Shown one piece after another: positions 1-64,000 of a stretch of 64,000 nt of DNA. The translations under genes and the position numbers were made by a program. Source of the stretch: Pseudomonas sp. N3-W. GTDB lineage: Bacteria > Pseudomonadota > Gammaproteobacteria > Pseudomonadales > Pseudomonadaceae. Positions within the stretch are counted from its first letter, which is position 1. The number at the start of each line of letters is the position of its first letter. The notes under the pieces are model-generated. The model saw nothing but the letters and a program-made list of their open reading frames with translations, was not told the DNA's origin and did not search any database. Location of the stretch: the NCBI RefSeq assembly GCF_024970185.1, contig NZ_CP103965.1:2600001-2664000 (forward strand). Direction: 5' to 3'.

Positions 1-110
1 GTGATGAGAGCGCCTTGATAAAAAAGGCAGATGCCGAGTTTAGCCTGCTTTTTGCGCTGGAGAAGCCCCCAGGCGGATTGGCATACTTTGTCCCTCTCAA
101 CAGGAGTCTG

Positions 111-1007
111 ATGATGGACAAAACACTTCGTCGCGGGTCATTCGAAATGACCGCCGCCATGCTGATTTCCGGAACCATCGGCTGGTTCGTGCTGATCTGC
201 GGCCAACCGGTGCTGGACGTGGTGTTCTGGCGCTGCGTGTTCGGCGCCGGCACGCTGCTGCTGATTTGCGCGGCGTTCGGCTTCCTGCGTCCCGGCATTC
301 TGACCCGCACCACGTTCCTGCTGGCGGTCGTCAGCGGCATGGCGATTGTCGGCAACTGGGTGTTGTTGTTTGGCTCGTATTCGCGGGCGTCGATTGCCAT
401 CGGCACGGCGGTCTATAACGTGCAGCCGTTCATGCTGGTGGGGCTCGCGGCGCTGTTTCTTGGCGAGAAAATCACCCTGCAAAAACTGTTCTGGCTGGGC
501 ATTTCGTTCCTCGGCATGCTGGCAATTGTCAGTGCCCACGGCGGGCCAGGCGAGGGCGGCAGTGACTACCTGACGGGCATTGGCCTGGCGTTGGGGGCGG
601 CGTTTCTGTATGCGATTGCGGCGTTGATCATCAAGCGTCTGACCGGCACGCCACCGCACTTGATCGCCTTGATCCAGGTCTGCACCGGAGTGCTGCTGCT
701 CGCGCCTTTTGCGCACTTTTCGGCATTGCCGCAAGCGCCGGGCGAGTGGGCCAGCCTGCTGACCCTGGGCATCGTGCACACCGGTCTGATGTACGTGCTG
801 CTGTACGGCGCCATCCAGAAATTGCCGACGGCTATCACCGGCGCACTGTCGTTCATTTACCCGATTGCGGCGATCTTCGTTGACTGGTTTGCCTTCGGCC
901 ATCGCCTCGTGCCCCTGCAATGGCTGGGCGTGGCGGCGATTTTGCTGGCCGCCGCCGGCATGCAACAGGGCTGGGGCCTGAAACTGCGCCGGGTGGCGGC
1001 GCAGTAA
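111..1007 (+). CDS. DMT-superfamily (EamA) permease
   Basis: A 298-residue integral membrane protein that probably exports a small metabolite; the substrate cannot be read from sequence. About ten hydrophobic segments form two halves, as in the EamA/RhaT family, with the family-typical NVQPFMLVGLAALFLGEK stretch near residue 110 and a matching helix pair near residue 245. The frame is open further upstream, but ATG at 111 is preceded by a CAGGAG ribosome site at 101-106, so this start was chosen. It converges with the FUSC gene, leaving only four bases between the stops. Family call is firm; function is unknown. Confidence 0.85.
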   Translation: MMDKTLRRGSFEMTAAMLISGTIGWFVLICGQPVLDVVFWRCVFGAGTLLLICAAFGFLRPGILTRTTFLLAVVSGMAIVGNWVLLFGSYSRASIAIGTAVYNVQPFMLVGLAALFLGEKITLQKLFWLGISFLGMLAIVSAHGGPGEGGSDYLTGIGLALGAAFLYAIAALIIKRLTGTPPHLIALIQVCTGVLLLAPFAHFSALPQAPGEWASLLTLGIVHTGLMYVLLYGAIQKLPTAITGALSFIYPIAAIFVDWFAFGHRLVPLQWLGVAAILLAAAGMQQGWGLKLRRVAAQ

Positions 1008-1011
1008 ATCG

Positions 1012-2076
1012 TCAGATGTTCCAGCGCGGCGCGGTCTTGGCCAACCGCTGACGCATCTCGCCAATGTTGGCGGCCAGTTGCCGGGTCAACAACCGGTAAC
1101 CGTCCAATGGGCTGTAGACCGGTGCATCGAGGCTGGCATCCAGCAGCTCCACTGGCCGGTTGAGCCGCTGCGTCGCGCCGGATTTCAAGGCGCGGGCCAT
1201 GCCGACCAGTTGCACCCGAATCTGCCGATGCTCGGCTTTCAGCGCCGATTGCAAATGCGCCATGGCTTGCGGGTCATTGGCGTCCGGCCGGGTGTTGCCA
1301 AGGATCTCCAGGGTGCTGATGCACATCCGCAGGTTGCGTTGAATGGAATCCAGCGCGGTCATGGAAATTTTCACTTCCTTGGACACCGACGGCATCAGCG
1401 AGCGCAACTGCACCAACACCGCGTTCACCCGCCCCATGAGTTTCAGGTGCTCGTCAGCTGTGACCGATTGGCCGCTGATGATGCGCCCGTAAAGGGTCGC
1501 GCAATCGCGCAAGGCATCGGCCAGGTTGTAGCGCCAGGAATAAACCGCGTACAGCGGCAGGGCGAAGGAAAACGCCAGCGCCAGGGCAATGCCGATCAGG
1601 ATGTCCACCCCGCGCCACAAACCGTCCGTGACCGGGTTGTCGCCATGACCGGCGACAATAAACACCGTGATCGCCGACAGCAGCGCGGTGTAGCCGCCCT
1701 TGCCGATGGCGTGATACGAGAAGAACCCGCACACCACCGACATTGCAAAATAGGTCAGCCATGGCATGCCGAGCCAGGCCTGTTGTGCCACCAGCAGCAA
1801 ACCGACACCGGCACCAATCAAGGTGCCGGTGGCGCGTTCGGCGGCTTTCTTGCCAATGTTGCCGTGATGCTGCAAACCGCCGATCACCACCAGCATGGTC
1901 ACCGACGCCCACTCACCGTGGGGCAGGTTGATGCCGGTGGTCAGCAGGATGGTCGCCAGCAACCCCAGGGACACCCGCACCGCATGGATGACCCTGGCAT
2001 GACGGTAGCGCCGATACGGGTCCAGCAACGGACGCAGCAGGCGTCGCGCCCAGTTTGGCAGTTGTAACGCGTTCAG
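1012..2076 (-). CDS. FUSC-family inner-membrane protein, probable CTG start
   Basis: An FUSC (fusaric acid resistance/aromatic exporter-like) protein of about 354 residues. An N-terminal block of about six hydrophobic helices (motifs GEWASVTMLVVIGG, ERATGTLIGAGVGLLL) is followed by a soluble helical C-terminal half. In-frame start choices are TTG at 2028 and CTG at 2076. The CTG has GGAGAG seven bases upstream, directly after the gapN stop codon; the TTG has no ribosome site. I therefore favour CTG, which adds an N-terminal stretch beginning NALQLPNWARRLLRP. It lies 11 bases downstream of gapN on the same strand, so translation is probably coupled. Substrate unknown; the start is less sure than the family. 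Confidence 0.72.
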   Translation of the reverse strand: MNALQLPNWARRLLRPLLDPYRRYRHARVIHAVRVSLGLLATILLTTGINLPHGEWASVTMLVVIGGLQHHGNIGKKAAERATGTLIGAGVGLLLVAQQAWLGMPWLTYFAMSVVCGFFSYHAIGKGGYTALLSAITVFIVAGHGDNPVTDGLWRGVDILIGIALALAFSFALPLYAVYSWRYNLADALRDCATLYGRIISGQSVTADEHLKLMGRVNAVLVQLRSLMPSVSKEVKISMTALDSIQRNLRMCISTLEILGNTRPDANDPQAMAHLQSALKAEHRQIRVQLVGMARALKSGATQRLNRPVELLDASLDAPVYSPLDGYRLLTRQLAANIGEMRQRLAKTAPRWNI

Positions 2077-2087
2077 ATTCGCTCTCC

Positions 2088-3713
2088 TCAGAAAATGTAA
2101 TCAGTGGTCAGGAAGCTCGAATCCCGGCCGCGAATGATTTCACTGATCAGCGCCTTGTTGCTGTCCTGGAACTTGGTCGCCACCAGCGTGCGGATCGAAA
2201 ACACCCGCAGTGCATCATGCACCGACAGCGTGCCTTCGGCGGAGTTCTTGCGCCCGTTGAACGGGTACGTGTCCGGGCCGCGCTGGCACTGGGCGTTGAG
2301 GTTGATGCGCCCGACCTGATTGGCAAAGGTGTCGACCAGGCGGCCCACGGCCACCGGATTGGTGCCGAAAATACTCAGCTGCTGGCCGAAGTCCGACTCC
2401 AGCACGTAGTCGATCACGGTATCGAGATGGCGATACGGCACGATCGGCACCACAGGGCCGAACTGTTCCTCCTGGTAGACGCGCATCTGCGGGGTGACCG
2501 GGTACAGCACCGCCGGGTAGAAGAACGACGCACGCGCCTCGCCGCCATGGGGGTTGACCACCTTCGCGCCTTTGCCGACCGCGTCCGCCACCAGCGAATG
2601 CAGGTAATCGACCTTGCTCGCTTCCGGCAGCGGCGTCAGCGCCACGCCGCTGTCCCACGGCATGCCGGGCTTGAGCGTTGCCAGCTTGGCGTTGAATTTC
2701 TCGATGAACGAATCGACCACGTCTTCATGCACGAAGAGGATTTTCAGCGCTGTGCAACGCTGGCCATTGAACGACAGCGAGCCGGTGACCGCCTCGCTGA
2801 CGGCGTTGTCCAGGTCCACTTCCGGCAGCACGATACCGGGGTTCTTCGCGTCCAGGCCCAGCGCGGCGCGCAAACGGTGTGGTTTCGGGTGCAGCTTTTT
2901 CAGGTCGCTGGCGGCCTTGTTGGTGCCGATGAAGGCGAAGATATCGATCTTGCCGCTGGCCATCAGCGCGCTGACCGTCTCGCGGCCACTGCCGTAGATC
3001 ACGTTGATCACGCCGACAGGGAAGCTGTCGCGGAACGCTTCCAGCAGCGGGCGAATCAGCAGTACGCCGAGCTTGGCCGGTTTGAACACCACGGTGTTGC
3101 CCATGATCAGCGCCGGGATCAGCGTGGTGAACGTCTCGTTCAGCGGGTAGTTGTAAGGCCCCATGCACAAGGCGACGCCCAGCGGTACGCGACGAATCTG
3201 GCCGAGCGTGTCCTGTTCCAGTTCGAAACGGCTGGAGCGGCGGTCGAGCTCCTTGAGCGCGTTGATGGTGTCGACGATGTAGTCGCAGGTGCGGTCGAAC
3301 TCTTTTTCCGAGTCCTTGAGGTTCTTGCCGATTTCCCACATCAACAACTTGACCACGGCGTCGCGCTGCTGACGCATGCGCCCCAGAAAGGCCTCGACAT
3401 GCTGGATGCGCTCGGCCACGCGCATGGTCGGCCACAGGCCCTGGCCACGGTCATAGGCGCGCACGGCGGCGTCGAGGGCGGTCAGCGCGGTGTCGGCGTC
3501 CAGCAGCGGCGTGCTGCCCAGGATCACCTGTTCATCGCCATGCTCACCCTTCAGATACACCGGGCTGCGCACGGTGGCGAGCGGGCCGGACCAGGTACGC
3601 AGTTCGCCATCCACCAGGTACTCGCGCTGCTCGGTCTGGCCGTCGAGGCGGTATTTCTCGGGGATGTCGGCTGCAGAAGGGAACAGGTTGCCAAGGATGT
3701 GTGCTGTGGTCAT
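2088..3713 (-). CDS. gapN: NADP-dependent glyceraldehyde-3-phosphate dehydrogenase (ALDH family, GapN-like)
   Basis: A 541-residue aldehyde dehydrogenase-fold enzyme resembling non-phosphorylating GAPDH, which oxidises glyceraldehyde 3-phosphate to 3-phosphoglycerate with NADP. Visible features are the oxyanion-site motif GPYNYPLNE (Asn about 188), the cofactor-binding FKPAK, and the nucleophile motif FNGQRCTALK with Cys about 320. The usual ELGGK segment that carries the general-base Glu reads ALGLDAKNP here, with Ala (about 284) in its place. The start is ATG at 3713; an open extension upstream lacks a ribosome site. The FUSC gene follows 11 bases after the stop. Family is clear; substrate is inferred from overall resemblance. 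Confidence 0.75.
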   Translation of the reverse strand: MTTAHILGNLFPSAADIPEKYRLDGQTEQREYLVDGELRTWSGPLATVRSPVYLKGEHGDEQVILGSTPLLDADTALTALDAAVRAYDRGQGLWPTMRVAERIQHVEAFLGRMRQQRDAVVKLLMWEIGKNLKDSEKEFDRTCDYIVDTINALKELDRRSSRFELEQDTLGQIRRVPLGVALCMGPYNYPLNETFTTLIPALIMGNTVVFKPAKLGVLLIRPLLEAFRDSFPVGVINVIYGSGRETVSALMASGKIDIFAFIGTNKAASDLKKLHPKPHRLRAALGLDAKNPGIVLPEVDLDNAVSEAVTGSLSFNGQRCTALKILFVHEDVVDSFIEKFNAKLATLKPGMPWDSGVALTPLPEASKVDYLHSLVADAVGKGAKVVNPHGGEARASFFYPAVLYPVTPQMRVYQEEQFGPVVPIVPYRHLDTVIDYVLESDFGQQLSIFGTNPVAVGRLVDTFANQVGRINLNAQCQRGPDTYPFNGRKNSAEGTLSVHDALRVFSIRTLVATKFQDSNKALISEIIRGRDSSFLTTDYIF

Positions 3714-3998
3714 GTCGCTACCCCGTCTGGATTGGTGGCTGATACCGGACAAGCCGGATCAAACTGGCTGAATCGTTTTATCAGACATTGTCATGGCTTG
3801 TCATGACCCATCTCAGTGAGGGTTTACGATAGTCGCTGTTCTTCCATCCGACACAACCCCCCTGGTGGGATTGGTGTGTTGATTGAAAGGACACATCACT
3901 GGCCCCAGATGCCCCCCTTGCTGTCCCGCATTGCCCTCAACTGCGCCATGCGCCTGCCTTAGTGTTGATCACTCCTGCCAACAACAAGAAGCACCGCC
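3714..3998. other. Divergent intergenic region between gapN and the cytochrome gene
   Basis: These 285 bases separate gapN (minus) from the cytochrome c gene (plus) and must hold both promoters. The only structure I see is a short direct repeat at 3788-3804, listed separately. The open frame crossing from here into the cytochrome gene has no ribosome site and no recognisable product. Confidence 0.5.
3788..3804 (+). promoter_or_regulatory. Direct repeat TTGTCAT, candidate operator
   Basis: The heptamer TTGTCAT occurs twice with a 10-base period (3788-3794 and 3798-3804) in the divergent gapN/cytochrome promoter region. It resembles a Pho box, but the usual period is 11 bases. The regulator is unknown. 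Confidence 0.25.
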
Positions 3999-4364
3999 AT
4001 GCGCTCAAGTCGCTTCATGCAAATGCTGCTGGCCGTCACGATGCTGCTCAGCGCCTGTGGTGAATCACCCAGGCCGCCCGCCACCCGTAGCGAGGCCGCC
4101 ACTGCCATGCCTGCCGACGCCGAGCTGGCGCAGATCTACGACAGCAGTTGCAAGCTCTGTCACGCCAACCCGGCCGCCGGCGCACCGCTGACCGGCGACC
4201 AGGGCGCCTGGGCGCCGCGCGTGCAGCAAGGCGCCGACACCCTGCTGGACCACGCCATCAACGGCTACAACGGCATGCCGCCGATGGGCTTGTGTGTGCA
4301 GTGCTCGCAAGAGCAGTTCCTGGCGCTGATTGCCTTCATGTCCGCTCAGTCGATCCCACAATAA
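3999..4364 (+). CDS. Cytochrome c5-like lipoprotein
   Basis: A 121-residue exported c-type cytochrome. The N-terminus is a lipoprotein signal ending LLSAC (Cys20). One haem site, CKLCH, is at residues 51-55; a likely axial Met lies in NGMPPMG (Met93 or 96), followed by the Cys99/Cys102 pair (GLCVQC) characteristic of cytochrome c5-type proteins. It should be membrane-anchored in the periplasm and carry electrons. It lies 16 bases upstream of the flavin oxidase-like gene, so it may accept electrons from that enzyme; this link is inferred from position only. Confidence 0.85.
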   Translation: MRSSRFMQMLLAVTMLLSACGESPRPPATRSEAATAMPADAELAQIYDSSCKLCHANPAAGAPLTGDQGAWAPRVQQGADTLLDHAINGYNGMPPMGLCVQCSQEQFLALIAFMSAQSIPQ

Positions 4365-4380
4365 AAACAAGGTGCACTTC

Positions 4381-5778
4381 ATGACGATGGAGCTATCGCG
4401 ACGCCAGTTGTTGCAACGGGCGAGTGTCATCGGCGCGCTGACCGCCCTCGGCTCAAACTCCGCGCTGGCTGAACTGCTGCGTGCCCCGCGCTTGATTCCG
4501 TGGCGCAACTGGTCGGGCGGCCAGAATTGCCTGCCGGCGGCGCGGCTGGCGCCGAAAAACCTTGATGAACTGATGCAGGTGGTGCGCCAGGCCCCCGGCA
4601 AAATCCGTGCGGTGGGCTCGGGGCATTCCTTCAGCGCACTGGTGCCGACCGATGGCACGCTGTTGTCCTTGAGTTTTTTCAGCGGGCTGCTGGATCACGA
4701 CGCACAAACCCTGCAAGCGGAATTCGGCGCCGGCACGCCGATGTCCCGCATGGGCACGCCGCTCAAGGACATCGGCCAGGCCCTGCACAACATGGCCGAC
4801 ATCGATTACCAGACCCTCGCCGGGGCGATTTCCACCTCGACCCACGGCACCGGCAAGACCTTCCAGTCCTATTCGGCCCACGTCTGCGGCTTGCAACTGG
4901 TGACCGCCAGCGGCGAGGTGCTGGACTGCGACAGCACGCGTCACCCTGAGGTGTTCAGTGCCGCGCGGGTGTCCCTCGGCGCCTTGGGTGTCGCCAGCAC
5001 CGTGCGCCTGCAAAATCGCCCGGCCTATCGATTGCGCGAACGCCAGTGGGTCGCCCGGACCGAAGAGCTGCTGGAAGACATCGACAAGAACACCCGGGAA
5101 AACCAGCACTGGGAAATGCTCGTGGTCACTCATTCCGACTACGCCTTGTCGATTGCCCTGAATGAAACCAGCGACCCGGCCACGCCACCGATCCCGGCGG
5201 ATGAGGAGGGCGGCAACGAGTTCGTGACCCTGATCGAGAAGATCGACAAATACGCCAGCGACTTCCCCGACCTGCGCCGCACGATGCTCAACAACCTGCG
5301 TCACCTGGCGAGTTTCGACGACCGGGTGGGCGACTCGTTCGACATCTACGCCAACGTGCGCACCGTGCGTTTCAACGAGATGGAGTACTCGGTGCCGGCC
5401 GAACACGGCCCGGCGTGCCTGCGCGAAATTCTCAAGCTGATCCAGGACAAGGACCTGCGCACCTGGTTTCCCATCGAGTACCGCTACGTCAAGGCCGACG
5501 ACATTCCCCTGAGCATGTTCGAAGGCCGCGACAGCTGCTCGATTTCCGTGCATCAGCATTACCAGATGGACCACCACAACTTTTTCGCGGCGGTCGAGCC
5601 GATTTTCTGGAAGTACAACGGCCGCCCGCACTGGGGCAAGTTGCACACCCTCAACGCCCGGACCTTGCAGCCGCTGTACCCGCGCTGGCAGGAGTTCATC
5701 GAGGTGCGGCAGGCCCTCGACCCCAGCGGCAAATTCCTCAATGCGCACCTGTCGTCGATTCTGGGGGTGAGTGGATGA
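4381..5778 (+). CDS. Exported D-arabinono-1,4-lactone oxidase-like FAD enzyme
   Basis: A 465-residue FAD_binding_4 plus ALO-domain protein, the family that oxidises sugar-derived lactones such as gulono- or arabinono-lactone. The FAD domain carries VGSGHSFS (His82 is where family members often bind FAD covalently) and ISTSTHGTG. The C-terminus has the ALO motif HWGK at about residue 417. The N-terminus (SRRQLLQRASVIGALTALG) looks like a Tat signal, which would suit export of a folded flavoprotein. ATG at 4381 follows AAGGTG at 4369; the upstream extension overlaps the cytochrome gene and is unlikely. The next gene overlaps by four bases. With a cytochrome c gene in front, it may act as a dehydrogenase; that is inference. 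Confidence 0.82.
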   Translation: MTMELSRRQLLQRASVIGALTALGSNSALAELLRAPRLIPWRNWSGGQNCLPAARLAPKNLDELMQVVRQAPGKIRAVGSGHSFSALVPTDGTLLSLSFFSGLLDHDAQTLQAEFGAGTPMSRMGTPLKDIGQALHNMADIDYQTLAGAISTSTHGTGKTFQSYSAHVCGLQLVTASGEVLDCDSTRHPEVFSAARVSLGALGVASTVRLQNRPAYRLRERQWVARTEELLEDIDKNTRENQHWEMLVVTHSDYALSIALNETSDPATPPIPADEEGGNEFVTLIEKIDKYASDFPDLRRTMLNNLRHLASFDDRVGDSFDIYANVRTVRFNEMEYSVPAEHGPACLREILKLIQDKDLRTWFPIEYRYVKADDIPLSMFEGRDSCSISVHQHYQMDHHNFFAAVEPIFWKYNGRPHWGKLHTLNARTLQPLYPRWQEFIEVRQALDPSGKFLNAHLSSILGVSG

Positions 5779-7058
5779 GCGTCAATCGTCGAAACTTTCT
5801 GGTCGGCACCGCGGGTGTCGCGGCCTTGCTGGTGGGCGCTGGCGCCTGGTTGCGACCGGATGACCGGGGCGGGCCATACAGCGAATATTTCCGCGCCCTG
5901 AACCGCGAACTCAAGGACCACGGGCCAATGCGGCCGGCGATGCTGATCGACCTGGATCGCCTCGATCACAACATCGATGTGGTCGTGCAGTCGGTCAATC
6001 GTGCCGGCAAGCACCTGCGGCTGGTGGAGAAATCCCTGCCGTCGCCGGGGCTGCTGAACTACATCGCCCAGCGCGCCGGGACGCAGCGCCTGATGTCGTT
6101 TCATCAACCGTTTCTCAATCATGACGCCGTGCAGTTTCCAGGCGTCGATATCCTGCTCGGCAAGCCGCTGCCGGTGCGGTCGGCGCAGCTGTTCTATGAG
6201 AATCACAAAGGCCCGTTCGACCCGGCGAAGCAGCTGCAGTGGCTGCTCGATACGCCGCAGCGCCTGCAACAGTATCTGGCGCTGGCCCAAGGCCTGGGCA
6301 CGCGTTTGCAGGTCAATATCGAGCTGGACGTTGGCCTGCATCGCGGCGGCGTCAGCGAGCTGGCCGTGCTGGGGCAGATGCTCAGCCTGATCAGCGCAAA
6401 CCCGCAACATCTGGCCTTCGCCGGGTTCATGGGCTACGACCCGTTCGTGGGCATGGGCGTGCCGGAAATACTCGGCTCGCCCGAGGCGCTGTTCGCCAAG
6501 GTGATGCTGATTTACCAGCGCTGCGTCGACTTCACCCGCCAGCAGTTTCCGGGGCTTTGGCACGATGGGCTGACACTCAATACCGCTGGCAGCCCCAGCT
6601 ATCGTCTGCATGAAAATGAACGCTTGAGCACTGAGGTTTCGGTAGGTACGGCGATGCTCAAACCGACCCACTATGACTTGCCATCCCTGACCGAGCACGT
6701 GCCCGCCGCGTACATCGCCACGCCGGTATTGAAAAGCACCGGGGCGGTGAACATCCCGGCGCTGGACGGCAAGTCGGCGCTGTTTTCCTGGTGGGACACC
6801 AATCAGCGGCAGACCTTTTTCATCTATGGCGGCTACTGGATGGCCGAATTCGAATCGCCCCGGGGTTTGCAAAGTAACGGTGTGTATGGCCGCAGCTCCA
6901 ATCAGGAGATGGTCAACGGCTCCGGGGCGGTGGGGTTGCAGGTGGAAGACCAGGTATTCTTGCGCCCGACCCAGACGGAATCGGTGTTGCTGCAGTTTGG
7001 GGATCTGCTGGCGGTGCGGGGCGGGAAGATTGTCGAGCGTTGGGCGGTGTATAGCTGA
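5775..7058 (+). CDS. Tat-exported DSD1-family PLP-dependent enzyme
   Basis: A 427-residue protein of the alanine racemase N-terminal/D-threonine aldolase-like (DSD1) fold type III PLP family. The N-terminus NRRNFLVGTAGVAALLVGAG is a clear twin-arginine signal, so the folded enzyme is probably periplasmic. Family features include MLIDLDRLDHNID near residue 57, a candidate PLP lysine in LVEKSLPSP (Lys86), and NIELDVGLHRGG near residue 175. The longer RPHxKTHK motif of classic D-threonine aldolases is not intact. It overlaps the oxidase stop codon by four bases (ATGA), so the two are translationally coupled. The substrate is not evident, possibly a D-amino acid or a beta-hydroxy amino acid. Confidence 0.78.
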   Translation: MSVNRRNFLVGTAGVAALLVGAGAWLRPDDRGGPYSEYFRALNRELKDHGPMRPAMLIDLDRLDHNIDVVVQSVNRAGKHLRLVEKSLPSPGLLNYIAQRAGTQRLMSFHQPFLNHDAVQFPGVDILLGKPLPVRSAQLFYENHKGPFDPAKQLQWLLDTPQRLQQYLALAQGLGTRLQVNIELDVGLHRGGVSELAVLGQMLSLISANPQHLAFAGFMGYDPFVGMGVPEILGSPEALFAKVMLIYQRCVDFTRQQFPGLWHDGLTLNTAGSPSYRLHENERLSTEVSVGTAMLKPTHYDLPSLTEHVPAAYIATPVLKSTGAVNIPALDGKSALFSWWDTNQRQTFFIYGGYWMAEFESPRGLQSNGVYGRSSNQEMVNGSGAVGLQVEDQVFLRPTQTESVLLQFGDLLAVRGGKIVERWAVYS

Positions 7059-7080
7059 TTCCGACCTACAACAATGAACC

Positions 7081-7174
7081 CCTGTGGGAGCGAGCCTGCT
7101 CGCGAAAGCGGTGTGTCAGGCACCATCCATGTTGAATGTGATGCCGCTATCGCGAGCAAGCTCGCTCCCACAGG
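7081..7174. repeat. REP pair (inverted)
   Basis: Two inverted copies of the Pseudomonas REP (TGTGGGAGCGAGCCTGCTCG and its complement) lie about 45 bases apart between convergent genes. Such REPIN-type pairs can fold into a long hairpin. Confidence 0.9.
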
Positions 7175-7208
7175 AGATGTGTTGTGACCAGGATCCATGT
7201 CCATCCCA

Positions 7209-7817
7209 TCAGTCCAACGGCCCCAACACCTGTCGATATTTCTCCACCCCCTGCGGCGTCTGCCGGGTCAGGCTGATCTCGATGCCTGCCGGGTTCTCTT
7301 TGCGATTGCCACTCAACTTGCGCCAGCCTTTATCCGGCTCCCATACCCGCAAGCTGGCGTCGCTGACCTCGCTCAACACCACAACCCCGGCCGTGGGCGC
7401 CGGCAGCGGATAACGACTGCGCGCCGGGGCAACCGCCCGGTACAACGAATCACCCTTGAGCCACCAACGCACCCGCTGCAACTCTCCATTGCCGTCAGCC
7501 GCGACCCGAATCAGCTCCAGGCGAAAACCCTTGCCTTCAGTACTGCGCACAGTCAACGACGGCAACGCCTCGGTCGGCTCGTCCTCGGTGCCGGGCTTCA
7601 CCGGCTCCGCCAGCTCGACGCTGGCGCGCAACGCCACGTCCCGCTCCAGTTGATTGAGCGCCCGCAGCAGTGCTTCGGTCTGTTCGGTACTGGCTTGCAG
7701 GTGCTTATCGGCCCGGGTGACGCTGTCCAGACCGCGCCAGGCGATCAGGCTGACCACCGCCATCAGCATGATCGCCACCATCACTTCGATCAGAGTAAAT
7801 CCCTGCTGGCGGCTCAT
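7209..7817 (-). CDS. gspJ: Type II secretion minor pseudopilin GspJ (HxcW-type)
   Basis: A 202-residue minor pseudopilin. The prepilin signal is MSRQQG|FTLIEVMVAIMLMAVVSL, with cleavage after Gly and Glu at mature position 5, followed by a periplasmic globular domain. It should join the GspH-I-J-K tip complex of the pseudopilus. ATG at 7817 was chosen because it gives a short basic leader and overlaps the gspH stop by four bases; the longer open frame upstream lies within gspH. The order gspH-gspJ on this strand matches hxcU-hxcW as recalled from P. aeruginosa. Assignment as J rather than I or H rests on length and on the RGLDSVTRADKHL region after the hydrophobic segment. Confidence 0.82.
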   Translation of the reverse strand: MSRQQGFTLIEVMVAIMLMAVVSLIAWRGLDSVTRADKHLQASTEQTEALLRALNQLERDVALRASVELAEPVKPGTEDEPTEALPSLTVRSTEGKGFRLELIRVAADGNGELQRVRWWLKGDSLYRAVAPARSRYPLPAPTAGVVVLSEVSDASLRVWEPDKGWRKLSGNRKENPAGIEISLTRQTPQGVEKYRQVLGPLD

Positions 7818-8266
7818 TGCACGCTGACCTGGCCAGCGGCGCTGCGTTGCACGCTGATGCTGTTGAGGCCGTCCGACAATTTCAACAAGAGCGGCGGGTT
7901 GATCCATTCTGCGTTCAGCACGACTTTCTGTCTGGGCTGCACACGCACTTCGATGCCCGGTGTTTCCCACCGCCGGGGGCGCAGTTGCGGGTCGTTGCTG
8001 AAATGCTCGAAACCCTGACCGCTGTCACTGCGGCGGCTGAAGCGAAAACCCTTGGCGTCCGCCAGCCAGGTGATGGGCCGGCCATCGGCGCGGGCTTCGG
8101 CCTGGGCCACCTGCAGCAATTGGGCGACGCGGTCGGCGTCCTTGCGCAGCAGGTGCAGCGGGTCCGGCTTTATGCTCAGGCTGATCGCCGCACTGGCAAT
8201 GCCGATGATCACCAGCACCACCATCAACTCGATCAGCGTGAAACCCTGTTGTCTGAAGCCATTCAT
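7814..8266 (-). CDS. gspH: Type II secretion minor pseudopilin GspH (HxcU-type)
   Basis: A 150-residue pseudopilin with the prepilin motif RQQG|FTLIELMVVLVIIGIAS at residues 5-23 and Glu5 of the mature protein. The globular part (VAQLLQVAQAEARADGRPITW) resembles GspH family members. It is first in a two-gene operon with gspJ, with a four-base stop/start overlap. The divergent gspC start lies 121 bases away, so the two operons share a promoter region. Confidence 0.82.
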   Translation of the reverse strand: MNGFRQQGFTLIELMVVLVIIGIASAAISLSIKPDPLHLLRKDADRVAQLLQVAQAEARADGRPITWLADAKGFRFSRRSDSGQGFEHFSNDPQLRPRRWETPGIEVRVQPRQKVVLNAEWINPPLLLKLSDGLNSISVQRSAAGQVSVQ

Positions 8267-8387
8267 CCGCTGCGCGCTCCTTTGCGTCGATTTTCATCCT
8301 GCACGGCGAAGATGATGACTGTGTGAAATAAAAACGTGAACTTTGCGCTGTACGCTCGGGGCAGGGACTAAAAAGGAGATTCAGCCC

Positions 8388-8819
8388 ATGTCATTCACTG
8401 ATCGGTTTGCCGCGCCACAACGGGTTCAGGCCTGCGCCTTGCTGGCGGCGCTGGCCGGCATCGTCATCTGGTCATCGTTGCTGCTGACCTCCGCCGAATC
8501 GCGCACCCCGGAGGTGGCGCCGCCCCTGAGCGCGGTGCGCAGCGATAATCCGGCGTTGCAATGGTTTTCCAATCAAACAGCACCCGTCGAGATCAAGGTC
8601 AGCGGCGTGGTGGCCGGCGGTCGCGGCGCGGTGGCGATCCTCAGCATTAATGGCGGTACGCCGCAGAGTTTTCTGCTCGGGGAGAACGTCAGTCACGGCG
8701 TGAAGTTGTTGGCGATCGAGGGCGATGCGGTGGTAATAGAGCAGGGCGGGGAGCGGACTCGTTTAGCCATCAGCAAACTGCCGGACTCGCCATTTCTGCC
8801 CGTATTGACACCACAATAA
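8388..8819 (+). CDS. gspC: Short type II secretion protein GspC (HxcP-type)
   Basis: A 143-residue inner-membrane protein. It has a short cytoplasmic N-terminus, one transmembrane helix (ACALLAALAGIVIWSSLLLT, about 16-35), a linker, then an HR-type domain (IKVSGVVAGGRGAVAILSINGG) that in T2SS contacts the secretin. Classic GspC proteins continue into a PDZ or coiled-coil domain; this one stops after the HR domain. The start has a strong AAGGAGA site at 8371. It is a single gene between gspH (divergent) and gspI (convergent), the same scattered arrangement I recall for hxcP. Confidence 0.75.
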   Translation: MSFTDRFAAPQRVQACALLAALAGIVIWSSLLLTSAESRTPEVAPPLSAVRSDNPALQWFSNQTAPVEIKVSGVVAGGRGAVAILSINGGTPQSFLLGENVSHGVKLLAIEGDAVVIEQGGERTRLAISKLPDSPFLPVLTPQ

Positions 8820-8840
8820 ATCAGTAGACCACCACAACTC

Positions 8841-8933
8841 CTGTGGGAGCGAGCTTGCTCGCGATGGCGGTGGCTCAGTCAACATTGATGTTGAAAGGGA
8901 TGGCCTCATCGCAAGCAAGCTCGCTCCCACAGG
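8841..8933. repeat. REP pair (inverted)
   Basis: CTGTGGGAGCGAGCTTGCTC and an inverted, slightly diverged copy (TCGCAAGCAAGCTCGCTCCC) lie between the convergent gspC and gspI genes. Confidence 0.9.
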
Positions 8934-8952
8934 GATTGCATCTTCGAAATTG

Positions 8953-9333
8953 TTATTTCATGGCCGCCCGGTTCAACAACGTCTCAACCCGCGCCAACGC
9001 CGGCGCTTCATGACTGCGGTCAAACACCTGCACCCCCACTGTCAACAACGGCCCGTTCCCGGCGCCGGCAATCACCTGTTCACAGCGCAACAACAACCGG
9101 CCCTGATCACACTCGACCGCCTTCATTCCCGACGGCAATCGCCCCTCAAGCCGCAGTTCCGCCAACCGGCTTTGCGCCGCCAGCAACGCGATCGAACGGT
9201 CGCGCAGCAGGCCGTTGCTCTGGGTCATCAACCCGGCCACGCGCACGGCAGCGGACATCGCCACGGCGATGATCGCCAGCGCCACCAACACTTCGATCAG
9301 GGTAAAACCGGCTTCTCGGGAACGGCGTGGCAT
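8953..9333 (-). CDS. gspI: Type II secretion minor pseudopilin GspI (HxcV-type)
   Basis: A 126-residue minor pseudopilin with the prepilin motif MPRRSREAG|FTLIEVLVALAI, Glu at mature position 5, and the compact GspI-like body ending LARVETLLNRAAMK. ATG at 9333 gives a normal 9-residue leader but has no good ribosome site. An in-frame ATG at 9429 would give an unusually long leader of about 41 residues, so I prefer 9333 with caution. It is transcribed divergently from gspG. Its product should form part of the pseudopilus tip with GspH, J and K. Confidence 0.78.
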   Translation of the reverse strand: MPRRSREAGFTLIEVLVALAIIAVAMSAAVRVAGLMTQSNGLLRDRSIALLAAQSRLAELRLEGRLPSGMKAVECDQGRLLLRCEQVIAGAGNGPLLTVGVQVFDRSHEAPALARVETLLNRAAMK

Positions 9334-9379
9334 CAGGCGCTCAGGCAGTCTGGACAGCGTCTGACCGTAACGTCCGGTG

Positions 9380-9397
9380 GTGACAGGCCGGCGACAA
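9380..9397 (-). promoter_or_regulatory. Candidate Pho box upstream of gspI
   Basis: On the minus strand, TTGTCGC-CGGC-CTGTCAC forms a direct repeat with the 11-base period of PhoB sites, about 50 bases before the gspI ATG at 9333. No convincing -10 box follows, so this is tentative. Confidence 0.25.
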
Positions 9398-9480
9398 AAG
9401 CTCCCGAGGATTTTCAACATCACTGACATATCTTCTTGCAACACTGCGCGTCGAATCGAATCTAGCCAGGGAATGTCGAG

Positions 9481-9939
9481 ATGGATATCGCACACTTCAA
9501 ACCGCTCAACCACACGCCTCGCGCGCCACGCGGCCAGCAGGGCTTCACCCTGATCGAGATCATGGTCGTGGTGGTGATCCTCGGGATTCTGGCGGCGATG
9601 GTGGTGCCCAAGGTGCTGGACCGGCCGGATCAGGCCCGCGCCACTGCCGCCAAACAGGACATTGCCGGGTTGATGCAGGCCTTGAAGCTGTATCGCCTGG
9701 ACCACGGCACGTACCCCAACATGACCCAGGGCCTGAAAGTACTGGTGGAACGCCCAGCGGATGCGAAGAACAGCAACTGGCGCTCTTATCTGGACCGCTT
9801 GCCCAACGATCCCTGGGGCCGTCCCTACAACTACCTGAACCCGGGTGCCAACGGTGAGGTGGATATTTTCTCCCTCGGTGCCGACGGCCAGCCTGACGGC
9901 GATGGCGTGAATGCCGATATCGGCTCCTGGCAGTTGTAA
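9481..9939 (+). CDS. gspG: Type II secretion major pseudopilin GspG (HxcT-type)
   Basis: A 152-residue major pseudopilin. The prepilin motif is RGQQG|FTLIEIMVVVVILGILAAMVVPKV. The C-terminal part has the hallmark GspG layout (LKLYRLDHGTYP, LPNDPWGRPYNYLNPG, DIFSLGADGQPDGDGVNADIGSW), including the acidic loop that binds calcium in this family. The leader of about 20 residues is longer than usual. It heads the main operon gspG-K-L-M-D, eight bases before gspK, and is divergent from gspI. It should polymerise into the periplasmic pseudopilus that pushes substrates through the secretin. Confidence 0.93.
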   Translation: MDIAHFKPLNHTPRAPRGQQGFTLIEIMVVVVILGILAAMVVPKVLDRPDQARATAAKQDIAGLMQALKLYRLDHGTYPNMTQGLKVLVERPADAKNSNWRSYLDRLPNDPWGRPYNYLNPGANGEVDIFSLGADGQPDGDGVNADIGSWQL

Positions 9940-9947
9940 GCGCGGCC

Positions 9948-10907
9948 ATGAAAGCCTGTTCGCACAAAGCGAAGGAACGCGGCATGGCGATCATCAGCGC
10001 CTTGCTGATTGCAGCGGTGGTGGCGGTGATTGCCGGTGGCATGCTGACCCGCCAGACCGTGTTCACCCGTGGCCTGGAAGCCGAGCAACAGCGGGTGCAG
10101 GGGGCCTGGGCGCTGCACGGCGGCCTGGAAATCAGCCGCCAGTTATTGTGGGACGCACGCCAGCGCGACCCGTTGACCCGTCTCGATCAACCATGGGCGC
10201 AGCCACTTGCCGGCATTGCAGTCAGTGGGTTTTCGGGACGGCTGGAAGACGAGCAGGGCAAGTTCAACCTGCGCAACCTGATCGCCAACGAAAGCATTGA
10301 TGAGGAGCAGTTGCGCACGTTTCAGCGTCTGTGCGAGCTGATCGGCGTCAGCAGCACCCTGAGCCAGCGCATCAGTGCGCGGGTGATCGCCTCCTACCCA
10401 CGGGTGTTGGCGCACAAGGTTGCGAGCAAAACCAGCTTTGACAGTGGACGCGTCACGTCGCCCGATGCCGCCCGCAAACCACAACTGCCGACCCAGCCGA
10501 TGCTGCGCAACCTTGATGATCTGCGCAGCGTCGAGGGCGTCAACGCGGCGTTGCTGGCGAAAATCGCGGCGTACATGACCATCATTCCGGCCAACACCTG
10601 GCTCAACGGCAATACCGCGACTGCCGCCGTACTGGCAGCCTATGTGCCGGGCTTGTCGCTGGAGCGTGCCCAGGCCTTGATTGCCGAGCGCGATGGTGGC
10701 CAGTGGTTCATCAATCGCGGGGATTTCGTCAACCGCCTGCGCATGCCGCAGTTGGAACTGACGACGATCAAGGTCGGCATCACCAGTGACTGGTTTCGCC
10801 TGCGCGGCCAGGCGCGCAACGATCAACGTCGGGTCAGCCTCGATGCCTTGTTGCACCGCAGTCAGGACCAATTGCCTCAGGTGATCTGGTCGCGGGTGGG
10901 CGTATGA
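9948..10907 (+). CDS. gspK: Type II secretion minor pseudopilin GspK (HxcX-type)
   Basis: A 319-residue pseudopilin. Prepilin cleavage is likely after KERG in KERG|MAIISALLIAAVVAVIAG; Glu5 is absent, as is normal for GspK, which caps the pseudopilus tip. The large body contains EDEQGKFNLRNL and two helix-hairpin-helix-like stretches (LRSVEGVNAALLAKIAAYMT; GLSLERAQALIAERDGGQW) typical of the family. The next gene starts inside its stop codon (ATGA at 10904), showing coupled translation. Confidence 0.9.
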   Translation: MKACSHKAKERGMAIISALLIAAVVAVIAGGMLTRQTVFTRGLEAEQQRVQGAWALHGGLEISRQLLWDARQRDPLTRLDQPWAQPLAGIAVSGFSGRLEDEQGKFNLRNLIANESIDEEQLRTFQRLCELIGVSSTLSQRISARVIASYPRVLAHKVASKTSFDSGRVTSPDAARKPQLPTQPMLRNLDDLRSVEGVNAALLAKIAAYMTIIPANTWLNGNTATAAVLAAYVPGLSLERAQALIAERDGGQWFINRGDFVNRLRMPQLELTTIKVGITSDWFRLRGQARNDQRRVSLDALLHRSQDQLPQVIWSRVGV

Positions 10908-12076
10908 ATCAAGTGCGCGTAGCGTTGCCTCCGTTGGCCGATCTGACCCTCGACACGCCCGTGACCGTGGCCTGGCTGGATCGGCAGGGCAAGGTGATCG
11001 GCGAAGAACAGAGCACGTTGTTGCAGTTGGGGCAGGGCGGCAAAAACGCGGCCGTCTGCTTTTTTCTGCACCCCGGGGACAGCCTGCTGGCAAGTCTGGA
11101 ATTGCCCCTGCTGCCAGCGGCCAAAACAGCGGCGGCCGTGCAGTGCGCGGCGCAGGCACTGATTCTGGGCCGCAGCGATGACATGCACATCGCCCACAGC
11201 CCACGGGACGAACAGGGTCGTGTGCACATCGCCTGGCTGTCCCGCGAGTGGCTGAGCGAGTTCGGCAGACTGTTGCACCTGGCTCGGCTGACCCAGCGTG
11301 GCCTTTATCCGGCCGCTTATGGCTTGCCTGTCGGTGACGCGCCGGTGGCCTGCATGCAGGACGGCCATTTGCTGGTGCGCTACAGCCTGCAACACGCGGT
11401 GGTCCATCCGCATTTCGACGACGCCGTTGGCGATTTATTGCGGGAGGCCGGCCCCGGTGTGCAATGGGTCGGTGATTTAGCGCCGGACACGCCGCTCAAC
11501 CGCTTGCCCGTTGAACAACGCTGGAGCGGCGCGTTGCCCGGTTGGGGGTTGCACGGTGGCGTCCAGCAAAACCCCACCCAGACCGGCTGGGGCCGCGCCG
11601 CTGCCTGTTGCACGCTGGCCGTGGCGGTCTGGACCCTGGGCCTGAATCTTTACGCCAGCCGTGAAGCCGCCCAGGGGCAGCAGCTCAAGGCGCAGATGGT
11701 GCAGAGGGTGAAGCAGGCGTTCCCGCAACTGCCGGTGATCCTCAACCCACTGCAACAGGCTCGCCAGCAACTGGCCGCCCGCGAAACAGGCACCGCCGAA
11801 GACCCTGATCAAGCATTCACTCGCCTGATGCAGCAGGCGGGCAACGGCATACCGTTCATGGCCGGCAGTGTGCAGAGTCTGGTGTTCGATAACGGTGAGT
11901 TGCAGCTGAACCTGTTGAGCGATGCGCGCCGCAATGGCAGCGACAAACAATGGCAGGGCGCCTTGACCCAGGCGGGCATCGCCATCAGCGCCACCGATGA
12001 CGGCTGGTTGTTGCGAACGGCCACCGAGTCTGCGGTCAACGGAACCGAAAACAGCAGTGGAGGCGAGGATGAATAA
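10904..12076 (+). CDS. gspL: Type II secretion inner-membrane protein GspL (HxcY-type)
   Basis: A 390-residue bitopic protein. The cytoplasmic domain (about 1-225) would bind the GspE ATPase. A single transmembrane segment follows (AAACCTLAVAVWTLGLNLYA, about 227-246), then a coiled linker and a small periplasmic ferredoxin-like domain (NGIPFMAGSVQSLVFDNGELQLNLLS) that pairs with GspM. The start overlaps gspK by four bases and the end overlaps gspM by eight. The sequence is divergent; assignment relies on topology and operon position. Confidence 0.85.
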   Translation: MNQVRVALPPLADLTLDTPVTVAWLDRQGKVIGEEQSTLLQLGQGGKNAAVCFFLHPGDSLLASLELPLLPAAKTAAAVQCAAQALILGRSDDMHIAHSPRDEQGRVHIAWLSREWLSEFGRLLHLARLTQRGLYPAAYGLPVGDAPVACMQDGHLLVRYSLQHAVVHPHFDDAVGDLLREAGPGVQWVGDLAPDTPLNRLPVEQRWSGALPGWGLHGGVQQNPTQTGWGRAAACCTLAVAVWTLGLNLYASREAAQGQQLKAQMVQRVKQAFPQLPVILNPLQQARQQLAARETGTAEDPDQAFTRLMQQAGNGIPFMAGSVQSLVFDNGELQLNLLSDARRNGSDKQWQGALTQAGIAISATDDGWLLRTATESAVNGTENSSGGEDE

Positions 12077-12623
12077 GCGTCTTCTGACGGCTTACCGCGT
12101 CCGCTGGCAAGGGTTCAACGCGCACGGGCAACAGCTCTGGCAAGGCCTGGCCCTGCGCGAAAAACGCATGGTCGCAGCCACCGCACTGGGCCTTGGCGGA
12201 TTGTTGATGTGGATGCTGTTGATCCAGCCACCACTGAAAAAAATCGATGCCTGGCAGGCCGAAATGCCGAAATTGCGCACCCAGCTCGAGACGCTCGAAG
12301 GCGTGTTGCGCGAGGTATCGCCGCCGTTTGCCGGGCAAGATCTCGCCCAGGCATTGCAGCAGACCCTCGATGCCGGCGGCCTGGCAGGGCATTACCGATT
12401 ACAGGCGCCACAGGCCACCCCCGGCGCCTGGCAGTTGAGTTTTGAAGAGGCGCCAGCCGATGCCGTGATTGGCTGGTTGCTGGGCAATCCACGGCAATTT
12501 TCCCTGCGCGTCACCGAGGCTCGCCTGCAACGCGCAGGCGAGGCCAAGGCAGATGACGGCGCCGGAACGTTGTCAGGAACCGTTCGCATGGATCAGGCGC
12601 AGGGCGCTAAGGAAGCTTCATGA
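12069..12623 (+). CDS. gspM: Type II secretion protein GspM (HxcZ-type)
   Basis: A 184-residue bitopic protein. It has the short GspM-like amphipathic lead (WQGLALREKRMVAATALGLG), one membrane helix at about 36-54 (ATALGLGGLLMWMLLIQPPL), and a periplasmic domain. It partners GspL in the inner-membrane platform. ATG at 12069 sits inside the 3' end of gspL after GGAGGCGAGG, an obvious ribosome site; the frame extends upstream but only within gspL. Its stop overlaps the gspD start by four bases. Confidence 0.85.
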   Translation: MNKRLLTAYRVRWQGFNAHGQQLWQGLALREKRMVAATALGLGGLLMWMLLIQPPLKKIDAWQAEMPKLRTQLETLEGVLREVSPPFAGQDLAQALQQTLDAGGLAGHYRLQAPQATPGAWQLSFEEAPADAVIGWLLGNPRQFSLRVTEARLQRAGEAKADDGAGTLSGTVRMDQAQGAKEAS

Positions 12624-14962
12624 AGTGGTCAGGTTCCCGTTACGCACGTAACGCCGCACCGTTTTTGCTGCTGGCATTGGGCGCGTGCAGCAACACCGTT
12701 TCAAACCCGCCGCCATTGCTGGTGGACAGTGAGCTGGGTCGCCCGTTGGCCGACACCCAGCGCAACGGCGATGCACTGCTTGATCGGCAGCGGGCCCAGG
12801 TGCCAACGCCGCCCCGGCCGCAGCATAAAGTCACCAGCAGTGCCCGTAGCGCTCGCGCAGAACAGGGCAGTGCAGTGGCGAGCAATCCGCTGGGCAATCA
12901 ACCGGTGACGCTGAATTTTGTCGACGCCGATATTCAGGCTGTGGTGCGCGCATTGTCCCGTTCCACCGGGCAGCAGTTTCTGGTCGACCCCCGGGTCAAG
13001 GGCAACCTGACGCTGGTCTCCGAAGGGCAAGTGCCGGCGCATCAGGCCTACGACATGCTGCTGGCGGCGTTACGCATGCAGGGCTTCAGCGTGGTCGACG
13101 TCGGCGGCGTGGCGCAGGTGGTGCCGGAGGCCGACGCCAAGCTGCTCGGCGGGCCGATCTACAGCGCCGACAAACCGGCGGGCAACGGCATGCTCACCCG
13201 CACGTTTAGACTGCAATACGAAAACGCGGTGAACCTGATCCCGGTACTGCGCCCGATCGTCTCGCCGAACAACCCGATCAACGCCTATCCCGGCAACAAC
13301 ACCATCGTCGTCACCGACTACGCCGAAAACCTGTCACGGGTGGCCAGGCTCATCGCCGGCATCGACACCCCGAGCGCCATCGACACCGACGTGGTGCAGA
13401 TCCAGAACGGCATCGCCGTGGACATTGCCGGCATGGTCTCGGACTTGCTGGAGGCACCGGGCAACGACCCGACCCAGAAAATCGCGGTGATCGGCGACCC
13501 GCGCTCCAACTCGATCATCATCCGCGCCGGCAGCCCCGAGCGTACCGAGCTGGCGCGCAACCTGATCTACAAACTCGACAATGCGCAAAGCAATCCCAGC
13601 AACCTGCACGTGGTGTATTTGCGCAACGCCCAGGCCGGCAAACTGGCCCAGGCGCTGCGCGGTTTGCTCACCGGCGAAAGCGACAGCGGCAGCACCGACA
13701 AGGCTCGCTCGGTACTCAGCGCCATGGGCAGTAACAGCAATGGCGGGCAGAGTGCCCAAAGCGGCAGCTCGACCACCAGTGGCACGCAAACGTCCACCCC
13801 AGGCGGCGGGCAGGGCACGAGCCCTTCGGCCAGTCAGACGGGCGCTCAGCAGACTGACCAGAGCGTCGCCTTCAGCGCCGGTGGCGTGACCATCCAGGCC
13901 GACGCCACCACCAACACCTTGCTGATTTCCGCGCCGGACCCGCTGTACCGCAACCTGCGCGAAGTCATCGACATGCTCGACCAGCGCCGTGCGCAAGTGG
14001 TGATCGAAAGCCTGATCGTTGAAGTCAGTGAAGACGATGCCAATGAATTCGGTGTGCAATGGCAGACCGGCAACCTGGCCGGCAACGGCGTGATCGGCGG
14101 GGCGAATCTGGGTGGCAGCGGCTTCAAGGCGGGCGGCAAGACCAGCGTCGATGTCTTGCCCGGCGGTTTGAGCGTGGGTTTTCTCAACGGCACCGTGGAC
14201 ATTCCCGGCATCGGTAAAGTCATGGACCTGAAAGTGCTGGCCCATGCGCTCAAGAGCAAGGGCGGCACCAACGTCTTGTCGACGCCGAACCTGCTGACGC
14301 TGGACAACGAAGCGGCGAGCATTTTCGTCGGCCAGACCATCCCGTTTGTCAGCGGCAGTTATGTGACGGGCGGTGGCGGCACCAGCAACAACCCATTCCA
14401 GACCGTGACCCGTGAAGAGGTGGGATTGAAGCTCAACGTACGGCCACAGATTTCCGAGGGCGGCACGGTCAAGCTCGACATCTATCAGGAAGTCAGCAGC
14501 ATCGATGAGCGCGCGTCCAACAGCGTGACCTCGGCGGGGATCGTCACCAACAAGCGTGCCATTGACACCAGCATTCTGCTCGACGACGGGCAGATCATGG
14601 TCCTCGGCGGGCTGTTGCAGGACGGCTATAGCCAGAGCAATGACGCGGTGCCGTGGCTGTCGAACATTCCCGGTGTCGGTGCGCTGTTTCGCAACGAGCG
14701 GCGGGCGGTCACCAAGACCAACCTGATGGTGTTCCTGCGTCCCTACATCATTCGAGACAGCGGCGCCGGACGCGCCATCACCCTTAACCGCTACGACTTC
14801 ATGCGCCGTGCCCAGGGCGGGCTGCAACCGGAACACAGCTGGGCCATGCCGGACATGCAGGCACCGCAATTGCCGACGGCGGCGCAGGGGGTGCCGGTGT
14901 CGAATGTGCAGCCTCGGGCGACGATCCGGGCGGTGCCGATTGAAGGGAGTACACGCCAGTGA
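12620..14962 (+). CDS. gspD: Type II secretion secretin GspD, lipoprotein type (HxcQ-like)
   Basis: A 780-residue outer-membrane secretin. Unlike Xcp-type secretins it starts with a lipoprotein signal, LLLALGAC|SN (Cys22). Serine at +2 predicts outer-membrane sorting, as known for HxcQ, which pilots itself without a GspS pilotin. N-domains follow: N0 (VTLNFVDADIQAVVRALSRS), then N1-N3. N3 contains a low-complexity Ser/Gly/Thr/Gln insert at about residues 365-420. The C-terminal secretin core has VIESLIVEVSEDDANEFGVQ, LLTLDNEAASIFVGQTIPF and ILLDDGQIMVLGGLLQDGYS. It overlaps gspM by four bases and is followed by a REP pair before gspE. Confidence 0.93.
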   Translation: MKWSGSRYARNAAPFLLLALGACSNTVSNPPPLLVDSELGRPLADTQRNGDALLDRQRAQVPTPPRPQHKVTSSARSARAEQGSAVASNPLGNQPVTLNFVDADIQAVVRALSRSTGQQFLVDPRVKGNLTLVSEGQVPAHQAYDMLLAALRMQGFSVVDVGGVAQVVPEADAKLLGGPIYSADKPAGNGMLTRTFRLQYENAVNLIPVLRPIVSPNNPINAYPGNNTIVVTDYAENLSRVARLIAGIDTPSAIDTDVVQIQNGIAVDIAGMVSDLLEAPGNDPTQKIAVIGDPRSNSIIIRAGSPERTELARNLIYKLDNAQSNPSNLHVVYLRNAQAGKLAQALRGLLTGESDSGSTDKARSVLSAMGSNSNGGQSAQSGSSTTSGTQTSTPGGGQGTSPSASQTGAQQTDQSVAFSAGGVTIQADATTNTLLISAPDPLYRNLREVIDMLDQRRAQVVIESLIVEVSEDDANEFGVQWQTGNLAGNGVIGGANLGGSGFKAGGKTSVDVLPGGLSVGFLNGTVDIPGIGKVMDLKVLAHALKSKGGTNVLSTPNLLTLDNEAASIFVGQTIPFVSGSYVTGGGGTSNNPFQTVTREEVGLKLNVRPQISEGGTVKLDIYQEVSSIDERASNSVTSAGIVTNKRAIDTSILLDDGQIMVLGGLLQDGYSQSNDAVPWLSNIPGVGALFRNERRAVTKTNLMVFLRPYIIRDSGAGRAITLNRYDFMRRAQGGLQPEHSWAMPDMQAPQLPTAAQGVPVSNVQPRATIRAVPIEGSTRQ

Positions 14963-14977
14963 TCACCTCACCATTGC

Positions 14978-15071
14978 CCTGTGGGAGCGAGCTTGCTCGC
15001 GATGGCATTGTGTCAGTCACCACCGTGCTGAATGGGCTACCGCCATCGCGAGCAAGCTCGCTCCCACAGGG
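14978..15071. repeat. REP pair inside the T2SS operon
   Basis: Inverted REP copies (CTGTGGGAGCGAGCTTGCTC and its complement) fill the 142-base gap between gspD and gspE, which are otherwise in tandem. The hairpin could dampen read-through or protect the upstream mRNA. Confidence 0.9.
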
Positions 15072-15104
15072 GGTCTTTGGTGTATTGCAGATGAGGGGAT
15101 TGCC

Positions 15105-16523
15105 ATGAGCACCTTGCCCTACGCCTGGGCCAAGGCCCAACGCATCCTGCTGCGCAGTACCGACGACGGCGCGGTGCTGACGGTCTGCCCCTCAACCCCC
15201 GGCTGGTCGATCAGCGAAGCCCGCCGTCAGTTCGGCCCGGCACGCCTGGAACGGGTGCGCGATGAAGAACTCGACGGCCTGCTCGCCAGCGCCTACGCCG
15301 ACACCGGCAGCGCGGCAGCAGTGGTCGGCGCGGCGGAAAACGAGGTCGACCTGGACCGGCTGATGCAGGACATCCCGCCAGTCACCGACCTGCTGGACAC
15401 CCAGGACGGCGCCCCGGTCATCCGCATGATCAACGCCTTGCTCACCCAGGCGGCACGGGACGAGGCCAGCGACATTCACATCGAGCCCTATGAAAGCCAC
15501 TCGGTGGTGCGCTACCGCGTCGACGGCACGCTGCGTGATGTGGTGTCGCCACGCAAGGCGCTGCACGGTGCATTGGTGTCGCGGATCAAGATCATGGCGC
15601 AGCTCGACATCGCCGAAAAACGTCTGCCTCAGGATGGGCGTATTGCCTTGCGCGTCGCGGGTCGGCCCATCGATATTCGGGTATCGACCGTGCCCACCGG
15701 CCATGGCGAACGGGTGGTCATGCGTCTGCTGGACAAACAGGCCGGGCGCCTGCAACTGGAAACCCTGGGCATGGACCCCCACGTACTGGCCAAACTCGAC
15801 CAACTGATCCGCCAGCCCCACGGCATCGTCCTGGTCACCGGCCCCACCGGCAGCGGCAAGACCACCAGCCTCTACGCCGCGCTGGCGCGGCTGGACGCCA
15901 GCACCAGCAACATCCTCACCGTCGAAGACCCGGTGGAATACGATTTGCCAGGCATCAGCCAGATTCAGGTCAACGCCAAGATCGACATGACCTTTGCCCT
16001 GGCGCTTCGAGCGATTCTGCGTCAGGACCCGGACATCATCATGATCGGCGAAATCCGCGACCTGGAAACCGCGCAGATCGCCGTGCAGGCCTCGCTGACC
16101 GGGCACCTGGTACTGGCGACGCTGCACACCAATGATGCGGTGTCGGCGGTCAACCGCTTGATCGACATGGGCGTCGAACCGTTTCTGCTGGCGTCGTCGA
16201 TGCTCGGTGTCTTGGCGCAAAGGTTGGTCCGAAGGCTCTGTAACCACTGCAAAGCGCAAGACCCAACGCTCCCCGGTACCTGGCGACCTGTCGGTTGCGC
16301 CGCCTGCAACCACACCGGCTACAGCGGCCGCACCGGCATTCATGAATTATTCTGCATCGACGACGACATTCGCACGTTGATCCACCAGGGCGCAGGCGAG
16401 CAAGCCTTGAGAGCCGCCGCTCGCAAGGCCGGGATGTTCAGTTTGCGTGAGGATGGCGAACGCTGGGTGCGCAGCGGCGCTACCGCGCCGGAAGAAATTC
16501 ACCGCGTGACACGGGACGCCTGA
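15105..16523 (+). CDS. gspE: Type II secretion ATPase GspE (HxcR-type)
   Basis: A 472-residue cytoplasmic ATPase that powers pseudopilus assembly. It has an N-terminal GspE N-domain, then Walker A GPTGSGKTT at 246-254, an Asp box around LTVEDPVEY, Walker B IIMIGEIRD, and the family signature LRAILRQDPDIIMIGEIRD. A four-cysteine zinc site (RLCNHC ... GCAACNHTGYSGR) lies near residues 380-410. ATG at 15105 has AGGGGAT about ten bases upstream. The frame is open into gspD and the REP pair, which is not credible coding. The stop overlaps the gspF start by one base (TGATG). Confidence 0.95.
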   Translation: MSTLPYAWAKAQRILLRSTDDGAVLTVCPSTPGWSISEARRQFGPARLERVRDEELDGLLASAYADTGSAAAVVGAAENEVDLDRLMQDIPPVTDLLDTQDGAPVIRMINALLTQAARDEASDIHIEPYESHSVVRYRVDGTLRDVVSPRKALHGALVSRIKIMAQLDIAEKRLPQDGRIALRVAGRPIDIRVSTVPTGHGERVVMRLLDKQAGRLQLETLGMDPHVLAKLDQLIRQPHGIVLVTGPTGSGKTTSLYAALARLDASTSNILTVEDPVEYDLPGISQIQVNAKIDMTFALALRAILRQDPDIIMIGEIRDLETAQIAVQASLTGHLVLATLHTNDAVSAVNRLIDMGVEPFLLASSMLGVLAQRLVRRLCNHCKAQDPTLPGTWRPVGCAACNHTGYSGRTGIHELFCIDDDIRTLIHQGAGEQALRAAARKAGMFSLREDGERWVRSGATAPEEIHRVTRDA

Positions 16524-17734
16524 TGAATCGCTACCGTTTTGAAGCCGCCGATGCCCACGGCAAGATCGAGGCCGGGCACCTGGAGGCCGACAGCCAGAGC
16601 GCCGCGTTTGGCGTATTGCGCAGTCGTGGCCTGACCGCATTGCTGGTGCAGATAGAAAGCAATACGCCGTCCGGCAGCCGTGGTGGCTTGTTCAGCGCCA
16701 AACTCTCGGACAACGACCTGGCCTGGGCCACCCGGCAACTGGCGAGCCTGCTCGGCGCCAGTTTGCCGCTGGAAGCGGCGCTGAGCGCCACGGTGGAACA
16801 AGCCGAAAAAAAGCACATCGCCCAGACCCTGAGCGCGGTACGCGCCGATGTCCGCAGCGGCATGCGCCTGGCCGAAGCGCTGGCGGCGCGGCCACGGGAT
16901 TTCCCTGACATTTATCGGGCGTTGATCGCGGCGGGCGAGGAGTCCGGCGACCTGGCGCAAGTCATGGAGCGGCTGGCCGACTACATCGAGGAACGCAACA
17001 ACCTGCGCGGCAAGATTCTCACCGCGTTTATCTATCCCGGCGTGGTCGGGCTGGTGTCGATCGGCATCGTGATTTTCCTGCTCAGCTACGTGGTGCCACA
17101 GGTGGTCAGCGCGTTTTCCCAGGCGCGCCAGGATTTGCCGGGACTGACCCTGGCGATGCTCAATGCCAGTGATTTCATCCGTGGCTGGGGCTGGTTGTGT
17201 TTCAGCATCATGGCTGCCGGTTTCTGGGGCTGGCGGCTGTACCTGCGCAACCCGGTGGCGCGCTTGAGCTGGCACAGCCGCATCCTGCGCCTGCCCTTGA
17301 TCGGGCGCTTTGTGCTGGGGCTGAACACCGCACGTTTCGCCTCGACCCTGGCGATTCTTGGCGGTGCCGGGGTGCCGCTGTTGCGCGCGCTGGAGGCGGC
17401 GCGCCAGACCCTGTCCAACGACCGCTTGAGCCTGAGCGTCAGCGACGCCACGGCCAAGGTCCGTGAAGGCGTCAACCTCGCCGCCGCGCTGCGGGTGGAG
17501 AAAGTCTTCCCGCCGGTACTGATCCACCTGATCGCCAGTGGCGAGAAAACCGGATCGTTGCCGCCGATGCTAGATCGCGCCGCGCAGACGCTGTCTCGCG
17601 ATATCGAACGTCGTGCGATGGGCATGACCGCGTTGCTGGAGCCGCTGATGATCGTGGTCATGGGCGGCGTGGTGCTGGTGATTGTCATGGCGGTGTTGTT
17701 GCCGATTATCGAGATCAATCAGTTGGTGAAATGA
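16523..17734 (+). CDS. gspF: Type II secretion inner-membrane platform protein GspF (HxcS-type)
   Basis: A 403-residue polytopic platform protein. Two homologous GspF cytoplasmic helical domains (LATRQLASLLGASLPLEAAL-type region near 70 and RFASTLAILGGAGVPLLRAL near 270) alternate with three membrane helices (about 170-190, 225-240 and the C-terminal MIVVMGGVVLVIVMAVLLPI). It contacts GspE and GspL. It is the last gene of the T2SS operon and directly abuts gspE. No gspN, pilotin or prepilin peptidase follows, so the peptidase must be encoded elsewhere. Confidence 0.93.
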   Translation: MNRYRFEAADAHGKIEAGHLEADSQSAAFGVLRSRGLTALLVQIESNTPSGSRGGLFSAKLSDNDLAWATRQLASLLGASLPLEAALSATVEQAEKKHIAQTLSAVRADVRSGMRLAEALAARPRDFPDIYRALIAAGEESGDLAQVMERLADYIEERNNLRGKILTAFIYPGVVGLVSIGIVIFLLSYVVPQVVSAFSQARQDLPGLTLAMLNASDFIRGWGWLCFSIMAAGFWGWRLYLRNPVARLSWHSRILRLPLIGRFVLGLNTARFASTLAILGGAGVPLLRALEAARQTLSNDRLSLSVSDATAKVREGVNLAAALRVEKVFPPVLIHLIASGEKTGSLPPMLDRAAQTLSRDIERRAMGMTALLEPLMIVVMGGVVLVIVMAVLLPIIEINQLVK

Positions 17735-17743
17735 AGCTTGAAA

Positions 17744-17838
17744 GCATCGCGAGCAGGCTCTCTCCCACAGTTGATCGAGGTCGTGCACCCATTTTTGGCC
17801 TGACAGCAAAACCCTTTGGGAGCGGGCTTTCTCGCGAA
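17744..17838. repeat. Diverged REP pair
   Basis: GCATCGCGAGCAGGCTCTCTCCCACAG and, after about 40 bases, TTTGGGAGCGGGCTTTCTCGCG. Both copies have drifted from the consensus seen elsewhere in the window. Confidence 0.8.
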
Positions 17839-18057
17839 GACGGCCGCACAAACACCACTCATCTCAACTATTTTTCTCCCCCGTCTCAACCACCACCCGA
17901 GCGATCCTCGGGTTCTCCTTTCTGTCATCTGCAACGGCAAACCAACCCCTCCAGCCAAGCTTCATGAAAACCCGCAAAAGCCCCGCAGCAGAAGCCCGAA
18001 AAGCCCGCGCAAACACCCGAGAAATTTCCGTAGGAGCCGTCTCTCGCTCCCGAGGTT

Positions 18058-18075
18058 TTTTCCTTTATCTGTCAC
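18058..18075 (+). promoter_or_regulatory. Candidate Pho box upstream of lapA-like gene
   Basis: TTTTCCT-TTAT-CTGTCAC matches the layout of a PhoB site (two heptamers, 11-base period; consensus CTGTCAT) and resembles the E. coli phoB promoter box. It lies 112 bases before the start codon. The -10 element that should follow is weak. Confidence 0.4.
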
Positions 18076-18186
18076 CGGAAGCTGCGAACTTCTCAGTGCG
18101 ACTTCACCCCCGGCCCCGGTTCGCAACGGTCAGTGGTGAGTCCTTGACCGAACCCAAATCCTGACGTTGATACAAGGAGATTCTTC

Positions 18187-19290
18187 ATGTTCAAGCGCAC
18201 TCTGATCGCAGCCTCACTGACTGTCGCCGCCCTGGCCTCTGCCCAGGCCATGGCCGTAACCGGTGGTGGCGCTTCACTGCCTGCCGCTCTGTACAAAGGC
18301 TCTGCCAACAGCATTCTGCCGGCCAGCTTCAGCTACGCCGTGACCGGTAGCGGCATCGGCAAAAGCGCGTTCCTGACCAACACCGCTTCGCAGTTCGGCA
18401 CCACCGGCACCGTGCACTTCGCGGGTAGCGACTCAATCCTCAGTGCCACCGAAATCAGCACCTACAACGCCAACTTCGGTGCATCGTTCGGTCCCCTGAT
18501 CCAGCTGCCATCGGTGGCTACTTCGGTGGCCATCCCGTACAAGAAAGCCGGCAACACCACCCTGAACCTGACCAGTGCGCAACTGTGTGACGCCTTCTCG
18601 GGCACCGCCACCACCTGGGGCGCGCTGCTGGGCACCGCCGATGCCACACCGATCCGCATCGTCTATCGCAACGTTTCCAGCGGCACCTCGGAAATTCTCA
18701 GCCGCCACCTGAACTCGATCTGCCCGACCAAATTCGCAGTCAACTCCACCTTCACCAACGCACGTCTGCCCGCCGGTTCGACCCTGCCTTCGAACTGGGT
18801 TGGCGTTGCCGAAACGGCTGACGTGGCGCCGACCGTGAACCTGGTTGACGGCTCCATCGGTTACGTCGGTCCAGACGGTGTGAATGCCACCAGCAACGCG
18901 GTGGTTGCTCGCGTCAACGGCGTTCAACCAACCCCGGCCAACGTGACCGCGGCCTTGTCGTCGGCACCGCTGCCAACCGTGCCTTCCAACCCGACTCAGT
19001 GGGTTCCGGTCGTTGCCAATCCGGCGAGCGGCTACCCGATTGCGGCCTACACCAACTTCATCTTCGGTCAGTGCTACAAGGATGCAGCCGTGGCCAATGA
19101 TGTTCGCGCGTTCCTGACCACTCACTACAGCGTTCCTGGCAACACCGTTGCCACCGTGGCCCACGGTTTCAGCGTGGTTCCAACCAACTGGAAAAACGCG
19201 GTCACCGCCAACTTCATCACCAACACCACCGGCAACAACCTGAACATCAACAACGCCAGCGTCTGCAACGCTATCGGTCGTCCGTTGTAA
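18187..19290 (+). CDS. lapA: DING/PstS-like secreted phosphatase-type protein (LapA homologue)
   Basis: A 367-residue secreted protein of the phosphate-binding DING/PstS-like family. A Sec signal ends SAQAMA, followed by VTGGGASLPAALYKGS, close to the DINGGGATLPQALY start of DING proteins. Further matches are GSGIGKSAFLTN, HFAGSDSILSATE, PSVATSVAIPYKK, RNVSSGTSEI and the C-terminal NASVCNAIGRPL. In P. aeruginosa the LapA member is a low-molecular-weight alkaline phosphatase exported by the Hxc T2SS; its place immediately after gspF here argues for the same role. Only one copy is present, with no second lapB-like gene. The start has AAGGAG eight bases upstream; a strong terminator follows. Confidence 0.83.
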   Translation: MFKRTLIAASLTVAALASAQAMAVTGGGASLPAALYKGSANSILPASFSYAVTGSGIGKSAFLTNTASQFGTTGTVHFAGSDSILSATEISTYNANFGASFGPLIQLPSVATSVAIPYKKAGNTTLNLTSAQLCDAFSGTATTWGALLGTADATPIRIVYRNVSSGTSEILSRHLNSICPTKFAVNSTFTNARLPAGSTLPSNWVGVAETADVAPTVNLVDGSIGYVGPDGVNATSNAVVARVNGVQPTPANVTAALSSAPLPTVPSNPTQWVPVVANPASGYPIAAYTNFIFGQCYKDAAVANDVRAFLTTHYSVPGNTVATVAHGFSVVPTNWKNAVTANFITNTTGNNLNINNASVCNAIGRPL

Positions 19291-19316
19291 GACTGCCGAT
19301 TCAAACTGCGATACGG

Positions 19317-19351
19317 ATGGCAGCCCCTTTTGGGGGGCTGCCATTTTTTTT
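19317..19351 (+). terminator. Rho-independent terminator of lapA
   Basis: An 11-base-pair perfect stem (ATGGCAGCCCC with GGGGCTGCCAT) and a 6-base loop are followed by eight T residues, 27 bases after the lapA stop. Confidence 0.93.
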
Positions 19352-19774
19352 GTGGTGCGCCAGTACAACCCGTTTGGTTGTGGTGGCGGGGGCGGCCTAT
19401 GAAGTCTTTCCGTTATCCCGATTCGGATGTGATCAGGCGGCGGTTGCGGGCAAGGGAATGATGTTGTCTGGGCGCACGCTTTCGCGGGCAAGCCCGCTCC
19501 CACAGGGTTTGATGGCGTCCCCAATTTTTGCAGCCTGTTCGATCCAATGCGGGAGCGTGCTTGCCCGCGAAAGCGTCCGTTCAATCACCGCAGCCCTCAA
19601 GATTAAAACATCGCAGCCTTCGGCAACATCGTGCGATGGGACGTCCAGCTACTCCCCAATCATGAAGTTTGTGTGACATCCGTTCGGTCGCGCCGCTCGC
19701 CAACTGCCTATGACGTAACAGCAGGTGTTGCAGACCTGCGGCCTGTTGCGCCTATCGAAAAGGACCTAGTTGTG
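19352..19774. other. Intergenic region between lapA and the giant exoprotein gene
   Basis: About 420 bases lie between the lapA terminator and the pdtA-like start. They hold a REP pair at 19478-19575 and the ribosome site AAAGGA at 19758-19763. I find no second lapA-like gene and no clear Pho box. The frame of the giant gene stays open back to 19631, but without a ribosome site. Confidence 0.55.
19478..19575. repeat. REP pair, variant core
   Basis: Inverted copies with the variant core TTTCGCGGGCAAGCCCGCTC and TGCGGGAGCGTGCTTGCCCG. This is a different subfamily from the GAGCAAGCTCGC type elsewhere in the window. Confidence 0.88.
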
Positions 19775-22700
19775 ATGCTCGTTCGCCAAGCCCGACGCCA
19801 TACCCAAGCCCCTTGTGTGCCGCGTGCCGCCGCTCGTTCGGCGGATCAATCGCTGTGGTTGCTCAAACCCTTGGCGCAGGCGGTGGCGCTGTGTCTGGTG
19901 GCGGGCAGTGCACAGGCACAGACGGCGTTCAGTTCGGGCTGGTTTGCCGCCAAGGGCGCAGCGCAGCAAGCGGCGGCGGCGCGTCCTGGCGCGGCGGGTG
20001 GTTTGCCGGGGATGACGCCGCCCCTGGCGCAGCAGCAACAGGCCAGTCAGCAATTGCAGCGTTCGTTGCAGACACTGAACAACACCGTGGCCGCGATTGC
20101 CGCACAGCAAGCGGCGCAGGCTGCCGGGCGGGCGGCGGCATTGAACACCGTGCAGTTTGTGCCGGACGGTCTGGGCGAGGGCGGCCTGAAGGTCGACACC
20201 GGCCTGACCCAGGGCTGGCAGAACGCCAAGGGGCCGCAACAGACCCAGGCCGAAGGCAAGACCACGGTCAGGATCGAGCAGACCGCCGACAAGGCGATCC
20301 TCAACTGGGAAACCTTTAACGTCGGGCGCAGTACCCGCGTGGAATTCGCCCAGCAATCGAACTGGGCGGTGCTCAACCGGGTCAACGATCCGGGCGCGCG
20401 GCCAAGCCAGATCCAGGGCCAGCTCCACGGCGACGGCACGGTGATGCTGATCAACCGCAACGGCATCGTGTTCAGCGGCACCAGTCAGGTCAATGTGCGT
20501 AACCTGGTGGCCGCCGCGGCAAACATCACCGACATCCAGTTCCGGGATCGCGGGCTGTATTTCGACAGCAGCGCCAGCCAGCCGACCTTCACCGAGGCTG
20601 CTGGCAAAGTGCTGGTGGAACGCGGTGCGCAAATTGAAACCCGTAAACCGGCGGTGTCCACCGATGCCGGCGGCTATGCCTTGCTGCTGGGCAGCGAAGT
20701 GGAAAATGCCGGGGCCATCAGCACTGCCAAGGGCCAGACCGTGCTTGGCGCGGGCGACAGTTTCTACATTCGCAAAGGCTCGGGCACCGAGGGCAACGGC
20801 TTCTCCACCACCTTCGGCAGCGAAGTCACACCGGGCTTCAAGGCCGGCAGTGGCGCGGGCAAGGTCAGCAACAGCGGCTTGATCCAGGCCGCCACCGGCG
20901 ACATCACCCTGACCGGCCACGAGGTCGTGCAAAACGGCGTGCTGCTGGCCAGTACTTCGGTGGCCACGCGTGGCACGGTGCATTTGCTCAACCCGACCAG
21001 CGACAACACCGGCAGCGTCACGCTTGCGCAGGGCAGCGTCACAGCGGTCATGCTCGACAACAGCGAGCTCACGGCCCTGGACAGTCAGCACAATGCCGCG
21101 CTGATCGGTGTAACGGCGAACAACCGCATTCGCAGCGATCAGTCGCGCATCGATGTCGCCAGTGGCGGCACCGTGGAGTTCCAGAACGGCTCGATCACCC
21201 TCGCCACCGGCGGGCAAGTCGCGGTGGCAGCAGGGCGGCGCAGCCTGGTGCGTGACGGCGCGCTGATTGACGTGTCAGGCGCCATCGGCGTCAAGGTGGC
21301 GATGGAATCCAACAGCATCAAGATCAACGTACAGGGCAACGAACAGCGTGATGCGTCGATCAACCGCGAGGGCGGCGCGCTCAACAGCCATGACGTGTGG
21401 GTCGATGTGCGCGAGCTGGTTTTCGTCCCCGCCGGCACCAATGGCTATGCCAATGATCGCTGGTACACCGCGGGTGGTTTGCTGGAAGTGGGCGGCTACC
21501 TCGGCACTCAGGGCCACCGTATCGGCGAGTGGATGGCCCAGGGTGGCACGGTGAGTTTCAGCGGTCACGATGTGGTCAGCGAAAAGGGCTCGTTGATCAA
21601 CCTGTCCGGCGGCACCCTCGATGTGCAGAGCGGCACCGTGCGCCAGAGCTGGTTGCGCGGGGCGGACGGGCGCCTGTACGAAGTGTCAAAGGCGCCGGGA
21701 GACATGCTCTACAGCGGTTTCTACAGAGGCTATGAAGACAGCAGCAAGCGCTGGGGGCAGACCCGCTATTTCGATAACCCGTTGATCGGGCCGACCAGCC
21801 GCCAGGAGTCAGGCTACACCGTGGGCCGTGATGCCGGGCAACTGGTGATTGCCACCGGCAACGCGCTGCTCGACGGCCAACTGCTCGGCGAAGTGTTCCA
21901 GGGTGAACGGCAGAACCAGGCGCCGCGTGCCGGGCTCGACGGCTATGCGCAGGCGCAAACCGCTTTGGCGCGCCGGGCGCAGTTGATTGTCGGCAGCTAC
22001 GACCCGGCGTATGTCGCCGCCAGTGGCGGCCTGTTGTACGGCCTGAATCCGTTGCTCGATCACGTGCAGATTGGCGGCGAGCGTCCGGTCGAGCGCGCCG
22101 ATCAAGGCCTGAGCGTCGCGGTGTCCGATTCGCGCCAAGGCAAGCTGTTCCTCGATACCGAGCAGCTCAACGGCTTTCGTCTCGGTGCGCTGAAGGTCGC
22201 GGCCAAAGACCGGATTGAAGTCAATCAGGTGCTGACCGTCGACACCGGCGGCGACATCACCCTGTACGGCCCGGATGTGCAGGTCAACGCCAACCTGATC
22301 GCCCGTGGCGGCAGCCTGCAGTTGGGCAACGTGCTCAACCAGCTGAGTTTCGACAAACGTGACGACACGCAGATCAAGGCGCCACCCGGCAATGCAACTC
22401 AGGTGAACGTGGCGCAAGGCGTGCAACTGGACAGCCGTGGCCTGTGGAGCAACCTGCGTACCAACCCCGATGACGGTGCGGGCCTGGCTTATGTGAACGG
22501 TGGTCGGGTGTCGATCCGCAGCAGCGGCGACATTCTCCTTGCCAGCGGCAGCGCAGTGGACGTGTCGTCTGGCGGCGCGCTGCTGGCCAATGGCAAGACC
22601 CAAGGCGGCAAGGGGGGCGATGTGACACTGGAATCCAGCGCGCTGAGTGCGCCGGGTCAGTCGCACATGATGCTCGACGGCGAGGTCCGTGGTTACGGCG

Positions 22701-25700
22701 TGACCGGCGGCGGCAGCCTGGTGATTCAGGCCAATAACGTGTTGATCGGTCAGGCCGCTGACACCGTCGCCGACCACACCCTGCAACTGGCGCCGAGCCT
22801 GTTCGGCAAGGGCTTCTCGGCCTACAACGTCATTGGCCTGAACGGCCTGGACGTGGCGCCGGACACGGTGGTCGATGTGACGATGCCGGTTTACCGTTTC
22901 GGCGACGCGGCCGCCAGCCAGCCCAGTGGCGTGGCGCCGAACACTGCGCTGCAGCTGTGGACGCCGATACTGTTCCAGCAAGACCCGCTCAAGGGCCTGC
23001 TGACCCAACGCGGTGGCGCCAGCCTGTCGCTGCAAGGCGGCGCCACGCTGGTCGGTCTGATCGACCCGGCCGTCAGCCCGCTGACCCTCGGACAGGGCTC
23101 GCGCATCAGCGTCGATCCCGGCCAGCGCATCAACCTGCGCGGCGCCGGGCAAATCACTGTCGACGGTGAACTCAATGCCTGGGGCGGCACGATTGATATC
23201 CGTCAGCAACAGTTTGGCTCGATCGACGTCGCCACCTCGCCGCAACAGGCGGATCCGACGGCCCATGAGCGCTCGATCTGGATCGGCGAACACGCGGTGC
23301 TGGATGTCGGCGCACGCGCCAACACCGCCGTCGACGCGCTGGGCCGGGTGTACGGCAAGGTGGGCAAGGGCGGCAGCATCATCATTGGCGGCGAGATCGA
23401 CGCGAAGAAAGCCACGGCCACCTCCGCCGATGCCTATGTGATCGTGCGTGACGGCGCGCGGCTGGAAGCGTCCGGAGCCGAGGCGCTGCTGGACATTGCC
23501 GGTCAAGGACCGACCCGCGTCGCCACCGACGGCGGGCGCATCGCCTTGAGTTCCTACAATGGCCTGTTCATCGATGGCGTCTTGCACGCGTCGGCGGGCG
23601 GTGTCGGTGCCGCAGGGGGGCGCCTGGACATTGCCCTGGACACGCCCACCTACCCAAGTGAGCGCGCTGGCAGCGATGTGCGGGTGCCGAGGGAAATGAT
23701 CATTGGCCAGGGATCGGAGGAGTCCCCGTTACCGACGGACTTGCAGCCGGGGCAGGCCGCGCCGCTGTTGCGTTATGGCCGTGCCCGTCTGAGTGCCGAC
23801 CGGTTGATGTCGGGTGGCTTCGACAATCTGAGCCTGCTGAGCAACGGCTTGCTGTCGTTCGACGGTGATGTCGATTTGCGCATGAACCAGAGCCTGAGCC
23901 TGTACGCCGGCGCGCTGTCGTTGGCCGATGCGTCCAAAGGCACGGCCCGCATCAGTCTGGCGGCACCTTACATGCGCCTGTCCGGGATCGGCCTTTACAA
24001 CGGCATGGTCAACAACATCCGCCCACGGGTACTGAACAACCCGACACCGAATCTGTCGGCTGCGCAGTTCAGTGCCACGGCCAACTTGCTGGACCTGGGC
24101 AACAGCCTGTCGTTCGGCACTCAGGGTACGATTGCGCAACTCAATGCGCCGGCGCTGGAGGTCAGTCGTCGCGGCTTCGATCAGGTGTCGCTCGACAGCA
24201 GGGGTGATCTGCGCTTTCTCGTACCCACCAGCGGCAACGTCAAATCCGAGCTGTGGACGCCGGGAGACTTGAACCTCGGCGCCGCCCAGATTTACCCCGC
24301 CAGCGGTGTGCAGGCCGAGGTGCGGGTCGGCTATCAGAGCGCCCAGCCGGGGCCTGAACATACGTTGCGTATCAGCAGCCATGGACCGGCACCCAGGGCG
24401 TTGCCGTACTCGGTATTCGGCAGCCTGTCGCTGGCCGCCAGCCGGATCGAGCAGGGCGGTGTCATCCGGGCACCGCTGGGGCTGATTACCCTTGGAGACA
24501 ACCTCATCACCAAAACCGCAGAACTGCATGTGCTGCCGGGCAGCGTGACATCGGTCAGCGGCGCCGGGTTGGTCATGCCCTATGGCGGCACCACTGACGG
24601 GATCGACTATCGCTATAACGGCAGCTCCGTGGTGTTGCAGGGCATCAGCGGCGACAGCGCCGGCGTGACGATGACCTCGCAGTACATCGATGTGCAGAAC
24701 GGTGCGTTGATCGATCTGTCCGGTGGCGGTGATTTGCGCGGTGCCGGTTTCATCTCCGGGCGCGGCGGTTCCACCGATGCGCGCTTCAATCCGCTGGTGC
24801 GCAATGCCAGCGATGGCACCTTCAGCCTGCCGGGTCTGGCGAGTAATCCGGTGTATGCCATCGTGCCGGGCAATCAAAGCAGCTACGCACCCATGCTCGC
24901 CGAAGCCGGCGCGGTCGATCCGCGTATCGGTCAGCAGATCACGATTGGCGCCGGCGTGCCGGGGCTGGCGGCGGGCACTTACACCTTGCTGCCCTCGACC
25001 TTTGCCCTGTTGCCCGGTGCGTTCCGGGTCGAGGTCAACGGTCAGGCTGCGCCAGCGGCCATGAGCGGTGCGCTGGCGATGCGTAACGGCTCATGGAGCA
25101 GTTCCGGTCAGCTGTCGATTGCCAATACCGGCGTACGTGACAGTCTGGCCAGTCAACTCGTCTTGACGTCCGCCGACGTCCTGCGCCGCTATTCCCAGTA
25201 CAACGAAACCAGCTTCAGCCATTTCGTGCAGAGCGATGCGGCGCGTCGCGGCTTGCCACGGGCGTTGGCGCCGATGGACGCCAAGAGCCTTAATCTGTTT
25301 CTCACCGACGGTGGTCGCCACGACATCGCCCTGGACTTCAACGGCCAGGCGTTGTTCGGCGCTGCCACGGGCGGTGTGGCCGGGACCGCGGTGGTGCGAG
25401 GCAGTGTCGGGGCGGACGTTGAAATTCTCGGCGCAGGGCATTCGCGAACCGAAGGCTTCAAGGGGCCTGCACTGTATGCCGACAGCCTCAACAATCTGGG
25501 CGCCGGACGCCTGGCCATTGGCGCGACCCCGAGTGTGATATACGGGACAGCGGGCAATATCGTCGACTTCAAGGGCAACACGTCCAGCATCACCCTGCGT
25601 GAAGGCGCGATGCTCGCCGCGCCCGAAGTCCTGCTGCGTACCGACTCGGCGGCTGGCGCTATCACGATTGAAGCCGGCGCCGGCATCAACACCCTGGGTC

Positions 25701-28700
25701 GCGGCGATGTGCCTTACGACTCCACGGCCGGCTTCGTCTACCAGCCAGGGGCGGCCAGTTTGCTGGTGGTGTCCAATGGCTGGAGCAATGTCCTGGCGCC
25801 TGCGCCGGGCAACGGCTTGCAGGGCGCTGGCAGCATCCGCATCGGCAGTTGCTCAACTGCCGAGTGCAGCAACCCGGCGCTGCTCTATTCCAGTGGCAGC
25901 ATCACTGCCGCCACCGACAACCAGTTCGAGCTGGGCGAATCCGTGGGGTTCGGCACGCGTCATCTGGCCCTGGCAGTGGGCTCGGTGAACGCCGGCAGTG
26001 GCGAGGCCCTTGCCGCCGCGGGTAATCGTGTACCGGCCGGTTTGACGCTCAACCAGAACGTGCTTGATCGCCTGTTGCAGGGTGACACTCGGTTCGGCGC
26101 CCCGGCGCTGGAAACCCTTGCCCTGACGACCCGCGACTCGTTCAACTTCTTGGGCAGCGTCATTCTTGACACCCTCGATCCGCAAACCGGGCGCAGCAAA
26201 TTGCAGAACCTGGTGCTCGCCACTCCGGCCATTTACGGTCTGGGCGATGCCAACGATGTGGCGACTATTCGCACCGGCAATCTGATCTGGAATGGCGCCA
26301 CTCAGGATCCGGGAGCTGTCATCTCCGGTGGCGCCGGCACGGGCCACGGCACGCTGGAGATTCAGGCGCAACGCATCGAATTGGGCTATGGCCCGAATCC
26401 GCAACCCAGTGGCCTGGACCAGAACAACCGGCTGGCGCTGGGCTTTGCCAACGTCAACCTGACGGCCGGCGAACGCATCACCGCCAACCACAAGGGCAGT
26501 CTGTCGGTATACGAACGGCAGGGCGCTTACGACCCGCTCAACGGCTATGCCTACAGTGGCGGCAATCTGAACCTGCGCACGCCGTTGCTCAGCGGTGAAG
26601 CGGCGTCGGTCAACCGGCTCAAGGCGGGCAACGACCTGACGCTGAGTTCACTCAATGGCGCCGCTGTACCCGCCGTGGCCGATGCCTTGGGCGCGGAACT
26701 GACCCTCGAAGCGCGCAACGTGTTGCTCGACAGCCGCATTGCACTGGGCAGCGGCAAACTGGTGGTCAAGTCCGAGGACGACCTGACCCTGGCCAAAGGC
26801 GCCTGGCTGGACATGGCAGGGCGGACATTGCCGTTCAACGATGTGCAGAAATACAGCTGGGGCGGCGACGTGACGCTCTACAGCCACAACGGCAATATCC
26901 GTCAGGCTGTCGGCTCGCGGATCGATCTGTCAGCAAGGAACAATCAGGCCGGCAACCTCAGCGCCGTGGCGTTGGCGGCGGACGCGGGTGGGGTCGACTT
27001 GCAGGGCGAAATACTCGGTGCCAGCAGCGGCGACTACGATGCCGGCGGTACGTGGGTGCCGTACAAGGCCGGGGGCATCGACATTCGTGCCCGGCAGTTG
27101 GGCGCCAGTGGCGCCTTGAGTGAGGCATTCGCCGCGCTCAACCAGCGCTTGAACGCCGGCCAGGTGTTCGGCAGTCGCAGCTTCCAGCTCAAGCAAGGCA
27201 ATCTGCTGATCGGCGAGGGGCTCAAGGCCGGCGAGGTCAATGTCTCGGTGGACAATGGCAGCTTGACGGTGGCGGGGCTGATCGATGCCAGTGGCGAGCG
27301 CGTCGGCAGCATTCGTTTGTCCGCCAAAGACGGCCTGACCCTGGCCGGCCATTCGGTGCTCGACGCCCATAGCCGCGTGCTGCGGGTCGACAGTTACGGC
27401 AAGATCATCGATGCACCGAACCGCGCCGTGGTCGAACTCAATTCCGGCGACGGCGTGCTGACCATGGCTTCAGGCGCGCGGATCGACCTGCGCCACGGCA
27501 CCGACGCACTAACCGGCGCCTTGCCTGGCCAGCACGACGGGCGCCCGCGCGGCACCCTGGAATTGAACGCCCCGCGTCTGGGTGTCGGCGATATCGCCAT
27601 CGACGCCAGCGGTGCACTGAATATCCAGGGCGCACGCTCCATCGGCCTCAACGCCACGCGCCGCTATATCGACGCCGAGGACGGCACCGACCCGGCGGCC
27701 AGCGGCCGACCGTATCAGGTGATCGATCAGGCGTATCTGGATCGTATTCATGGCGACAGCACCACGTTCATCAACGCGGCACTGGCAAACAGTGACTTGC
27801 TGCAACGCAAACTGGCCGGCCTGAACAACGCCACGTATGCCGACGCTTTCCACCTGCGCCCCGGCGTGGAAATCGCCAGCAAAAGCACCGACGGCGACCT
27901 GGTGGTGCAGGGCGATCTGGACTTGTCCGGTTATCGCTACGCCAGCCTCAATCCGCACACGCAACAAACTGCGGTCTATGGCTCCGGCGAAGCCGGCAAT
28001 CTGGTGATTCGCGCCGGGGGCAATCTCGACATTCATGGCAGCCTCAACGACGGCTTTGCACCGCCACCGGAAACCGTGGACGACGCCGGCTGGAAACTGT
28101 TGCCGGGTGTGCAGCCGTTCGGCGGTGACCTGATCGTGCCGGGCGCCGGGGTCACGCTGGCCGAGGGCACGCAGTTCCCGGCGGGGACTACCTTGAATTA
28201 CGACGTGCCGATTCAGGGCTCGACCCTGGCGAGCGGTACGTTGTTGCCGGCCGAGGGTATTCTGGCCGGGCCTTACACCTTCAACGCCGGCACCGTATTG
28301 GCCGCTGCCGTGCATGACGCCGCCGGTAATCTGTTGTACGCCGCCGGCACCTTGCTCAGCGACAGCCTGACCTTGCCCGCCGGCAGCCGGCTGGGTGCCG
28401 GTACTCGGTTGAACACGGCCACCGCGCTGCAAGCCATGCTCTGGCCCAAGGGCGTGCCGTTGCCGGGTACGGTCGAAGCGGATGTGCCAGGCGTCAAAGG
28501 CGTGCGGCTGAACGGTGCGCTGGCGTTGCTGCGCGGCTCGCTGATTCCGTCCATGACTGACGTGGTGTTGGCCGATGGCACGGCGTTTATCGAGTTGCGT
28601 CCTTTGGGTGGGACGCAACAGGGTCGCAACTGGGCAGTGGCGAGCATGTTGCCGTCGGGCAGTGCGTCCTGGTCGATGCGCGTGGTCGCCGGGTCGGACC

Positions 28701-31700
28701 TGGAAGCCGCCGACAGCCGCGCCGTGAAACCAGTAACCCGCGAAGGCAATCTGCGGCTGGCGGACAGCCATTACGGCTTGAAAGTGACTGAGAAAAAGCT
28801 CCAGACCGTCTGGGCGGATGACAACCCGCTGGGCTACCCGGCCGGCGAAGCGGTGAGCGATGATGATCTGTTCTACTGCGATATTTTTCCGGGCGCCTGT
28901 ATCGCACCGGCGAGGTTCCTGTGGGCGGAAGGCAACATCATCGGCATGCCACCGGGGACGCCGATCATTGATGATGATCTGTTCTGGTGTGATATCGACC
29001 CCGGTTCCTGTACCCCGAACAAAGGGGGTATCAGTGTTGCCGTTCATTCGCAGATGTTCAGCGTACTGCGCACCGGCACCGGCGATCTGGACCTGATGGC
29101 CGCCGGCAACCTGAGCATGGATTCGCCCTTTGGCGTGTACACCGCCGGCACCCAGTCGGGCGATGTCGATCCGCGCTACAACCAGCCTCGCGGTCGGCTG
29201 TCGGACGATGGTTCGGTGTTGGGCCGTGCGGGCGTCGACTACGAAAAATGGGTCAACGGCGGCACCGAGAGTCTCTATCAGGCCTGGTATCCGCAGAGGG
29301 GTGGCAACCTGGCTATCCATGCCGGCGGGTCGGTGTCGGGGGATGTGCTCGGGCGTCGTGCGTTGGTCAATGGCGCCGAGATCCGTGAACAGGTGCCGAG
29401 CGTCGCCGTGGGGAACTGGCTGTGGCGCCAAGGCACTGGCAACGACGATATACCCACCGCCTGGTGGATCAATTTCGGCAGCTATGCGGCCCAGCCACTG
29501 CCCGACCAGAACGCCGACAGCGGGCCGTATCTGGTGGGGTTCACCGGGTTCGGCACCTTGGGCGGCGGTAACATCAGCCTGCGTGCCGGCGGTGACGGCG
29601 GCATGCTCAAGGCCCTTGGCGGCGGTGTGAATAATCTTTACCCGCGCAGTCAGGGGCTGATCGTGGCGGTTGGCAGTACCGGTCGAGTGGGCAGCGACGC
29701 CAACCTGCAACTGACCGGTGGCGGCGACATGGACATTCGCATCGGCGGTACGCTCAATCCTTCGTTGCAGGCACGGGCAGGGCAGTCCGCAACCGGCACG
29801 CCGCAGCATGATCTGCAAGGCGCGTTGATCAACCTGCGAGGCGCGGCTCAGCTGACCAGTAGCGCCGTGGGCGGGATCAACCTGCAATACGGCGCGTTTT
29901 CCATCTTTCAGGACCCTCGTGAAACCCGCGCCTATGACCCGTTCAACTCCACCATGGGCAGCGCCAGCGGCGGCCTGGTGTTGATCCCCGGTGACTCGGG
30001 CATGCGCCTGAACAGCCGTGGCGACCTGGTGTTGGGGGGCGCATCGGACCCCGGCCGGGTGCGGTTGCAGAACTCCACGCCCTTTACCACCGCTGACGGG
30101 GTTGAGCACCCGGGAGGTGGTTTGAGCGGCTTCACGTTGTGGACTGATCACACCGCCATTGATCTGTTCTCGGCCGGTGGCAACCTCACGCCGAGCACTC
30201 AGATGGCAGAGATCGATGTGGGTCAGAGTCCCGTTTCGGGCCGCAATACGTCACCCACTGATGGTCGTTTCGTGTTCCCCTCGATTCTGCGTGCGGTTGC
30301 CGCTCAGGGCTCTATTTATGCGGGGCCGTCGGCGGCTTATGGCGCAGTGGGCGGGTTGTTCCCGGCGCAGGGTTATTCGCTGTTGCTGGCGCCCTCGAAC
30401 GCCGGGCAACTTGAACTGCTGGCGGGTGATTCGATCTACGCCGGCGGCTACGCGATCAATCAATCCGGCGCCAGTGCGCTGGCCATCGCCACGCCGTTTG
30501 CGCCAGCGTTCAATGGCTATGGCAATGCGCTTTCCAGTACGCCGATTCTGACCAATCGCGGTAGCGAGGGTGTGGCTGCGGATAAAAACCTGCGTTATCC
30601 GCTGTTTGCCTTTGGCGCCGACAGCTATTCGGGCCTGGGCGGGGTGCAGGCACCCGCACGCTTCTATGCGTTGACCGGTGATCTGATCGGCATCCGCAGT
30701 GGCGAGACCCTGCACTTCAGCGATTCCGGGCGCACCTGGTACGAGGGGGCCGGGCCGGTGTGGATGCTGGCCGGACGCGACATCGTGGCCGCCGGTACAG
30801 ACCTGGGCAAACCGACAGCCGTGCCCCTGGAAATGGGCAACGGCCGGGACAGCATCACTTCGACCGGCAACCTGTTTATCCATGACGACCCACGGGCGGT
30901 GTCGCGGATTTCGGCCGGGCGCGACATTCTCTACAGCAGCTTCGATATCGCCGGCCCCGGTACGTTGGAGATCGATGCCGGTCGCAACATCCTCATGGAA
31001 GACCGCGCCAGCATCACCAGCATCGGGCCGGTACTGGCCGGGGATCATCGACCGGGGGCAAGCCTGGTGCTACAGGCCGGCGCGGGCACGCAAGGCCCCG
31101 ATTACGGGACGTTCATCGCCCGTTATCTCGACCCGCGACACCTTGCCAGCCCCGGCATGACCCTCGGCGAACAACCGGGCAAAGTGGTCAAGACCTACGG
31201 AGAAGATCTGCAGGCCTGGCTGACGTTGGGCTACGGTTTCAGCGGCAACGAAGAGCAGGCGCGGGCGTTCTTCACCACGCTGTCGACTGCCGAGCAGGCC
31301 GTGTTTGCGCGACAGGTGTACTTCGCCGAGCTACGTGCCGGTGGCCTGGAGTACAACGACGCGAGCGGCCCGCGTCAGGGCAGCTACCTGCGGGGGCGCA
31401 ACGCGATTGCCGCGTTGTTCCCCACCCATGACGTGGCAGGTCATGCGCTGCGTTACGATGGCGATATCACCTTGTATGGCGGTGCCGGAATCAAGACGCT
31501 GTTTGGCGGCGACATCCAGATGCTCACCCCCGGTGGTGGCCAGGTGTTCGGCATCGAAGGCGCGGCCCCACCGTCCACGGCGGGGATCATCACCCAGGGC
31601 GCCGGCAATATTGCGCTGTACTCCCAGGGCAGCATCCTGCTGGGTCAGAGCCGAATCATGACCACCTTCGGCGGGTCGATTCTGGGCTGGTCGTCGCAGG

Positions 31701-32308
31701 GCGACATCAACGCCGGCCGAGGCTCGAAAACCACCGTGGTCTACACGCCGCCCAAGCGTGTGTATGACACCTGGGGCAACGTCACGCTGTCGCCATCGGT
31801 GCCGAGTACCGGGGCGGGGATTGCCACGCTCAATCCGATTGCCGAAGTGGCGCCGGGCAACATCGACCTGATCGCGCCATTGGGCACCATCGATGCCGGC
31901 GAGGCAGGTATTCGCGTGTCGGGCAACGTCAACATCGCGGCCCTGACCGTAGTGAACGCGGCGAACATCCAGACCCAGGGCAAATCGTCCGGCGTGCCGA
32001 TGACGGCGTCGGTCAACACCGGTGCGATCACCTCCGCCAGCTCGGCGGCCACCTCGGCGACCCAGGCCGCCGAAGACGTATCGCGCCAGCAACAAGCGGC
32101 AGCGCGGCAGAACCAGGCATCGGTGTTTACCGTGCAGGTGTTGAGCTTTGGTTCGGAGCAGTTGGCGCCTTCGCGTGATGGCGCCAGCCGCGCGCCTGCA
32201 CCGGGGTACAACCCCAACAGCCCTGTCCAGGTGCTGGGCGCGGGCACGCTGGATGAACAGACCCGCCAACAACTCACCGAAGAGGAGCGCGGTCAGCTGA
32301 CGCTATAG
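19775..32308 (+). CDS. pdtA: Giant TpsA-type filamentous haemagglutinin-like exoprotein (PdtA-like)
   Basis: A two-partner-secretion exoprotein of about 4,177 residues. ATG at 19775 (or GTG at 19772) follows AAAGGA. The long signal ends LCLVAGSAQAQ. A TPS/haemagglutination activity domain follows (about 95-330: NTVQFVPDGLGEGGL, LNWETFNVGRSTRVEF, LINRNGIVFSGTSQVNVRNL). The rest is repetitive beta-helix sequence. Around residues 2790-2930 are repeats of the form [PA]AGT-x-L. At 3012-3079 lies a tandem 31-residue Cys-containing repeat. The C-terminal third resembles the DUF3739-type region of such proteins and ends without a recognisable toxin domain. In P. aeruginosa PdtA is phosphate-regulated and follows lapA/lapB, as here. 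No TpsB partner gene is adjacent. Confidence 0.88.
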   Translation: MLVRQARRHTQAPCVPRAAARSADQSLWLLKPLAQAVALCLVAGSAQAQTAFSSGWFAAKGAAQQAAAARPGAAGGLPGMTPPLAQQQQASQQLQRSLQTLNNTVAAIAAQQAAQAAGRAAALNTVQFVPDGLGEGGLKVDTGLTQGWQNAKGPQQTQAEGKTTVRIEQTADKAILNWETFNVGRSTRVEFAQQSNWAVLNRVNDPGARPSQIQGQLHGDGTVMLINRNGIVFSGTSQVNVRNLVAAAANITDIQFRDRGLYFDSSASQPTFTEAAGKVLVERGAQIETRKPAVSTDAGGYALLLGSEVENAGAISTAKGQTVLGAGDSFYIRKGSGTEGNGFSTTFGSEVTPGFKAGSGAGKVSNSGLIQAATGDITLTGHEVVQNGVLLASTSVATRGTVHLLNPTSDNTGSVTLAQGSVTAVMLDNSELTALDSQHNAALIGVTANNRIRSDQSRIDVASGGTVEFQNGSITLATGGQVAVAAGRRSLVRDGALIDVSGAIGVKVAMESNSIKINVQGNEQRDASINREGGALNSHDVWVDVRELVFVPAGTNGYANDRWYTAGGLLEVGGYLGTQGHRIGEWMAQGGTVSFSGHDVVSEKGSLINLSGGTLDVQSGTVRQSWLRGADGRLYEVSKAPGDMLYSGFYRGYEDSSKRWGQTRYFDNPLIGPTSRQESGYTVGRDAGQLVIATGNALLDGQLLGEVFQGERQNQAPRAGLDGYAQAQTALARRAQLIVGSYDPAYVAASGGLLYGLNPLLDHVQIGGERPVERADQGLSVAVSDSRQGKLFLDTEQLNGFRLGALKVAAKDRIEVNQVLTVDTGGDITLYGPDVQVNANLIARGGSLQLGNVLNQLSFDKRDDTQIKAPPGNATQVNVAQGVQLDSRGLWSNLRTNPDDGAGLAYVNGGRVSIRSSGDILLASGSAVDVSSGGALLANGKTQGGKGGDVTLESSALSAPGQSHMMLDGEVRGYGVTGGGSLVIQANNVLIGQAADTVADHTLQLAPSLFGKGFSAYNVIGLNGLDVAPDTVVDVTMPVYRFGDAAASQPSGVAPNTALQLWTPILFQQDPLKGLLTQRGGASLSLQGGATLVGLIDPAVSPLTLGQGSRISVDPGQRINLRGAGQITVDGELNAWGGTIDIRQQQFGSIDVATSPQQADPTAHERSIWIGEHAVLDVGARANTAVDALGRVYGKVGKGGSIIIGGEIDAKKATATSADAYVIVRDGARLEASGAEALLDIAGQGPTRVATDGGRIALSSYNGLFIDGVLHASAGGVGAAGGRLDIALDTPTYPSERAGSDVRVPREMIIGQGSEESPLPTDLQPGQAAPLLRYGRARLSADRLMSGGFDNLSLLSNGLLSFDGDVDLRMNQSLSLYAGALSLADASKGTARISLAAPYMRLSGIGLYNGMVNNIRPRVLNNPTPNLSAAQFSATANLLDLGNSLSFGTQGTIAQLNAPALEVSRRGFDQVSLDSRGDLRFLVPTSGNVKSELWTPGDLNLGAAQIYPASGVQAEVRVGYQSAQPGPEHTLRISSHGPAPRALPYSVFGSLSLAASRIEQGGVIRAPLGLITLGDNLITKTAELHVLPGSVTSVSGAGLVMPYGGTTDGIDYRYNGSSVVLQGISGDSAGVTMTSQYIDVQNGALIDLSGGGDLRGAGFISGRGGSTDARFNPLVRNASDGTFSLPGLASNPVYAIVPGNQSSYAPMLAEAGAVDPRIGQQITIGAGVPGLAAGTYTLLPSTFALLPGAFRVEVNGQAAPAAMSGALAMRNGSWSSSGQLSIANTGVRDSLASQLVLTSADVLRRYSQYNETSFSHFVQSDAARRGLPRALAPMDAKSLNLFLTDGGRHDIALDFNGQALFGAATGGVAGTAVVRGSVGADVEILGAGHSRTEGFKGPALYADSLNNLGAGRLAIGATPSVIYGTAGNIVDFKGNTSSITLREGAMLAAPEVLLRTDSAAGAITIEAGAGINTLGRGDVPYDSTAGFVYQPGAASLLVVSNGWSNVLAPAPGNGLQGAGSIRIGSCSTAECSNPALLYSSGSITAATDNQFELGESVGFGTRHLALAVGSVNAGSGEALAAAGNRVPAGLTLNQNVLDRLLQGDTRFGAPALETLALTTRDSFNFLGSVILDTLDPQTGRSKLQNLVLATPAIYGLGDANDVATIRTGNLIWNGATQDPGAVISGGAGTGHGTLEIQAQRIELGYGPNPQPSGLDQNNRLALGFANVNLTAGERITANHKGSLSVYERQGAYDPLNGYAYSGGNLNLRTPLLSGEAASVNRLKAGNDLTLSSLNGAAVPAVADALGAELTLEARNVLLDSRIALGSGKLVVKSEDDLTLAKGAWLDMAGRTLPFNDVQKYSWGGDVTLYSHNGNIRQAVGSRIDLSARNNQAGNLSAVALAADAGGVDLQGEILGASSGDYDAGGTWVPYKAGGIDIRARQLGASGALSEAFAALNQRLNAGQVFGSRSFQLKQGNLLIGEGLKAGEVNVSVDNGSLTVAGLIDASGERVGSIRLSAKDGLTLAGHSVLDAHSRVLRVDSYGKIIDAPNRAVVELNSGDGVLTMASGARIDLRHGTDALTGALPGQHDGRPRGTLELNAPRLGVGDIAIDASGALNIQGARSIGLNATRRYIDAEDGTDPAASGRPYQVIDQAYLDRIHGDSTTFINAALANSDLLQRKLAGLNNATYADAFHLRPGVEIASKSTDGDLVVQGDLDLSGYRYASLNPHTQQTAVYGSGEAGNLVIRAGGNLDIHGSLNDGFAPPPETVDDAGWKLLPGVQPFGGDLIVPGAGVTLAEGTQFPAGTTLNYDVPIQGSTLASGTLLPAEGILAGPYTFNAGTVLAAAVHDAAGNLLYAAGTLLSDSLTLPAGSRLGAGTRLNTATALQAMLWPKGVPLPGTVEADVPGVKGVRLNGALALLRGSLIPSMTDVVLADGTAFIELRPLGGTQQGRNWAVASMLPSGSASWSMRVVAGSDLEAADSRAVKPVTREGNLRLADSHYGLKVTEKKLQTVWADDNPLGYPAGEAVSDDDLFYCDIFPGACIAPARFLWAEGNIIGMPPGTPIIDDDLFWCDIDPGSCTPNKGGISVAVHSQMFSVLRTGTGDLDLMAAGNLSMDSPFGVYTAGTQSGDVDPRYNQPRGRLSDDGSVLGRAGVDYEKWVNGGTESLYQAWYPQRGGNLAIHAGGSVSGDVLGRRALVNGAEIREQVPSVAVGNWLWRQGTGNDDIPTAWWINFGSYAAQPLPDQNADSGPYLVGFTGFGTLGGGNISLRAGGDGGMLKALGGGVNNLYPRSQGLIVAVGSTGRVGSDANLQLTGGGDMDIRIGGTLNPSLQARAGQSATGTPQHDLQGALINLRGAAQLTSSAVGGINLQYGAFSIFQDPRETRAYDPFNSTMGSASGGLVLIPGDSGMRLNSRGDLVLGGASDPGRVRLQNSTPFTTADGVEHPGGGLSGFTLWTDHTAIDLFSAGGNLTPSTQMAEIDVGQSPVSGRNTSPTDGRFVFPSILRAVAAQGSIYAGPSAAYGAVGGLFPAQGYSLLLAPSNAGQLELLAGDSIYAGGYAINQSGASALAIATPFAPAFNGYGNALSSTPILTNRGSEGVAADKNLRYPLFAFGADSYSGLGGVQAPARFYALTGDLIGIRSGETLHFSDSGRTWYEGAGPVWMLAGRDIVAAGTDLGKPTAVPLEMGNGRDSITSTGNLFIHDDPRAVSRISAGRDILYSSFDIAGPGTLEIDAGRNILMEDRASITSIGPVLAGDHRPGASLVLQAGAGTQGPDYGTFIARYLDPRHLASPGMTLGEQPGKVVKTYGEDLQAWLTLGYGFSGNEEQARAFFTTLSTAEQAVFARQVYFAELRAGGLEYNDASGPRQGSYLRGRNAIAALFPTHDVAGHALRYDGDITLYGGAGIKTLFGGDIQMLTPGGGQVFGIEGAAPPSTAGIITQGAGNIALYSQGSILLGQSRIMTTFGGSILGWSSQGDINAGRGSKTTVVYTPPKRVYDTWGNVTLSPSVPSTGAGIATLNPIAEVAPGNIDLIAPLGTIDAGEAGIRVSGNVNIAALTVVNAANIQTQGKSSGVPMTASVNTGAITSASSAATSATQAAEDVSRQQQAAARQNQASVFTVQVLSFGSEQLAPSRDGASRAPAPGYNPNSPVQVLGAGTLDEQTRQQLTEEERGQLTL
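28808..29011 (+). repeat. Tandem 31-residue Cys-containing repeat within pdtA
   Basis: Two 93-base units (28808-28900 and 28919-29011) are separated by 18 bases. Both encode W-A-[DE]-x-N-x2-G-x-P-x-G, then DDDLF-[YW]-CDI-x-PG-[AS]-C. Each unit holds two cysteines seven residues apart; cysteine is otherwise rare in this protein. Confidence 0.85.
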
Positions 32309-32328
32309 AACTCTCGTTGTACCACCTC

Positions 32329-32358
32329 GGGGCAGCCATTTTGGTTGCCCCTTTTTTT
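32329..32358 (+). terminator. Rho-independent terminator of the giant exoprotein gene
   Basis: The stem GGGGCAGCC / GGTTGCCCC (one G-T pair) with loop ATTTT is followed by seven T residues, 21 bases after the stop. Confidence 0.93.
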
Positions 32359-32374
32359 CCTGTGCCGGTCGACA

Positions 32375-34081
32375 TCAAACAACCGACGGGTGCTCACTCA
32401 AGAGCAACTTGATAGCTGTGCTGTTGGCCAAATCACACCATGGGCCGTCATCAACAATCGCGCCGTCGTGCATGACGATGACTCGATCGAAGCGATACAG
32501 GTGGCTGACATCGTGCGTGACACAAATCAGTCCGCGTTCGGTGAAGGTGTCGAAAAGCAAATCCCATACTGGTTTGGCCAGTTTGGGCTCGATTGATGCG
32601 CTGGGCTCGTCGAACAGATTGAAACGACCTGGTCTGTTGATGAGCCGCAGCAACGACAACCGTTTGGCTTCACCGCCCGAGATATTGGATGCGTTTTCCG
32701 TGAGGTTGCGATGTGCCACGATGTCCTCAAGGTTCAGTCGTTTTATCGCTTCGCCCAGTTGTGGGGACGCATCAACGCCGAATAGGACTGACCTGTCAAA
32801 GCTACCTTCCAGAAACTGCGGTGATTGAGGGCAGTACCTCAGCAATTTCAAATGGGTCTGGGCGTTTAACCCGGATATCGGCATGTCATCGATGCTCAAT
32901 TGACTCCTCACGCAAGCATTCAAACCGGCCAGCGCCTCCAGCAAGGTGGATTTACCGGCGCCGCTGGGACCGGTGATGGCAACTGATTGACCTTGGGTGA
33001 ACATGATGGCTTTCTCGATGGATAATCGGACGGCCCCGTTGTCTGTGACAACGCAGGGTTCGAATACCAGTGTCGAGTCGCGCGTGGACGTGATTTCACC
33101 TTGTCGACAGTCGTCGTCGAAGTTTGGTGACGACAGTAAAAACTGGAGTCGGCGCTGGTCAGCCAGAAATTGATCCAGTACCCGATAGCCTTCAGTCAGT
33201 GCCGTGATATTGAGTAAAAAACTGCCGGCGATGGAGAATATGGCCACTAGCTGTCCGACGCTGATACTCGGCTCTCCTGACAACTGGTCGAGGACTCCCC
33301 AGCCGAGTAATCCACCCGTGGCGAGACTGACGAACAGAATTTTTGCGCCACTCAGGAAACCGCCCGAACTTGCAACGGTGACCGCTGCTTTGGCGTAATT
33401 ACCGAAGGCATGGTTCAGCGGTTGAGATGCGGTACGTTCAGCACCTTCCAATTTGATTGATTTGCCGGTGTTCAAGGTATTGAACAGAATTGCACTGAGC
33501 TCATCCTCTTGTTCATTGACCGCATCAATGTGCTTTCTGCGCCATCTGATAATCCGATGGGCAACGAACAGATAAACGAAGCCAAGGCCAGTCATCCCGA
33601 GAAAAATGCCTGTACCGCCCATGTAATGGAAAGCACTGGCAACGATAACAAATTCCAGGCATAGCGGCAGTCCGATGGTAATGAAGAACGTTAACAGCTG
33701 TTCGTGTGCCGTCATTCCACGTTCCACGGATTTTATAAAGTGTCCGACACGCCACGAGCTGAACTGGAGGAACTCCTTGCGCATCAGTTGCGCAATCCAC
33801 TCGATGGAAGCATTCATCACTACGTGTTGTACAAGCTTGGATAAAAAGAAAATCTGCAGCGGATTAATGATCGCCTGGGTGCACCCTGAAAGGGTAAAGC
33901 CTGCGATGAGCAGCAAGAGCAAGTTAAGCGTTGACTGACTATTACTGTTCAGGGCATCGACAATTCTCCCCAGTAGCAAGGGAGGTGCTAACGCTATAAC
34001 TTTCAGCACTATGATGGTGGTGACGGTTGATATCAAAAGCGCCGCGTGTTTTTTACATGCTGTTCTGATCAGGGTTTGCAT
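32375..34081 (-). CDS. ABC exporter (fused permease and ATPase), likely RiPP exporter
   Basis: A 568-residue half-transporter. About six membrane helices fill residues 10-300. The nucleotide-binding domain has Walker A GPSGAGKST (371-379), Q-loop CPQSPQFL, signature NISGGEAKR (466-474), Walker B FNLFDEPSA (487-495) and H-loop CVTHD. It starts directly with the permease; there is no N-terminal C39 peptidase, so it would not itself cut a leader. It follows the YcaO gene by 26 bases on the same strand, third after the small peptide gene, so I infer it exports the modified peptide and may give immunity. Codon use is AT-richer than its neighbours. No convincing ribosome site stands before the ATG. 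Other substrates cannot be excluded. Confidence 0.85.
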   Translation of the reverse strand: MQTLIRTACKKHAALLISTVTTIIVLKVIALAPPLLLGRIVDALNSNSQSTLNLLLLLIAGFTLSGCTQAIINPLQIFFLSKLVQHVVMNASIEWIAQLMRKEFLQFSSWRVGHFIKSVERGMTAHEQLLTFFITIGLPLCLEFVIVASAFHYMGGTGIFLGMTGLGFVYLFVAHRIIRWRRKHIDAVNEQEDELSAILFNTLNTGKSIKLEGAERTASQPLNHAFGNYAKAAVTVASSGGFLSGAKILFVSLATGGLLGWGVLDQLSGEPSISVGQLVAIFSIAGSFLLNITALTEGYRVLDQFLADQRRLQFLLSSPNFDDDCRQGEITSTRDSTLVFEPCVVTDNGAVRLSIEKAIMFTQGQSVAITGPSGAGKSTLLEALAGLNACVRSQLSIDDMPISGLNAQTHLKLLRYCPQSPQFLEGSFDRSVLFGVDASPQLGEAIKRLNLEDIVAHRNLTENASNISGGEAKRLSLLRLINRPGRFNLFDEPSASIEPKLAKPVWDLLFDTFTERGLICVTHDVSHLYRFDRVIVMHDGAIVDDGPWCDLANSTAIKLLLSEHPSVV

Positions 34082-34107
34082 GGGGCGCCTGTTTTGATTC
34101 GTAAGAG

Positions 34108-35295
34108 TCAGGAGTTTTTCGCTGTTTGTCGAAGGATGCGTTGGGGAGCCACCAGGATGCCGTTTCGGATGATGTTGAAACGCTCAAGGCCTGGGATATA
34201 AGACTGACAAACAGTGCCGTTGTCTGAATACTGCGTGACGATTCGGTAGTAAATATTTCTGCCGGTAGCCGAAACTTGATTGTTCAGTATCTCTAACTGT
34301 TGTAGCACGCTTTTTGTGAGGCCCTTCAGTGGCGGGTCGAATACTGGCAAGTCCAAATCTTTTATGGGTGCGAGATCTATCAAGTTTTTCAATGTGGTTG
34401 ACCCTGCAAGAAAATCAAGTGTTTTTCTGTCAGCTATTTCTTGTGAGTGGTCATATAGTGCGTCGACTTGAAATTGCTCTGTCACGGCTCGTTGAATGGC
34501 GGTGCAGATGTCCAAAGAGCAGCCCGAGCCAATAGGTGATAGATGGAGGTCTCCGGGGCCGGATTTAGGTAATGCCACAGAGAAATAGACATTCATGAAG
34601 TCTTTAATAATTATGATTTGCAGTTTTTCTGCCAGTGCCAACGCGCTAGTATTGTTTTGCAGCGCCGTCGCGAGCAGGGTTTTAGACGGTGTATATAATT
34701 TAATAGCGGGACCAATAGAGCAAACTGCCATGAAGAGGCGGGACAGAATGTGTCGTTCAATGATTTCGTGAATCCCGTGTAATAGTGCCTCGTTTTTTGT
34801 GCAACCAAATGCAACTCCCGAGTTTGACGAATAGCGAGAAAGGAATTTGGTGTTTTCACTTGCTTTGTTCCATGAGTTGATTTCTATCAAGGGGTGGAGA
34901 AGGGTGCGCGGGACGAATAGTTCTTTAGTTAGATCAATTGTTGTTAGTTTGTATGTGTCCATTGTCTCGGATTTACAAGGCAGACCTGTCATGAATCCAT
35001 CACTTTCAGCATCCTGCTGAGTGGCAAGGAAATCACAACGCTGAGCAGGTGTGTCATCTTTTTTCGGCAGGAACGTGCTGAAATGCTCAATGCTTTCTGC
35101 CAGAGCGCCGACCCGCGCGTCAGGGCCTTTTCCTGCTCCTGAATCTACTAGGTTATTTTTGTTGTCAAAAAGATCTGCGGTGGCTACAAGCTGAGTGTGG
35201 TCTGTATAGCGTACGACGGCATTTAAATTTAAAGAGTGAATGATTTTATCTATTTTTAACAAAGCTTCAGCAGAACTGAATTCTCGTTCAGACAT
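34108..35295 (-). CDS. Stand-alone YcaO-family peptide-modifying enzyme
   Basis: A 395-residue YcaO-domain protein; members phosphorylate backbone amides with ATP to make azolines, thioamides or amidines. Visible ATP-site motifs are SGAGKGPDARVGALAESIEH (52-71) and SNSGVAFGCTKNEALLHGIH with HEIIERH (157-182). The C-terminus (ILRQTAKNS) lacks the PxPxP tail typical of azoline-forming cyclodehydratases, and no E1-like/ocin-ThiF partner or TfuA gene is nearby. ATG at 35295 has GAGG six bases upstream; ATG at 35307 has none. The gene is conspicuously AT-rich for this genome, suggesting acquisition by transfer. It lies 77 bases after the 37-codon gene, across a hairpin. Family is sure, reaction unknown. 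Confidence 0.88.
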   Translation of the reverse strand: MSEREFSSAEALLKIDKIIHSLNLNAVVRYTDHTQLVATADLFDNKNNLVDSGAGKGPDARVGALAESIEHFSTFLPKKDDTPAQRCDFLATQQDAESDGFMTGLPCKSETMDTYKLTTIDLTKELFVPRTLLHPLIEINSWNKASENTKFLSRYSSNSGVAFGCTKNEALLHGIHEIIERHILSRLFMAVCSIGPAIKLYTPSKTLLATALQNNTSALALAEKLQIIIIKDFMNVYFSVALPKSGPGDLHLSPIGSGCSLDICTAIQRAVTEQFQVDALYDHSQEIADRKTLDFLAGSTTLKNLIDLAPIKDLDLPVFDPPLKGLTKSVLQQLEILNNQVSATGRNIYYRIVTQYSDNGTVCQSYIPGLERFNIIRNGILVAPQRILRQTAKNS

Positions 35296-35317
35296 ACAAG
35301 GCCTCATGGAGTTTAAG

Positions 35318-35349
35318 AATGCCGAAAGGAAACCCTTTCGGCATTTTTT
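35318..35349 (-). terminator. Hairpin between precursor gene and YcaO gene (attenuator candidate)
   Basis: A 12-base-pair perfect stem (AATGCCGAAAGG with CCTTTCGGCATT) has the loop AAAC. The T-run is on the plus strand (TTTTTT). On the operon strand the stem is followed by CTTAAAC, so it should only partly stop transcription or protect the precursor mRNA 3' end. Confidence 0.7.
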
Positions 35350-35372
35350 ACAGTTACTATGTCAACGGAGTA

Positions 35373-35486
35373 TCAGTTGGTGAGTGAAGCAAAGAAATTC
35401 ACTTCACTGTCCAAAAAGCCACCTGACGTTGCCAGCAATTGTGGCATGCCATCAAAAGGAACCACTTCAGTACGTTTTTTGCCCAT
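35373..35486 (-). CDS. Putative RiPP precursor peptide (37 residues)
   Basis: A 37-codon gene directly upstream of the YcaO gene. Its ribosome site AAGGAG lies eight bases before ATG, among the best in the window. The peptide begins MGKKRTEVVPFDGMP, continues through QLLATSGG, and ends FLDSEVNFFASLTN. It has no Cys or His; Ser/Thr occur at positions 6, 20, 21, 27, 34 and 36. A Gly-Gly pair at 22-23 with Leu at -7 suggests leader cleavage that would release a 14-residue aromatic-rich core, though no C39 peptidase is present. Strong initiation, small size, the hairpin after the stop and the YcaO/ABC genes downstream all fit a RiPP precursor. I recognise no known family. Confidence 0.75.
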   Translation of the reverse strand: MGKKRTEVVPFDGMPQLLATSGGFLDSEVNFFASLTN

Positions 35487-35513
35487 GGTATTAACTCCTT
35501 GTTATTGGTAGGG

Positions 35514-35558
35514 CGGCACTTGTTGGTAAGTGCCGCACTTGCAAATTTTTTCGCAAGT
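35514..35558 (-). promoter_or_regulatory. Two hairpins in the 5' leader of the peptide mRNA
   Basis: CGGCACTT-GTTGGT-AAGTGCCG (35514-35535) is a perfect 8-bp stem. ACTTGC / GCAAGT (35537-35558) is a 6-bp stem around an A/T-rich loop. Both lie between the candidate promoter and the ribosome site, so they may stabilise or regulate the mRNA. Confidence 0.55.
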
Positions 35559-35563
35559 CATGC

Positions 35564-35593
35564 ATTAATGTCTGACTGATTGGCTTTTTTCAA
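35564..35593 (-). promoter_or_regulatory. Candidate sigma-70 promoter of the RiPP-type operon
   Basis: On the minus strand, TTGAAA (35593-35588) and ATTAAT (35569-35564) are separated by 18 bases, about 80 bases before the peptide ATG. The -35 box matches 5/6 and the -10 box 4/6. Confidence 0.4.
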
Positions 35594-35854
35594 TTGCATG
35601 GCGTCGTGAAACGTCCTATGCGGATGTGGGTTACTTCTTACATGGGGGTGGGATTAATCTGGGGGGGGATTTACACAATTGTCTCTACTTGGTGATTTGG
35701 TATTTTAATTCAACGAGTTGCAATGTTTAATGGTTTTGAAAGAGGCTGTTTTTTGGAGCGTTGACGTTGAGTGAAATCCTGAGAAATAGGCTTGTTAGCG
35801 ATGACTGGGAGATTCAGGACGCCATCGCGAGCAAGCACCACTTCTGCAAAGCAT

Positions 35855-36805
35855 TTAAAACGCATACGGAATACTCACCTTCGCCCACAACATGTCGCCC
35901 TGCGGCCGGTTTTCCACGTCGAATTCCCTGGCCCAGCGGATTTCGGCGCTGGCGTATTCAAGGAAAGTCAGGTGCAGTGCCGGGCCGATGGCGAACACCT
36001 GGCCGCGTACGCCGTCGTTCACGTCCTGGCCATTGAACTGCACGGTCTTGCCGTATTGTTTGTCGTCGGTGGTTTGCTTGAGGTAGTAACCGTTCAGACC
36101 CAGCATCAGGTTCTCGGTCACCTTGTAGCTGGCGGAATAATCGAAGTGGAAAATCTGCCCCGAGGTGTAGTCGGTGTCCTTGTTTTTCTCGTTGAAGCTG
36201 TAGGTGGTCTTCATCGACAGTTCGGTGTTTTCCGTCGGCAGCCAGGTGAAGGAGAACAACGGTTTGTAGGTGTAGAAGTTGTTGCTGGTGTTGGCCAGGC
36301 GATCGACGCTGTATTCACCGGTGGGCACGGTGACTTCCAGGGCTGCGCCGAGGGTCAGGTTTTTGCCCATGTCCCAGAGAATGATCGGCGCGAGGGTGGT
36401 GTCACCCATGCCTTCGCGGGTGTCGCTCTGGCCGAATACCGACACTTGCTGCTTGAGCCAAGGCTGCGCGATGTAACCGGCCAGGCGTCCGCCGAAGACA
36501 TGCAGCGGGCTCAGGTAATCCAGGCGCGGAATTACCGCCGTGGATTCTATATCGACGTTCGGCACCTTGCCGCCAAACGAGCTGATAGTGAGCTTCGTGG
36601 CTTTGTAATGGTTGTAGTAGACGTTGAACGCAACCATGTTGTCCGGAAGGCTGTTGATGTCCAGCGGCAACATGAAAAAGCCGTCGGTGCCGGGGCCTAT
36701 GTTGTCCACGCCTGCCTCGGTGGCCAGCGCAGGCACGGCCATGACCGCGCTGCCGGCGAGCCCCAGCGCCCATCGCAAGAAGAAAGTGGTGCGTGTCGAA
36801 TGCAT
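35855..36805 (-). CDS. SphA/MetA-type outer-membrane beta-barrel protein
   Basis: A 316-residue exported protein of the family named for MetA-pathway phenol degradation and SphA. The signal ends AVMAVPALA, followed by TEAGVDNIGPGTDGFFMLP. The remainder shows alternating amphipathic strands (DDTTLAPI-like GMGDTTLAPIILWDMGKNLT, LEVTVPTGEYSVDRL, YDYSASYKVTENLMLGLNGY) and ends in an aromatic residue, IPYAF, as outer-membrane barrels do. Probably a channel or uptake porin for a hydrophobic compound. The AraC-type gene is divergent 174 bases away and may control it. Substrate unknown. Confidence 0.78.
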   Translation of the reverse strand: MHSTRTTFFLRWALGLAGSAVMAVPALATEAGVDNIGPGTDGFFMLPLDINSLPDNMVAFNVYYNHYKATKLTISSFGGKVPNVDIESTAVIPRLDYLSPLHVFGGRLAGYIAQPWLKQQVSVFGQSDTREGMGDTTLAPIILWDMGKNLTLGAALEVTVPTGEYSVDRLANTSNNFYTYKPLFSFTWLPTENTELSMKTTYSFNEKNKDTDYTSGQIFHFDYSASYKVTENLMLGLNGYYLKQTTDDKQYGKTVQFNGQDVNDGVRGQVFAIGPALHLTFLEYASAEIRWAREFDVENRPQGDMLWAKVSIPYAF

Positions 36806-36979
36806 GTCTGTACCCGTTTTTATTGTTGTTGGCGGATGTCATAGAAATAAGCGCTCCGGGCCTTGCAGGGCAGGGTATTGGCGGCCAGGCAAGGGGACTT
36901 CTGCGGACAGCATTTACGCCCTGTGCTACTTTTCCTCGAAACAAGCAGTAACAAAAATAAGAATTCAGCTTGATCCGGG

Positions 36980-38020
36980 ATGCCTTGCCCCATGCAGATG
37001 AAAGTCCTCGACCCCACCTATGAACTGGCGCTGGTGTCGCCATTCCTGTTGCAAACCCTGGCCGAAGTTGCCGCACACAAAGGCGTCGATGCCCAGAGCC
37101 TGTGCCGTGGCCTGGGCTTTACCCTCGACGATCTGCAAGACCCGGCGCAGCGGATTTCCTATCGCCAGGCCGTGGCCATGATCCAGCGCGCACTCAAGCT
37201 GCTGCCCAATCAGGGGCTGGGCCTGTGGGTCGGTGCTGCCAATGTGCTGGGCACCCTCGGTTTGCTCGGGCATGTGCTGTCGCTGTGCAAGACGCTGCGC
37301 GATGCGTTCGCGTTGGGCATCCGTCATCAGCACACCTCGGGCGGCATCGTCGTGTCGAGCGTGGAGGAGGCGGTGGACCGGGTATTCGTCGAGGTCGAAT
37401 GCCGACTGCCGTTCGCCGATGTGCAGCGGTTTGCCGTGGAGGAGTTTTTCGCCAGTCTGCTGGTGTATGGCCGGGCGCTGGTGGGCGCCGACTTCAAGCC
37501 GCTGGCCGTGGAGTTCATGCATGCCGCACCGGACTATGTCGCCGAGTACGAGCGCCTGCTGGGGCCGGATGTGCGTTTCGGCTGCCTGCAAAACCGCATG
37601 CTGATCGCCGCGCACTGGCTGGATGTGCGCCTGCCCAATCATCATGCTCTGGCCTTGCGTCAGGCGGTCGAACTGCTGGAGCTGGAAGCGGCGCAGGTGC
37701 ATCAGAAAATGGACCTGATTCAGGCGGTAGAGCGGGCGATTGCCCGGGACCTGACCCAGGGCAGCCATATCGAAAAAATCGCCGGCGATCTGAACATGAG
37801 CAGCCGTACCTTGCGCAGGCGCCTGAACGAACATGCCCTGACCTTTGAAACCCTGCTGGAACAGGTGCGCCAGACTCGCACCCTGAGTTTGCTGGCCAAC
37901 CCCGAGATGTCGATTGAACGCATTACTGAAGAAGTCGGCTACAGCGATGTGCGCAGCTTTCGTCGGGCGTTCAAGCGGTGGACGGGGATGAGCCCGACGG
38001 CGTTTCGCCATGAAGCTTGA
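36980..38020 (+). CDS. AraC-family transcriptional regulator
   Basis: A 346-residue regulator with an N-terminal effector domain of the Arabinose_bd type (residues about 20-210) and a C-terminal AraC/XylS DNA-binding domain with two helix-turn-helix motifs (IEKIAGDLNMSSRTLRRRLN; ERITEEVGYSDVRSFRRAFK, then RWTGMSPTAFR). ATG at 36980 is taken. ATGs at 36992 and 36998 are also possible, and none has a good ribosome site. It is divergent from the SphA-like gene, which it probably regulates; a bidirectional terminator follows. Confidence 0.9.
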   Translation: MPCPMQMKVLDPTYELALVSPFLLQTLAEVAAHKGVDAQSLCRGLGFTLDDLQDPAQRISYRQAVAMIQRALKLLPNQGLGLWVGAANVLGTLGLLGHVLSLCKTLRDAFALGIRHQHTSGGIVVSSVEEAVDRVFVEVECRLPFADVQRFAVEEFFASLLVYGRALVGADFKPLAVEFMHAAPDYVAEYERLLGPDVRFGCLQNRMLIAAHWLDVRLPNHHALALRQAVELLELEAAQVHQKMDLIQAVERAIARDLTQGSHIEKIAGDLNMSSRTLRRRLNEHALTFETLLEQVRQTRTLSLLANPEMSIERITEEVGYSDVRSFRRAFKRWTGMSPTAFRHEA

Positions 38021-38063
38021 AAAGCGGCAGCCGAAGGCGGTGATCCGTTGATCCTGACCCATA

Positions 38064-38093
38064 AAAAAACCCGCCTGAATCGGCGGGTTTTTT
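38064..38093. terminator. Bidirectional Rho-independent terminator
   Basis: AAAAACCCGCC-TGAAT-CGGCGGGTTTTTT lies between the convergent AraC-type gene and fabI, with a T-run on both strands. Confidence 0.92.
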
Positions 38094-38109
38094 ACGGCTT
38101 ACCCAAAGA

Positions 38110-38904
38110 TCACTCTTCGAGGTTGCCCATGGCGGTGGTGTTGAAGCCGCCGTCTACGTACATGATTTCGCCGCTGATGCCGGACGCCAGGTCCGAGCAC
38201 AGGAAGGCGCCGGCGTTGCCGACTTCGTCGATGGTGACGTTGCGACGCAGCGGGGTTTGCGCTTCGTTGGCGGCCAGCATCTTGCGGAAGTTCTTGATGC
38301 CGGAAGCCGCCAGGGTGCGGATCGGGCCAGCCGATACGCAGTTGACGCGGGTGCCGTCCGGGCCCAGGGAACCGGCCAGGTAACGCACGCCAGCTTCCAG
38401 CGAAGCCTTGGCCATGCCCATCACGTTGTAGTTAGGCATGGTGCGCTCGGCGCCCAGGTACGACAGGGTCAGCAGGCTGCCGTTGCGGCCTTTCATCATT
38501 TCGCGGCCAGCCTTGGCCAGGGCCACGAAGCTGTAGGCGCTGATGTCGTGAGCGATGCGGAAGCCTTCACGGGTGGTGGCTTCGGTGAAGTCGCCGTCCA
38601 GTTGGTCGCCCGGTGCGAAGCCCACGGAGTGCACGATGCAGTCCAGGCCGTCCCACTTCTTGCTCAGTTCTTCGAAGACCTTGGCGATTTCGGCATCGCT
38701 GGCCACGTCGCACGGGAAGCACAGCTCAGGGCTCGAGCCCCAGCCTTGTGCGAATTCTTCGACACGACCCTTGAGTTTGTCGTTCTGATAAGTGAAGGCA
38801 AGCTCAGCGCCCTCGCGATGCATGGCGGCAGCGATGCCGGATGCGATGGACAGCTTGCTGGCGACACCGACGATCAGTACGCGCTTACCGGCGAGAAAAC
38901 CCAT
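38110..38904 (-). CDS. fabI: Enoyl-[acyl-carrier-protein] reductase (NADH) FabI
   Basis: A 264-residue short-chain dehydrogenase-type enzyme that reduces enoyl-ACP in the last step of each fatty-acid elongation cycle. The start [21 protein letters not shown] contains the FabI nucleotide-binding loop. The catalytic region [19 protein letters not shown] shows the FabI Tyr-x6-Lys triad arrangement. [13 protein letters not shown] is also diagnostic. ATG at 38904 follows AGAGGAGCAACAC; the upstream extension overlaps yejF. It lies 19 bases after yejF on the same strand, so it is probably co-transcribed with the importer genes. Confidence 0.95.
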
Positions 38905-38923
38905 GTGTTGCTCCTCTTTCAGG

Positions 38924-40534
38924 TTATTGCGCAGTGGCTGGTGCCAGGAAAGCGGCTTCCAGCAACTGCTGTGTATACGGATGTTGGGGGGCGGCAAAGA
39001 TGCTTTGCGCGTCACCCTGTTCGACCACTTGGCCATGCTTGACCACCATCAACTGGTGGCTCAGCGCTTTGACGACAGCCAGGTCATGGCTGATAAACAG
39101 ATACGTCAGGTTGTACTTGGTTTGTAGCGACCGCAAAAGCTCCACCACTTGGCGCTGAACGGTGCGGTCGAGGGCCGAAGTCGGCTCGTCCAGCAAGATC
39201 AACGCCGGTTTTAGCACTAACGCCCGGGCAATGGCGATTCTCTGCCGCTGCCCACCGGAAAATTCGTGGGGGTAGCGGTTCCGGGTTTCCGGGTCCAGGC
39301 CTACCTCCCTGAGTGCTGCAATTATCGCTTGTTCCTGCTCGGCCTCGGTACCCATCTTGTGGATCCGCAGGCCTTCGCCGACGATTTGGCCCACGCACAT
39401 CCTCGGGCTCAGGCTGCCGAACGGGTCCTGAAACACCACCTGCATCTCCCGCCGTAACGGGCGAACCTGTTTCTGCGTCAGGCAGTCTAGCTGGTTGCCT
39501 TCAAAACGTATGGCGCCTTTGCTGCCGATCAGCCGCAAAATCGCCAGGCCCAGGGTGGATTTGCCGGAACCGCTTTCTCCCACGATCCCCAGGGTCTGGC
39601 CCTGGGGCAGGCTGAAATTGATGCCGTCCACCGCCTTGACGTAATCCACCGTGCTTTTGAGAAAGCCTTTCTTGATCGGAAACCAGACTTTCAGGTCCTC
39701 GACCTGCAGCAACGGCGGGCCGATCACGTTGGTCGCCGGCTTGCCGCTGGGCTCCGCTGCCAGCAGTTCCCGAGTGTACGGATGCTGCGGCGCGCGGAAC
39801 AACTCCTCGCACGATGCCTGTTCGACGATGCAACCGCGCTGCATGACACATACTCGGTGCGCAATTCTTCGCACCAGGTTCAAATCGTGACTGATCAGTA
39901 ACAGCGCCATGCCCAAGCGGGCCTGTAATTCCTTGAGCAATTCGAGGATTTTCAGCTGCACGGTCACGTCCAGCGCGGTGGTCGGCTCGTCGGCGATCAG
40001 CAGTTCCGGCTCGTTGGCCAGGGCCATGGCGATCATCACCCGCTGGCGCTGGCCGCCGGACAACTCGTGGGGCAGGGCCTTGAGGCGCTTGTGCGGCTCG
40101 GGGATGCCGACCATCTCCAGCAGCTCCAGCGTGCGTTTGGTCGCGACCTTGCCTGTCAAACCCTTGTGGATGCCCAGCACTTCGTTGATCTGCTTCTCGA
40201 TCGAGTGCAGCGGGTTGAGCGAGGTCATCGGCTCCTGAAAGATCATCGCGATCCGGTTGCCACGAATGTGGCGGATGGTCTTCTCTTTCAGGTCCAGCAG
40301 ATTTTGCCCGGAATAAGTGATGGTCCCGGACGGATGGCGGGCCAGCGGGTAGGGCAGCAGGCGCAGGATCGAGTGTGCGGTCACCGATTTGCCGGAACCG
40401 CTTTCGCCCACCAGCGCCAGGGTCTCGCCGCGCCTGATGTCGAAACTCACGCCCTCGACCACCCGTTGCACCCGCTCGCCGACGACAAATTCGACGGCCA
40501 GGTCGCGTACTTCGATCAGATTTTCCTGACTCAT
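38924..40534 (-). CDS. yejF: Peptide ABC importer ATPase with two nucleotide-binding domains (YejF)
   Basis: A 536-residue fused double ATPase of the oligopeptide/microcin C uptake family. The first domain has [10 protein letters not shown] near residue 44 and LSGGQRQRV; the second has [11 protein letters not shown] near 320 and [15 protein letters not shown]. Each is followed by a [16 protein letters not shown] Walker B. The OppD/F-type C-terminal extension is seen after each ([20 protein letters not shown]). The chosen ATG at 40534 has AGGAAG upstream and overlaps the yejE stop by only a few bases, consistent with the yejABEF operon. Confidence 0.92.
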
Positions 40535-40535
40535 T

Positions 40536-41555
40536 TCACTTCCTCGGGTCGAAGGCATCGCGAGCGGACTCGCCGATAAACACCAGCAGACTCAACATCA
40601 GGGCCAGTACCGCAAACGCGCTGATCCCCAGCCACGGCGCCTGCAGGTTGGATTTGCCCTGGGCCACCAGTTCACCGAGCGACGGGCTACCGGCCGGCAA
40701 ACCGAAACCGAGGAAATCCAGGGCGGTCAGCGTGCCGATGGCACCGGTGAGGATGAACGGCATGAAGGTCATGGTCGAGACCATGGCGTTGGGCAGGATG
40801 TGGCGGAACATGATCCCGCCGTTCTCCATGCCCAGCGCCCGTGCCGCACGCACATATTCCAGGTTACGCCCGCGCAGGAACTCGGCGCGCACCACGTCCA
40901 CCAGGCTCATCCACGAGAACAGCAGCATGATCCCCAGCAGCCACCAGAAGTTCGGTTGCACAAAACTGGCGAGAATGATCAGCAGGTACAGCACCGGCAG
41001 CCCGGACCAGATTTCCAGGAAACGCTGCCCGGCCAGATCGACCCAGCCGCCGTAGAAACCCTGCAACGCCCCGGCGATCACGCCGATGATCGAGCTGAGA
41101 ATGGTCAAAGTCAGGGCAAACAGTACCGAAATGCGGAAGCCGTAAATCACCCGGGCCAGCACGTCACGGCCTTGGTCGTCGGTGCCCAGCAGGTTGTCCG
41201 CCGAGGGCGGCGCCGGAGCCGGGACTTTCAGGTCGTAGTTGATGCTCTGATAGCTGTAGGGGATTGGCGCCCACAAAATCCACGCGTCCTTGGCCTTGAG
41301 CAGTTCGCGGATGTACGGGCTCTTGTAGTTGGCTTCCAGTGGGAATTCGCCGCCGAAGGCGGTTTCCGGGTAACGCTTGAGCGCCGGGAAATACCAGCCG
41401 TTGTCGTAATGCACCGCCAGCGGTTTGTCGTTGGCGATCAGCTCGGCGCCCAGGCTGGCGCCAAACAGGATCAGGAACAGCCACAGCGACCACCAGCCAC
41501 GCTTGTTGGCCTTGAACAGTTCGAAACGGCGGCGATTGAGAGGGGACAGGTTCAT
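40536..41555 (-). CDS. yejE: Peptide ABC importer permease YejE
   Basis: A 339-residue inner-membrane permease of the OppC type. It has an N-terminal helix (WWSLWLFLILFGASLGAELI), a periplasmic insert typical of YejE (DNGWYFPALKRYPETAFGGE), then five helices with the binding-protein-dependent transport signature (EYVRAARALGMENGGIMFRHILPNA). It pairs with YejB; spacing to yejB is one base and it overlaps the yejF start region. Confidence 0.92.
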   Translation of the reverse strand: MNLSPLNRRRFELFKANKRGWWSLWLFLILFGASLGAELIANDKPLAVHYDNGWYFPALKRYPETAFGGEFPLEANYKSPYIRELLKAKDAWILWAPIPYSYQSINYDLKVPAPAPPSADNLLGTDDQGRDVLARVIYGFRISVLFALTLTILSSIIGVIAGALQGFYGGWVDLAGQRFLEIWSGLPVLYLLIILASFVQPNFWWLLGIMLLFSWMSLVDVVRAEFLRGRNLEYVRAARALGMENGGIMFRHILPNAMVSTMTFMPFILTGAIGTLTALDFLGFGLPAGSPSLGELVAQGKSNLQAPWLGISAFAVLALMLSLLVFIGESARDAFDPRK

Positions 41556-41556
41556 C

Positions 41557-42630
41557 TCAATGCTCCCGGTGTTCGAAGTCGATGCGCGGATCGACCAGGG
41601 TGTAGGTCAGGTCGCCAATCAGTTTCACCACCAGCCCCAGCAGGGTGAAGATGAACAGCGTGCCGAACACCACCGGGTAATCACGGTTGATCGCCGCTTC
41701 AAAACTCATCAGGCCGAGGCCGTCGAGGGAGAAAATCACTTCCACCAGCAACGAACCGGTGAAGAAGATGCCGATGAATGCCGATGGGAACCCGGCAATC
41801 ACCAGCAGCATGGCGTTGCGAAACACATGGCCGTACAGCACGCGATGGTTGGTCAGGCCCTTGGCCTTGGCGGTAACCACGTACTGTTTATTGATCTCGT
41901 CGAGGAAGCTGTTCTTGGTCAGCAGGGTCATGGTCGCGAAGTTGCCGATCACCAGCGCGGTGACCGGCAATGCGAGGTGCCAGAAGTAGTCGAGGACCTT
42001 GCCGCCCATGCTCAGCTCGGCGAAGTTGTTCGAGGTCAGGCCCCGTAACGGGAACCAGTCGAAATAACTGCCACCGGCAAACACCACGATCAGCAGAATT
42101 GCAAACAGGAACGCCGGGATCGCGTAGCCGACGATGATTGCCGAGCTGGTCCAGACGTCGAAGTGGCTACCGTGCCGCGTGGCCTTGGCGATCCCCAGCG
42201 GGATCGACACCAGGTACATGATCAGCGTGCTCCACAGCCCGAGGGAAATCGACACCGGCATCTTTTCCTTGATCAGGTCGATGACCTTGGCGTCGCGGAA
42301 AAAGCTGTCGCCAAAATCCAGCGTGGCGTAGTTCTTGATCATGATCCACAGACGTTCCGGCGCCGATTTGTCGAAGCCGTACATGTGCTCGATTTCCTTG
42401 ACCAGCGCCGGGTCCAGGCCCTGCGCACCGCGATAGGCGGAGCCGGCCACCGACACCTCGGCACCGCCGCCGGCAATACGGCTGGTGGCGCCTTCGAAGC
42501 CTTCGAGCTTGGCGATCATCTGTTCCACCGGGCCACCGGGAGCGGCCTGGATGATCACGAAGTTGATCAGCAAAATGCCGAACAAGGTCGGGATGATCAG
42601 CAGCAGTCGCCGAAAAATATACGCCAGCAT
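41557..42630 (-). CDS. yejB: Peptide ABC importer permease YejB
   Basis: A 357-residue OppB-type permease. It begins [20 protein letters not shown], the conserved start of this family, and carries the EAA-type loop ([20 protein letters not shown]) and the C-terminal [14 protein letters not shown] long periplasmic stretch between helices 1 and 2 is characteristic of YejB. The gene is immediately upstream of yejE and four bases downstream of the second binding-protein gene. Confidence 0.92.
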
Positions 42631-42634
42631 CTGA

Positions 42635-44476
42635 TTACTCCGTGCCCGCAGGGTCGGCTTGCAGTTTGGTTTCGACTTCTACCGCCGGTTTGGCGTCGGG
42701 CTTGACCCACCAGGTGGCAATGCCGACGTCGTACTTGGGTGAAACCTGTGGATGGCCGATGTGATTCCAGTACGCCACGCGCCAGGTGTTGATGTGCCAG
42801 TTGGGGATCACGTAATAGCCCCATTGCAGTACGCGGTCCAGTGCACGGGCGTGGGCAACCAGGCTTTTGCGCGAATCGGCGTTGATCAGTTGCTCGACCA
42901 GATGATCCACCACCGGGTCTTTGAGGCCCATCGAGTTACGGCTGCCGGGTTTGTCGGCAGCGGCGGACATCCAGAATTCACGCTGTTCGTTGCCCGGTGA
43001 ACTGGACTGCGGGAAGCTGCCGACAATCATGTCGAAGTCCCGTGAACGCACGCGGTTGATGTATTGCGAGACGTCGACCCGGCGAATCACCAGATCGATG
43101 CCCAGATCACTGAGGTTACGCTTGAACGGCAGCAGCACCCGCTCGAATTCGGTCTGGGCCAGCAGGAATTCGATGGTCACCGGTTTGCCGGTAGCGTCGA
43201 CCATTTTATCGTCGACAATACGCCAGCCGGCTTCCTGCAACAGTTGATAGGCCTCGCGCTGCTGGGCGCGGATCATGCCGCTGCCGTCGGTGGTCGGGTT
43301 GGCAAAGGCCTCGCTGAACACCTGCACGGGAATCTGGCTGCGGAACGGGTCGAGGATCGCCAACTGATCGGCGTCGGGCAGGCCGGTGGCGGCCATTTCC
43401 GAGTTTTCGAAGTAGCTGCGGGTGCGCGCATAGGCACCGTTGAACAGCTGCTTGTTGGTCCACTCGAAATCCAGCAACAGGCTCAGGGCCCGACGCACCC
43501 GCACATCCTGGAACACCGGGCGGCGCAGGTTGAACACGAAGCCCTGCATGCCGGTGGGGTTGCCGTTGGGAATCTGTTCCTTGATCAGCCGGCCCTCGGT
43601 CACCGCCGGGATGTTGTAGGCGTTGGCCCAGTTCTTCGCGGTCATCTCCAGCCAGTAGTCGAATTGCCCGGCCTTGAGTGCTTCGAGCGCCACGGTGTTG
43701 TCGCGGTAGTAGTCGTAGGTCATCAGGTCGAAGTTGTTGAAACCGCGATTGACCGGCAAGTCCTTGCCCCAGTAATCCTTGACCCGCTCGTAACGCACCG
43801 AGCGCCCGGCCTTCACTTCAACGACCTTGTACGGGCCGCTGCCGAGCGGGATCTCCAGGTTGCCCTTGTTGAAATCGCGGGTGGCCCACCAGTGTTTGGG
43901 CAAGACCGGCAACTGGCCGAGGATCAGCGGCAGTTCGCGGTTGTTGTTGTGCTTGAACTTGAACAGCACGGTGAGCGGGTCTTCGGCGACCACCTCGTCA
44001 ACGTCGTTGTAGTAACCGCGGTAGAGCGGGGCGCCGTCCTTGATCAGGGTCTGGAAACTGAACACCACGTCTTCGGCGCGTACCGGGTGACCATCGTTGA
44101 AGCGTGCTTCGGGGCGCAGGTAGAAACGCACCCAGGTGTTGTCCGGGGCTTTCTCGATCTTGCCGGCGATCAGGCCGTATTCGGTGAACGGTTCGTCCAG
44201 GCCCTGTTTGGCCAGGGTGTCGTAGATTATGCCGACATCGTCCGCCGGCACGCCTTTGCTGATAAACGGGTTGAGGCTGTCGAAACCGCCGAAGCCGGCC
44301 TGCCGGAAAATCCCGCCCTTGGGTGCGTCGGGGTTCACGTAGTCGAAGTGTTTGAAGTCGGCCGGGTATTTCGGCGGCTCGTTGTACAGGGTCAGGGCAT
44401 GTTGCGGGGCCGCGCAGGCCAGCCCGGCGAACAACAGACCGCTGGCCTGCAACAGCAGTGCGCGTACGGGGTTCAT
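42635..44476 (-). CDS. yejA: Peptide ABC transporter substrate-binding protein, YejA-like (copy 2)
   Basis: A 613-residue periplasmic SBP_bac_5 protein. A signal peptide ends LLFAGLACA; the mature protein begins [18 protein letters not shown] and has [15 protein letters not shown], the YejA-type entry motif. ATG at 44476 has GGAG upstream and overlaps the stop of the preceding gene by four bases. It is a paralogue of the next gene upstream, with matching blocks throughout ([23 protein letters not shown] versus LGSGPYRITSVKPGRQIIFERVK). In E. coli YejA captures peptides such as microcin C; the real ligand here is unknown. Confidence 0.9.
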
Positions 44477-46305
44477 TGATCTTTCTCCGAAGATTTCAGC
44501 CAGCACGCACTCAGGCCCAGGGTGTAGGGCGGCGTGGTGACGAAGGCGAACCGGTTGCGGTAGGCCAGTCGATGATAATTAAGATACCAGTTGGGAATGC
44601 TGTAGTGCTGCCACAGCAGCACGCGGTCCAGCGCCTTGCCGGCGGCCACCTGTTCGTCGCGGGTCTGGGCGCCGAGCAATTGCTCAAGTAACTGGTCGAC
44701 CACCGGGTTGGCGATGCCCGCGTAATTCTTGCTGCCCTTGACCCCGACCTGGCTGGAGTGGAAGTACTGCCATTGTTCCAGGCCCGGGCTGAGGGTCTGG
44801 TTGAGGGTCATCAGGATCATGTCGAAATCGAATTGATCCAGGCGTTGTTTGTACTGGGCACGGTCCACCGTGCGCAGCCGGGCGTCGATGCCGATGCTGG
44901 CGAGGTTTTCGACGTACGGCTGAAGAATGCGCTCCAGATTCGGATTGACCAGCAGAATCTCGAACCGCAGCGGCTGGCCTTTGTTGTTCTCGATGCGTTG
45001 ACCATTGAGCTTCCAGCCGGCCTCGCCGAGCAGGCCCAGGGCCTTGCGCAGGGTGTCCCGCGGGATGCCGCGACCGTCGGTCTGCGCCAGGCTGAAGGGC
45101 TCGGTAAAGAGCTTGGCCGGCAGTTGTTCGCGATACGGCTTGAGCATCAGCCATTCATGACCAATCGGCAGGCCGGTGGCGGCGAACTCGCTGTTGGGGT
45201 AGTAACTCAGGGCGCGCTGGTAGGCACCGTTGAACAGGGTACGGTTGGTCCACTCGAAGTCGAACATCAGCCCCAGCGCTTCACGCACCTTGACCTCGGA
45301 GAAGGTCGGGCGGCGGGTGTTCATGAACAGGCCCTGGCTTTGTGTCGGGATCTGGTGCGGGATCTGCGCCTTGATCACGTCGCCGCGCCGTACCGCCGGG
45401 AAGTTGTAGCCGTTGTCCCAGTTCTTCGCCTGATGCTCGATGTAGATGTCGAACTCGCCGGCCTTGAACGCTTCGAACGCGACGTCACTGTCGCGGTAGA
45501 ACTCGACTTCCATGCGGTCAACGTTGTACTTGCCGCGATTGACCGCCAGGTCCTTGCCCCAGTAGTCCTTGACCCGTTCGAAAATGATCTGCCGCCCCGG
45601 CTTTACCGAGGTGATGCGATACGGGCCGCTGCCCAACGGCGGTTCGAACGTGGTGGCCTTGAAGTCGCGACCTTCCCAGTAATGCCTTGGCAGCACTGGC
45701 AACTCGCCGAGGCGCAGGATCAGCAATGGATTGCCGGCACGCTTGAACACGAAGCGAATCCGCCGGGGACCGAGAATGTCGACCCGCTGCACTTCCTGCA
45801 GGTTGGTGCGGTACTGCGGATGGCCTTCCTTGAGCAGCAGACGATAGGAAAACGCCACGTCGTCGGCGGTGATCGGCGTGCCGTCGTGGAAGCGTGCTTC
45901 GGGGCGCAGGTTGAACACCACCCAACTGCGGTCCTCGCTGTACTCCACCGACTGGGCGATCAGGCCATAACTGGATGTCGGCTCATCACCGGACGGCGCG
46001 TACTGGCCGGTGCCGACCATCAACGGTTCGTTGAGCTCGTTGATCCCGTATTGCAGGAAGTTCGGTGTGCTAACCGGGCTGGAGCCCTTGAAAGTATAGG
46101 GATTGAGCGTATCGAAGGTGCCAAACGCCATCACCCGCAACGTACCGCCCTTGGGCGCTTGCGGGTTGACCCAGTCGAAATGGGTAAAACTGGCCGGGTA
46201 CTTGAGCGTGCCGAACTGCGCATAACCGTGGCTTTCGGTGATCGCTGCACTGGCGGGGGAACTCAAGGCCAGGCTGATCAGGAGCAGGAGGAGGGGACGC
46301 TTCAA
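44473..46305 (-). CDS. Peptide ABC transporter substrate-binding protein, YejA-like (copy 1)
   Basis: A 610-residue periplasmic SBP_bac_5 protein with signal MKRPLLLLLISLALSSPASA. It contains FDWVNPQAPKGGTLRVMAFG, FNLRPEARFHDGTPITADDV and LGSGPYRITSV. It is the first gene of the operon and a tandem paralogue of the next one; the pair may widen the range of peptides delivered to the shared YejB/E/F transporter. The stop overlaps the next start by four bases. Confidence 0.9.
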   Translation of the reverse strand: MKRPLLLLLISLALSSPASAAITESHGYAQFGTLKYPASFTHFDWVNPQAPKGGTLRVMAFGTFDTLNPYTFKGSSPVSTPNFLQYGINELNEPLMVGTGQYAPSGDEPTSSYGLIAQSVEYSEDRSWVVFNLRPEARFHDGTPITADDVAFSYRLLLKEGHPQYRTNLQEVQRVDILGPRRIRFVFKRAGNPLLILRLGELPVLPRHYWEGRDFKATTFEPPLGSGPYRITSVKPGRQIIFERVKDYWGKDLAVNRGKYNVDRMEVEFYRDSDVAFEAFKAGEFDIYIEHQAKNWDNGYNFPAVRRGDVIKAQIPHQIPTQSQGLFMNTRRPTFSEVKVREALGLMFDFEWTNRTLFNGAYQRALSYYPNSEFAATGLPIGHEWLMLKPYREQLPAKLFTEPFSLAQTDGRGIPRDTLRKALGLLGEAGWKLNGQRIENNKGQPLRFEILLVNPNLERILQPYVENLASIGIDARLRTVDRAQYKQRLDQFDFDMILMTLNQTLSPGLEQWQYFHSSQVGVKGSKNYAGIANPVVDQLLEQLLGAQTRDEQVAAGKALDRVLLWQHYSIPNWYLNYHRLAYRNRFAFVTTPPYTLGLSACWLKSSEKDQ

Positions 46306-46461
46306 GTCAGAGATCCGATCCAGGCGGCTTGGGCTTTGTGGGCCGTACAGTAACAGCTTGTATCGACAGGAAAAAGACAGGGGGTTAATGGGCGTAAGTA
46401 ATGGCAGTGTGTGCAGCGAAATCCCACAGGGTTAACATTCGGCAAACCATTCGCAGCAGTC

Positions 46462-46489
46462 AAAAAAAGCCCCTGAATGTCAGGGGCTC
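46462..46489 (-). terminator. Rho-independent terminator of mltD
   Basis: On the minus strand AGCCCCTG-acatt-CAGGGGCT is followed by seven T residues, just downstream of the mltD stop at 46493. Confidence 0.9.
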
Positions 46490-46492
46490 ATT

Positions 46493-47920
46493 TTAATGCG
46501 GCGAATACACGGTCAGCATCTGCCCAGGCTTGAGGGCCTGGCCGACACGCGGGTTCCAGCGCTTGAGGTGCTGCATTTCAACGTTGAAGCGCTTGGCGAC
46601 CATGTACAGCGAGTCGCCTTGCTTGACCTTGTACTGGGTCTGCTTCTTGGTGTTGGCGGCGATCAGGGTGCTGGTGCGCCCCTTGCCGCGTTTGCTGGTG
46701 TCTTGCATGACCAGGGTCTGGCCGACCTTGAGGTCCTTGCCGGTGAGCCTGTTCCAGCGCTGCAGGTCCTTGACGTCGACTTTGTGGGCCTTGGCGATGG
46801 TGCCCAGGTTGTCGCCGCGTTTGACCCGGTAGGCGCGCTTGAGGCTGGCGATTTCGCGACTGTCGGAGCCTTCGAATACCGGCTTGAGCGGACGCTTGCT
46901 GATCAGGTCCTCGGGGCGCATGGTCGACAGGCTGCTGGTCAGCAGTTGGGCCTTGGAGGTCGGCACCAGCAAATGCTGAGGACCGTCGAGGGTAGTGCGT
47001 TCCTTGAAGGCCGGGTTGAGCTGGAACAGTTCGTCTTCGTCGATGTTCCCCACTTCGGCGAGCTTGGACAGGTCCATGCGCTGATTGATTTCGACAACCT
47101 GGAAATACGGCTCGTTGGCGATGGTTTTCAGGTTCACGCCATAGGCTTCGGGTGACAGCACCACTTGCGACAGGGCCAGCAACTTCGGCACATAGGCCTG
47201 GGTTTCGGCAGGCAGCGGCAGGTTCCAGTAATCGGTGGGCAGCCCCAGCTTCTCGTTGCGCTCGATGGCCCGGCTGACCGTGCCTTCGCCGGCGTTGTAG
47301 GCGGCCAGGGCCAGCAGCCAGTCACCGTTGAACATGTCGTGCAGGCGGGTCAGGTAGTCCATCGCGGCGGTGGTCGAGGCGGTGATGTCGCGACGGCCAT
47401 CGTAGACGCGAGTCTGGCGCAGGTTGTAGTAGCGCCCGGTGGACGGGATGAACTGCCACAGGCCCACCGCGTCGGAGCGCGAATAGGCCATCGGGTTGTA
47501 GGCGCTTTCAATCACCGGCAACAGCGCCAGTTCCAGCGGCATGTTGCGCTCTTCGAGGCGTTCGATGATGTAGTGGATGTACAGGCTGCCGCGTTCGCCG
47601 GCGTTTTCGAGGAAAGACGGGTTACTGGCGAACCACAGGCGCTGTTGCTCGATGCGCGGGTTGACGCCCAGGCCGTCCTGCAGCTGGAAACCCTGGCGCA
47701 TGCGCTCCCAGACGTCTTGCGGTACTTGCGGGCTGGGTTTCTCGCTGAGCCAGATAGGCTTCTGTTTGGCGCGCGCTGCGATATTCGGGGTGTGGGCCGC
47801 GTCGGTCTGCGGCACATGGCTTGAACAGCCCGCCAGTGTGGCGGACACAGCCACCGCTATGGCTTGAGCCAGGCGGGTCAATGCGTCTGAATTAATGGAC
47901 TTACGAATAGATGACGACAT
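46493..47920 (-). CDS. mltD: Membrane-bound lytic murein transglycosylase D
   Basis: A 475-residue outer-membrane lipoprotein that cleaves peptidoglycan. The signal ends SATLAGC (lipobox). The SLT domain shows the catalytic Glu in LLPVIESAYNPMAYSRSDAV and GLWQFIPSTGRYYNL, then ALAAYNAGEGTVSRAI. Two clear C-terminal LysM domains (YRVKRGDNLGTIAKAHKVDV; YKVKQGDSLYMVAKRFNVEM) bind glycan. A weaker LysM-like stretch precedes them. ATG at 47920 was chosen over an in-frame TTG at 47944. Confidence 0.94.
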   Translation of the reverse strand: MSSSIRKSINSDALTRLAQAIAVAVSATLAGCSSHVPQTDAAHTPNIAARAKQKPIWLSEKPSPQVPQDVWERMRQGFQLQDGLGVNPRIEQQRLWFASNPSFLENAGERGSLYIHYIIERLEERNMPLELALLPVIESAYNPMAYSRSDAVGLWQFIPSTGRYYNLRQTRVYDGRRDITASTTAAMDYLTRLHDMFNGDWLLALAAYNAGEGTVSRAIERNEKLGLPTDYWNLPLPAETQAYVPKLLALSQVVLSPEAYGVNLKTIANEPYFQVVEINQRMDLSKLAEVGNIDEDELFQLNPAFKERTTLDGPQHLLVPTSKAQLLTSSLSTMRPEDLISKRPLKPVFEGSDSREIASLKRAYRVKRGDNLGTIAKAHKVDVKDLQRWNRLTGKDLKVGQTLVMQDTSKRGKGRTSTLIAANTKKQTQYKVKQGDSLYMVAKRFNVEMQHLKRWNPRVGQALKPGQMLTVYSPH

Positions 47921-48019
47921 TGGCTGGAAGTAAGTTCCGGGCAAAAATGTCGGGCGATTCTAGAAAGCGCACCCCCTGCGGTCAACCATTCAGAATTTTT
48001 GTACCAATGCATAGCGTGC

Positions 48020-48787
48020 TTAGAACGTATCTTTCCAAGCTCGCAGGGCAGCAAAAACCGCACTTGGCGCCCGGTTATCGGGGCCATTCCGTTCGTCCAC
48101 TTTTTCTTTAACGGATGTTTCTTCAACCCGTAAAAAAGGGTTGGTGAGCTTTTCCAGCGCCAGGGTCGATGGCAAGGTCATGATCCCGGCGGCCCGTTGT
48201 TGCGTGACTTTGGCCAGGCGCTCGGCGGTATCGTGGTTGCCAGGCTCGACGGCGGCGGCAAATTTCAGGTTGCTCAGGGTGTATTCGTGGGTGCAGTAGA
48301 CCAGCGTATCGGCGGGCAATGACGCCAGGCGGCTGAGCGACGAGTGCATCTGTTCGGGCGTCCCTTCGAACAGGCGGCCACAGCCGGCGGCGAACAGGGT
48401 ATCGCCGCAGAACAGCAGGCCGTGGTGATAAAAGGCAATGTGCCCCAGGGTGTGGCCCGGCACGGCGAATACGTCAAAGTCACAGCCCAGCACGTTGATG
48501 CGGTCGTTGTCATCGAGGGCCACGTCGCGGGCCGGGATGTTTTCGCTGGCCGGGCCGTAGACCGTCGCCTGCGTTGCTTTTTTCAGCGGCTCGACGCCGC
48601 CGACATGATCATGATGGTGATGGGTGATCAGGATATCGCTGAGCACCCATCCCGGATGCGCCGCCAGCCAGGCCTGCACGGGCGCGGCATCGCCCGGATC
48701 GACCACGGCGTAGCGTTGGGTTCGGTGGTCCTGTAACAACCAGATGTAGTTGTCGGTGAAGGCGGGCAGGGCACTGATCTGTATCAT
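48020..48787 (-). CDS. gloB: Hydroxyacylglutathione hydrolase (glyoxalase II)
   Basis: A 255-residue metallo-beta-lactamase-fold enzyme that hydrolyses S-lactoylglutathione in methylglyoxal detoxification. Metal ligands are visible in [10 protein letters not shown], in VPGHTLGH and in [17 protein letters not shown]. The C-terminal glyoxalase II domain follows [14 protein letters not shown]. Start ATG at 48787 begins [18 protein letters not shown], the usual N-terminus. It is divergent from the methyltransferase gene with 65 bases between starts. Confidence 0.95.
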
Positions 48788-48852
48788 CGTCGGATTCGCC
48801 AAGCGGAAAACAATGGCGCATCTTAGAACTTCCTGGCGCGTTGGAGAATGCA

Positions 48853-49611
48853 ATGACCGATAAAGCGTTCGCTCAGGCTGATCCTGACTGGCTGGCGTTG
48901 ATCAGCTCTGCCCGTGAATGGCTGTCCGGGCCGCTCGGGCAATTTCTGCTGGATGAAGAGCGGCGTATGCTCGAAGACGAGTTGGGCCGGTTCTTTGGCG
49001 GCTATCTGGTGCATTACGGTCCGTCCGCCGAAACCCCGCCGGCGGCGCCGCAAGTGCAGCGCAATGTGCGACTCGGTGCACCATTGCCGGGCGTGGAGAT
49101 CGTCTGCGAAGAACAGGCCTGGCCGTTGAGTGAGCATGCCGCTGATGTGGTGGTGTTGCAGCACGGGCTGGACTTCTGCCTGTCGCCCCACGGTTTGCTG
49201 CGTGAGGCCGCGAGCAGTGTACGGCCGGGCGGGCATCTGCTGATCATTGGCATCAACCCTTGGAGCAGTTGGGGGTTGCGCCATGTCTTCGCCCACGACG
49301 CATTACGCCAGGCCCGCTGTATTTCCCCGTCCCGGGTGTCCGACTGGCTCAATCTGCTCGGCTTCGCGCTGGAGAAACGCCGCTTCGGGTGCTATCGTCC
49401 GCCGCTTGCATCCCCCACCTGGCAGGCTCGTCTGGCCGGTTGGGAGCGCAAGGCCGGTGACTGGCAATTGTCCGGTGGCGGCTTCTATCTATTGGTAGCC
49501 CGCAAGATCGTGGTCGGCCTGCGGCCCGTGCGTCAGGAGCGACGCGAGCCGATGGGCAAGCTGATCCCGCTGCCGATGGCCAAGGTCAATCGTCGTCATA
49601 GCGAGCCGTAA
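48853..49611 (+). CDS. Class I SAM-dependent methyltransferase
   Basis: A 252-residue protein with a methyltransferase-11-like core: [20 protein letters not shown], then [20 protein letters not shown] and [21 protein letters not shown]. The classical glycine-rich motif I is degenerate. Conserved Pseudomonas proteins of this type lie between gloB and rnhA, as here. The start ATG has GGAG seven bases upstream. Target unknown. Confidence 0.75.
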
Positions 49612-49702
49612 ACCTTCTTCATTTTTTCGGCCGGGCTTGCCCCGGCCTCGGGCATCGTCGATCCGTGATCGGCGAGCCAGCGCATTTTCTGGATAGATTG
49701 GC

Positions 49703-50155
49703 ATGAGCGATAGCGTAGAACTGTTCACCGATGGCGCCTGCAAAGGCAATCCTGGCCCGGGTGGCTGGGGCGCACTGCTGGTGTGCAAGGGTGTCGAAAA
49801 AGAGCTTTGGGGTGGCGAAGCCAACACCACCAACAATCGCATGGAGTTGATGGGCGCGATTCGTGGCCTGGAAGAACTCAAGCGTTCCTGTGACGTGCTG
49901 TTGGTGACCGACTCGCAGTACGTGATGAAGGGCATCAACGAGTGGATGGTCAACTGGAAAAAGCGCGGCTGGAAAACGGCGGCGAAAGAACCGGTTAAAA
50001 ATGCTGATCTGTGGAAGCTGCTGGACGAGCAGGTCAACCGCCACAACGTCACCTGGAAATGGGTGCGCGGGCACATCGGCCATCACGGCAACGAACGGGC
50101 CGACCAGTTGGCCAACCGTGGGGTGGATGAAGTCCGCGGCTACAAGCAGGATTGA
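49703..50155 (+). CDS. rnhA: Ribonuclease HI
   Basis: A 150-residue enzyme that removes RNA from RNA-DNA hybrids. Active-site acidic residues are seen in [39 protein letters not shown] and [11 protein letters not shown]. The handle region [16 protein letters not shown] is present. It is upstream of dnaQ, an arrangement shared with other gamma-proteobacteria, though here they are separated by a REP pair. Confidence 0.97.
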
Positions 50156-50167
50156 TCGGTGGTGCGG

Positions 50168-50236
50168 CCTTCGCGAGCAGGCTCGCTCCCACATTGGAAT
50201 GTGATCACCTGTGGGAGCGAGCCTGCTCGCGAAAGG
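50168..50236. repeat. REP pair, compact
   Basis: CCTTCGCGAGCAGGCTCGCT and its inverted partner lie only about 15 bases apart, between rnhA and dnaQ. The two halves are nearly identical. Confidence 0.9.
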
Positions 50237-50320
50237 CGCAACACGGTCTCTGAAACACACGGACGAGCGTGTTAACATCGCCGTTTTTTGCACGATTGAC
50301 CCGTTGAGAGCTGAGCACTG

Positions 50321-51079
50321 ATGGCCACCAGATCCGTTGTACTCGATACCGAAACCACCGGCATGCCGGTGACCGACGGCCACCGGATTATCGAAATCGG
50401 TTGTGTCGAGTTGATCGGTCGGCGCCTCACGGGCCGGCATTTTCACGTTTACCTGCAACCGGATCGCGAGAGTGACGAAGGCGCCATCGGCGTCCACGGC
50501 ATCACCAACGAATTCCTGGTAGGCAAGCCGCGCTTCAACGAAGTGGCCGATGAGTTCTTCGAATTCATCAAGGGCGCGCAGCTGATCATCCATAACGCGG
50601 CGTTCGACGTTGGCTTCATCAACAACGAATTCGCCCTGATGGGCCAGCACGAACGTGCGGACATCACGCAACACTGCTCCATCCTCGACACCCTGATGAT
50701 GGCTCGTGAGCGTCACCCCGGGCAGCGCAACAGCCTCGATGCATTGTGCAAGCGGTATGGCGTCGACAACTCCGGCCGTGAATTGCACGGCGCCTTGCTC
50801 GACTCCGAGATTCTCGCCGACGTCTACCTGACGATGACCGGTGGCCAGACCAGCCTGTCGCTGGCCGGCAACGCGTCGGACGGCAATGGCTCGGGCGAGG
50901 GCGCGGACAACTCCGCGACTGAAATTCGCCGTCTGCCGGCCGACCGTCCGCGTACACGGATCATCCGTGCCAGCGAAGACGATCTGGCGCAGCATATGGC
51001 CCGATTGCAGGCGGTGGCCAAATCTGCCGGTGCGCCAGCGTTGTGGCAGCAGTTAATTGAGGCTGAAGTTCAGGCTTGA
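50321..51079 (+). CDS. dnaQ: DNA polymerase III epsilon subunit (3'-5' exonuclease)
   Basis: A 252-residue DEDDh exonuclease that proofreads for the replicative polymerase. ExoI is VLDTETTGMPV, ExoII is IIHNAAFDVGFINNEF, and ExoIII is HGALLDSEILADVYL with the catalytic His. The C-terminal tail (PALWQQLIEAEVQA) would bind the alpha subunit. ATG at 50321 begins MATRSVVLDTETTG. Confidence 0.96.
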   Translation: MATRSVVLDTETTGMPVTDGHRIIEIGCVELIGRRLTGRHFHVYLQPDRESDEGAIGVHGITNEFLVGKPRFNEVADEFFEFIKGAQLIIHNAAFDVGFINNEFALMGQHERADITQHCSILDTLMMARERHPGQRNSLDALCKRYGVDNSGRELHGALLDSEILADVYLTMTGGQTSLSLAGNASDGNGSGEGADNSATEIRRLPADRPRTRIIRASEDDLAQHMARLQAVAKSAGAPALWQQLIEAEVQA

Positions 51080-51191
51080 CCACTCCCACAGGTTCAGTGT
51101 GTTGAGGCAAGTCTCTCGCCACAACCGCCTCAACCCTCTACCCTGAGTGTATTGGCAGGCCACAAGCCGCCGCCTCAGGACTCTGCGTCCC

Positions 51192-53447
51192 ATGTATAAA
51201 GATTTGAAATTCCCGGTCCTGATCGTCCATCGCGACATCAAGGCCGACACGGTTGCCGGTGATCGCGTACGGGGCATTGCCCGTGAGCTGGAGCAGGAAG
51301 GCTTCAGCATCGTCTGTGCGGTGGATTACACCGAAGGGCGGCTGGTCGCCTCGACCCATCATGGCCTGTCGTGCATGTTGATCGCCGCCGAAGACGCCAG
51401 CTCCAATTCCCATCTATTACAAAACATGGCCCAGTTGATCGGTCTGGCGCGAGTGCGTGCGCCGGATTTGCCGATTTTCGCCTTGGGCGAACAGGTGACA
51501 CTGGAGAACGCCCCGGCCGACGCCATGGCCGAACTCAATCAGCTGCGCGGCATTCTTTATCTGTTCGAAGACACGGTGCCGTTTCTCGCCCGGCAGGTCG
51601 CCCGTGCGGCACGCAAGTACCTTGATGGCTTGCTGCCACCGTTTTTCAAGGCCCTGGTGCAACACACCGCCGATTCCAACTATTCCTGGCACACCCCCGG
51701 TCATGGCGGCGGCGTGGCCTATCACAAGAGCCCGGTGGGGCAGGCGTTCCACCAGTTCTTCGGCGAGAACACCCTGCGATCGGACTTGTCGGTGTCCGTG
51801 CCGGAACTCGGTTCGCTGCTGGATCACACTGGCCCGCTGGCCGAGGCCGAGGCGCGAGCCGCGCGCAACTTTGGCGCCGATCACACCTTTTTCGTGATCA
51901 ACGGCACGTCCACCGCGAACAAGATCGTCTGGCACTCCATGGTCGCCCGAGATGACCTGGTGCTGGTGGACCGCAACTGCCACAAATCGGTGTTGCACTC
52001 GATCATCATGACCGGCGCTATCCCGCTGTACCTGTGCCCGGAGCGCAATGAGCTGGGGATCATCGGCCCGATTCCATTGAGTGAATTCAGTCGCGAATCG
52101 ATTCAGGCCAAGATCGACGCCAGCCCGTTGACCAAAGGCCGCTCGCCCAAGGTCAAGCTGGCGGTGGTCACCAACTCCACCTACGACGGCCTGTGCTACA
52201 ACGCCGAGCTGATCAAGCAGAGCCTGGGCAACAGCGTTGAAGTGCTGCACTTCGACGAGGCCTGGTACGCCTATGCGGCGTTCCACGAGTTCTTTGCCGG
52301 ACGCTACGGCATGGGCACCTCGCGCAGCGAGGACAGCCCGCTGGTGTTCACCACCCATTCCACCCACAAACTGCTGGCGGCGTTCAGTCAGGCGTCGATG
52401 ATTCACGTACAGGATGGCGGGGCACGGCAACTGGATCGCGACCGCTTCAACGAAGCATTCATGATGCACATTTCCACATCGCCGCAGTACAGCATCATTG
52501 CGTCGCTGGACGTGGCTTCGGCGATGATGGAAGGCCCGGCCGGCCGTTCGCTGTTGCAGGAAATGTTCGACGAGGCGCTGAGTTTTCGTCGCGCCCTGGC
52601 CAACTTGCGACAGCACATTGCCGCGGATGACTGGTGGTTCTCGATCTGGCAGCCACCTTCGGTGGAAGGCATCGACCGGGTCGCGACCGAAGACTGGCTG
52701 CTGCAACCAGACGCGGACTGGCACGGCTTTGGCGGCGTGACAGATGATTATGTGTTGCTCGACCCGATCAAGGTCACACTGGTGATGCCTGGCCTTAACG
52801 CCGGTGGCGCCCTGAGCGAACGGGGGATTCCGGCGGCAGTGGTCAGCAAGTTTCTCTGGGAGCGTGGGCTGGTAGTGGAAAAAACCGGCCTGTACTCGTT
52901 TCTGGTGCTGTTCTCCATGGGCATCACCAAAGGCAAGTGGAGCACGCTGCTCACCGAGTTGCTGGAGTTCAAGCGCAGCTATGACGCCAACCTCAGCCTG
53001 AACACTTGCCTGCCGTGCGTAGCGCAACAGGACGCCAGCCGCTATCGAGGCATGGGGCTGCGGGACCTGTGTGATCAATTGCATGCCTGCTACCGCAGCA
53101 ACGCCACCGCCAAACACCTTAAACGCATGTACACCGTGCTACCGGAAATCGCCATGAAACCCGCCGACGCCTATGATCACCTGGTGCGTGGCGAGGTCGA
53201 GGCGGTGTCTATCGATGCACTGCAGGGGCGTATTGCTGCGGTAATGCTGGTGCCGTATCCGCCCGGGATTCCGTTGATCATGCCGGGTGAGCGGTTCACC
53301 GAAACGACCCGCTCGATCAATGATTATCTGGCGTTCGCTCGCACTTTCGACAGCAGCTTTCCCGGATTTGTCGCCGATGTGCACGGCTTGCAACATGAAG
53401 ACGAGGGCAATGGGCGGCTGTACACCGTCGATTGCATCAAGGCATGA
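51192..53447 (+). CDS. ldcA: Orn/Lys/Arg decarboxylase, LdcA-like
   Basis: A 751-residue PLP-dependent basic amino acid decarboxylase. An N-terminal wing domain (YKDLKFPVLIVHRDIKADT) is followed by the core with NYSWHTPGHGGGVAYHKSPVG and the PLP-binding lysine in THSTHKLLAA (Lys393), then a C-terminal domain. Length and sequence fit LdcA of P. aeruginosa, which makes cadaverine from lysine; arginine or ornithine as substrate cannot be excluded. ATG at 51192 is taken; the frame extends 45 bases further upstream. A GNAT gene follows by 14 bases. Confidence 0.85.
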   Translation: MYKDLKFPVLIVHRDIKADTVAGDRVRGIARELEQEGFSIVCAVDYTEGRLVASTHHGLSCMLIAAEDASSNSHLLQNMAQLIGLARVRAPDLPIFALGEQVTLENAPADAMAELNQLRGILYLFEDTVPFLARQVARAARKYLDGLLPPFFKALVQHTADSNYSWHTPGHGGGVAYHKSPVGQAFHQFFGENTLRSDLSVSVPELGSLLDHTGPLAEAEARAARNFGADHTFFVINGTSTANKIVWHSMVARDDLVLVDRNCHKSVLHSIIMTGAIPLYLCPERNELGIIGPIPLSEFSRESIQAKIDASPLTKGRSPKVKLAVVTNSTYDGLCYNAELIKQSLGNSVEVLHFDEAWYAYAAFHEFFAGRYGMGTSRSEDSPLVFTTHSTHKLLAAFSQASMIHVQDGGARQLDRDRFNEAFMMHISTSPQYSIIASLDVASAMMEGPAGRSLLQEMFDEALSFRRALANLRQHIAADDWWFSIWQPPSVEGIDRVATEDWLLQPDADWHGFGGVTDDYVLLDPIKVTLVMPGLNAGGALSERGIPAAVVSKFLWERGLVVEKTGLYSFLVLFSMGITKGKWSTLLTELLEFKRSYDANLSLNTCLPCVAQQDASRYRGMGLRDLCDQLHACYRSNATAKHLKRMYTVLPEIAMKPADAYDHLVRGEVEAVSIDALQGRIAAVMLVPYPPGIPLIMPGERFTETTRSINDYLAFARTFDSSFPGFVADVHGLQHEDEGNGRLYTVDCIKA

Positions 53448-53461
53448 GGACTTTTCCCAGT

Positions 53462-54076
53462 ATGCAACCGGTGATGAATCCGAAGTATCCCGGCCTGTCG
53501 GTACGGGTGGCCGATGATGGTTTTGCGGCCTACATCTGGGGCAGCGATTTCAGCTTCGAAGTCGCGGCTTATGGCACCGCCGAAATCGGTGTGCCGGTGG
53601 CGCAGTGGCAGGTCGAACCGATCACGCCGTATCGCAAGTGTTATGGCATCGATCCGGAAGAGTTCAGCAGTTTCCGTGACGCCGCCGATAGCGCAATTTT
53701 CATGGCGTATCTGGATGATGAGCCGGTCGGTCACCTGGTGGTCAGCACCAACTGGAACGGTTTTGCCCATATCGACGAGTTGGCGGTGCATGCGCCGGCT
53801 CGCCGTCACGGGGTGGCCAAGGCGTTGCTGGATGTGGCGCAGTTCTGGAGTCGCAAGAAAAAGTTGCCGGGCATCATGCTGGAAACCCAGAACAACAACC
53901 TGGGAGCTTGCCGGCTCTACGAACGCAGCGGTTATCTGATTGGCGGGATCGATCATCTGCGCTATCGCGGGATCGACCCGAACACCGCCGAAGTCGCGTT
54001 GTTCTGGTATCGGTTGTTCGATAACCCGCTGGAAAACCCGATCAGCTCGCCAGCATCGCCACGGCTTGTTCCGTGA
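53462..54076 (+). CDS. GNAT-family N-acetyltransferase
   Basis: A 204-residue acetyltransferase. The acetyl-CoA-binding core is visible in HIDELAVHAPARRHGVAKAL (the variant R/Q-x-x-G-x-A loop is RRHGVA), LLDVAQFWSRKKKLPGIMLE and NNLGACRLYERSGYLIGG. It begins 14 bases after ldcA with GAGGA upstream, so it may act on a product of that pathway, such as cadaverine; this is inferred from position. Its 3' end overlaps the end of the convergent LysR gene by 35 bases. Confidence 0.82.
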   Translation: MQPVMNPKYPGLSVRVADDGFAAYIWGSDFSFEVAAYGTAEIGVPVAQWQVEPITPYRKCYGIDPEEFSSFRDAADSAIFMAYLDDEPVGHLVVSTNWNGFAHIDELAVHAPARRHGVAKALLDVAQFWSRKKKLPGIMLETQNNNLGACRLYERSGYLIGGIDHLRYRGIDPNTAEVALFWYRLFDNPLENPISSPASPRLVP

Positions 54077-54932
54077 TGATCGCCAGCAACGCCTGAGCCG
54101 GTGACGGTTCGGCGTTGTTCAAGGTCAGGGCGTAAAGGCTGACCGGCACTGCCGGAGACAGCGGGCTGACATCCAACCCGCTGGCTTTGGCGCCTAGGGC
54201 GGTGAACGGGTCGACGATGGCCAGGCCTTCGCCGGCCTCGACCATGCTGCGCATCATCTGATGCGTCTGGACCCGGGTGCGGATCACCGGGGACGGACGC
54301 AGCGCCTGCAATTTGCTTTCCAGGGCCGGGCTCAACGGGTCATGCCCGTCCAGCCCCACCAGCGCCTGACCGGCAAGGTCCTGCAGCGACACGTATTTCT
54401 GTTTGGGTTGCAGCCAGCCGTGGGGCGCCAGCAGCTGCAATTTGCCCTGTGCAATTACCTGGCAATGGATGTCGGCGTGGTCGGGATCATGCAGGCTCAG
54501 GCCCAGATCGCTTTCGCGCAGCAACAAGCTTTTGACGATCTCGCGTGTGGGTTGGCTGAGCAGCGTGCAGGGTGCATCGGGCATACGCCGACGCAGCGCA
54601 GCAATGCTGTGCGGCAACAGATGATGGGTGAGCGGCGGGGTGGCAATCAGGCGCAGCGGCGGCGCCAGGTAATGCTTGAGGCTGTTGGCCAGACGTTGGA
54701 CCGGCTCGAAGGCTTCGTAGACATGGGCGATTTCGGTTTGCAGTTCCCGCGCTTCGCGGGTGGCTTGCAAGCGCCCGCGCACGCTGGAAAACAGCATGAA
54801 GCCCAACTGATCCTCGGCGTCACGCAAAACCTCTTCGACCTCGGCCACCGGCAGCTGCAACCATTCGGCGGCGGTGCCCAGGTGACCGGTCTGCAAGAGC
54901 GCCTGAATCACTTCGATATGACGTAAACGCAT
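54042..54932 (-). CDS. LysR-family transcriptional regulator
   Basis: A 296-residue regulator with an N-terminal winged helix (MRLRHIEVIQALLQTGHLGTAA, degenerate recognition helix WLQLPVAEVEEVLRDAEDQL) and a C-terminal LysR substrate-binding domain (PLRLIATPPLTHHLLPHSIA; VEAGEGLAIVDPFTALG). It is convergent with and overlaps the GNAT gene. It may control the ldcA-GNAT pair, but nothing in the sequence shows this. Confidence 0.88.
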   Translation of the reverse strand: MRLRHIEVIQALLQTGHLGTAAEWLQLPVAEVEEVLRDAEDQLGFMLFSSVRGRLQATREARELQTEIAHVYEAFEPVQRLANSLKHYLAPPLRLIATPPLTHHLLPHSIAALRRRMPDAPCTLLSQPTREIVKSLLLRESDLGLSLHDPDHADIHCQVIAQGKLQLLAPHGWLQPKQKYVSLQDLAGQALVGLDGHDPLSPALESKLQALRPSPVIRTRVQTHQMMRSMVEAGEGLAIVDPFTALGAKASGLDVSPLSPAVPVSLYALTLNNAEPSPAQALLAIITEQAVAMLAS

Positions 54933-55020
54933 GCGTGAAGTCCATGTTCAGCAGGTGAGGGAGTCAGTGACTGAATCCTAACTCAAGTGCGCGCATATGA
55001 CTTCTGCTCATAACAGCGGG

Positions 55021-55281
55021 TTATGAGGCAACGGTGGTTTCCGGCAGGCTGCCGACATAGGTGTCGGGCTCGCGGACGATGGTGATGTCCGACTGGATCA
55101 GCAAAAACTGGTTGTCATCGAGTTTTCTGACGCGATCGCCAATGGCCAGTTTATAGGTGGTGACAGGCTCCGTGCCGCCAAGACCGTCTACCGACGGAGT
55201 GGATTCCTGGAACTCATGCACGGAATACACGCGACCTTCCGCGTCTCTTGCATGGAACTGACTGACGAGTACTGCTGCCAT
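55021..55281 (-). CDS. Small conserved-type hypothetical protein
   Basis: An 86-residue soluble protein starting MAAVLVSQFHARDAEGRVYS. It has no signal peptide, membrane helix or cysteine. The pattern VYSVHEFQESTP, then LAIGDRVRKLDDNQFLLIQSD suggests a small all-beta domain. The start has TCTGGAGATA-like AGAGG bases upstream of ATG 55281. It stands alone between the LysR gene and the FMN reductase gene. Function unknown. Confidence 0.65.
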   Translation of the reverse strand: MAAVLVSQFHARDAEGRVYSVHEFQESTPSVDGLGGTEPVTTYKLAIGDRVRKLDDNQFLLIQSDITIVREPDTYVGSLPETTVAS

Positions 55282-55457
55282 CTGCTTAGAACCTCTGGAG
55301 ATAAATCACTCAATTTGCGGTTCTGTAGACCGTGGTTGGGCGAGGTAAGTTTTCCTACGGGAAAAAAATAGTCAGGGGCAGCGTTTTTCGCTCGCCCACT
55401 GAATGAATCGTCATCTATAACTACAGGTTCTTTCCATCGAACAGTCGAGAATCTTCC

Positions 55458-56018
55458 ATGAGCAACGTCTATACGATCGCCGTGCTGGTCGGCAGCTTGA
55501 GAAAGGAATCGCTCAACCGCAAGGTCGCACTGGCCCTGGCGGCTCTGGCGCCTGCCAATCTCAAGCTCAACATCGTCGAAATCGGCGACTTGCCGCTCTA
55601 CAATGAAGACATCGATGGTGCATCACCGCCGGCAGCCTACAGCACTTTCCGACAACAAGTGAGTTCATCCGACGCAGTGTTGTTCGTGACCCCGGAATAT
55701 AACCGTTCGGTGCCGGCACCGATGAAGAATGCAATTGATGTGGGCTCGCGCCCTTATGGCAAGAGCGCCTGGGCTGGAAAGCCTGGGGCGGTGATCAGTG
55801 TGTCGCCCGGTGCCATTGGCGGTTTTGGTGCCAACCATCACCTGCGCCAGTCGCTGGTGTTCCTCAATGTGCCCTGCATGCAGCAGCCGGAAGCGTATCT
55901 GAGCGGTGCCGGCTCGGCGTTCGATGGAGCGGGCAAATTGTCGGAATCGGTGAAGCCGTTCCTGCAGAGTTTCATCAACGCTTACGGTCAGTGGGTAGAG
56001 CAGTTCATAAAGGCCTGA
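55458..56018 (+). CDS. NADPH-dependent FMN reductase (flavodoxin-like fold)
   Basis: A 186-residue FMN_red protein, the family of quinone and chromate reductases. Phosphate-binding loop VGSLRKESLNRKVA (residues about 11-24), FVTPEYNRSVPAPMKNAID and SVSPGAIGGFGANHHLRQSL are all characteristic. It is monocistronic, with a possible -10 TATAACT about 35 bases before the start. It probably reduces quinones with NADPH and limits oxidative stress. It is shorter than ArsH. Confidence 0.88.
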   Translation: MSNVYTIAVLVGSLRKESLNRKVALALAALAPANLKLNIVEIGDLPLYNEDIDGASPPAAYSTFRQQVSSSDAVLFVTPEYNRSVPAPMKNAIDVGSRPYGKSAWAGKPGAVISVSPGAIGGFGANHHLRQSLVFLNVPCMQQPEAYLSGAGSAFDGAGKLSESVKPFLQSFINAYGQWVEQFIKA

Positions 56019-56048
56019 CATCACAAAGGGAGCACACCCGCACCCACA

Positions 56049-56435
56049 TTATTGACCGAGTCGGCTACAGATCATTGTTTCGAACTCCGACAACCAGGCG
56101 GCGGTTTGTGGCGCCGCCAGTTGTACGGTCACACAATAACGCCGGCCACCCCAGGCCATGATTACCCAGGCATCGATGGTCGTTTGCGACGGCCGTGCAG
56201 GCAGGTCGCGACAGGCAGCAAAGGCTTCCTGCCATTTTTTTGATAACTCCTCGAACGCCCTGCGGTGATGTTCGGGCTCGACGAATTGGTGCTCTATCAG
56301 CAGAACCTCATGGTTGAACAGCGGTTGCCGGACATCGCCCGGGCCTGAGTCGGTCTTTTCAGCGGCTTGGCGCGCGGGTTGAGGGGCGATGTACTGCCTC
56401 GGGTATTTCCGAACCGGTTCTTCATCGATAGCCAT
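56049..56435 (-). CDS. Hypothetical protein
   Basis: A 128-residue soluble protein of unknown function. The N-terminal third (MAIDEEPVRKYPRQYIAPQP) is Pro/Gln-rich and probably unstructured; the rest is mixed helix/strand ([40 protein letters not shown]). It has two cysteines besides one near the C-terminus. ATG at 56435 is preferred; a start at 56456 is also open. It is divergent from the DUF2855 gene, with 44 bases between the starts. Confidence 0.6.
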   Translation of the reverse strand: MAIDEEPVRKYPRQYIAPQPARQAAEKTDSGPGDVRQPLFNHEVLLIEHQFVEPEHHRRAFEELSKKWQEAFAACRDLPARPSQTTIDAWVIMAWGGRRYCVTVQLAAPQTAAWLSEFETMICSRLGQ

Positions 56436-56479
56436 TACTCTGGTGCTACGCGCCAATCACTCGCAGCAGGAATTTTGAA

Positions 56480-57583
56480 ATGCCAAGCATGGGCACCGTA
56501 ACACGGCTGATCACCCGCAAAAACGCCCTTGATCAGAGCCGCATCGAGCGCCAGCGACGCTCGCTGGTACCGGCCGCTGGCGAGGTGATCCTGAAGATTG
56601 ATCGCTGTGCACTGACCACCAATAACATTACCTATGCCGCTTATGGCGACTCGATGAACTATTGGGGCTTTTTTCCTACAGGGTTAGCAGATTGGGGCCA
56701 CATTCCGGCCTGGGGCTTTGCCGATGTCGTGGCCTCGGACGTTGTTGGCGTTGCCGTCGGTGAGCGGTTTTACGGTTATTTCCCGCTTGCCAGTCATCTG
56801 TGGATGCGTCCGGAGCGCATTACTGAAAGGGGTTTCTATGACGCTGCCGACCACCGGCAGGGACTGACCTCGGCCTACAACCAATACAGCCGTTGCAGCT
56901 CCGATTCGTACTACAGCCCTGCCACCGAAAATATGCAGATTTTGCTCAAACCACTGTTCCTGACCTCTGCAATGCTGGCGGATTTTCTTCAGGACAAGCA
57001 ATTTTTTGGCGCGACCCGAGTGGTGTTTTCCAGTGCGTCGAGCAAGACGGCGTATGGCACGGCAATCTGCCTGGACAATTACCCGGACATAGAGCGAGTG
57101 GCGCTGACCTCGGCGGCCAACACCGCTTTTGTCGAATCGCTGGGCTGTTACGAGCGCACGGTGTCCTACGCCGAACTGACCCGTCTGGCGAAGGATCGTC
57201 CGACCCTCTATGTGGATTTTTCCGGTGATCTGGAGTTACGCGACCGCGTGCATCAGCATTTTGCCGGTCAATTGATCTACAGCTGTTTCGCCGGCTCTGC
57301 TCAAAGCACCGCAAAAGCCAGACTGAGCGCCATCGAAGGCCCGCAGCCGGTGTTCTTTTTTGCGCCGATCCAGATTCGCAAACGTAATGCCGAATGGGGG
57401 CCGGAACAGGTCAGCCAGCATATCGGCGACGGCTTGCAGCGGTTCTACCAACTGCTGACCGCGACGGCCAATCCACTGCTGGAAGTGGTTGAGAGCGAAG
57501 GTTATGAGGCCGCGCAGGACGTCATCTCCCGGTTGTTCCATGGGCAGATTGCGCCGGTCGAGGGGCATGTGATCAAGCTCTAA
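56480..57583 (+). CDS. DUF2855-family protein
   Basis: A 367-residue protein that resembles a degenerate medium-chain dehydrogenase: an N-terminal GroES-like part (VILKIDRCALTTNNITYAAYG, WGFADVVASDVVGVAVGERF YGYFP region) and a nucleotide-binding-like part (TRVVFSSASSKTAYGTAI). The usual GxGxxG motif is not intact, so activity as an NAD(P) oxidoreductase is uncertain. The family is recognised by overall pattern only. It is monocistronic, divergent from the small hypothetical gene. Confidence 0.7.
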   Translation: MPSMGTVTRLITRKNALDQSRIERQRRSLVPAAGEVILKIDRCALTTNNITYAAYGDSMNYWGFFPTGLADWGHIPAWGFADVVASDVVGVAVGERFYGYFPLASHLWMRPERITERGFYDAADHRQGLTSAYNQYSRCSSDSYYSPATENMQILLKPLFLTSAMLADFLQDKQFFGATRVVFSSASSKTAYGTAICLDNYPDIERVALTSAANTAFVESLGCYERTVSYAELTRLAKDRPTLYVDFSGDLELRDRVHQHFAGQLIYSCFAGSAQSTAKARLSAIEGPQPVFFFAPIQIRKRNAEWGPEQVSQHIGDGLQRFYQLLTATANPLLEVVESEGYEAAQDVISRLFHGQIAPVEGHVIKL

Positions 57584-57590
57584 TCCCGGA

Positions 57591-57611
57591 CCAAGCCCGC
57601 TCCCACATTGG
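57591..57611 (-). repeat. Single REP remnant
   Basis: A lone half, AAGCCCGCTCCCACATTGG, just after the DUF2855 stop, with no inverted partner nearby. Confidence 0.6.
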
Positions 57612-57730
57612 ATGTTCATCAAACACAGAATTTTTATCTGTCCCGCAGGAATTATCGCCCCGGCCCGTTACTCTGTTGCTGGGGGCCTAGCGCCGATCGT
57701 TCATCGTGAAATATTCCAGGGCTGCCAGGC

Positions 57731-59014
57731 ATGCTGACTGCGTCGTTGATTTTTTTGCTGACCATCACCTTGGTGATCTGGCAACCCAAGGGCCTGGGCG
57801 TCGGCTGGAGTGCGCTGTTCGGCGCGGCGCTGGCGTTGTTGTTCGGCGTGGTGCACCTGGGCGATATCCCGGTGGTGTGGCAGATCATCTGGAACGCGAC
57901 CGGCACTTTCGTGGCGCTGATTATTATCAGCCTGTTGCTGGACGAGGCCGGCTTGTTCGCCTGGGCGGCGCTGCATGTGGCGCGATGGGGGCAGGGCAGT
58001 GGGCGCAAGCTGTTTGCCTTTATGGTGCTGCTGGGTGCGCTGGTGTCGGCGCTGTTTGCCAATGACGGCGCAGCATTGATTCTCACCCCCATCGTTATTT
58101 CCATGTTGCTGGCGCTACGATTCTCGCCGGCGGCGACGCTGGCCTTCGTCATGGGTGCCGGTTTTATTGCCGACACCGCGAGCCTGCCGCTGGTGGTGTC
58201 GAATCTGGTGAACATCGTGTCCGCCGACTTCTTTCACATTGGTTTCAACCGTTATGCGGCGGTGATGATTCCGGTCAATCTGGTGAGCGTGGCGGCGACC
58301 CTGGCGGTGCTGATGTGGTTTTTTCGCCGGGACATTCCGGCCACCTACGACCCCGGACAGCTGGACGAGCCGGCCAGCGCCATCCACGACAAGGCTACGT
58401 TTTACGCCGGCTGGGCGGTGTTGGTGATTCTTTTGCTCGGGTGTTTTGCGCTCGAGCCGCTGGGCATTCCGATCAGTGCCATTTGCGCCGTCTGCGCGGT
58501 ATTGCTGCTGGCCATCGCCGGCCACGGGCACAGGATTTCCACGCGCAAGGTGATGAAGGGCGCGCCGTGGCACATCGTGATTTTCTCGTTGGGCATGTAC
58601 CTGGTGGTCTACGGCCTGCGTAACGCCGGGCTCACCGGTTATCTGGCAGGGTGGCTGGACGGCTTCGCCGGGTATGGCGTGTGGGGCGCGGCCATGGGCA
58701 CGGGGCTGCTGATGGCGTTGCTGTCGTCGATCATGAACAACTTGCCGACGGTGTTGATCGGGTTGCTGTCGATCGATGCGAGCCAGGCCACGGGTGTGAT
58801 CAAGGAGGCAATGGTGTATGCCAACGTGATCGGCAGCGACCTGGGCCCGAAGATCACCCCGATTGGCAGCCTGGCCACCTTGCTGTGGCTGCACGTGCTG
58901 GAGCGCAAGAATATCCGGATTGGTTGGGGGTATTACTTCAAGGTGGGGATTGTGTTGACGGTGCCGGTGTTGCTGGTGACGTTGGCGGCCCTGGCATTGC
59001 GGTTGAGTGTTTAG
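57731..59014 (+). CDS. arsB: ArsB-like arsenite efflux/anion permease
   Basis: A 427-residue membrane protein with about twelve helices, similar in length and pattern to ArsB. Family-like segments are [21 protein letters not shown] (the N-D-G motif near residue 118), [20 protein letters not shown] and the second-half counterpart [18 protein letters not shown] with [20 protein letters not shown]. In ArsB this protein expels arsenite. No arsR, arsC or arsH lies next to it, so another oxyanion substrate is possible. A REP pair follows. Confidence 0.82.
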
Positions 59015-59025
59015 ACCGAGTCGCC

Positions 59026-59124
59026 CCTTCGCGAGCAAGCTCGCTCCCACATTGGTTTTGTGCCGGGCACATGATTTTTGCCCGACATAGATCCCCTGTG
59101 GGAGCGAGCTTGCTCGCGAAAGGG
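59026..59124. repeat. REP pair (inverted)
   Basis: CCTTCGCGAGCAAGCTCGCT and its inverted partner (GGGAGCGAGCTTGCTCGCGA) about 45 bases apart, between the convergent arsB-like and DUF1853 genes. Confidence 0.9.
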
Positions 59125-59147
59125 CCAGTTCAGTCACTACAAAGGTA

Positions 59148-60098
59148 TCAACCAGAACCCGGCACATTCGGCCAAAGATCCGCCACCAGGAACAAGCGCT
59201 CCGCCTCTTCCCAATCCCCCTCGGCATTCTCGATCAGGCGCACCATCAACTGCGCCGGTGCTTGCGGTTCCAGTTCATTCAGCCAGGTTTGCAGCTGTCC
59301 GGCATTCCAGGTCTGTTCCTGGGGATAATGCGCCGGTGCCAGCCACGCGTGGCGGGGCAGGGGCTGCCAGCGACCGGGCGGGCGCTGCACGACAAACTTC
59401 GCCCAATCCTTTTGATGCAACCAACTGCCACGCAAATGCTGCGGATGGGCGCCATGGGGGGATTCGGACTGCCCCGGCCACGGGTACAGCAGATAACCGC
59501 CCAGCCACAACTGTGCGCTGAACTGCTGGATATCCAGCGCCGCCAGCGCTTCGCGGCTTTCCGGGCGGGCGGAAATCGGCAATTGATGCTGGCTCAAGTG
59601 CGCCAGTTTGCGGTCCAGCCGGTCATGGCAACCGGGGCCCAGCCATAGCGCCGAGTCGTGCCCGTCGCCGTTTTGCGGGCCGAGATAGAGCTTGATCGCC
59701 AGCTCCAGATGGTGCACGCCGTCGCGGTCGCGCAGCAGCATGTCCAGCTCGCCCAGGGTGTGGCCCTCACGGCGGATCGGCAGGTTGGCGGCAATCAGCT
59801 CGATGCCCGGCGCATGGCGCACCGCGTACTGCCACAGCCGTTCGTAATACAGCCCCAGGCGCCGGGTACGGGCCTGCGCCAGCCAGTGCAACAAGTCGTA
59901 ACTGTCGCGGTCCAGTTGCCGCAGCCAGTGTTCCAGCCGTTCCGGGGCCTGCACCCAGTCGCTGCCGGTCAGCGGATGGCGCTGCGGCCACGGGGTTTCA
60001 CTGAGCATTGGCGGGGCGAGGATGACCCAGGCCAGGTCGCGCACTTCAGGGTGGCGCAACTGGTGGGGTAGCTGGAGCAGCTCGGGAAATAGGATCAT
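59148..60098 (-). CDS. DUF1853-family protein
   Basis: A 316-residue soluble protein, recognised as DUF1853 by its overall pattern: [17 protein letters not shown] at the start, [46 protein letters not shown] (nuclease-like E...D-x-E-x-K arrangement) and [17 protein letters not shown]. The GELDML...HLELAIK block resembles a PD-(D/E)XK nuclease core, but catalysis is not shown. It is divergent from nadK. Confidence 0.72.
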
Positions 60099-60219
60099 TG
60101 TGCGAGCATAGCCCGAAACGCGGCTGCATCCTTGTGGCTGAAAGGATTTTGTCTATCCCGCGCTTTCGCCCATAATCGTGCTTTTCGCCGTCGCAGACCC
60201 GCACACTGATAGGAAAACC

Positions 60220-61110
60220 ATGGAGCAATTTCGTAATATCGGCATCATCGGTCGCCTGGGCAGTTCGCAGGTGCTGGATACCGTCCGCCGACTGAAACGG
60301 TTTCTGCTCGATCGTCACCTGCACGTGATCCTCGAAGACACCATCGCCGAAGTGCTGCCGGGCCACGGCCTGCAAACCTCGTCGCGCAAGATGCTCGGCG
60401 AAGTCTGCGACATGGTGATTGTGGTCGGCGGTGACGGCAGCCTGCTCGGCGCCGCCCGCGCCCTGGCCCGACACAATATCCCGGTGCTGGGGATCAACCG
60501 TGGCAGCCTGGGTTTCCTGACCGACATTCGTCCCGACGAGCTGGAAGTCAAAGTCGCCGAAGTGCTGGACGGCCACTATCTGGTGGAGAACCGCTTCCTG
60601 CTGCAAGCCGAAGTCCGCCGCCACGCCGAGGCCATCGGCCAGGGCGACGCGCTGAACGATGTGGTGCTGCACCCTGGCAAGTCGACGCGGATGATCGAAT
60701 TCGAGCTGTACATCGACGGCCAGTTCGTCTGCAGCCAGAAGGCCGACGGCCTGATCGTCGCCACACCCACCGGTTCGACCGCTTATGCGCTGTCGGCGGG
60801 CGGCCCGATCATGCATCCCAAGCTCGACGCTATTGTGATTGTGCCGATGTACCCCCATACCTTGTCAGGTAGGCCAATTGTGGTCGACGGTAATAGTGAG
60901 CTGAAAATCGTCGTGTCCAAGGATATGCAGATCTACCCGCAAGTCTCCTGTGACGGCCAGAACCACTTCACCTGCGCGCCGGGCGATACCATCACCGTCA
61001 GCAAAAAAGCCCAGAAACTGCGGCTGATCCACCCGCTCGATCACAACTACTACGAAGTCTGCCGGACCAAGCTCGGCTGGGGCAGCCGGCTGGGCGGTGG
61101 AGGCGACTGA
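60220..61110 (+). CDS. nadK: NAD kinase
   Basis: A 296-residue enzyme that phosphorylates NAD to NADP. The GGDGS motif is at residues 70-74 (VVGGDGSLLGAAR), followed by LGINRGSLGFLTDI, DGLIVATPTGSTAYALSAGGPI and the C-terminal SCDGQ loop. ATG at 60220 begins MEQFRNIGIIGRLGSSQV; the upstream extension is not supported. The next gene starts on the last base of its stop (TGATG), so the two are coupled. Confidence 0.96.
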   Translation: MEQFRNIGIIGRLGSSQVLDTVRRLKRFLLDRHLHVILEDTIAEVLPGHGLQTSSRKMLGEVCDMVIVVGGDGSLLGAARALARHNIPVLGINRGSLGFLTDIRPDELEVKVAEVLDGHYLVENRFLLQAEVRRHAEAIGQGDALNDVVLHPGKSTRMIEFELYIDGQFVCSQKADGLIVATPTGSTAYALSAGGPIMHPKLDAIVIVPMYPHTLSGRPIVVDGNSELKIVVSKDMQIYPQVSCDGQNHFTCAPGDTITVSKKAQKLRLIHPLDHNYYEVCRTKLGWGSRLGGGGD

Positions 61111-62081
61111 TGCTCGATCCCGCGCGTAGCTACGACCTGATCGGTGACGTGCACGGTTGCGCTCTGACCCTTGAGCACTTGCTCGACCGACTCGGTTATC
61201 ACAAACAAGCTGGCGTATGGCGGCATCCGTCGCGTATGGCGGTGTTCGTCGGTGACATCATCGACCGTGGCCCGCGAATTCGCGAAGCGCTGCACATCGT
61301 CCACGACATGGTCGAGGCCGGCCAGGCGCTGTGCATCATGGGCAACCATGAATTCAATGCCCTGGGTTGGAGCACGCCGGCACCGCCCGGCAGCGGCCAG
61401 CAGTTCGTGCGCGAACACACGCCGCGCCACGCCCGATTGCTCAACGAAACCCTGACCCAATTCGAGGACCATCCGGCGGACTGGCACGACTTTCTGCACT
61501 GGTTCTACGAGTTGCCGCTGTTCGTCGATGCCGGGCGCTTCCGGGTGGTGCATGCCTGTTGGGATGCCGGCCTGATCGAACCGTTGCGCGGGCTGTTCGC
61601 CAACGGCTGCATCGACGAACATTTCCTCCAGGCCTCCGCCGTGCCGGGCAGCTTTGCCTGCACCGTGTTCGACCGCCTGCTGCGCGGCACCGACATGCGA
61701 CTGCCCCATGGCCTGACCATGACCAGCGGCGATGGCCTGACGCGTTCGTTCTTCCGCACCAAATTCTGGGAAGACGACCCGCAAACCTACGGAGACATTG
61801 TGTTCCAGCCCGACGCCTTGCCTGAGCCGGTGGCCCGCACGCCGCTGTCATCCACCGAGAAAAACACCTTGCTGCGCTACGGCGCCGAAGAGCCGTTGCT
61901 GTTCGTCGGCCATTACTGGCGCAGCGGCAAACCGGTGCCGATCCGCCCGAACCTGGCCTGTCTGGATTACAGCGCGGTGCTCTACGGCAAGCTGGTGGCC
62001 TATCGCCTGGATCAGGAAACCCGTCTCGATCCGCATAAATTCGTCTGGGTCGATGTTGAACGGCCGGAGGTGCTGCAATGA
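61110..62081 (+). CDS. Metallophosphoesterase (calcineurin-like)
   Basis: A 323-residue phosphoesterase of the PrpE/diadenosine tetraphosphatase-like type. Metal-binding motifs are DLIGDVHGCALTLEHLLDRL (GDxHG), VFVGDIIDRGPR (GDxxDRG), IMGNHEFNALG (GNHE) and FVGHYW. It is the second gene of a nadK-phosphoesterase-rhomboid run, overlapping both neighbours by one and four bases. Substrate unknown. Confidence 0.88.
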   Translation: MLDPARSYDLIGDVHGCALTLEHLLDRLGYHKQAGVWRHPSRMAVFVGDIIDRGPRIREALHIVHDMVEAGQALCIMGNHEFNALGWSTPAPPGSGQQFVREHTPRHARLLNETLTQFEDHPADWHDFLHWFYELPLFVDAGRFRVVHACWDAGLIEPLRGLFANGCIDEHFLQASAVPGSFACTVFDRLLRGTDMRLPHGLTMTSGDGLTRSFFRTKFWEDDPQTYGDIVFQPDALPEPVARTPLSSTEKNTLLRYGAEEPLLFVGHYWRSGKPVPIRPNLACLDYSAVLYGKLVAYRLDQETRLDPHKFVWVDVERPEVLQ

Positions 62082-62959
62082 GTACCGTGGCCGTGTTGCG
62101 CTTGCCATTGACCGTAGACCTGAGTGGGTTCGTCAAACTGCTGCAACGCATGCAGGTGCCCCATCGCATCAGCGAAGAGGCGGGCGAGCAGGTGCTGTGG
62201 GTGCCGGACAACATCAGCGAGGATGTTCGTACGTTGTACGAGCGTTTCCCGGCCGGTGACCCCGATCAGCAACTGGACATCCCGGTGGCGCAAACCCTGC
62301 GTCGCCCCGGCTTTGTCGAACAACTGCGCTATGCGCGGGCGACGGCGCTGGTGTTGCTGCTGAGCATCATCGTCGGCGCGGTGACGCTGCTGGGTGACAA
62401 CCTCGACACCATGCGCTGGCTGACTTTCCTCGATTTCCGCGTCGTCGGCGAGTACATCCATTTCACACCACTGGCCGACAGCCTGGCGGCGGGGCAGTGG
62501 TGGCGTCTGGTGACGCCGATGCTGATCCACTTCGGCATCCTGCACCTGGCCATGAACGGCATGTGGTACTGGGAGCTGGGGCGGCGTATCGAGTCGCGCC
62601 AGGGCAGTATCAACCTGATCGGCCTGACGTTGCTGTTCAGCCTGGTGTCCAACTACGCCCAGTATTATTTCAGCGGTCCGACACTGTTCGGTGGCTTGTC
62701 CGGCGTGCTGTACGGCTTGCTCGGGCACTGCTGGATCTTCCAGCTGCTGTCGCCAAACCCTGCTTATCGCCTGCCGCGCGGCGTGCTGGTGATGATGCTG
62801 GTCTGGCTGCTGCTGTGCCTGTCCGGGCTGGTGTCGATGATCGGCTTCGGCCAGATCGCCAACGCCGCCCACGTCAGCGGGTTGCTCATCGGCTGCTTCA
62901 CCGGTTTGTTGGGTGGTTTGTACAATCGCCGTAAACTGCCGCCTAAAACCGTCATGTAA
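62078..62959 (+). CDS. glpG: Rhomboid-family intramembrane serine protease (GlpG-like)
   Basis: A 293-residue protease with an N-terminal cytoplasmic domain and six membrane helices. The catalytic Ser208 is in FGGLSGVLYGLLG, His265 in NAAHVSGLLIG, and the family WWRLVTPMLIHFGILHLAMN block is present. It cleaves membrane proteins; substrates are unknown. The start overlaps the phosphoesterase stop by four bases. Confidence 0.92.
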   Translation: MSTVAVLRLPLTVDLSGFVKLLQRMQVPHRISEEAGEQVLWVPDNISEDVRTLYERFPAGDPDQQLDIPVAQTLRRPGFVEQLRYARATALVLLLSIIVGAVTLLGDNLDTMRWLTFLDFRVVGEYIHFTPLADSLAAGQWWRLVTPMLIHFGILHLAMNGMWYWELGRRIESRQGSINLIGLTLLFSLVSNYAQYYFSGPTLFGGLSGVLYGLLGHCWIFQLLSPNPAYRLPRGVLVMMLVWLLLCLSGLVSMIGFGQIANAAHVSGLLIGCFTGLLGGLYNRRKLPPKTVM

Positions 62960-62979
62960 TAAAGAGCACGGAGACCCTG

Positions 62980-63240
62980 ATGTCCTCTTTTAGCGAAATG
63001 ATCAAAAACATCACCCCCGATATCTACGAGAGCCTGAAACTGGCAGTGGAAATCGGCAAATGGTCCGACGGTGGCAAACTCACCGCCGAGCAGCGTGAAT
63101 TGTCGCTGCAAGCGATGATCGCCTGGGAAATCCAGAACCTGCCCGAGGAAGAACGCACCGGCTACATGGGCCCGCAGGAGTGCAGCTCCAAGTCGGCGCC
63201 TGTGCCCAATATCCTGTTCAAGTCGGATGCCATCCATTGA
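62980..63240 (+). CDS. YeaC-like (DUF1315) small protein
   Basis: An 86-residue soluble protein starting MSSFSEMIKNITPDIYESLK, with WSDGGKLTAEQRELSLQAMI and the C-terminal ERTGYMGPQECSSKSAP, the pattern of YeaC/DUF1315. Function unknown. It lies between glpG and the DUF2797 gene, whose probable start overlaps its stop. Confidence 0.85.
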   Translation: MSSFSEMIKNITPDIYESLKLAVEIGKWSDGGKLTAEQRELSLQAMIAWEIQNLPEEERTGYMGPQECSSKSAPVPNILFKSDAIH

Positions 63241-64000
63241 TCGAGATTGGCCGCGGTGCAATCAGCAAAATGTCGGCGCGCCTGGACGGGCCGAACGTGC
63301 AGTACGCGTTTCGTCTGGACGACGTCGAGGTGCCGGTCAATCCGTTGATCGGCACGACGATTCGTCTGGAATACCTGGGGGCGATCCATTGCACCCATTG
63401 CGGGCGCAAGACCAAGACCAGTTTCAGCCAGGGTTATTGCTACCCGTGCATGACCAAGCTGGCGCAGTGCGACCTGTGCATCATGAGCCCGGAACGCTGC
63501 CACTACGACGCTGGCACCTGCCGTGATCCAGCGTGGGGCGAGCAGTTCTGCATGACCGACCACGTGGTGTACCTGGCCAACTCGTCAGGGATCAAGGTCG
63601 GCATCACGCGCGCCACCCAATTGCCGACCCGCTGGCTCGACCAGGGTGCGAGCCAGGCGCTGCCAATCATGCGCGTTGCCACCCGTCAGCAGTCGGGGTT
63701 CGTCGAAGACCTGTTTCGCAGTCAAGTGGCGGACAAAACCAACTGGCGTGCTTTACTCAAGGGCGACGCGGTGTCGGTGAATCTGGCCGAGGTTCGCGAT
63801 CAACTGTTCGACAGCTGCGCCGAAGGCCTGCAAGGGTTGCAGGAACGATTCGGCCTACAGGCCATCCAGACGATTGCCGATGTCGAACCGCTCGAAATCC
63901 GCTATCCGGTCGAGCAATACCCGGCCAAGATCGTCAGCTTCAACCTGGACAAGAACCCGATTGCCGAAGGCACGCTACTGGGGATCAAAGGCCAATACCT
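63237..64000 (+). CDS. DUF2797-family protein, truncated by window end
   Basis: An open frame continuing past the end of the window; at least 254 residues are visible. It begins at TTG 63237 (IEIGRGAISKMSARLDGP), overlapping the YeaC stop; ATG at 63270 is a shorter option. Several Cys pairs (IHCTHCGRKT, GYCYPCMTKLAQCDLCI, ERCHYDAGTCRDP) suggest a zinc-binding N-terminal domain, followed by VYLANSSGIKVGITRATQLPTRW, a GIY-YIG-like segment. The family is recognised by pattern; function unknown. Confidence 0.8.
   Translation, partial: MIEIGRGAISKMSARLDGPNVQYAFRLDDVEVPVNPLIGTTIRLEYLGAIHCTHCGRKTKTSFSQGYCYPCMTKLAQCDLCIMSPERCHYDAGTCRDPAWGEQFCMTDHVVYLANSSGIKVGITRATQLPTRWLDQGASQALPIMRVATRQQSGFVEDLFRSQVADKTNWRALLKGDAVSVNLAEVRDQLFDSCAEGLQGLQERFGLQAIQTIADVEPLEIRYPVEQYPAKIVSFNLDKNPIAEGTLLGIKGQY

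Follow-up and report, generated by a model that had tools for sequence, protein, structure and literature searches.

A candidate minimal RiPP operon of short peptide, stand-alone YcaO and ABC transporter in Pseudomonas, with relatives on Vibrio plasmids

In PMC7136475, bottromycin is described as having an N-terminal core, a follower and a stand-alone YcaO that acts without a partner protein, and klebsazolicin, with its klpACBDE cluster of YcaO, precursor and exporter, is placed among the narrow-spectrum peptides. For streptamidine and other amidine RiPPs, reported from Actinobacteria and Firmicutes, PMC8442711 describes a stand-alone YcaO and a short, often unannotated precursor that is not rich in Ser, Thr or Cys. 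Clusters like that of microcin B17 occur in Pseudomonas according to PMC4603692, which in 2015 gave the substrates of non-TOMM YcaOs as unknown and asked whether these enzymes make natural products. Among the matches listed in the literature that we searched, no description was found of the precursor/YcaO/ABC family reported here.

The window, a stretch of 64,000 nucleotides from Pseudomonas sp. N3-W, holds three tandem, tightly spaced genes on the minus strand, separated by gaps of 77 and 26 bp and with no further operon gene apparent beside them, and all three were found where the first-pass annotation had placed them. The first (35373..35486, with its ATG at 35486 and a stop that ends at 35373) encodes a putative precursor of 37 aa, MGKKRTEVVPFDGMPQLLATSGGFLDSEVNFFASLTN, and is preceded by the ribosome binding site AAGGAG (35495..35500, minus strand), recognised from its sequence and with similar sites in relatives. 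The second (34108..35295) is a stand-alone YcaO of 395 aa with no fused or adjacent partner, an identity borne out by a PF02624 match (E 6.1e-21); its start was set at 35295, not 35307, because E3-R4 is invariant in 54 of 54 YcaOs. The third (32375..34081) is an ABC transporter of 568 aa in which membrane and ATPase domains are fused (PF00664 and PF00005), in keeping with the exporter-type gene named earlier. The ‘plausible promoter’ of the same annotation was not demonstrated: a consensus scan of 34000-36000 returned 5 sites, against 2.1 +/- 1.2 in shuffles, only one of which (35702-35729) lies upstream of the peptide gene on the same strand.

How does this trio compare with the described systems? 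With bottromycin it shares a stand-alone YcaO without partner, and the layout that we propose, with the core N-terminal after MG and a C-terminal follower, is similar. The bottromycin precursor likewise starts with MG. However, bottromycin has two YcaOs against one here, together with methyltransferases, an amidohydrolase, an aminopeptidase and a cytochrome, none of which is in this operon; its core sequence is different, most of our peptides are without Cys, and their hosts are Pseudomonas and Vibrio, not Streptomyces. The likeness to streptamidine lies in the stand-alone YcaO and the short, frequently unannotated precursor poor in Ser, Thr and Cys, whereas PMC8442711 gives that family a central HLSATH core, precursor motifs A and B, and genes for a hydrolase, a dehydrogenase, an iron-transporter-like protein and two ABC proteins. 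No HLSATH core was spotted by eye among our 99 peptides. Linear azol(in)e peptides such as microcin B17 and klebsazolicin resemble the locus in combining YcaO, precursor and exporter, but they have a ThiF/ocin-type partner, a linked dehydrogenase and PxPxP. A C-terminal PxPxP is a feature of cyclodehydratase YcaOs, and it occurs in 0 of 54 YcaOs here. An E1/ocin-ThiF partner is absent from the three-gene operon (TIGR03882 has a single genome match, which falls short of the cut-off and lies at a distance of 2.9 Mb), as is a SagB-type dehydrogenase, for which two genome matches exceed the cut-off, at 6.27 and 3.01 Mb, against 2.60-2.66 Mb for the window. TfuA (PF07812) has 0 matches in the same genome. 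Clusters of the YcaO-TfuA type, among them the one described from Pseudomonas in PMC8719888, do have a YcaO beside a putative precursor gene, yet they contain TfuA, ubiquitin-like, E1/ThiF-like, MFS and methyltransferase genes that the operon lacks. Because bottromycin shares the layout and not the genes, streptamidine the YcaO and not the genes, and the azole and TfuA types fail on the features tested, we read the operon, by its sequence features, as a new family among RiPPs of the YcaO kind, set apart from those described families that could be checked.

The small peptide gene is real. Relatives of the YcaO (E 1e-3) are present in 50 of 398 Pseudomonas genomes, and loci were fetched for the best 30 of these 50 matches, the ~20 weaker ones falling at E 2.6e-19 to 3.6e-8. 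Twenty-five loci count as close, 24 at E <= 5.4e-42 (own included) and a 41%-identical fragment in G170, and all 25 hold an ORF that opens with MGx[KR]R[ST]E and, wherever its place is shown, lies upstream of the YcaO; tblastn with the 37-residue peptide matched just upstream of the YcaO in L002, L003, L004 and L017, and weakly in L008. The co-occurrence expected across Pseudomonas was thus borne out, and homologous loci lacking the peptide gene, which would have spoken against it, were not encountered among the close ones. A second draw of 378 Pseudomonadaceae genomes, sharing 6 positives with the first set, gave 13 genomes with the YcaO and the same peptide ORF type, 2 of them of another genus. 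The trio is also found on three Vibrio plasmids, where the YcaO is 29-30% identical to that of the window, so that the co-inheritance of short precursor gene and modifying enzyme that marks a RiPP operon extends to these. Its recurrence in such unlike genome contexts agrees with the original proposal of a minimal gene set for a modified, exported peptide, modification and export being what we infer; as such, the operon is very probably of RiPP type, its peptide altered and secreted. The gene had also been called unannotatable, which is wrong: public records of P. vancouverensis and Vibrio sp. 16 already call it ‘hypothetical protein’, the name that database records of the peptide carry, where a source name is given, apart from ‘alginate O-acetyltransferase’ in two rows.

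A profile search of 5.8 billion public proteins, with candidates drawn through five-residue words that they have in common with the query rows and with no motif filter, returned 71 matches (own included, 6 being locus peptides), and M-G-x-x-R-[S/T]-E is present in 71 of 71; the start is called too far upstream in six, and in one position 4 is Thr. Database and locus genes together amount to 99 distinct peptides, of which one lacks K or R at position 4, and their architecture is an invariant N-terminal MGxKR[ST]E, a free middle and a mostly kept E-x-x-F near the C-terminus. Among the 98 tallied, position 6 is filled by Ser (73) or Thr (25) and position 8 by Ile (92), Arg (5) or Val (1); E-x-x-F occurs in 95 and is missing from 3, and Cys occurs in 9. 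All 35 locus genes have Ser or Thr at position 6, through seven different codons and under a selection filter that allowed S, T or C there; since these genes were chosen by a motif filter, the fair counts are those of the 71 database matches and the YcaO-first loci. Position 6 is the sole universal Ser/Thr column; where other peptides read T-E or S-E, L023, for instance, reads A-I-E and L008 reads E-Y-E. Purifying selection acts on the peptide and is strongest on residues 2-8, for which 18 chosen pairs, some of them overlapping, give a pN/pS of 0.087, against 0.32 for the remainder; over all pairs, which are non-independent, the ratio is 0.27 for the N-terminus, 0.74 for the middle and 0.53 for the C-terminus. 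Both the constant motif and the low ratio at residues 2-8 uphold the earlier claim of a real small gene.

So which end of the peptide is modified? Most likely the core that is modified lies at the N-terminus, with the C-terminal stretch serving as follower, because the near-invariant MGxKRSE is strictly N-terminal and is kept across enzymes of ~29% identity, while the middle behind it is free and the C-terminal stretch amphipathic. Against an N-terminal core stands the usual RiPP pattern of a conserved leader and a variable core, by which the core would here be sought in the middle or at the C-terminus. A conventional arrangement, in which YcaO recognises the conserved N-terminus as a leader and the variable middle and C-terminus form the modified, exported core, deserves weight, even if we think it unlikely: leaders are usually N-terminal, and the middle, with its indels and high pN/pS relative to the N-terminus, resembles a diversifying core. 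However, 89 of the 98 tallied peptides offer no Cys, there is no universal Ser/Thr column except position 6, and the motif is bound to the very N-terminus and fixed across those divergent enzymes. The chain may moreover extend past E-x-x-F (L067, L068), so that a free C-terminal core is not required. The direction from core to follower is also suggested by sister groups, since more distant YcaOs (~28% identity) have other MG-type precursors in place of the MGxKR[ST]E peptide, and those of groups B and C begin with MG, are conserved at the N-terminus and are acidic at the C-terminus. In group B the precursors open with MGY[MLI] and close with an acidic tail resembling LTEEEQAELEA; genes for a methyltransferase (L040, L044) and a prolyl-aminopeptidase-like hydrolase (L040) lie downstream. 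Those of group C open with MG[MK][WY]CCMYINEF, and in L042 the downstream gene is methionine-gamma-lyase-like.

The YcaO consists of one minimal domain with the features of its superfamily, namely a predicted YcaO fold and conserved glutamates of the ATP/Mg site. The 28 full-length YcaOs that come with this type of precursor group together in a single supported clade, and no other precursor type occurs there in any row with DNA context. By sequence profile and by VIA-align Z, the nearest solved YcaO and closest single-domain architecture is MJ1094, the McrA-glycine YcaO of methanogens (19% identity over the aligned fold); Foldseek E-values place it level with 4q86, which we take to be E. coli YcaO. 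The best full-length NCBIfam equivalog, with a score that stays well under the cut-off, is TIGR03266 (McrA-glycine thioamidation). That the nearest relatives by profile, Z and NCBIfam are thioamide formers favours thioamidation over cyclisation, and the peptide could undergo a TfuA-free backbone thioamidation like that of McrA by the archaeal YcaO or of uL16 by E. coli YcaO. We nevertheless rate this as rather unlikely, given a genome without a TfuA match and an operon without a sulfur gene, and nearness of fold shows no chemistry. The McrA-glycine YcaO of methanogens acts on a protein, not on the product of an adjacent peptide gene.

Between the peptide gene and ycaO lies a 12-bp hairpin (35318..35345, minus strand) that looks like an attenuator. 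By script, an intergenic hairpin of 8-14 pairs is found in 29 of 32 Pseudomonadaceae loci; L023 has a GCCGAAAG stem by eye, L033 and L034 are without a clear one, and none is clear in the three Vibrio loci. The stem sequence varies by subgroup with pairing kept (GCCGAAAGG/CCTTTCGGC, ACCGAAAGGG/CCCTTTCGGT, GTCGAAAG/CTTTCGAC, GCTTGGGGG/CCCCCAAGC and others). As the hairpin in the window has no long T run after its stem and was left unflagged by a terminator scan, it may dampen transcription without ending it, and would give more peptide than enzyme. The 5’ leader holds another hairpin, ACTTGC..GCAAGT (35537..35558, minus strand), whose stem is kept by compensatory changes in many relatives and is absent in some; its fuller form ACTTGCG..CGCAAGT occurs in many relatives, not all. 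A second inverted repeat, GCGGCACTT..AAGTGCCGC, lies beside it (35513..35536, minus strand). A short upstream ORF followed by an attenuator-like hairpin is also what one would see if the ORF were a regulatory leader peptide and the YcaO had a housekeeping target. This we consider highly improbable, as selection acts on the peptide sequence, the peptide is co-inherited with YcaO and pump on plasmids and is kept in the Vibrio loci without a clear hairpin, and the genome has another YcaO with a stronger PF02624 match than that of the operon.

The transporter carries, by eye, the Walker A motif GPSGAGKST, the signature ISGGE and the Walker B motif FNLFDEP. No peptidase domain was seen in it, and C39 is not among the 25 of 27 Pfam families listed; it thus differs from PCAT-type exporters, which have an N-terminal C39 peptidase, and bacteriocin_ABC (TIGR01193) aligns from model position 153 on only. 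Its best solved relatives are Atm1-type exporters and its domains are fused, which makes export the likely direction. As to gene content, no follower-removing peptidase is encoded, nor any immunity gene besides the pump, two points against the full explanation given below.

The cassette is accessory. Its region (32358..35843, approximate limits) lies between an adhesin-like gene of 4225 aa, convergent to the operon and named by eye (19631..32308), and an outer-membrane porin-like gene (35855..36805, PF13557). The latter has long matches in 8 of the 57 relatives searched (own apart), and in four of these (L074, L076, L077, L078) the adhesin gene ends ~0.7 kb from it and the cassette is missing, the empty site holding a small gene pair that looks toxin-antitoxin-like to the eye, most plainly in L074 and L076. 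The other four have no adhesin match within 3.5 kb downstream, and one of them, G010, has its own copy of the trio elsewhere in the genome. The neighbours of the trio differ among most loci, of those listed, with a downstream gene common to L017 and L055 and an upstream gene common to L046 and L056. In eight fetched loci the YcaO open frames are only 81-291 aa, broken or partial, through an in-frame stop in L020 and L064 and through frameshift, deletion or a missing part in the others; some of these may be draft errors. In L018 the pump is kept, the peptide gene is gone, and the YcaO is reduced to a match over residues 268-390. This locus runs counter to our reading, as do the eight shortened frames, the three peptides without E-x-x-F and the one without K or R at position 4. 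This accessory, often broken state and the pump point to an antibacterial action. The exported peptide might instead be a cell-cell signal, as would suit a core almost invariant between species and the want of a separate immunity gene; we hold this improbable, though worth weighing, since the cassette has no receptor or regulator and is patchy, absent at its own site in relatives and often broken, as competition genes would be.

The whole explanation that we favour, with somewhat better than even confidence, is a minimal RiPP operon with an N-terminal core, a C-terminal follower, activation by YcaO, export by the pump and antibacterial action. Methionine aminopeptidase would free Gly2, according to the rule that removal of Met exposes a glycine at this position. 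YcaO would hold the peptide by its amphipathic C-terminal FLxxExxFF stretch, the putative follower, and with ATP would activate a backbone amide within the invariant core G-x-[KR]-R-[ST]-E, to be trapped by the N-terminal amine (an amidine) or by the hydroxyl of Ser/Thr6 (a (methyl)oxazoline). The ABC transporter would export the product and confer self-protection, and the product would most likely act against competing bacteria. The two natural nucleophiles for YcaO chemistry are the hydroxyl kept at position 6 and the Gly that always follows Met. We tentatively put the amidine first, at clearly less than an even chance; the oxazoline is possible and a little more doubtful, and a modification other than amidine, oxazoline or thioamide would be a surprise.

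The boldest form of this proposal, which we offer as a speculative and on balance unlikely one, is an amidine RiPP made by a single YcaO on the freed Gly of the cationic G-x-[KR]-R-[ST]-E, guided by the follower only and with one pump completing the pathway. If true, this would place an amidine peptide of the follower type outside Actinobacteria, on Pseudomonas cassettes and Vibrio plasmids. The stand-alone YcaO here adjoins a conserved 37-residue substrate candidate in an operon without any other enzyme, which brings the substrate question of non-TOMM YcaOs within reach of an experiment with two proteins. A core so nearly invariant implies one conserved target, and the 99 natural variants of the peptide map which of its positions may or may not change.

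Upstream of the family A precursors, which share the MGx[KR]R[ST]E start of the window peptide, we find TCCTAC direct repeats (e.g. in the fetched loci L005, L006 and L065) with a spacing of about 21-22 bp and 43-44 bp, and similar repeats are also present at an empty site, where a relative lacks the cassette. In the relatives L074, L076, L077 and L078, the cassette site is filled by what by eye is a small toxin-antitoxin-like gene pair, located at about 760-1500 and in L078 on the other strand. Within the window, a 4225-aa ORF that by eye encodes a filamentous-haemagglutinin-like adhesin (19631-32308) is convergent to the operon. Public records give two 32-aa precursor relatives from the profile search, P0180 and P0185, the name 'alginate O-acetyltransferase', which is evidently an annotation error.

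The sister YcaO group B (L040 6100-9140; further members L009-L013, L035, L037, L038 and L071) carries precursors of a MGY[MLI]xxxNAN..LTEEEQAELEA-like pattern, and no match to the window ABC gene was found in the group B stretches tested. The L040 cluster additionally encodes a methyltransferase (PF13649) and a prolyl-aminopeptidase-like hydrolase. On a Streptomyces plasmid, a YcaO with about 27% identity to the Vibrio plasmid enzyme is accompanied by a 53-aa hypothetical ORF and a SagB family dehydrogenase (L072 4569-7758).

Group C (L042 7132-8379; further members L014 and L015) combines a YcaO with precursors starting MG[MK][WY]CCMYINEF... Downstream in L042, a PLP enzyme like methionine gamma-lyase is encoded, which could possibly serve as sulfur source for a thioamide or thiazoline.
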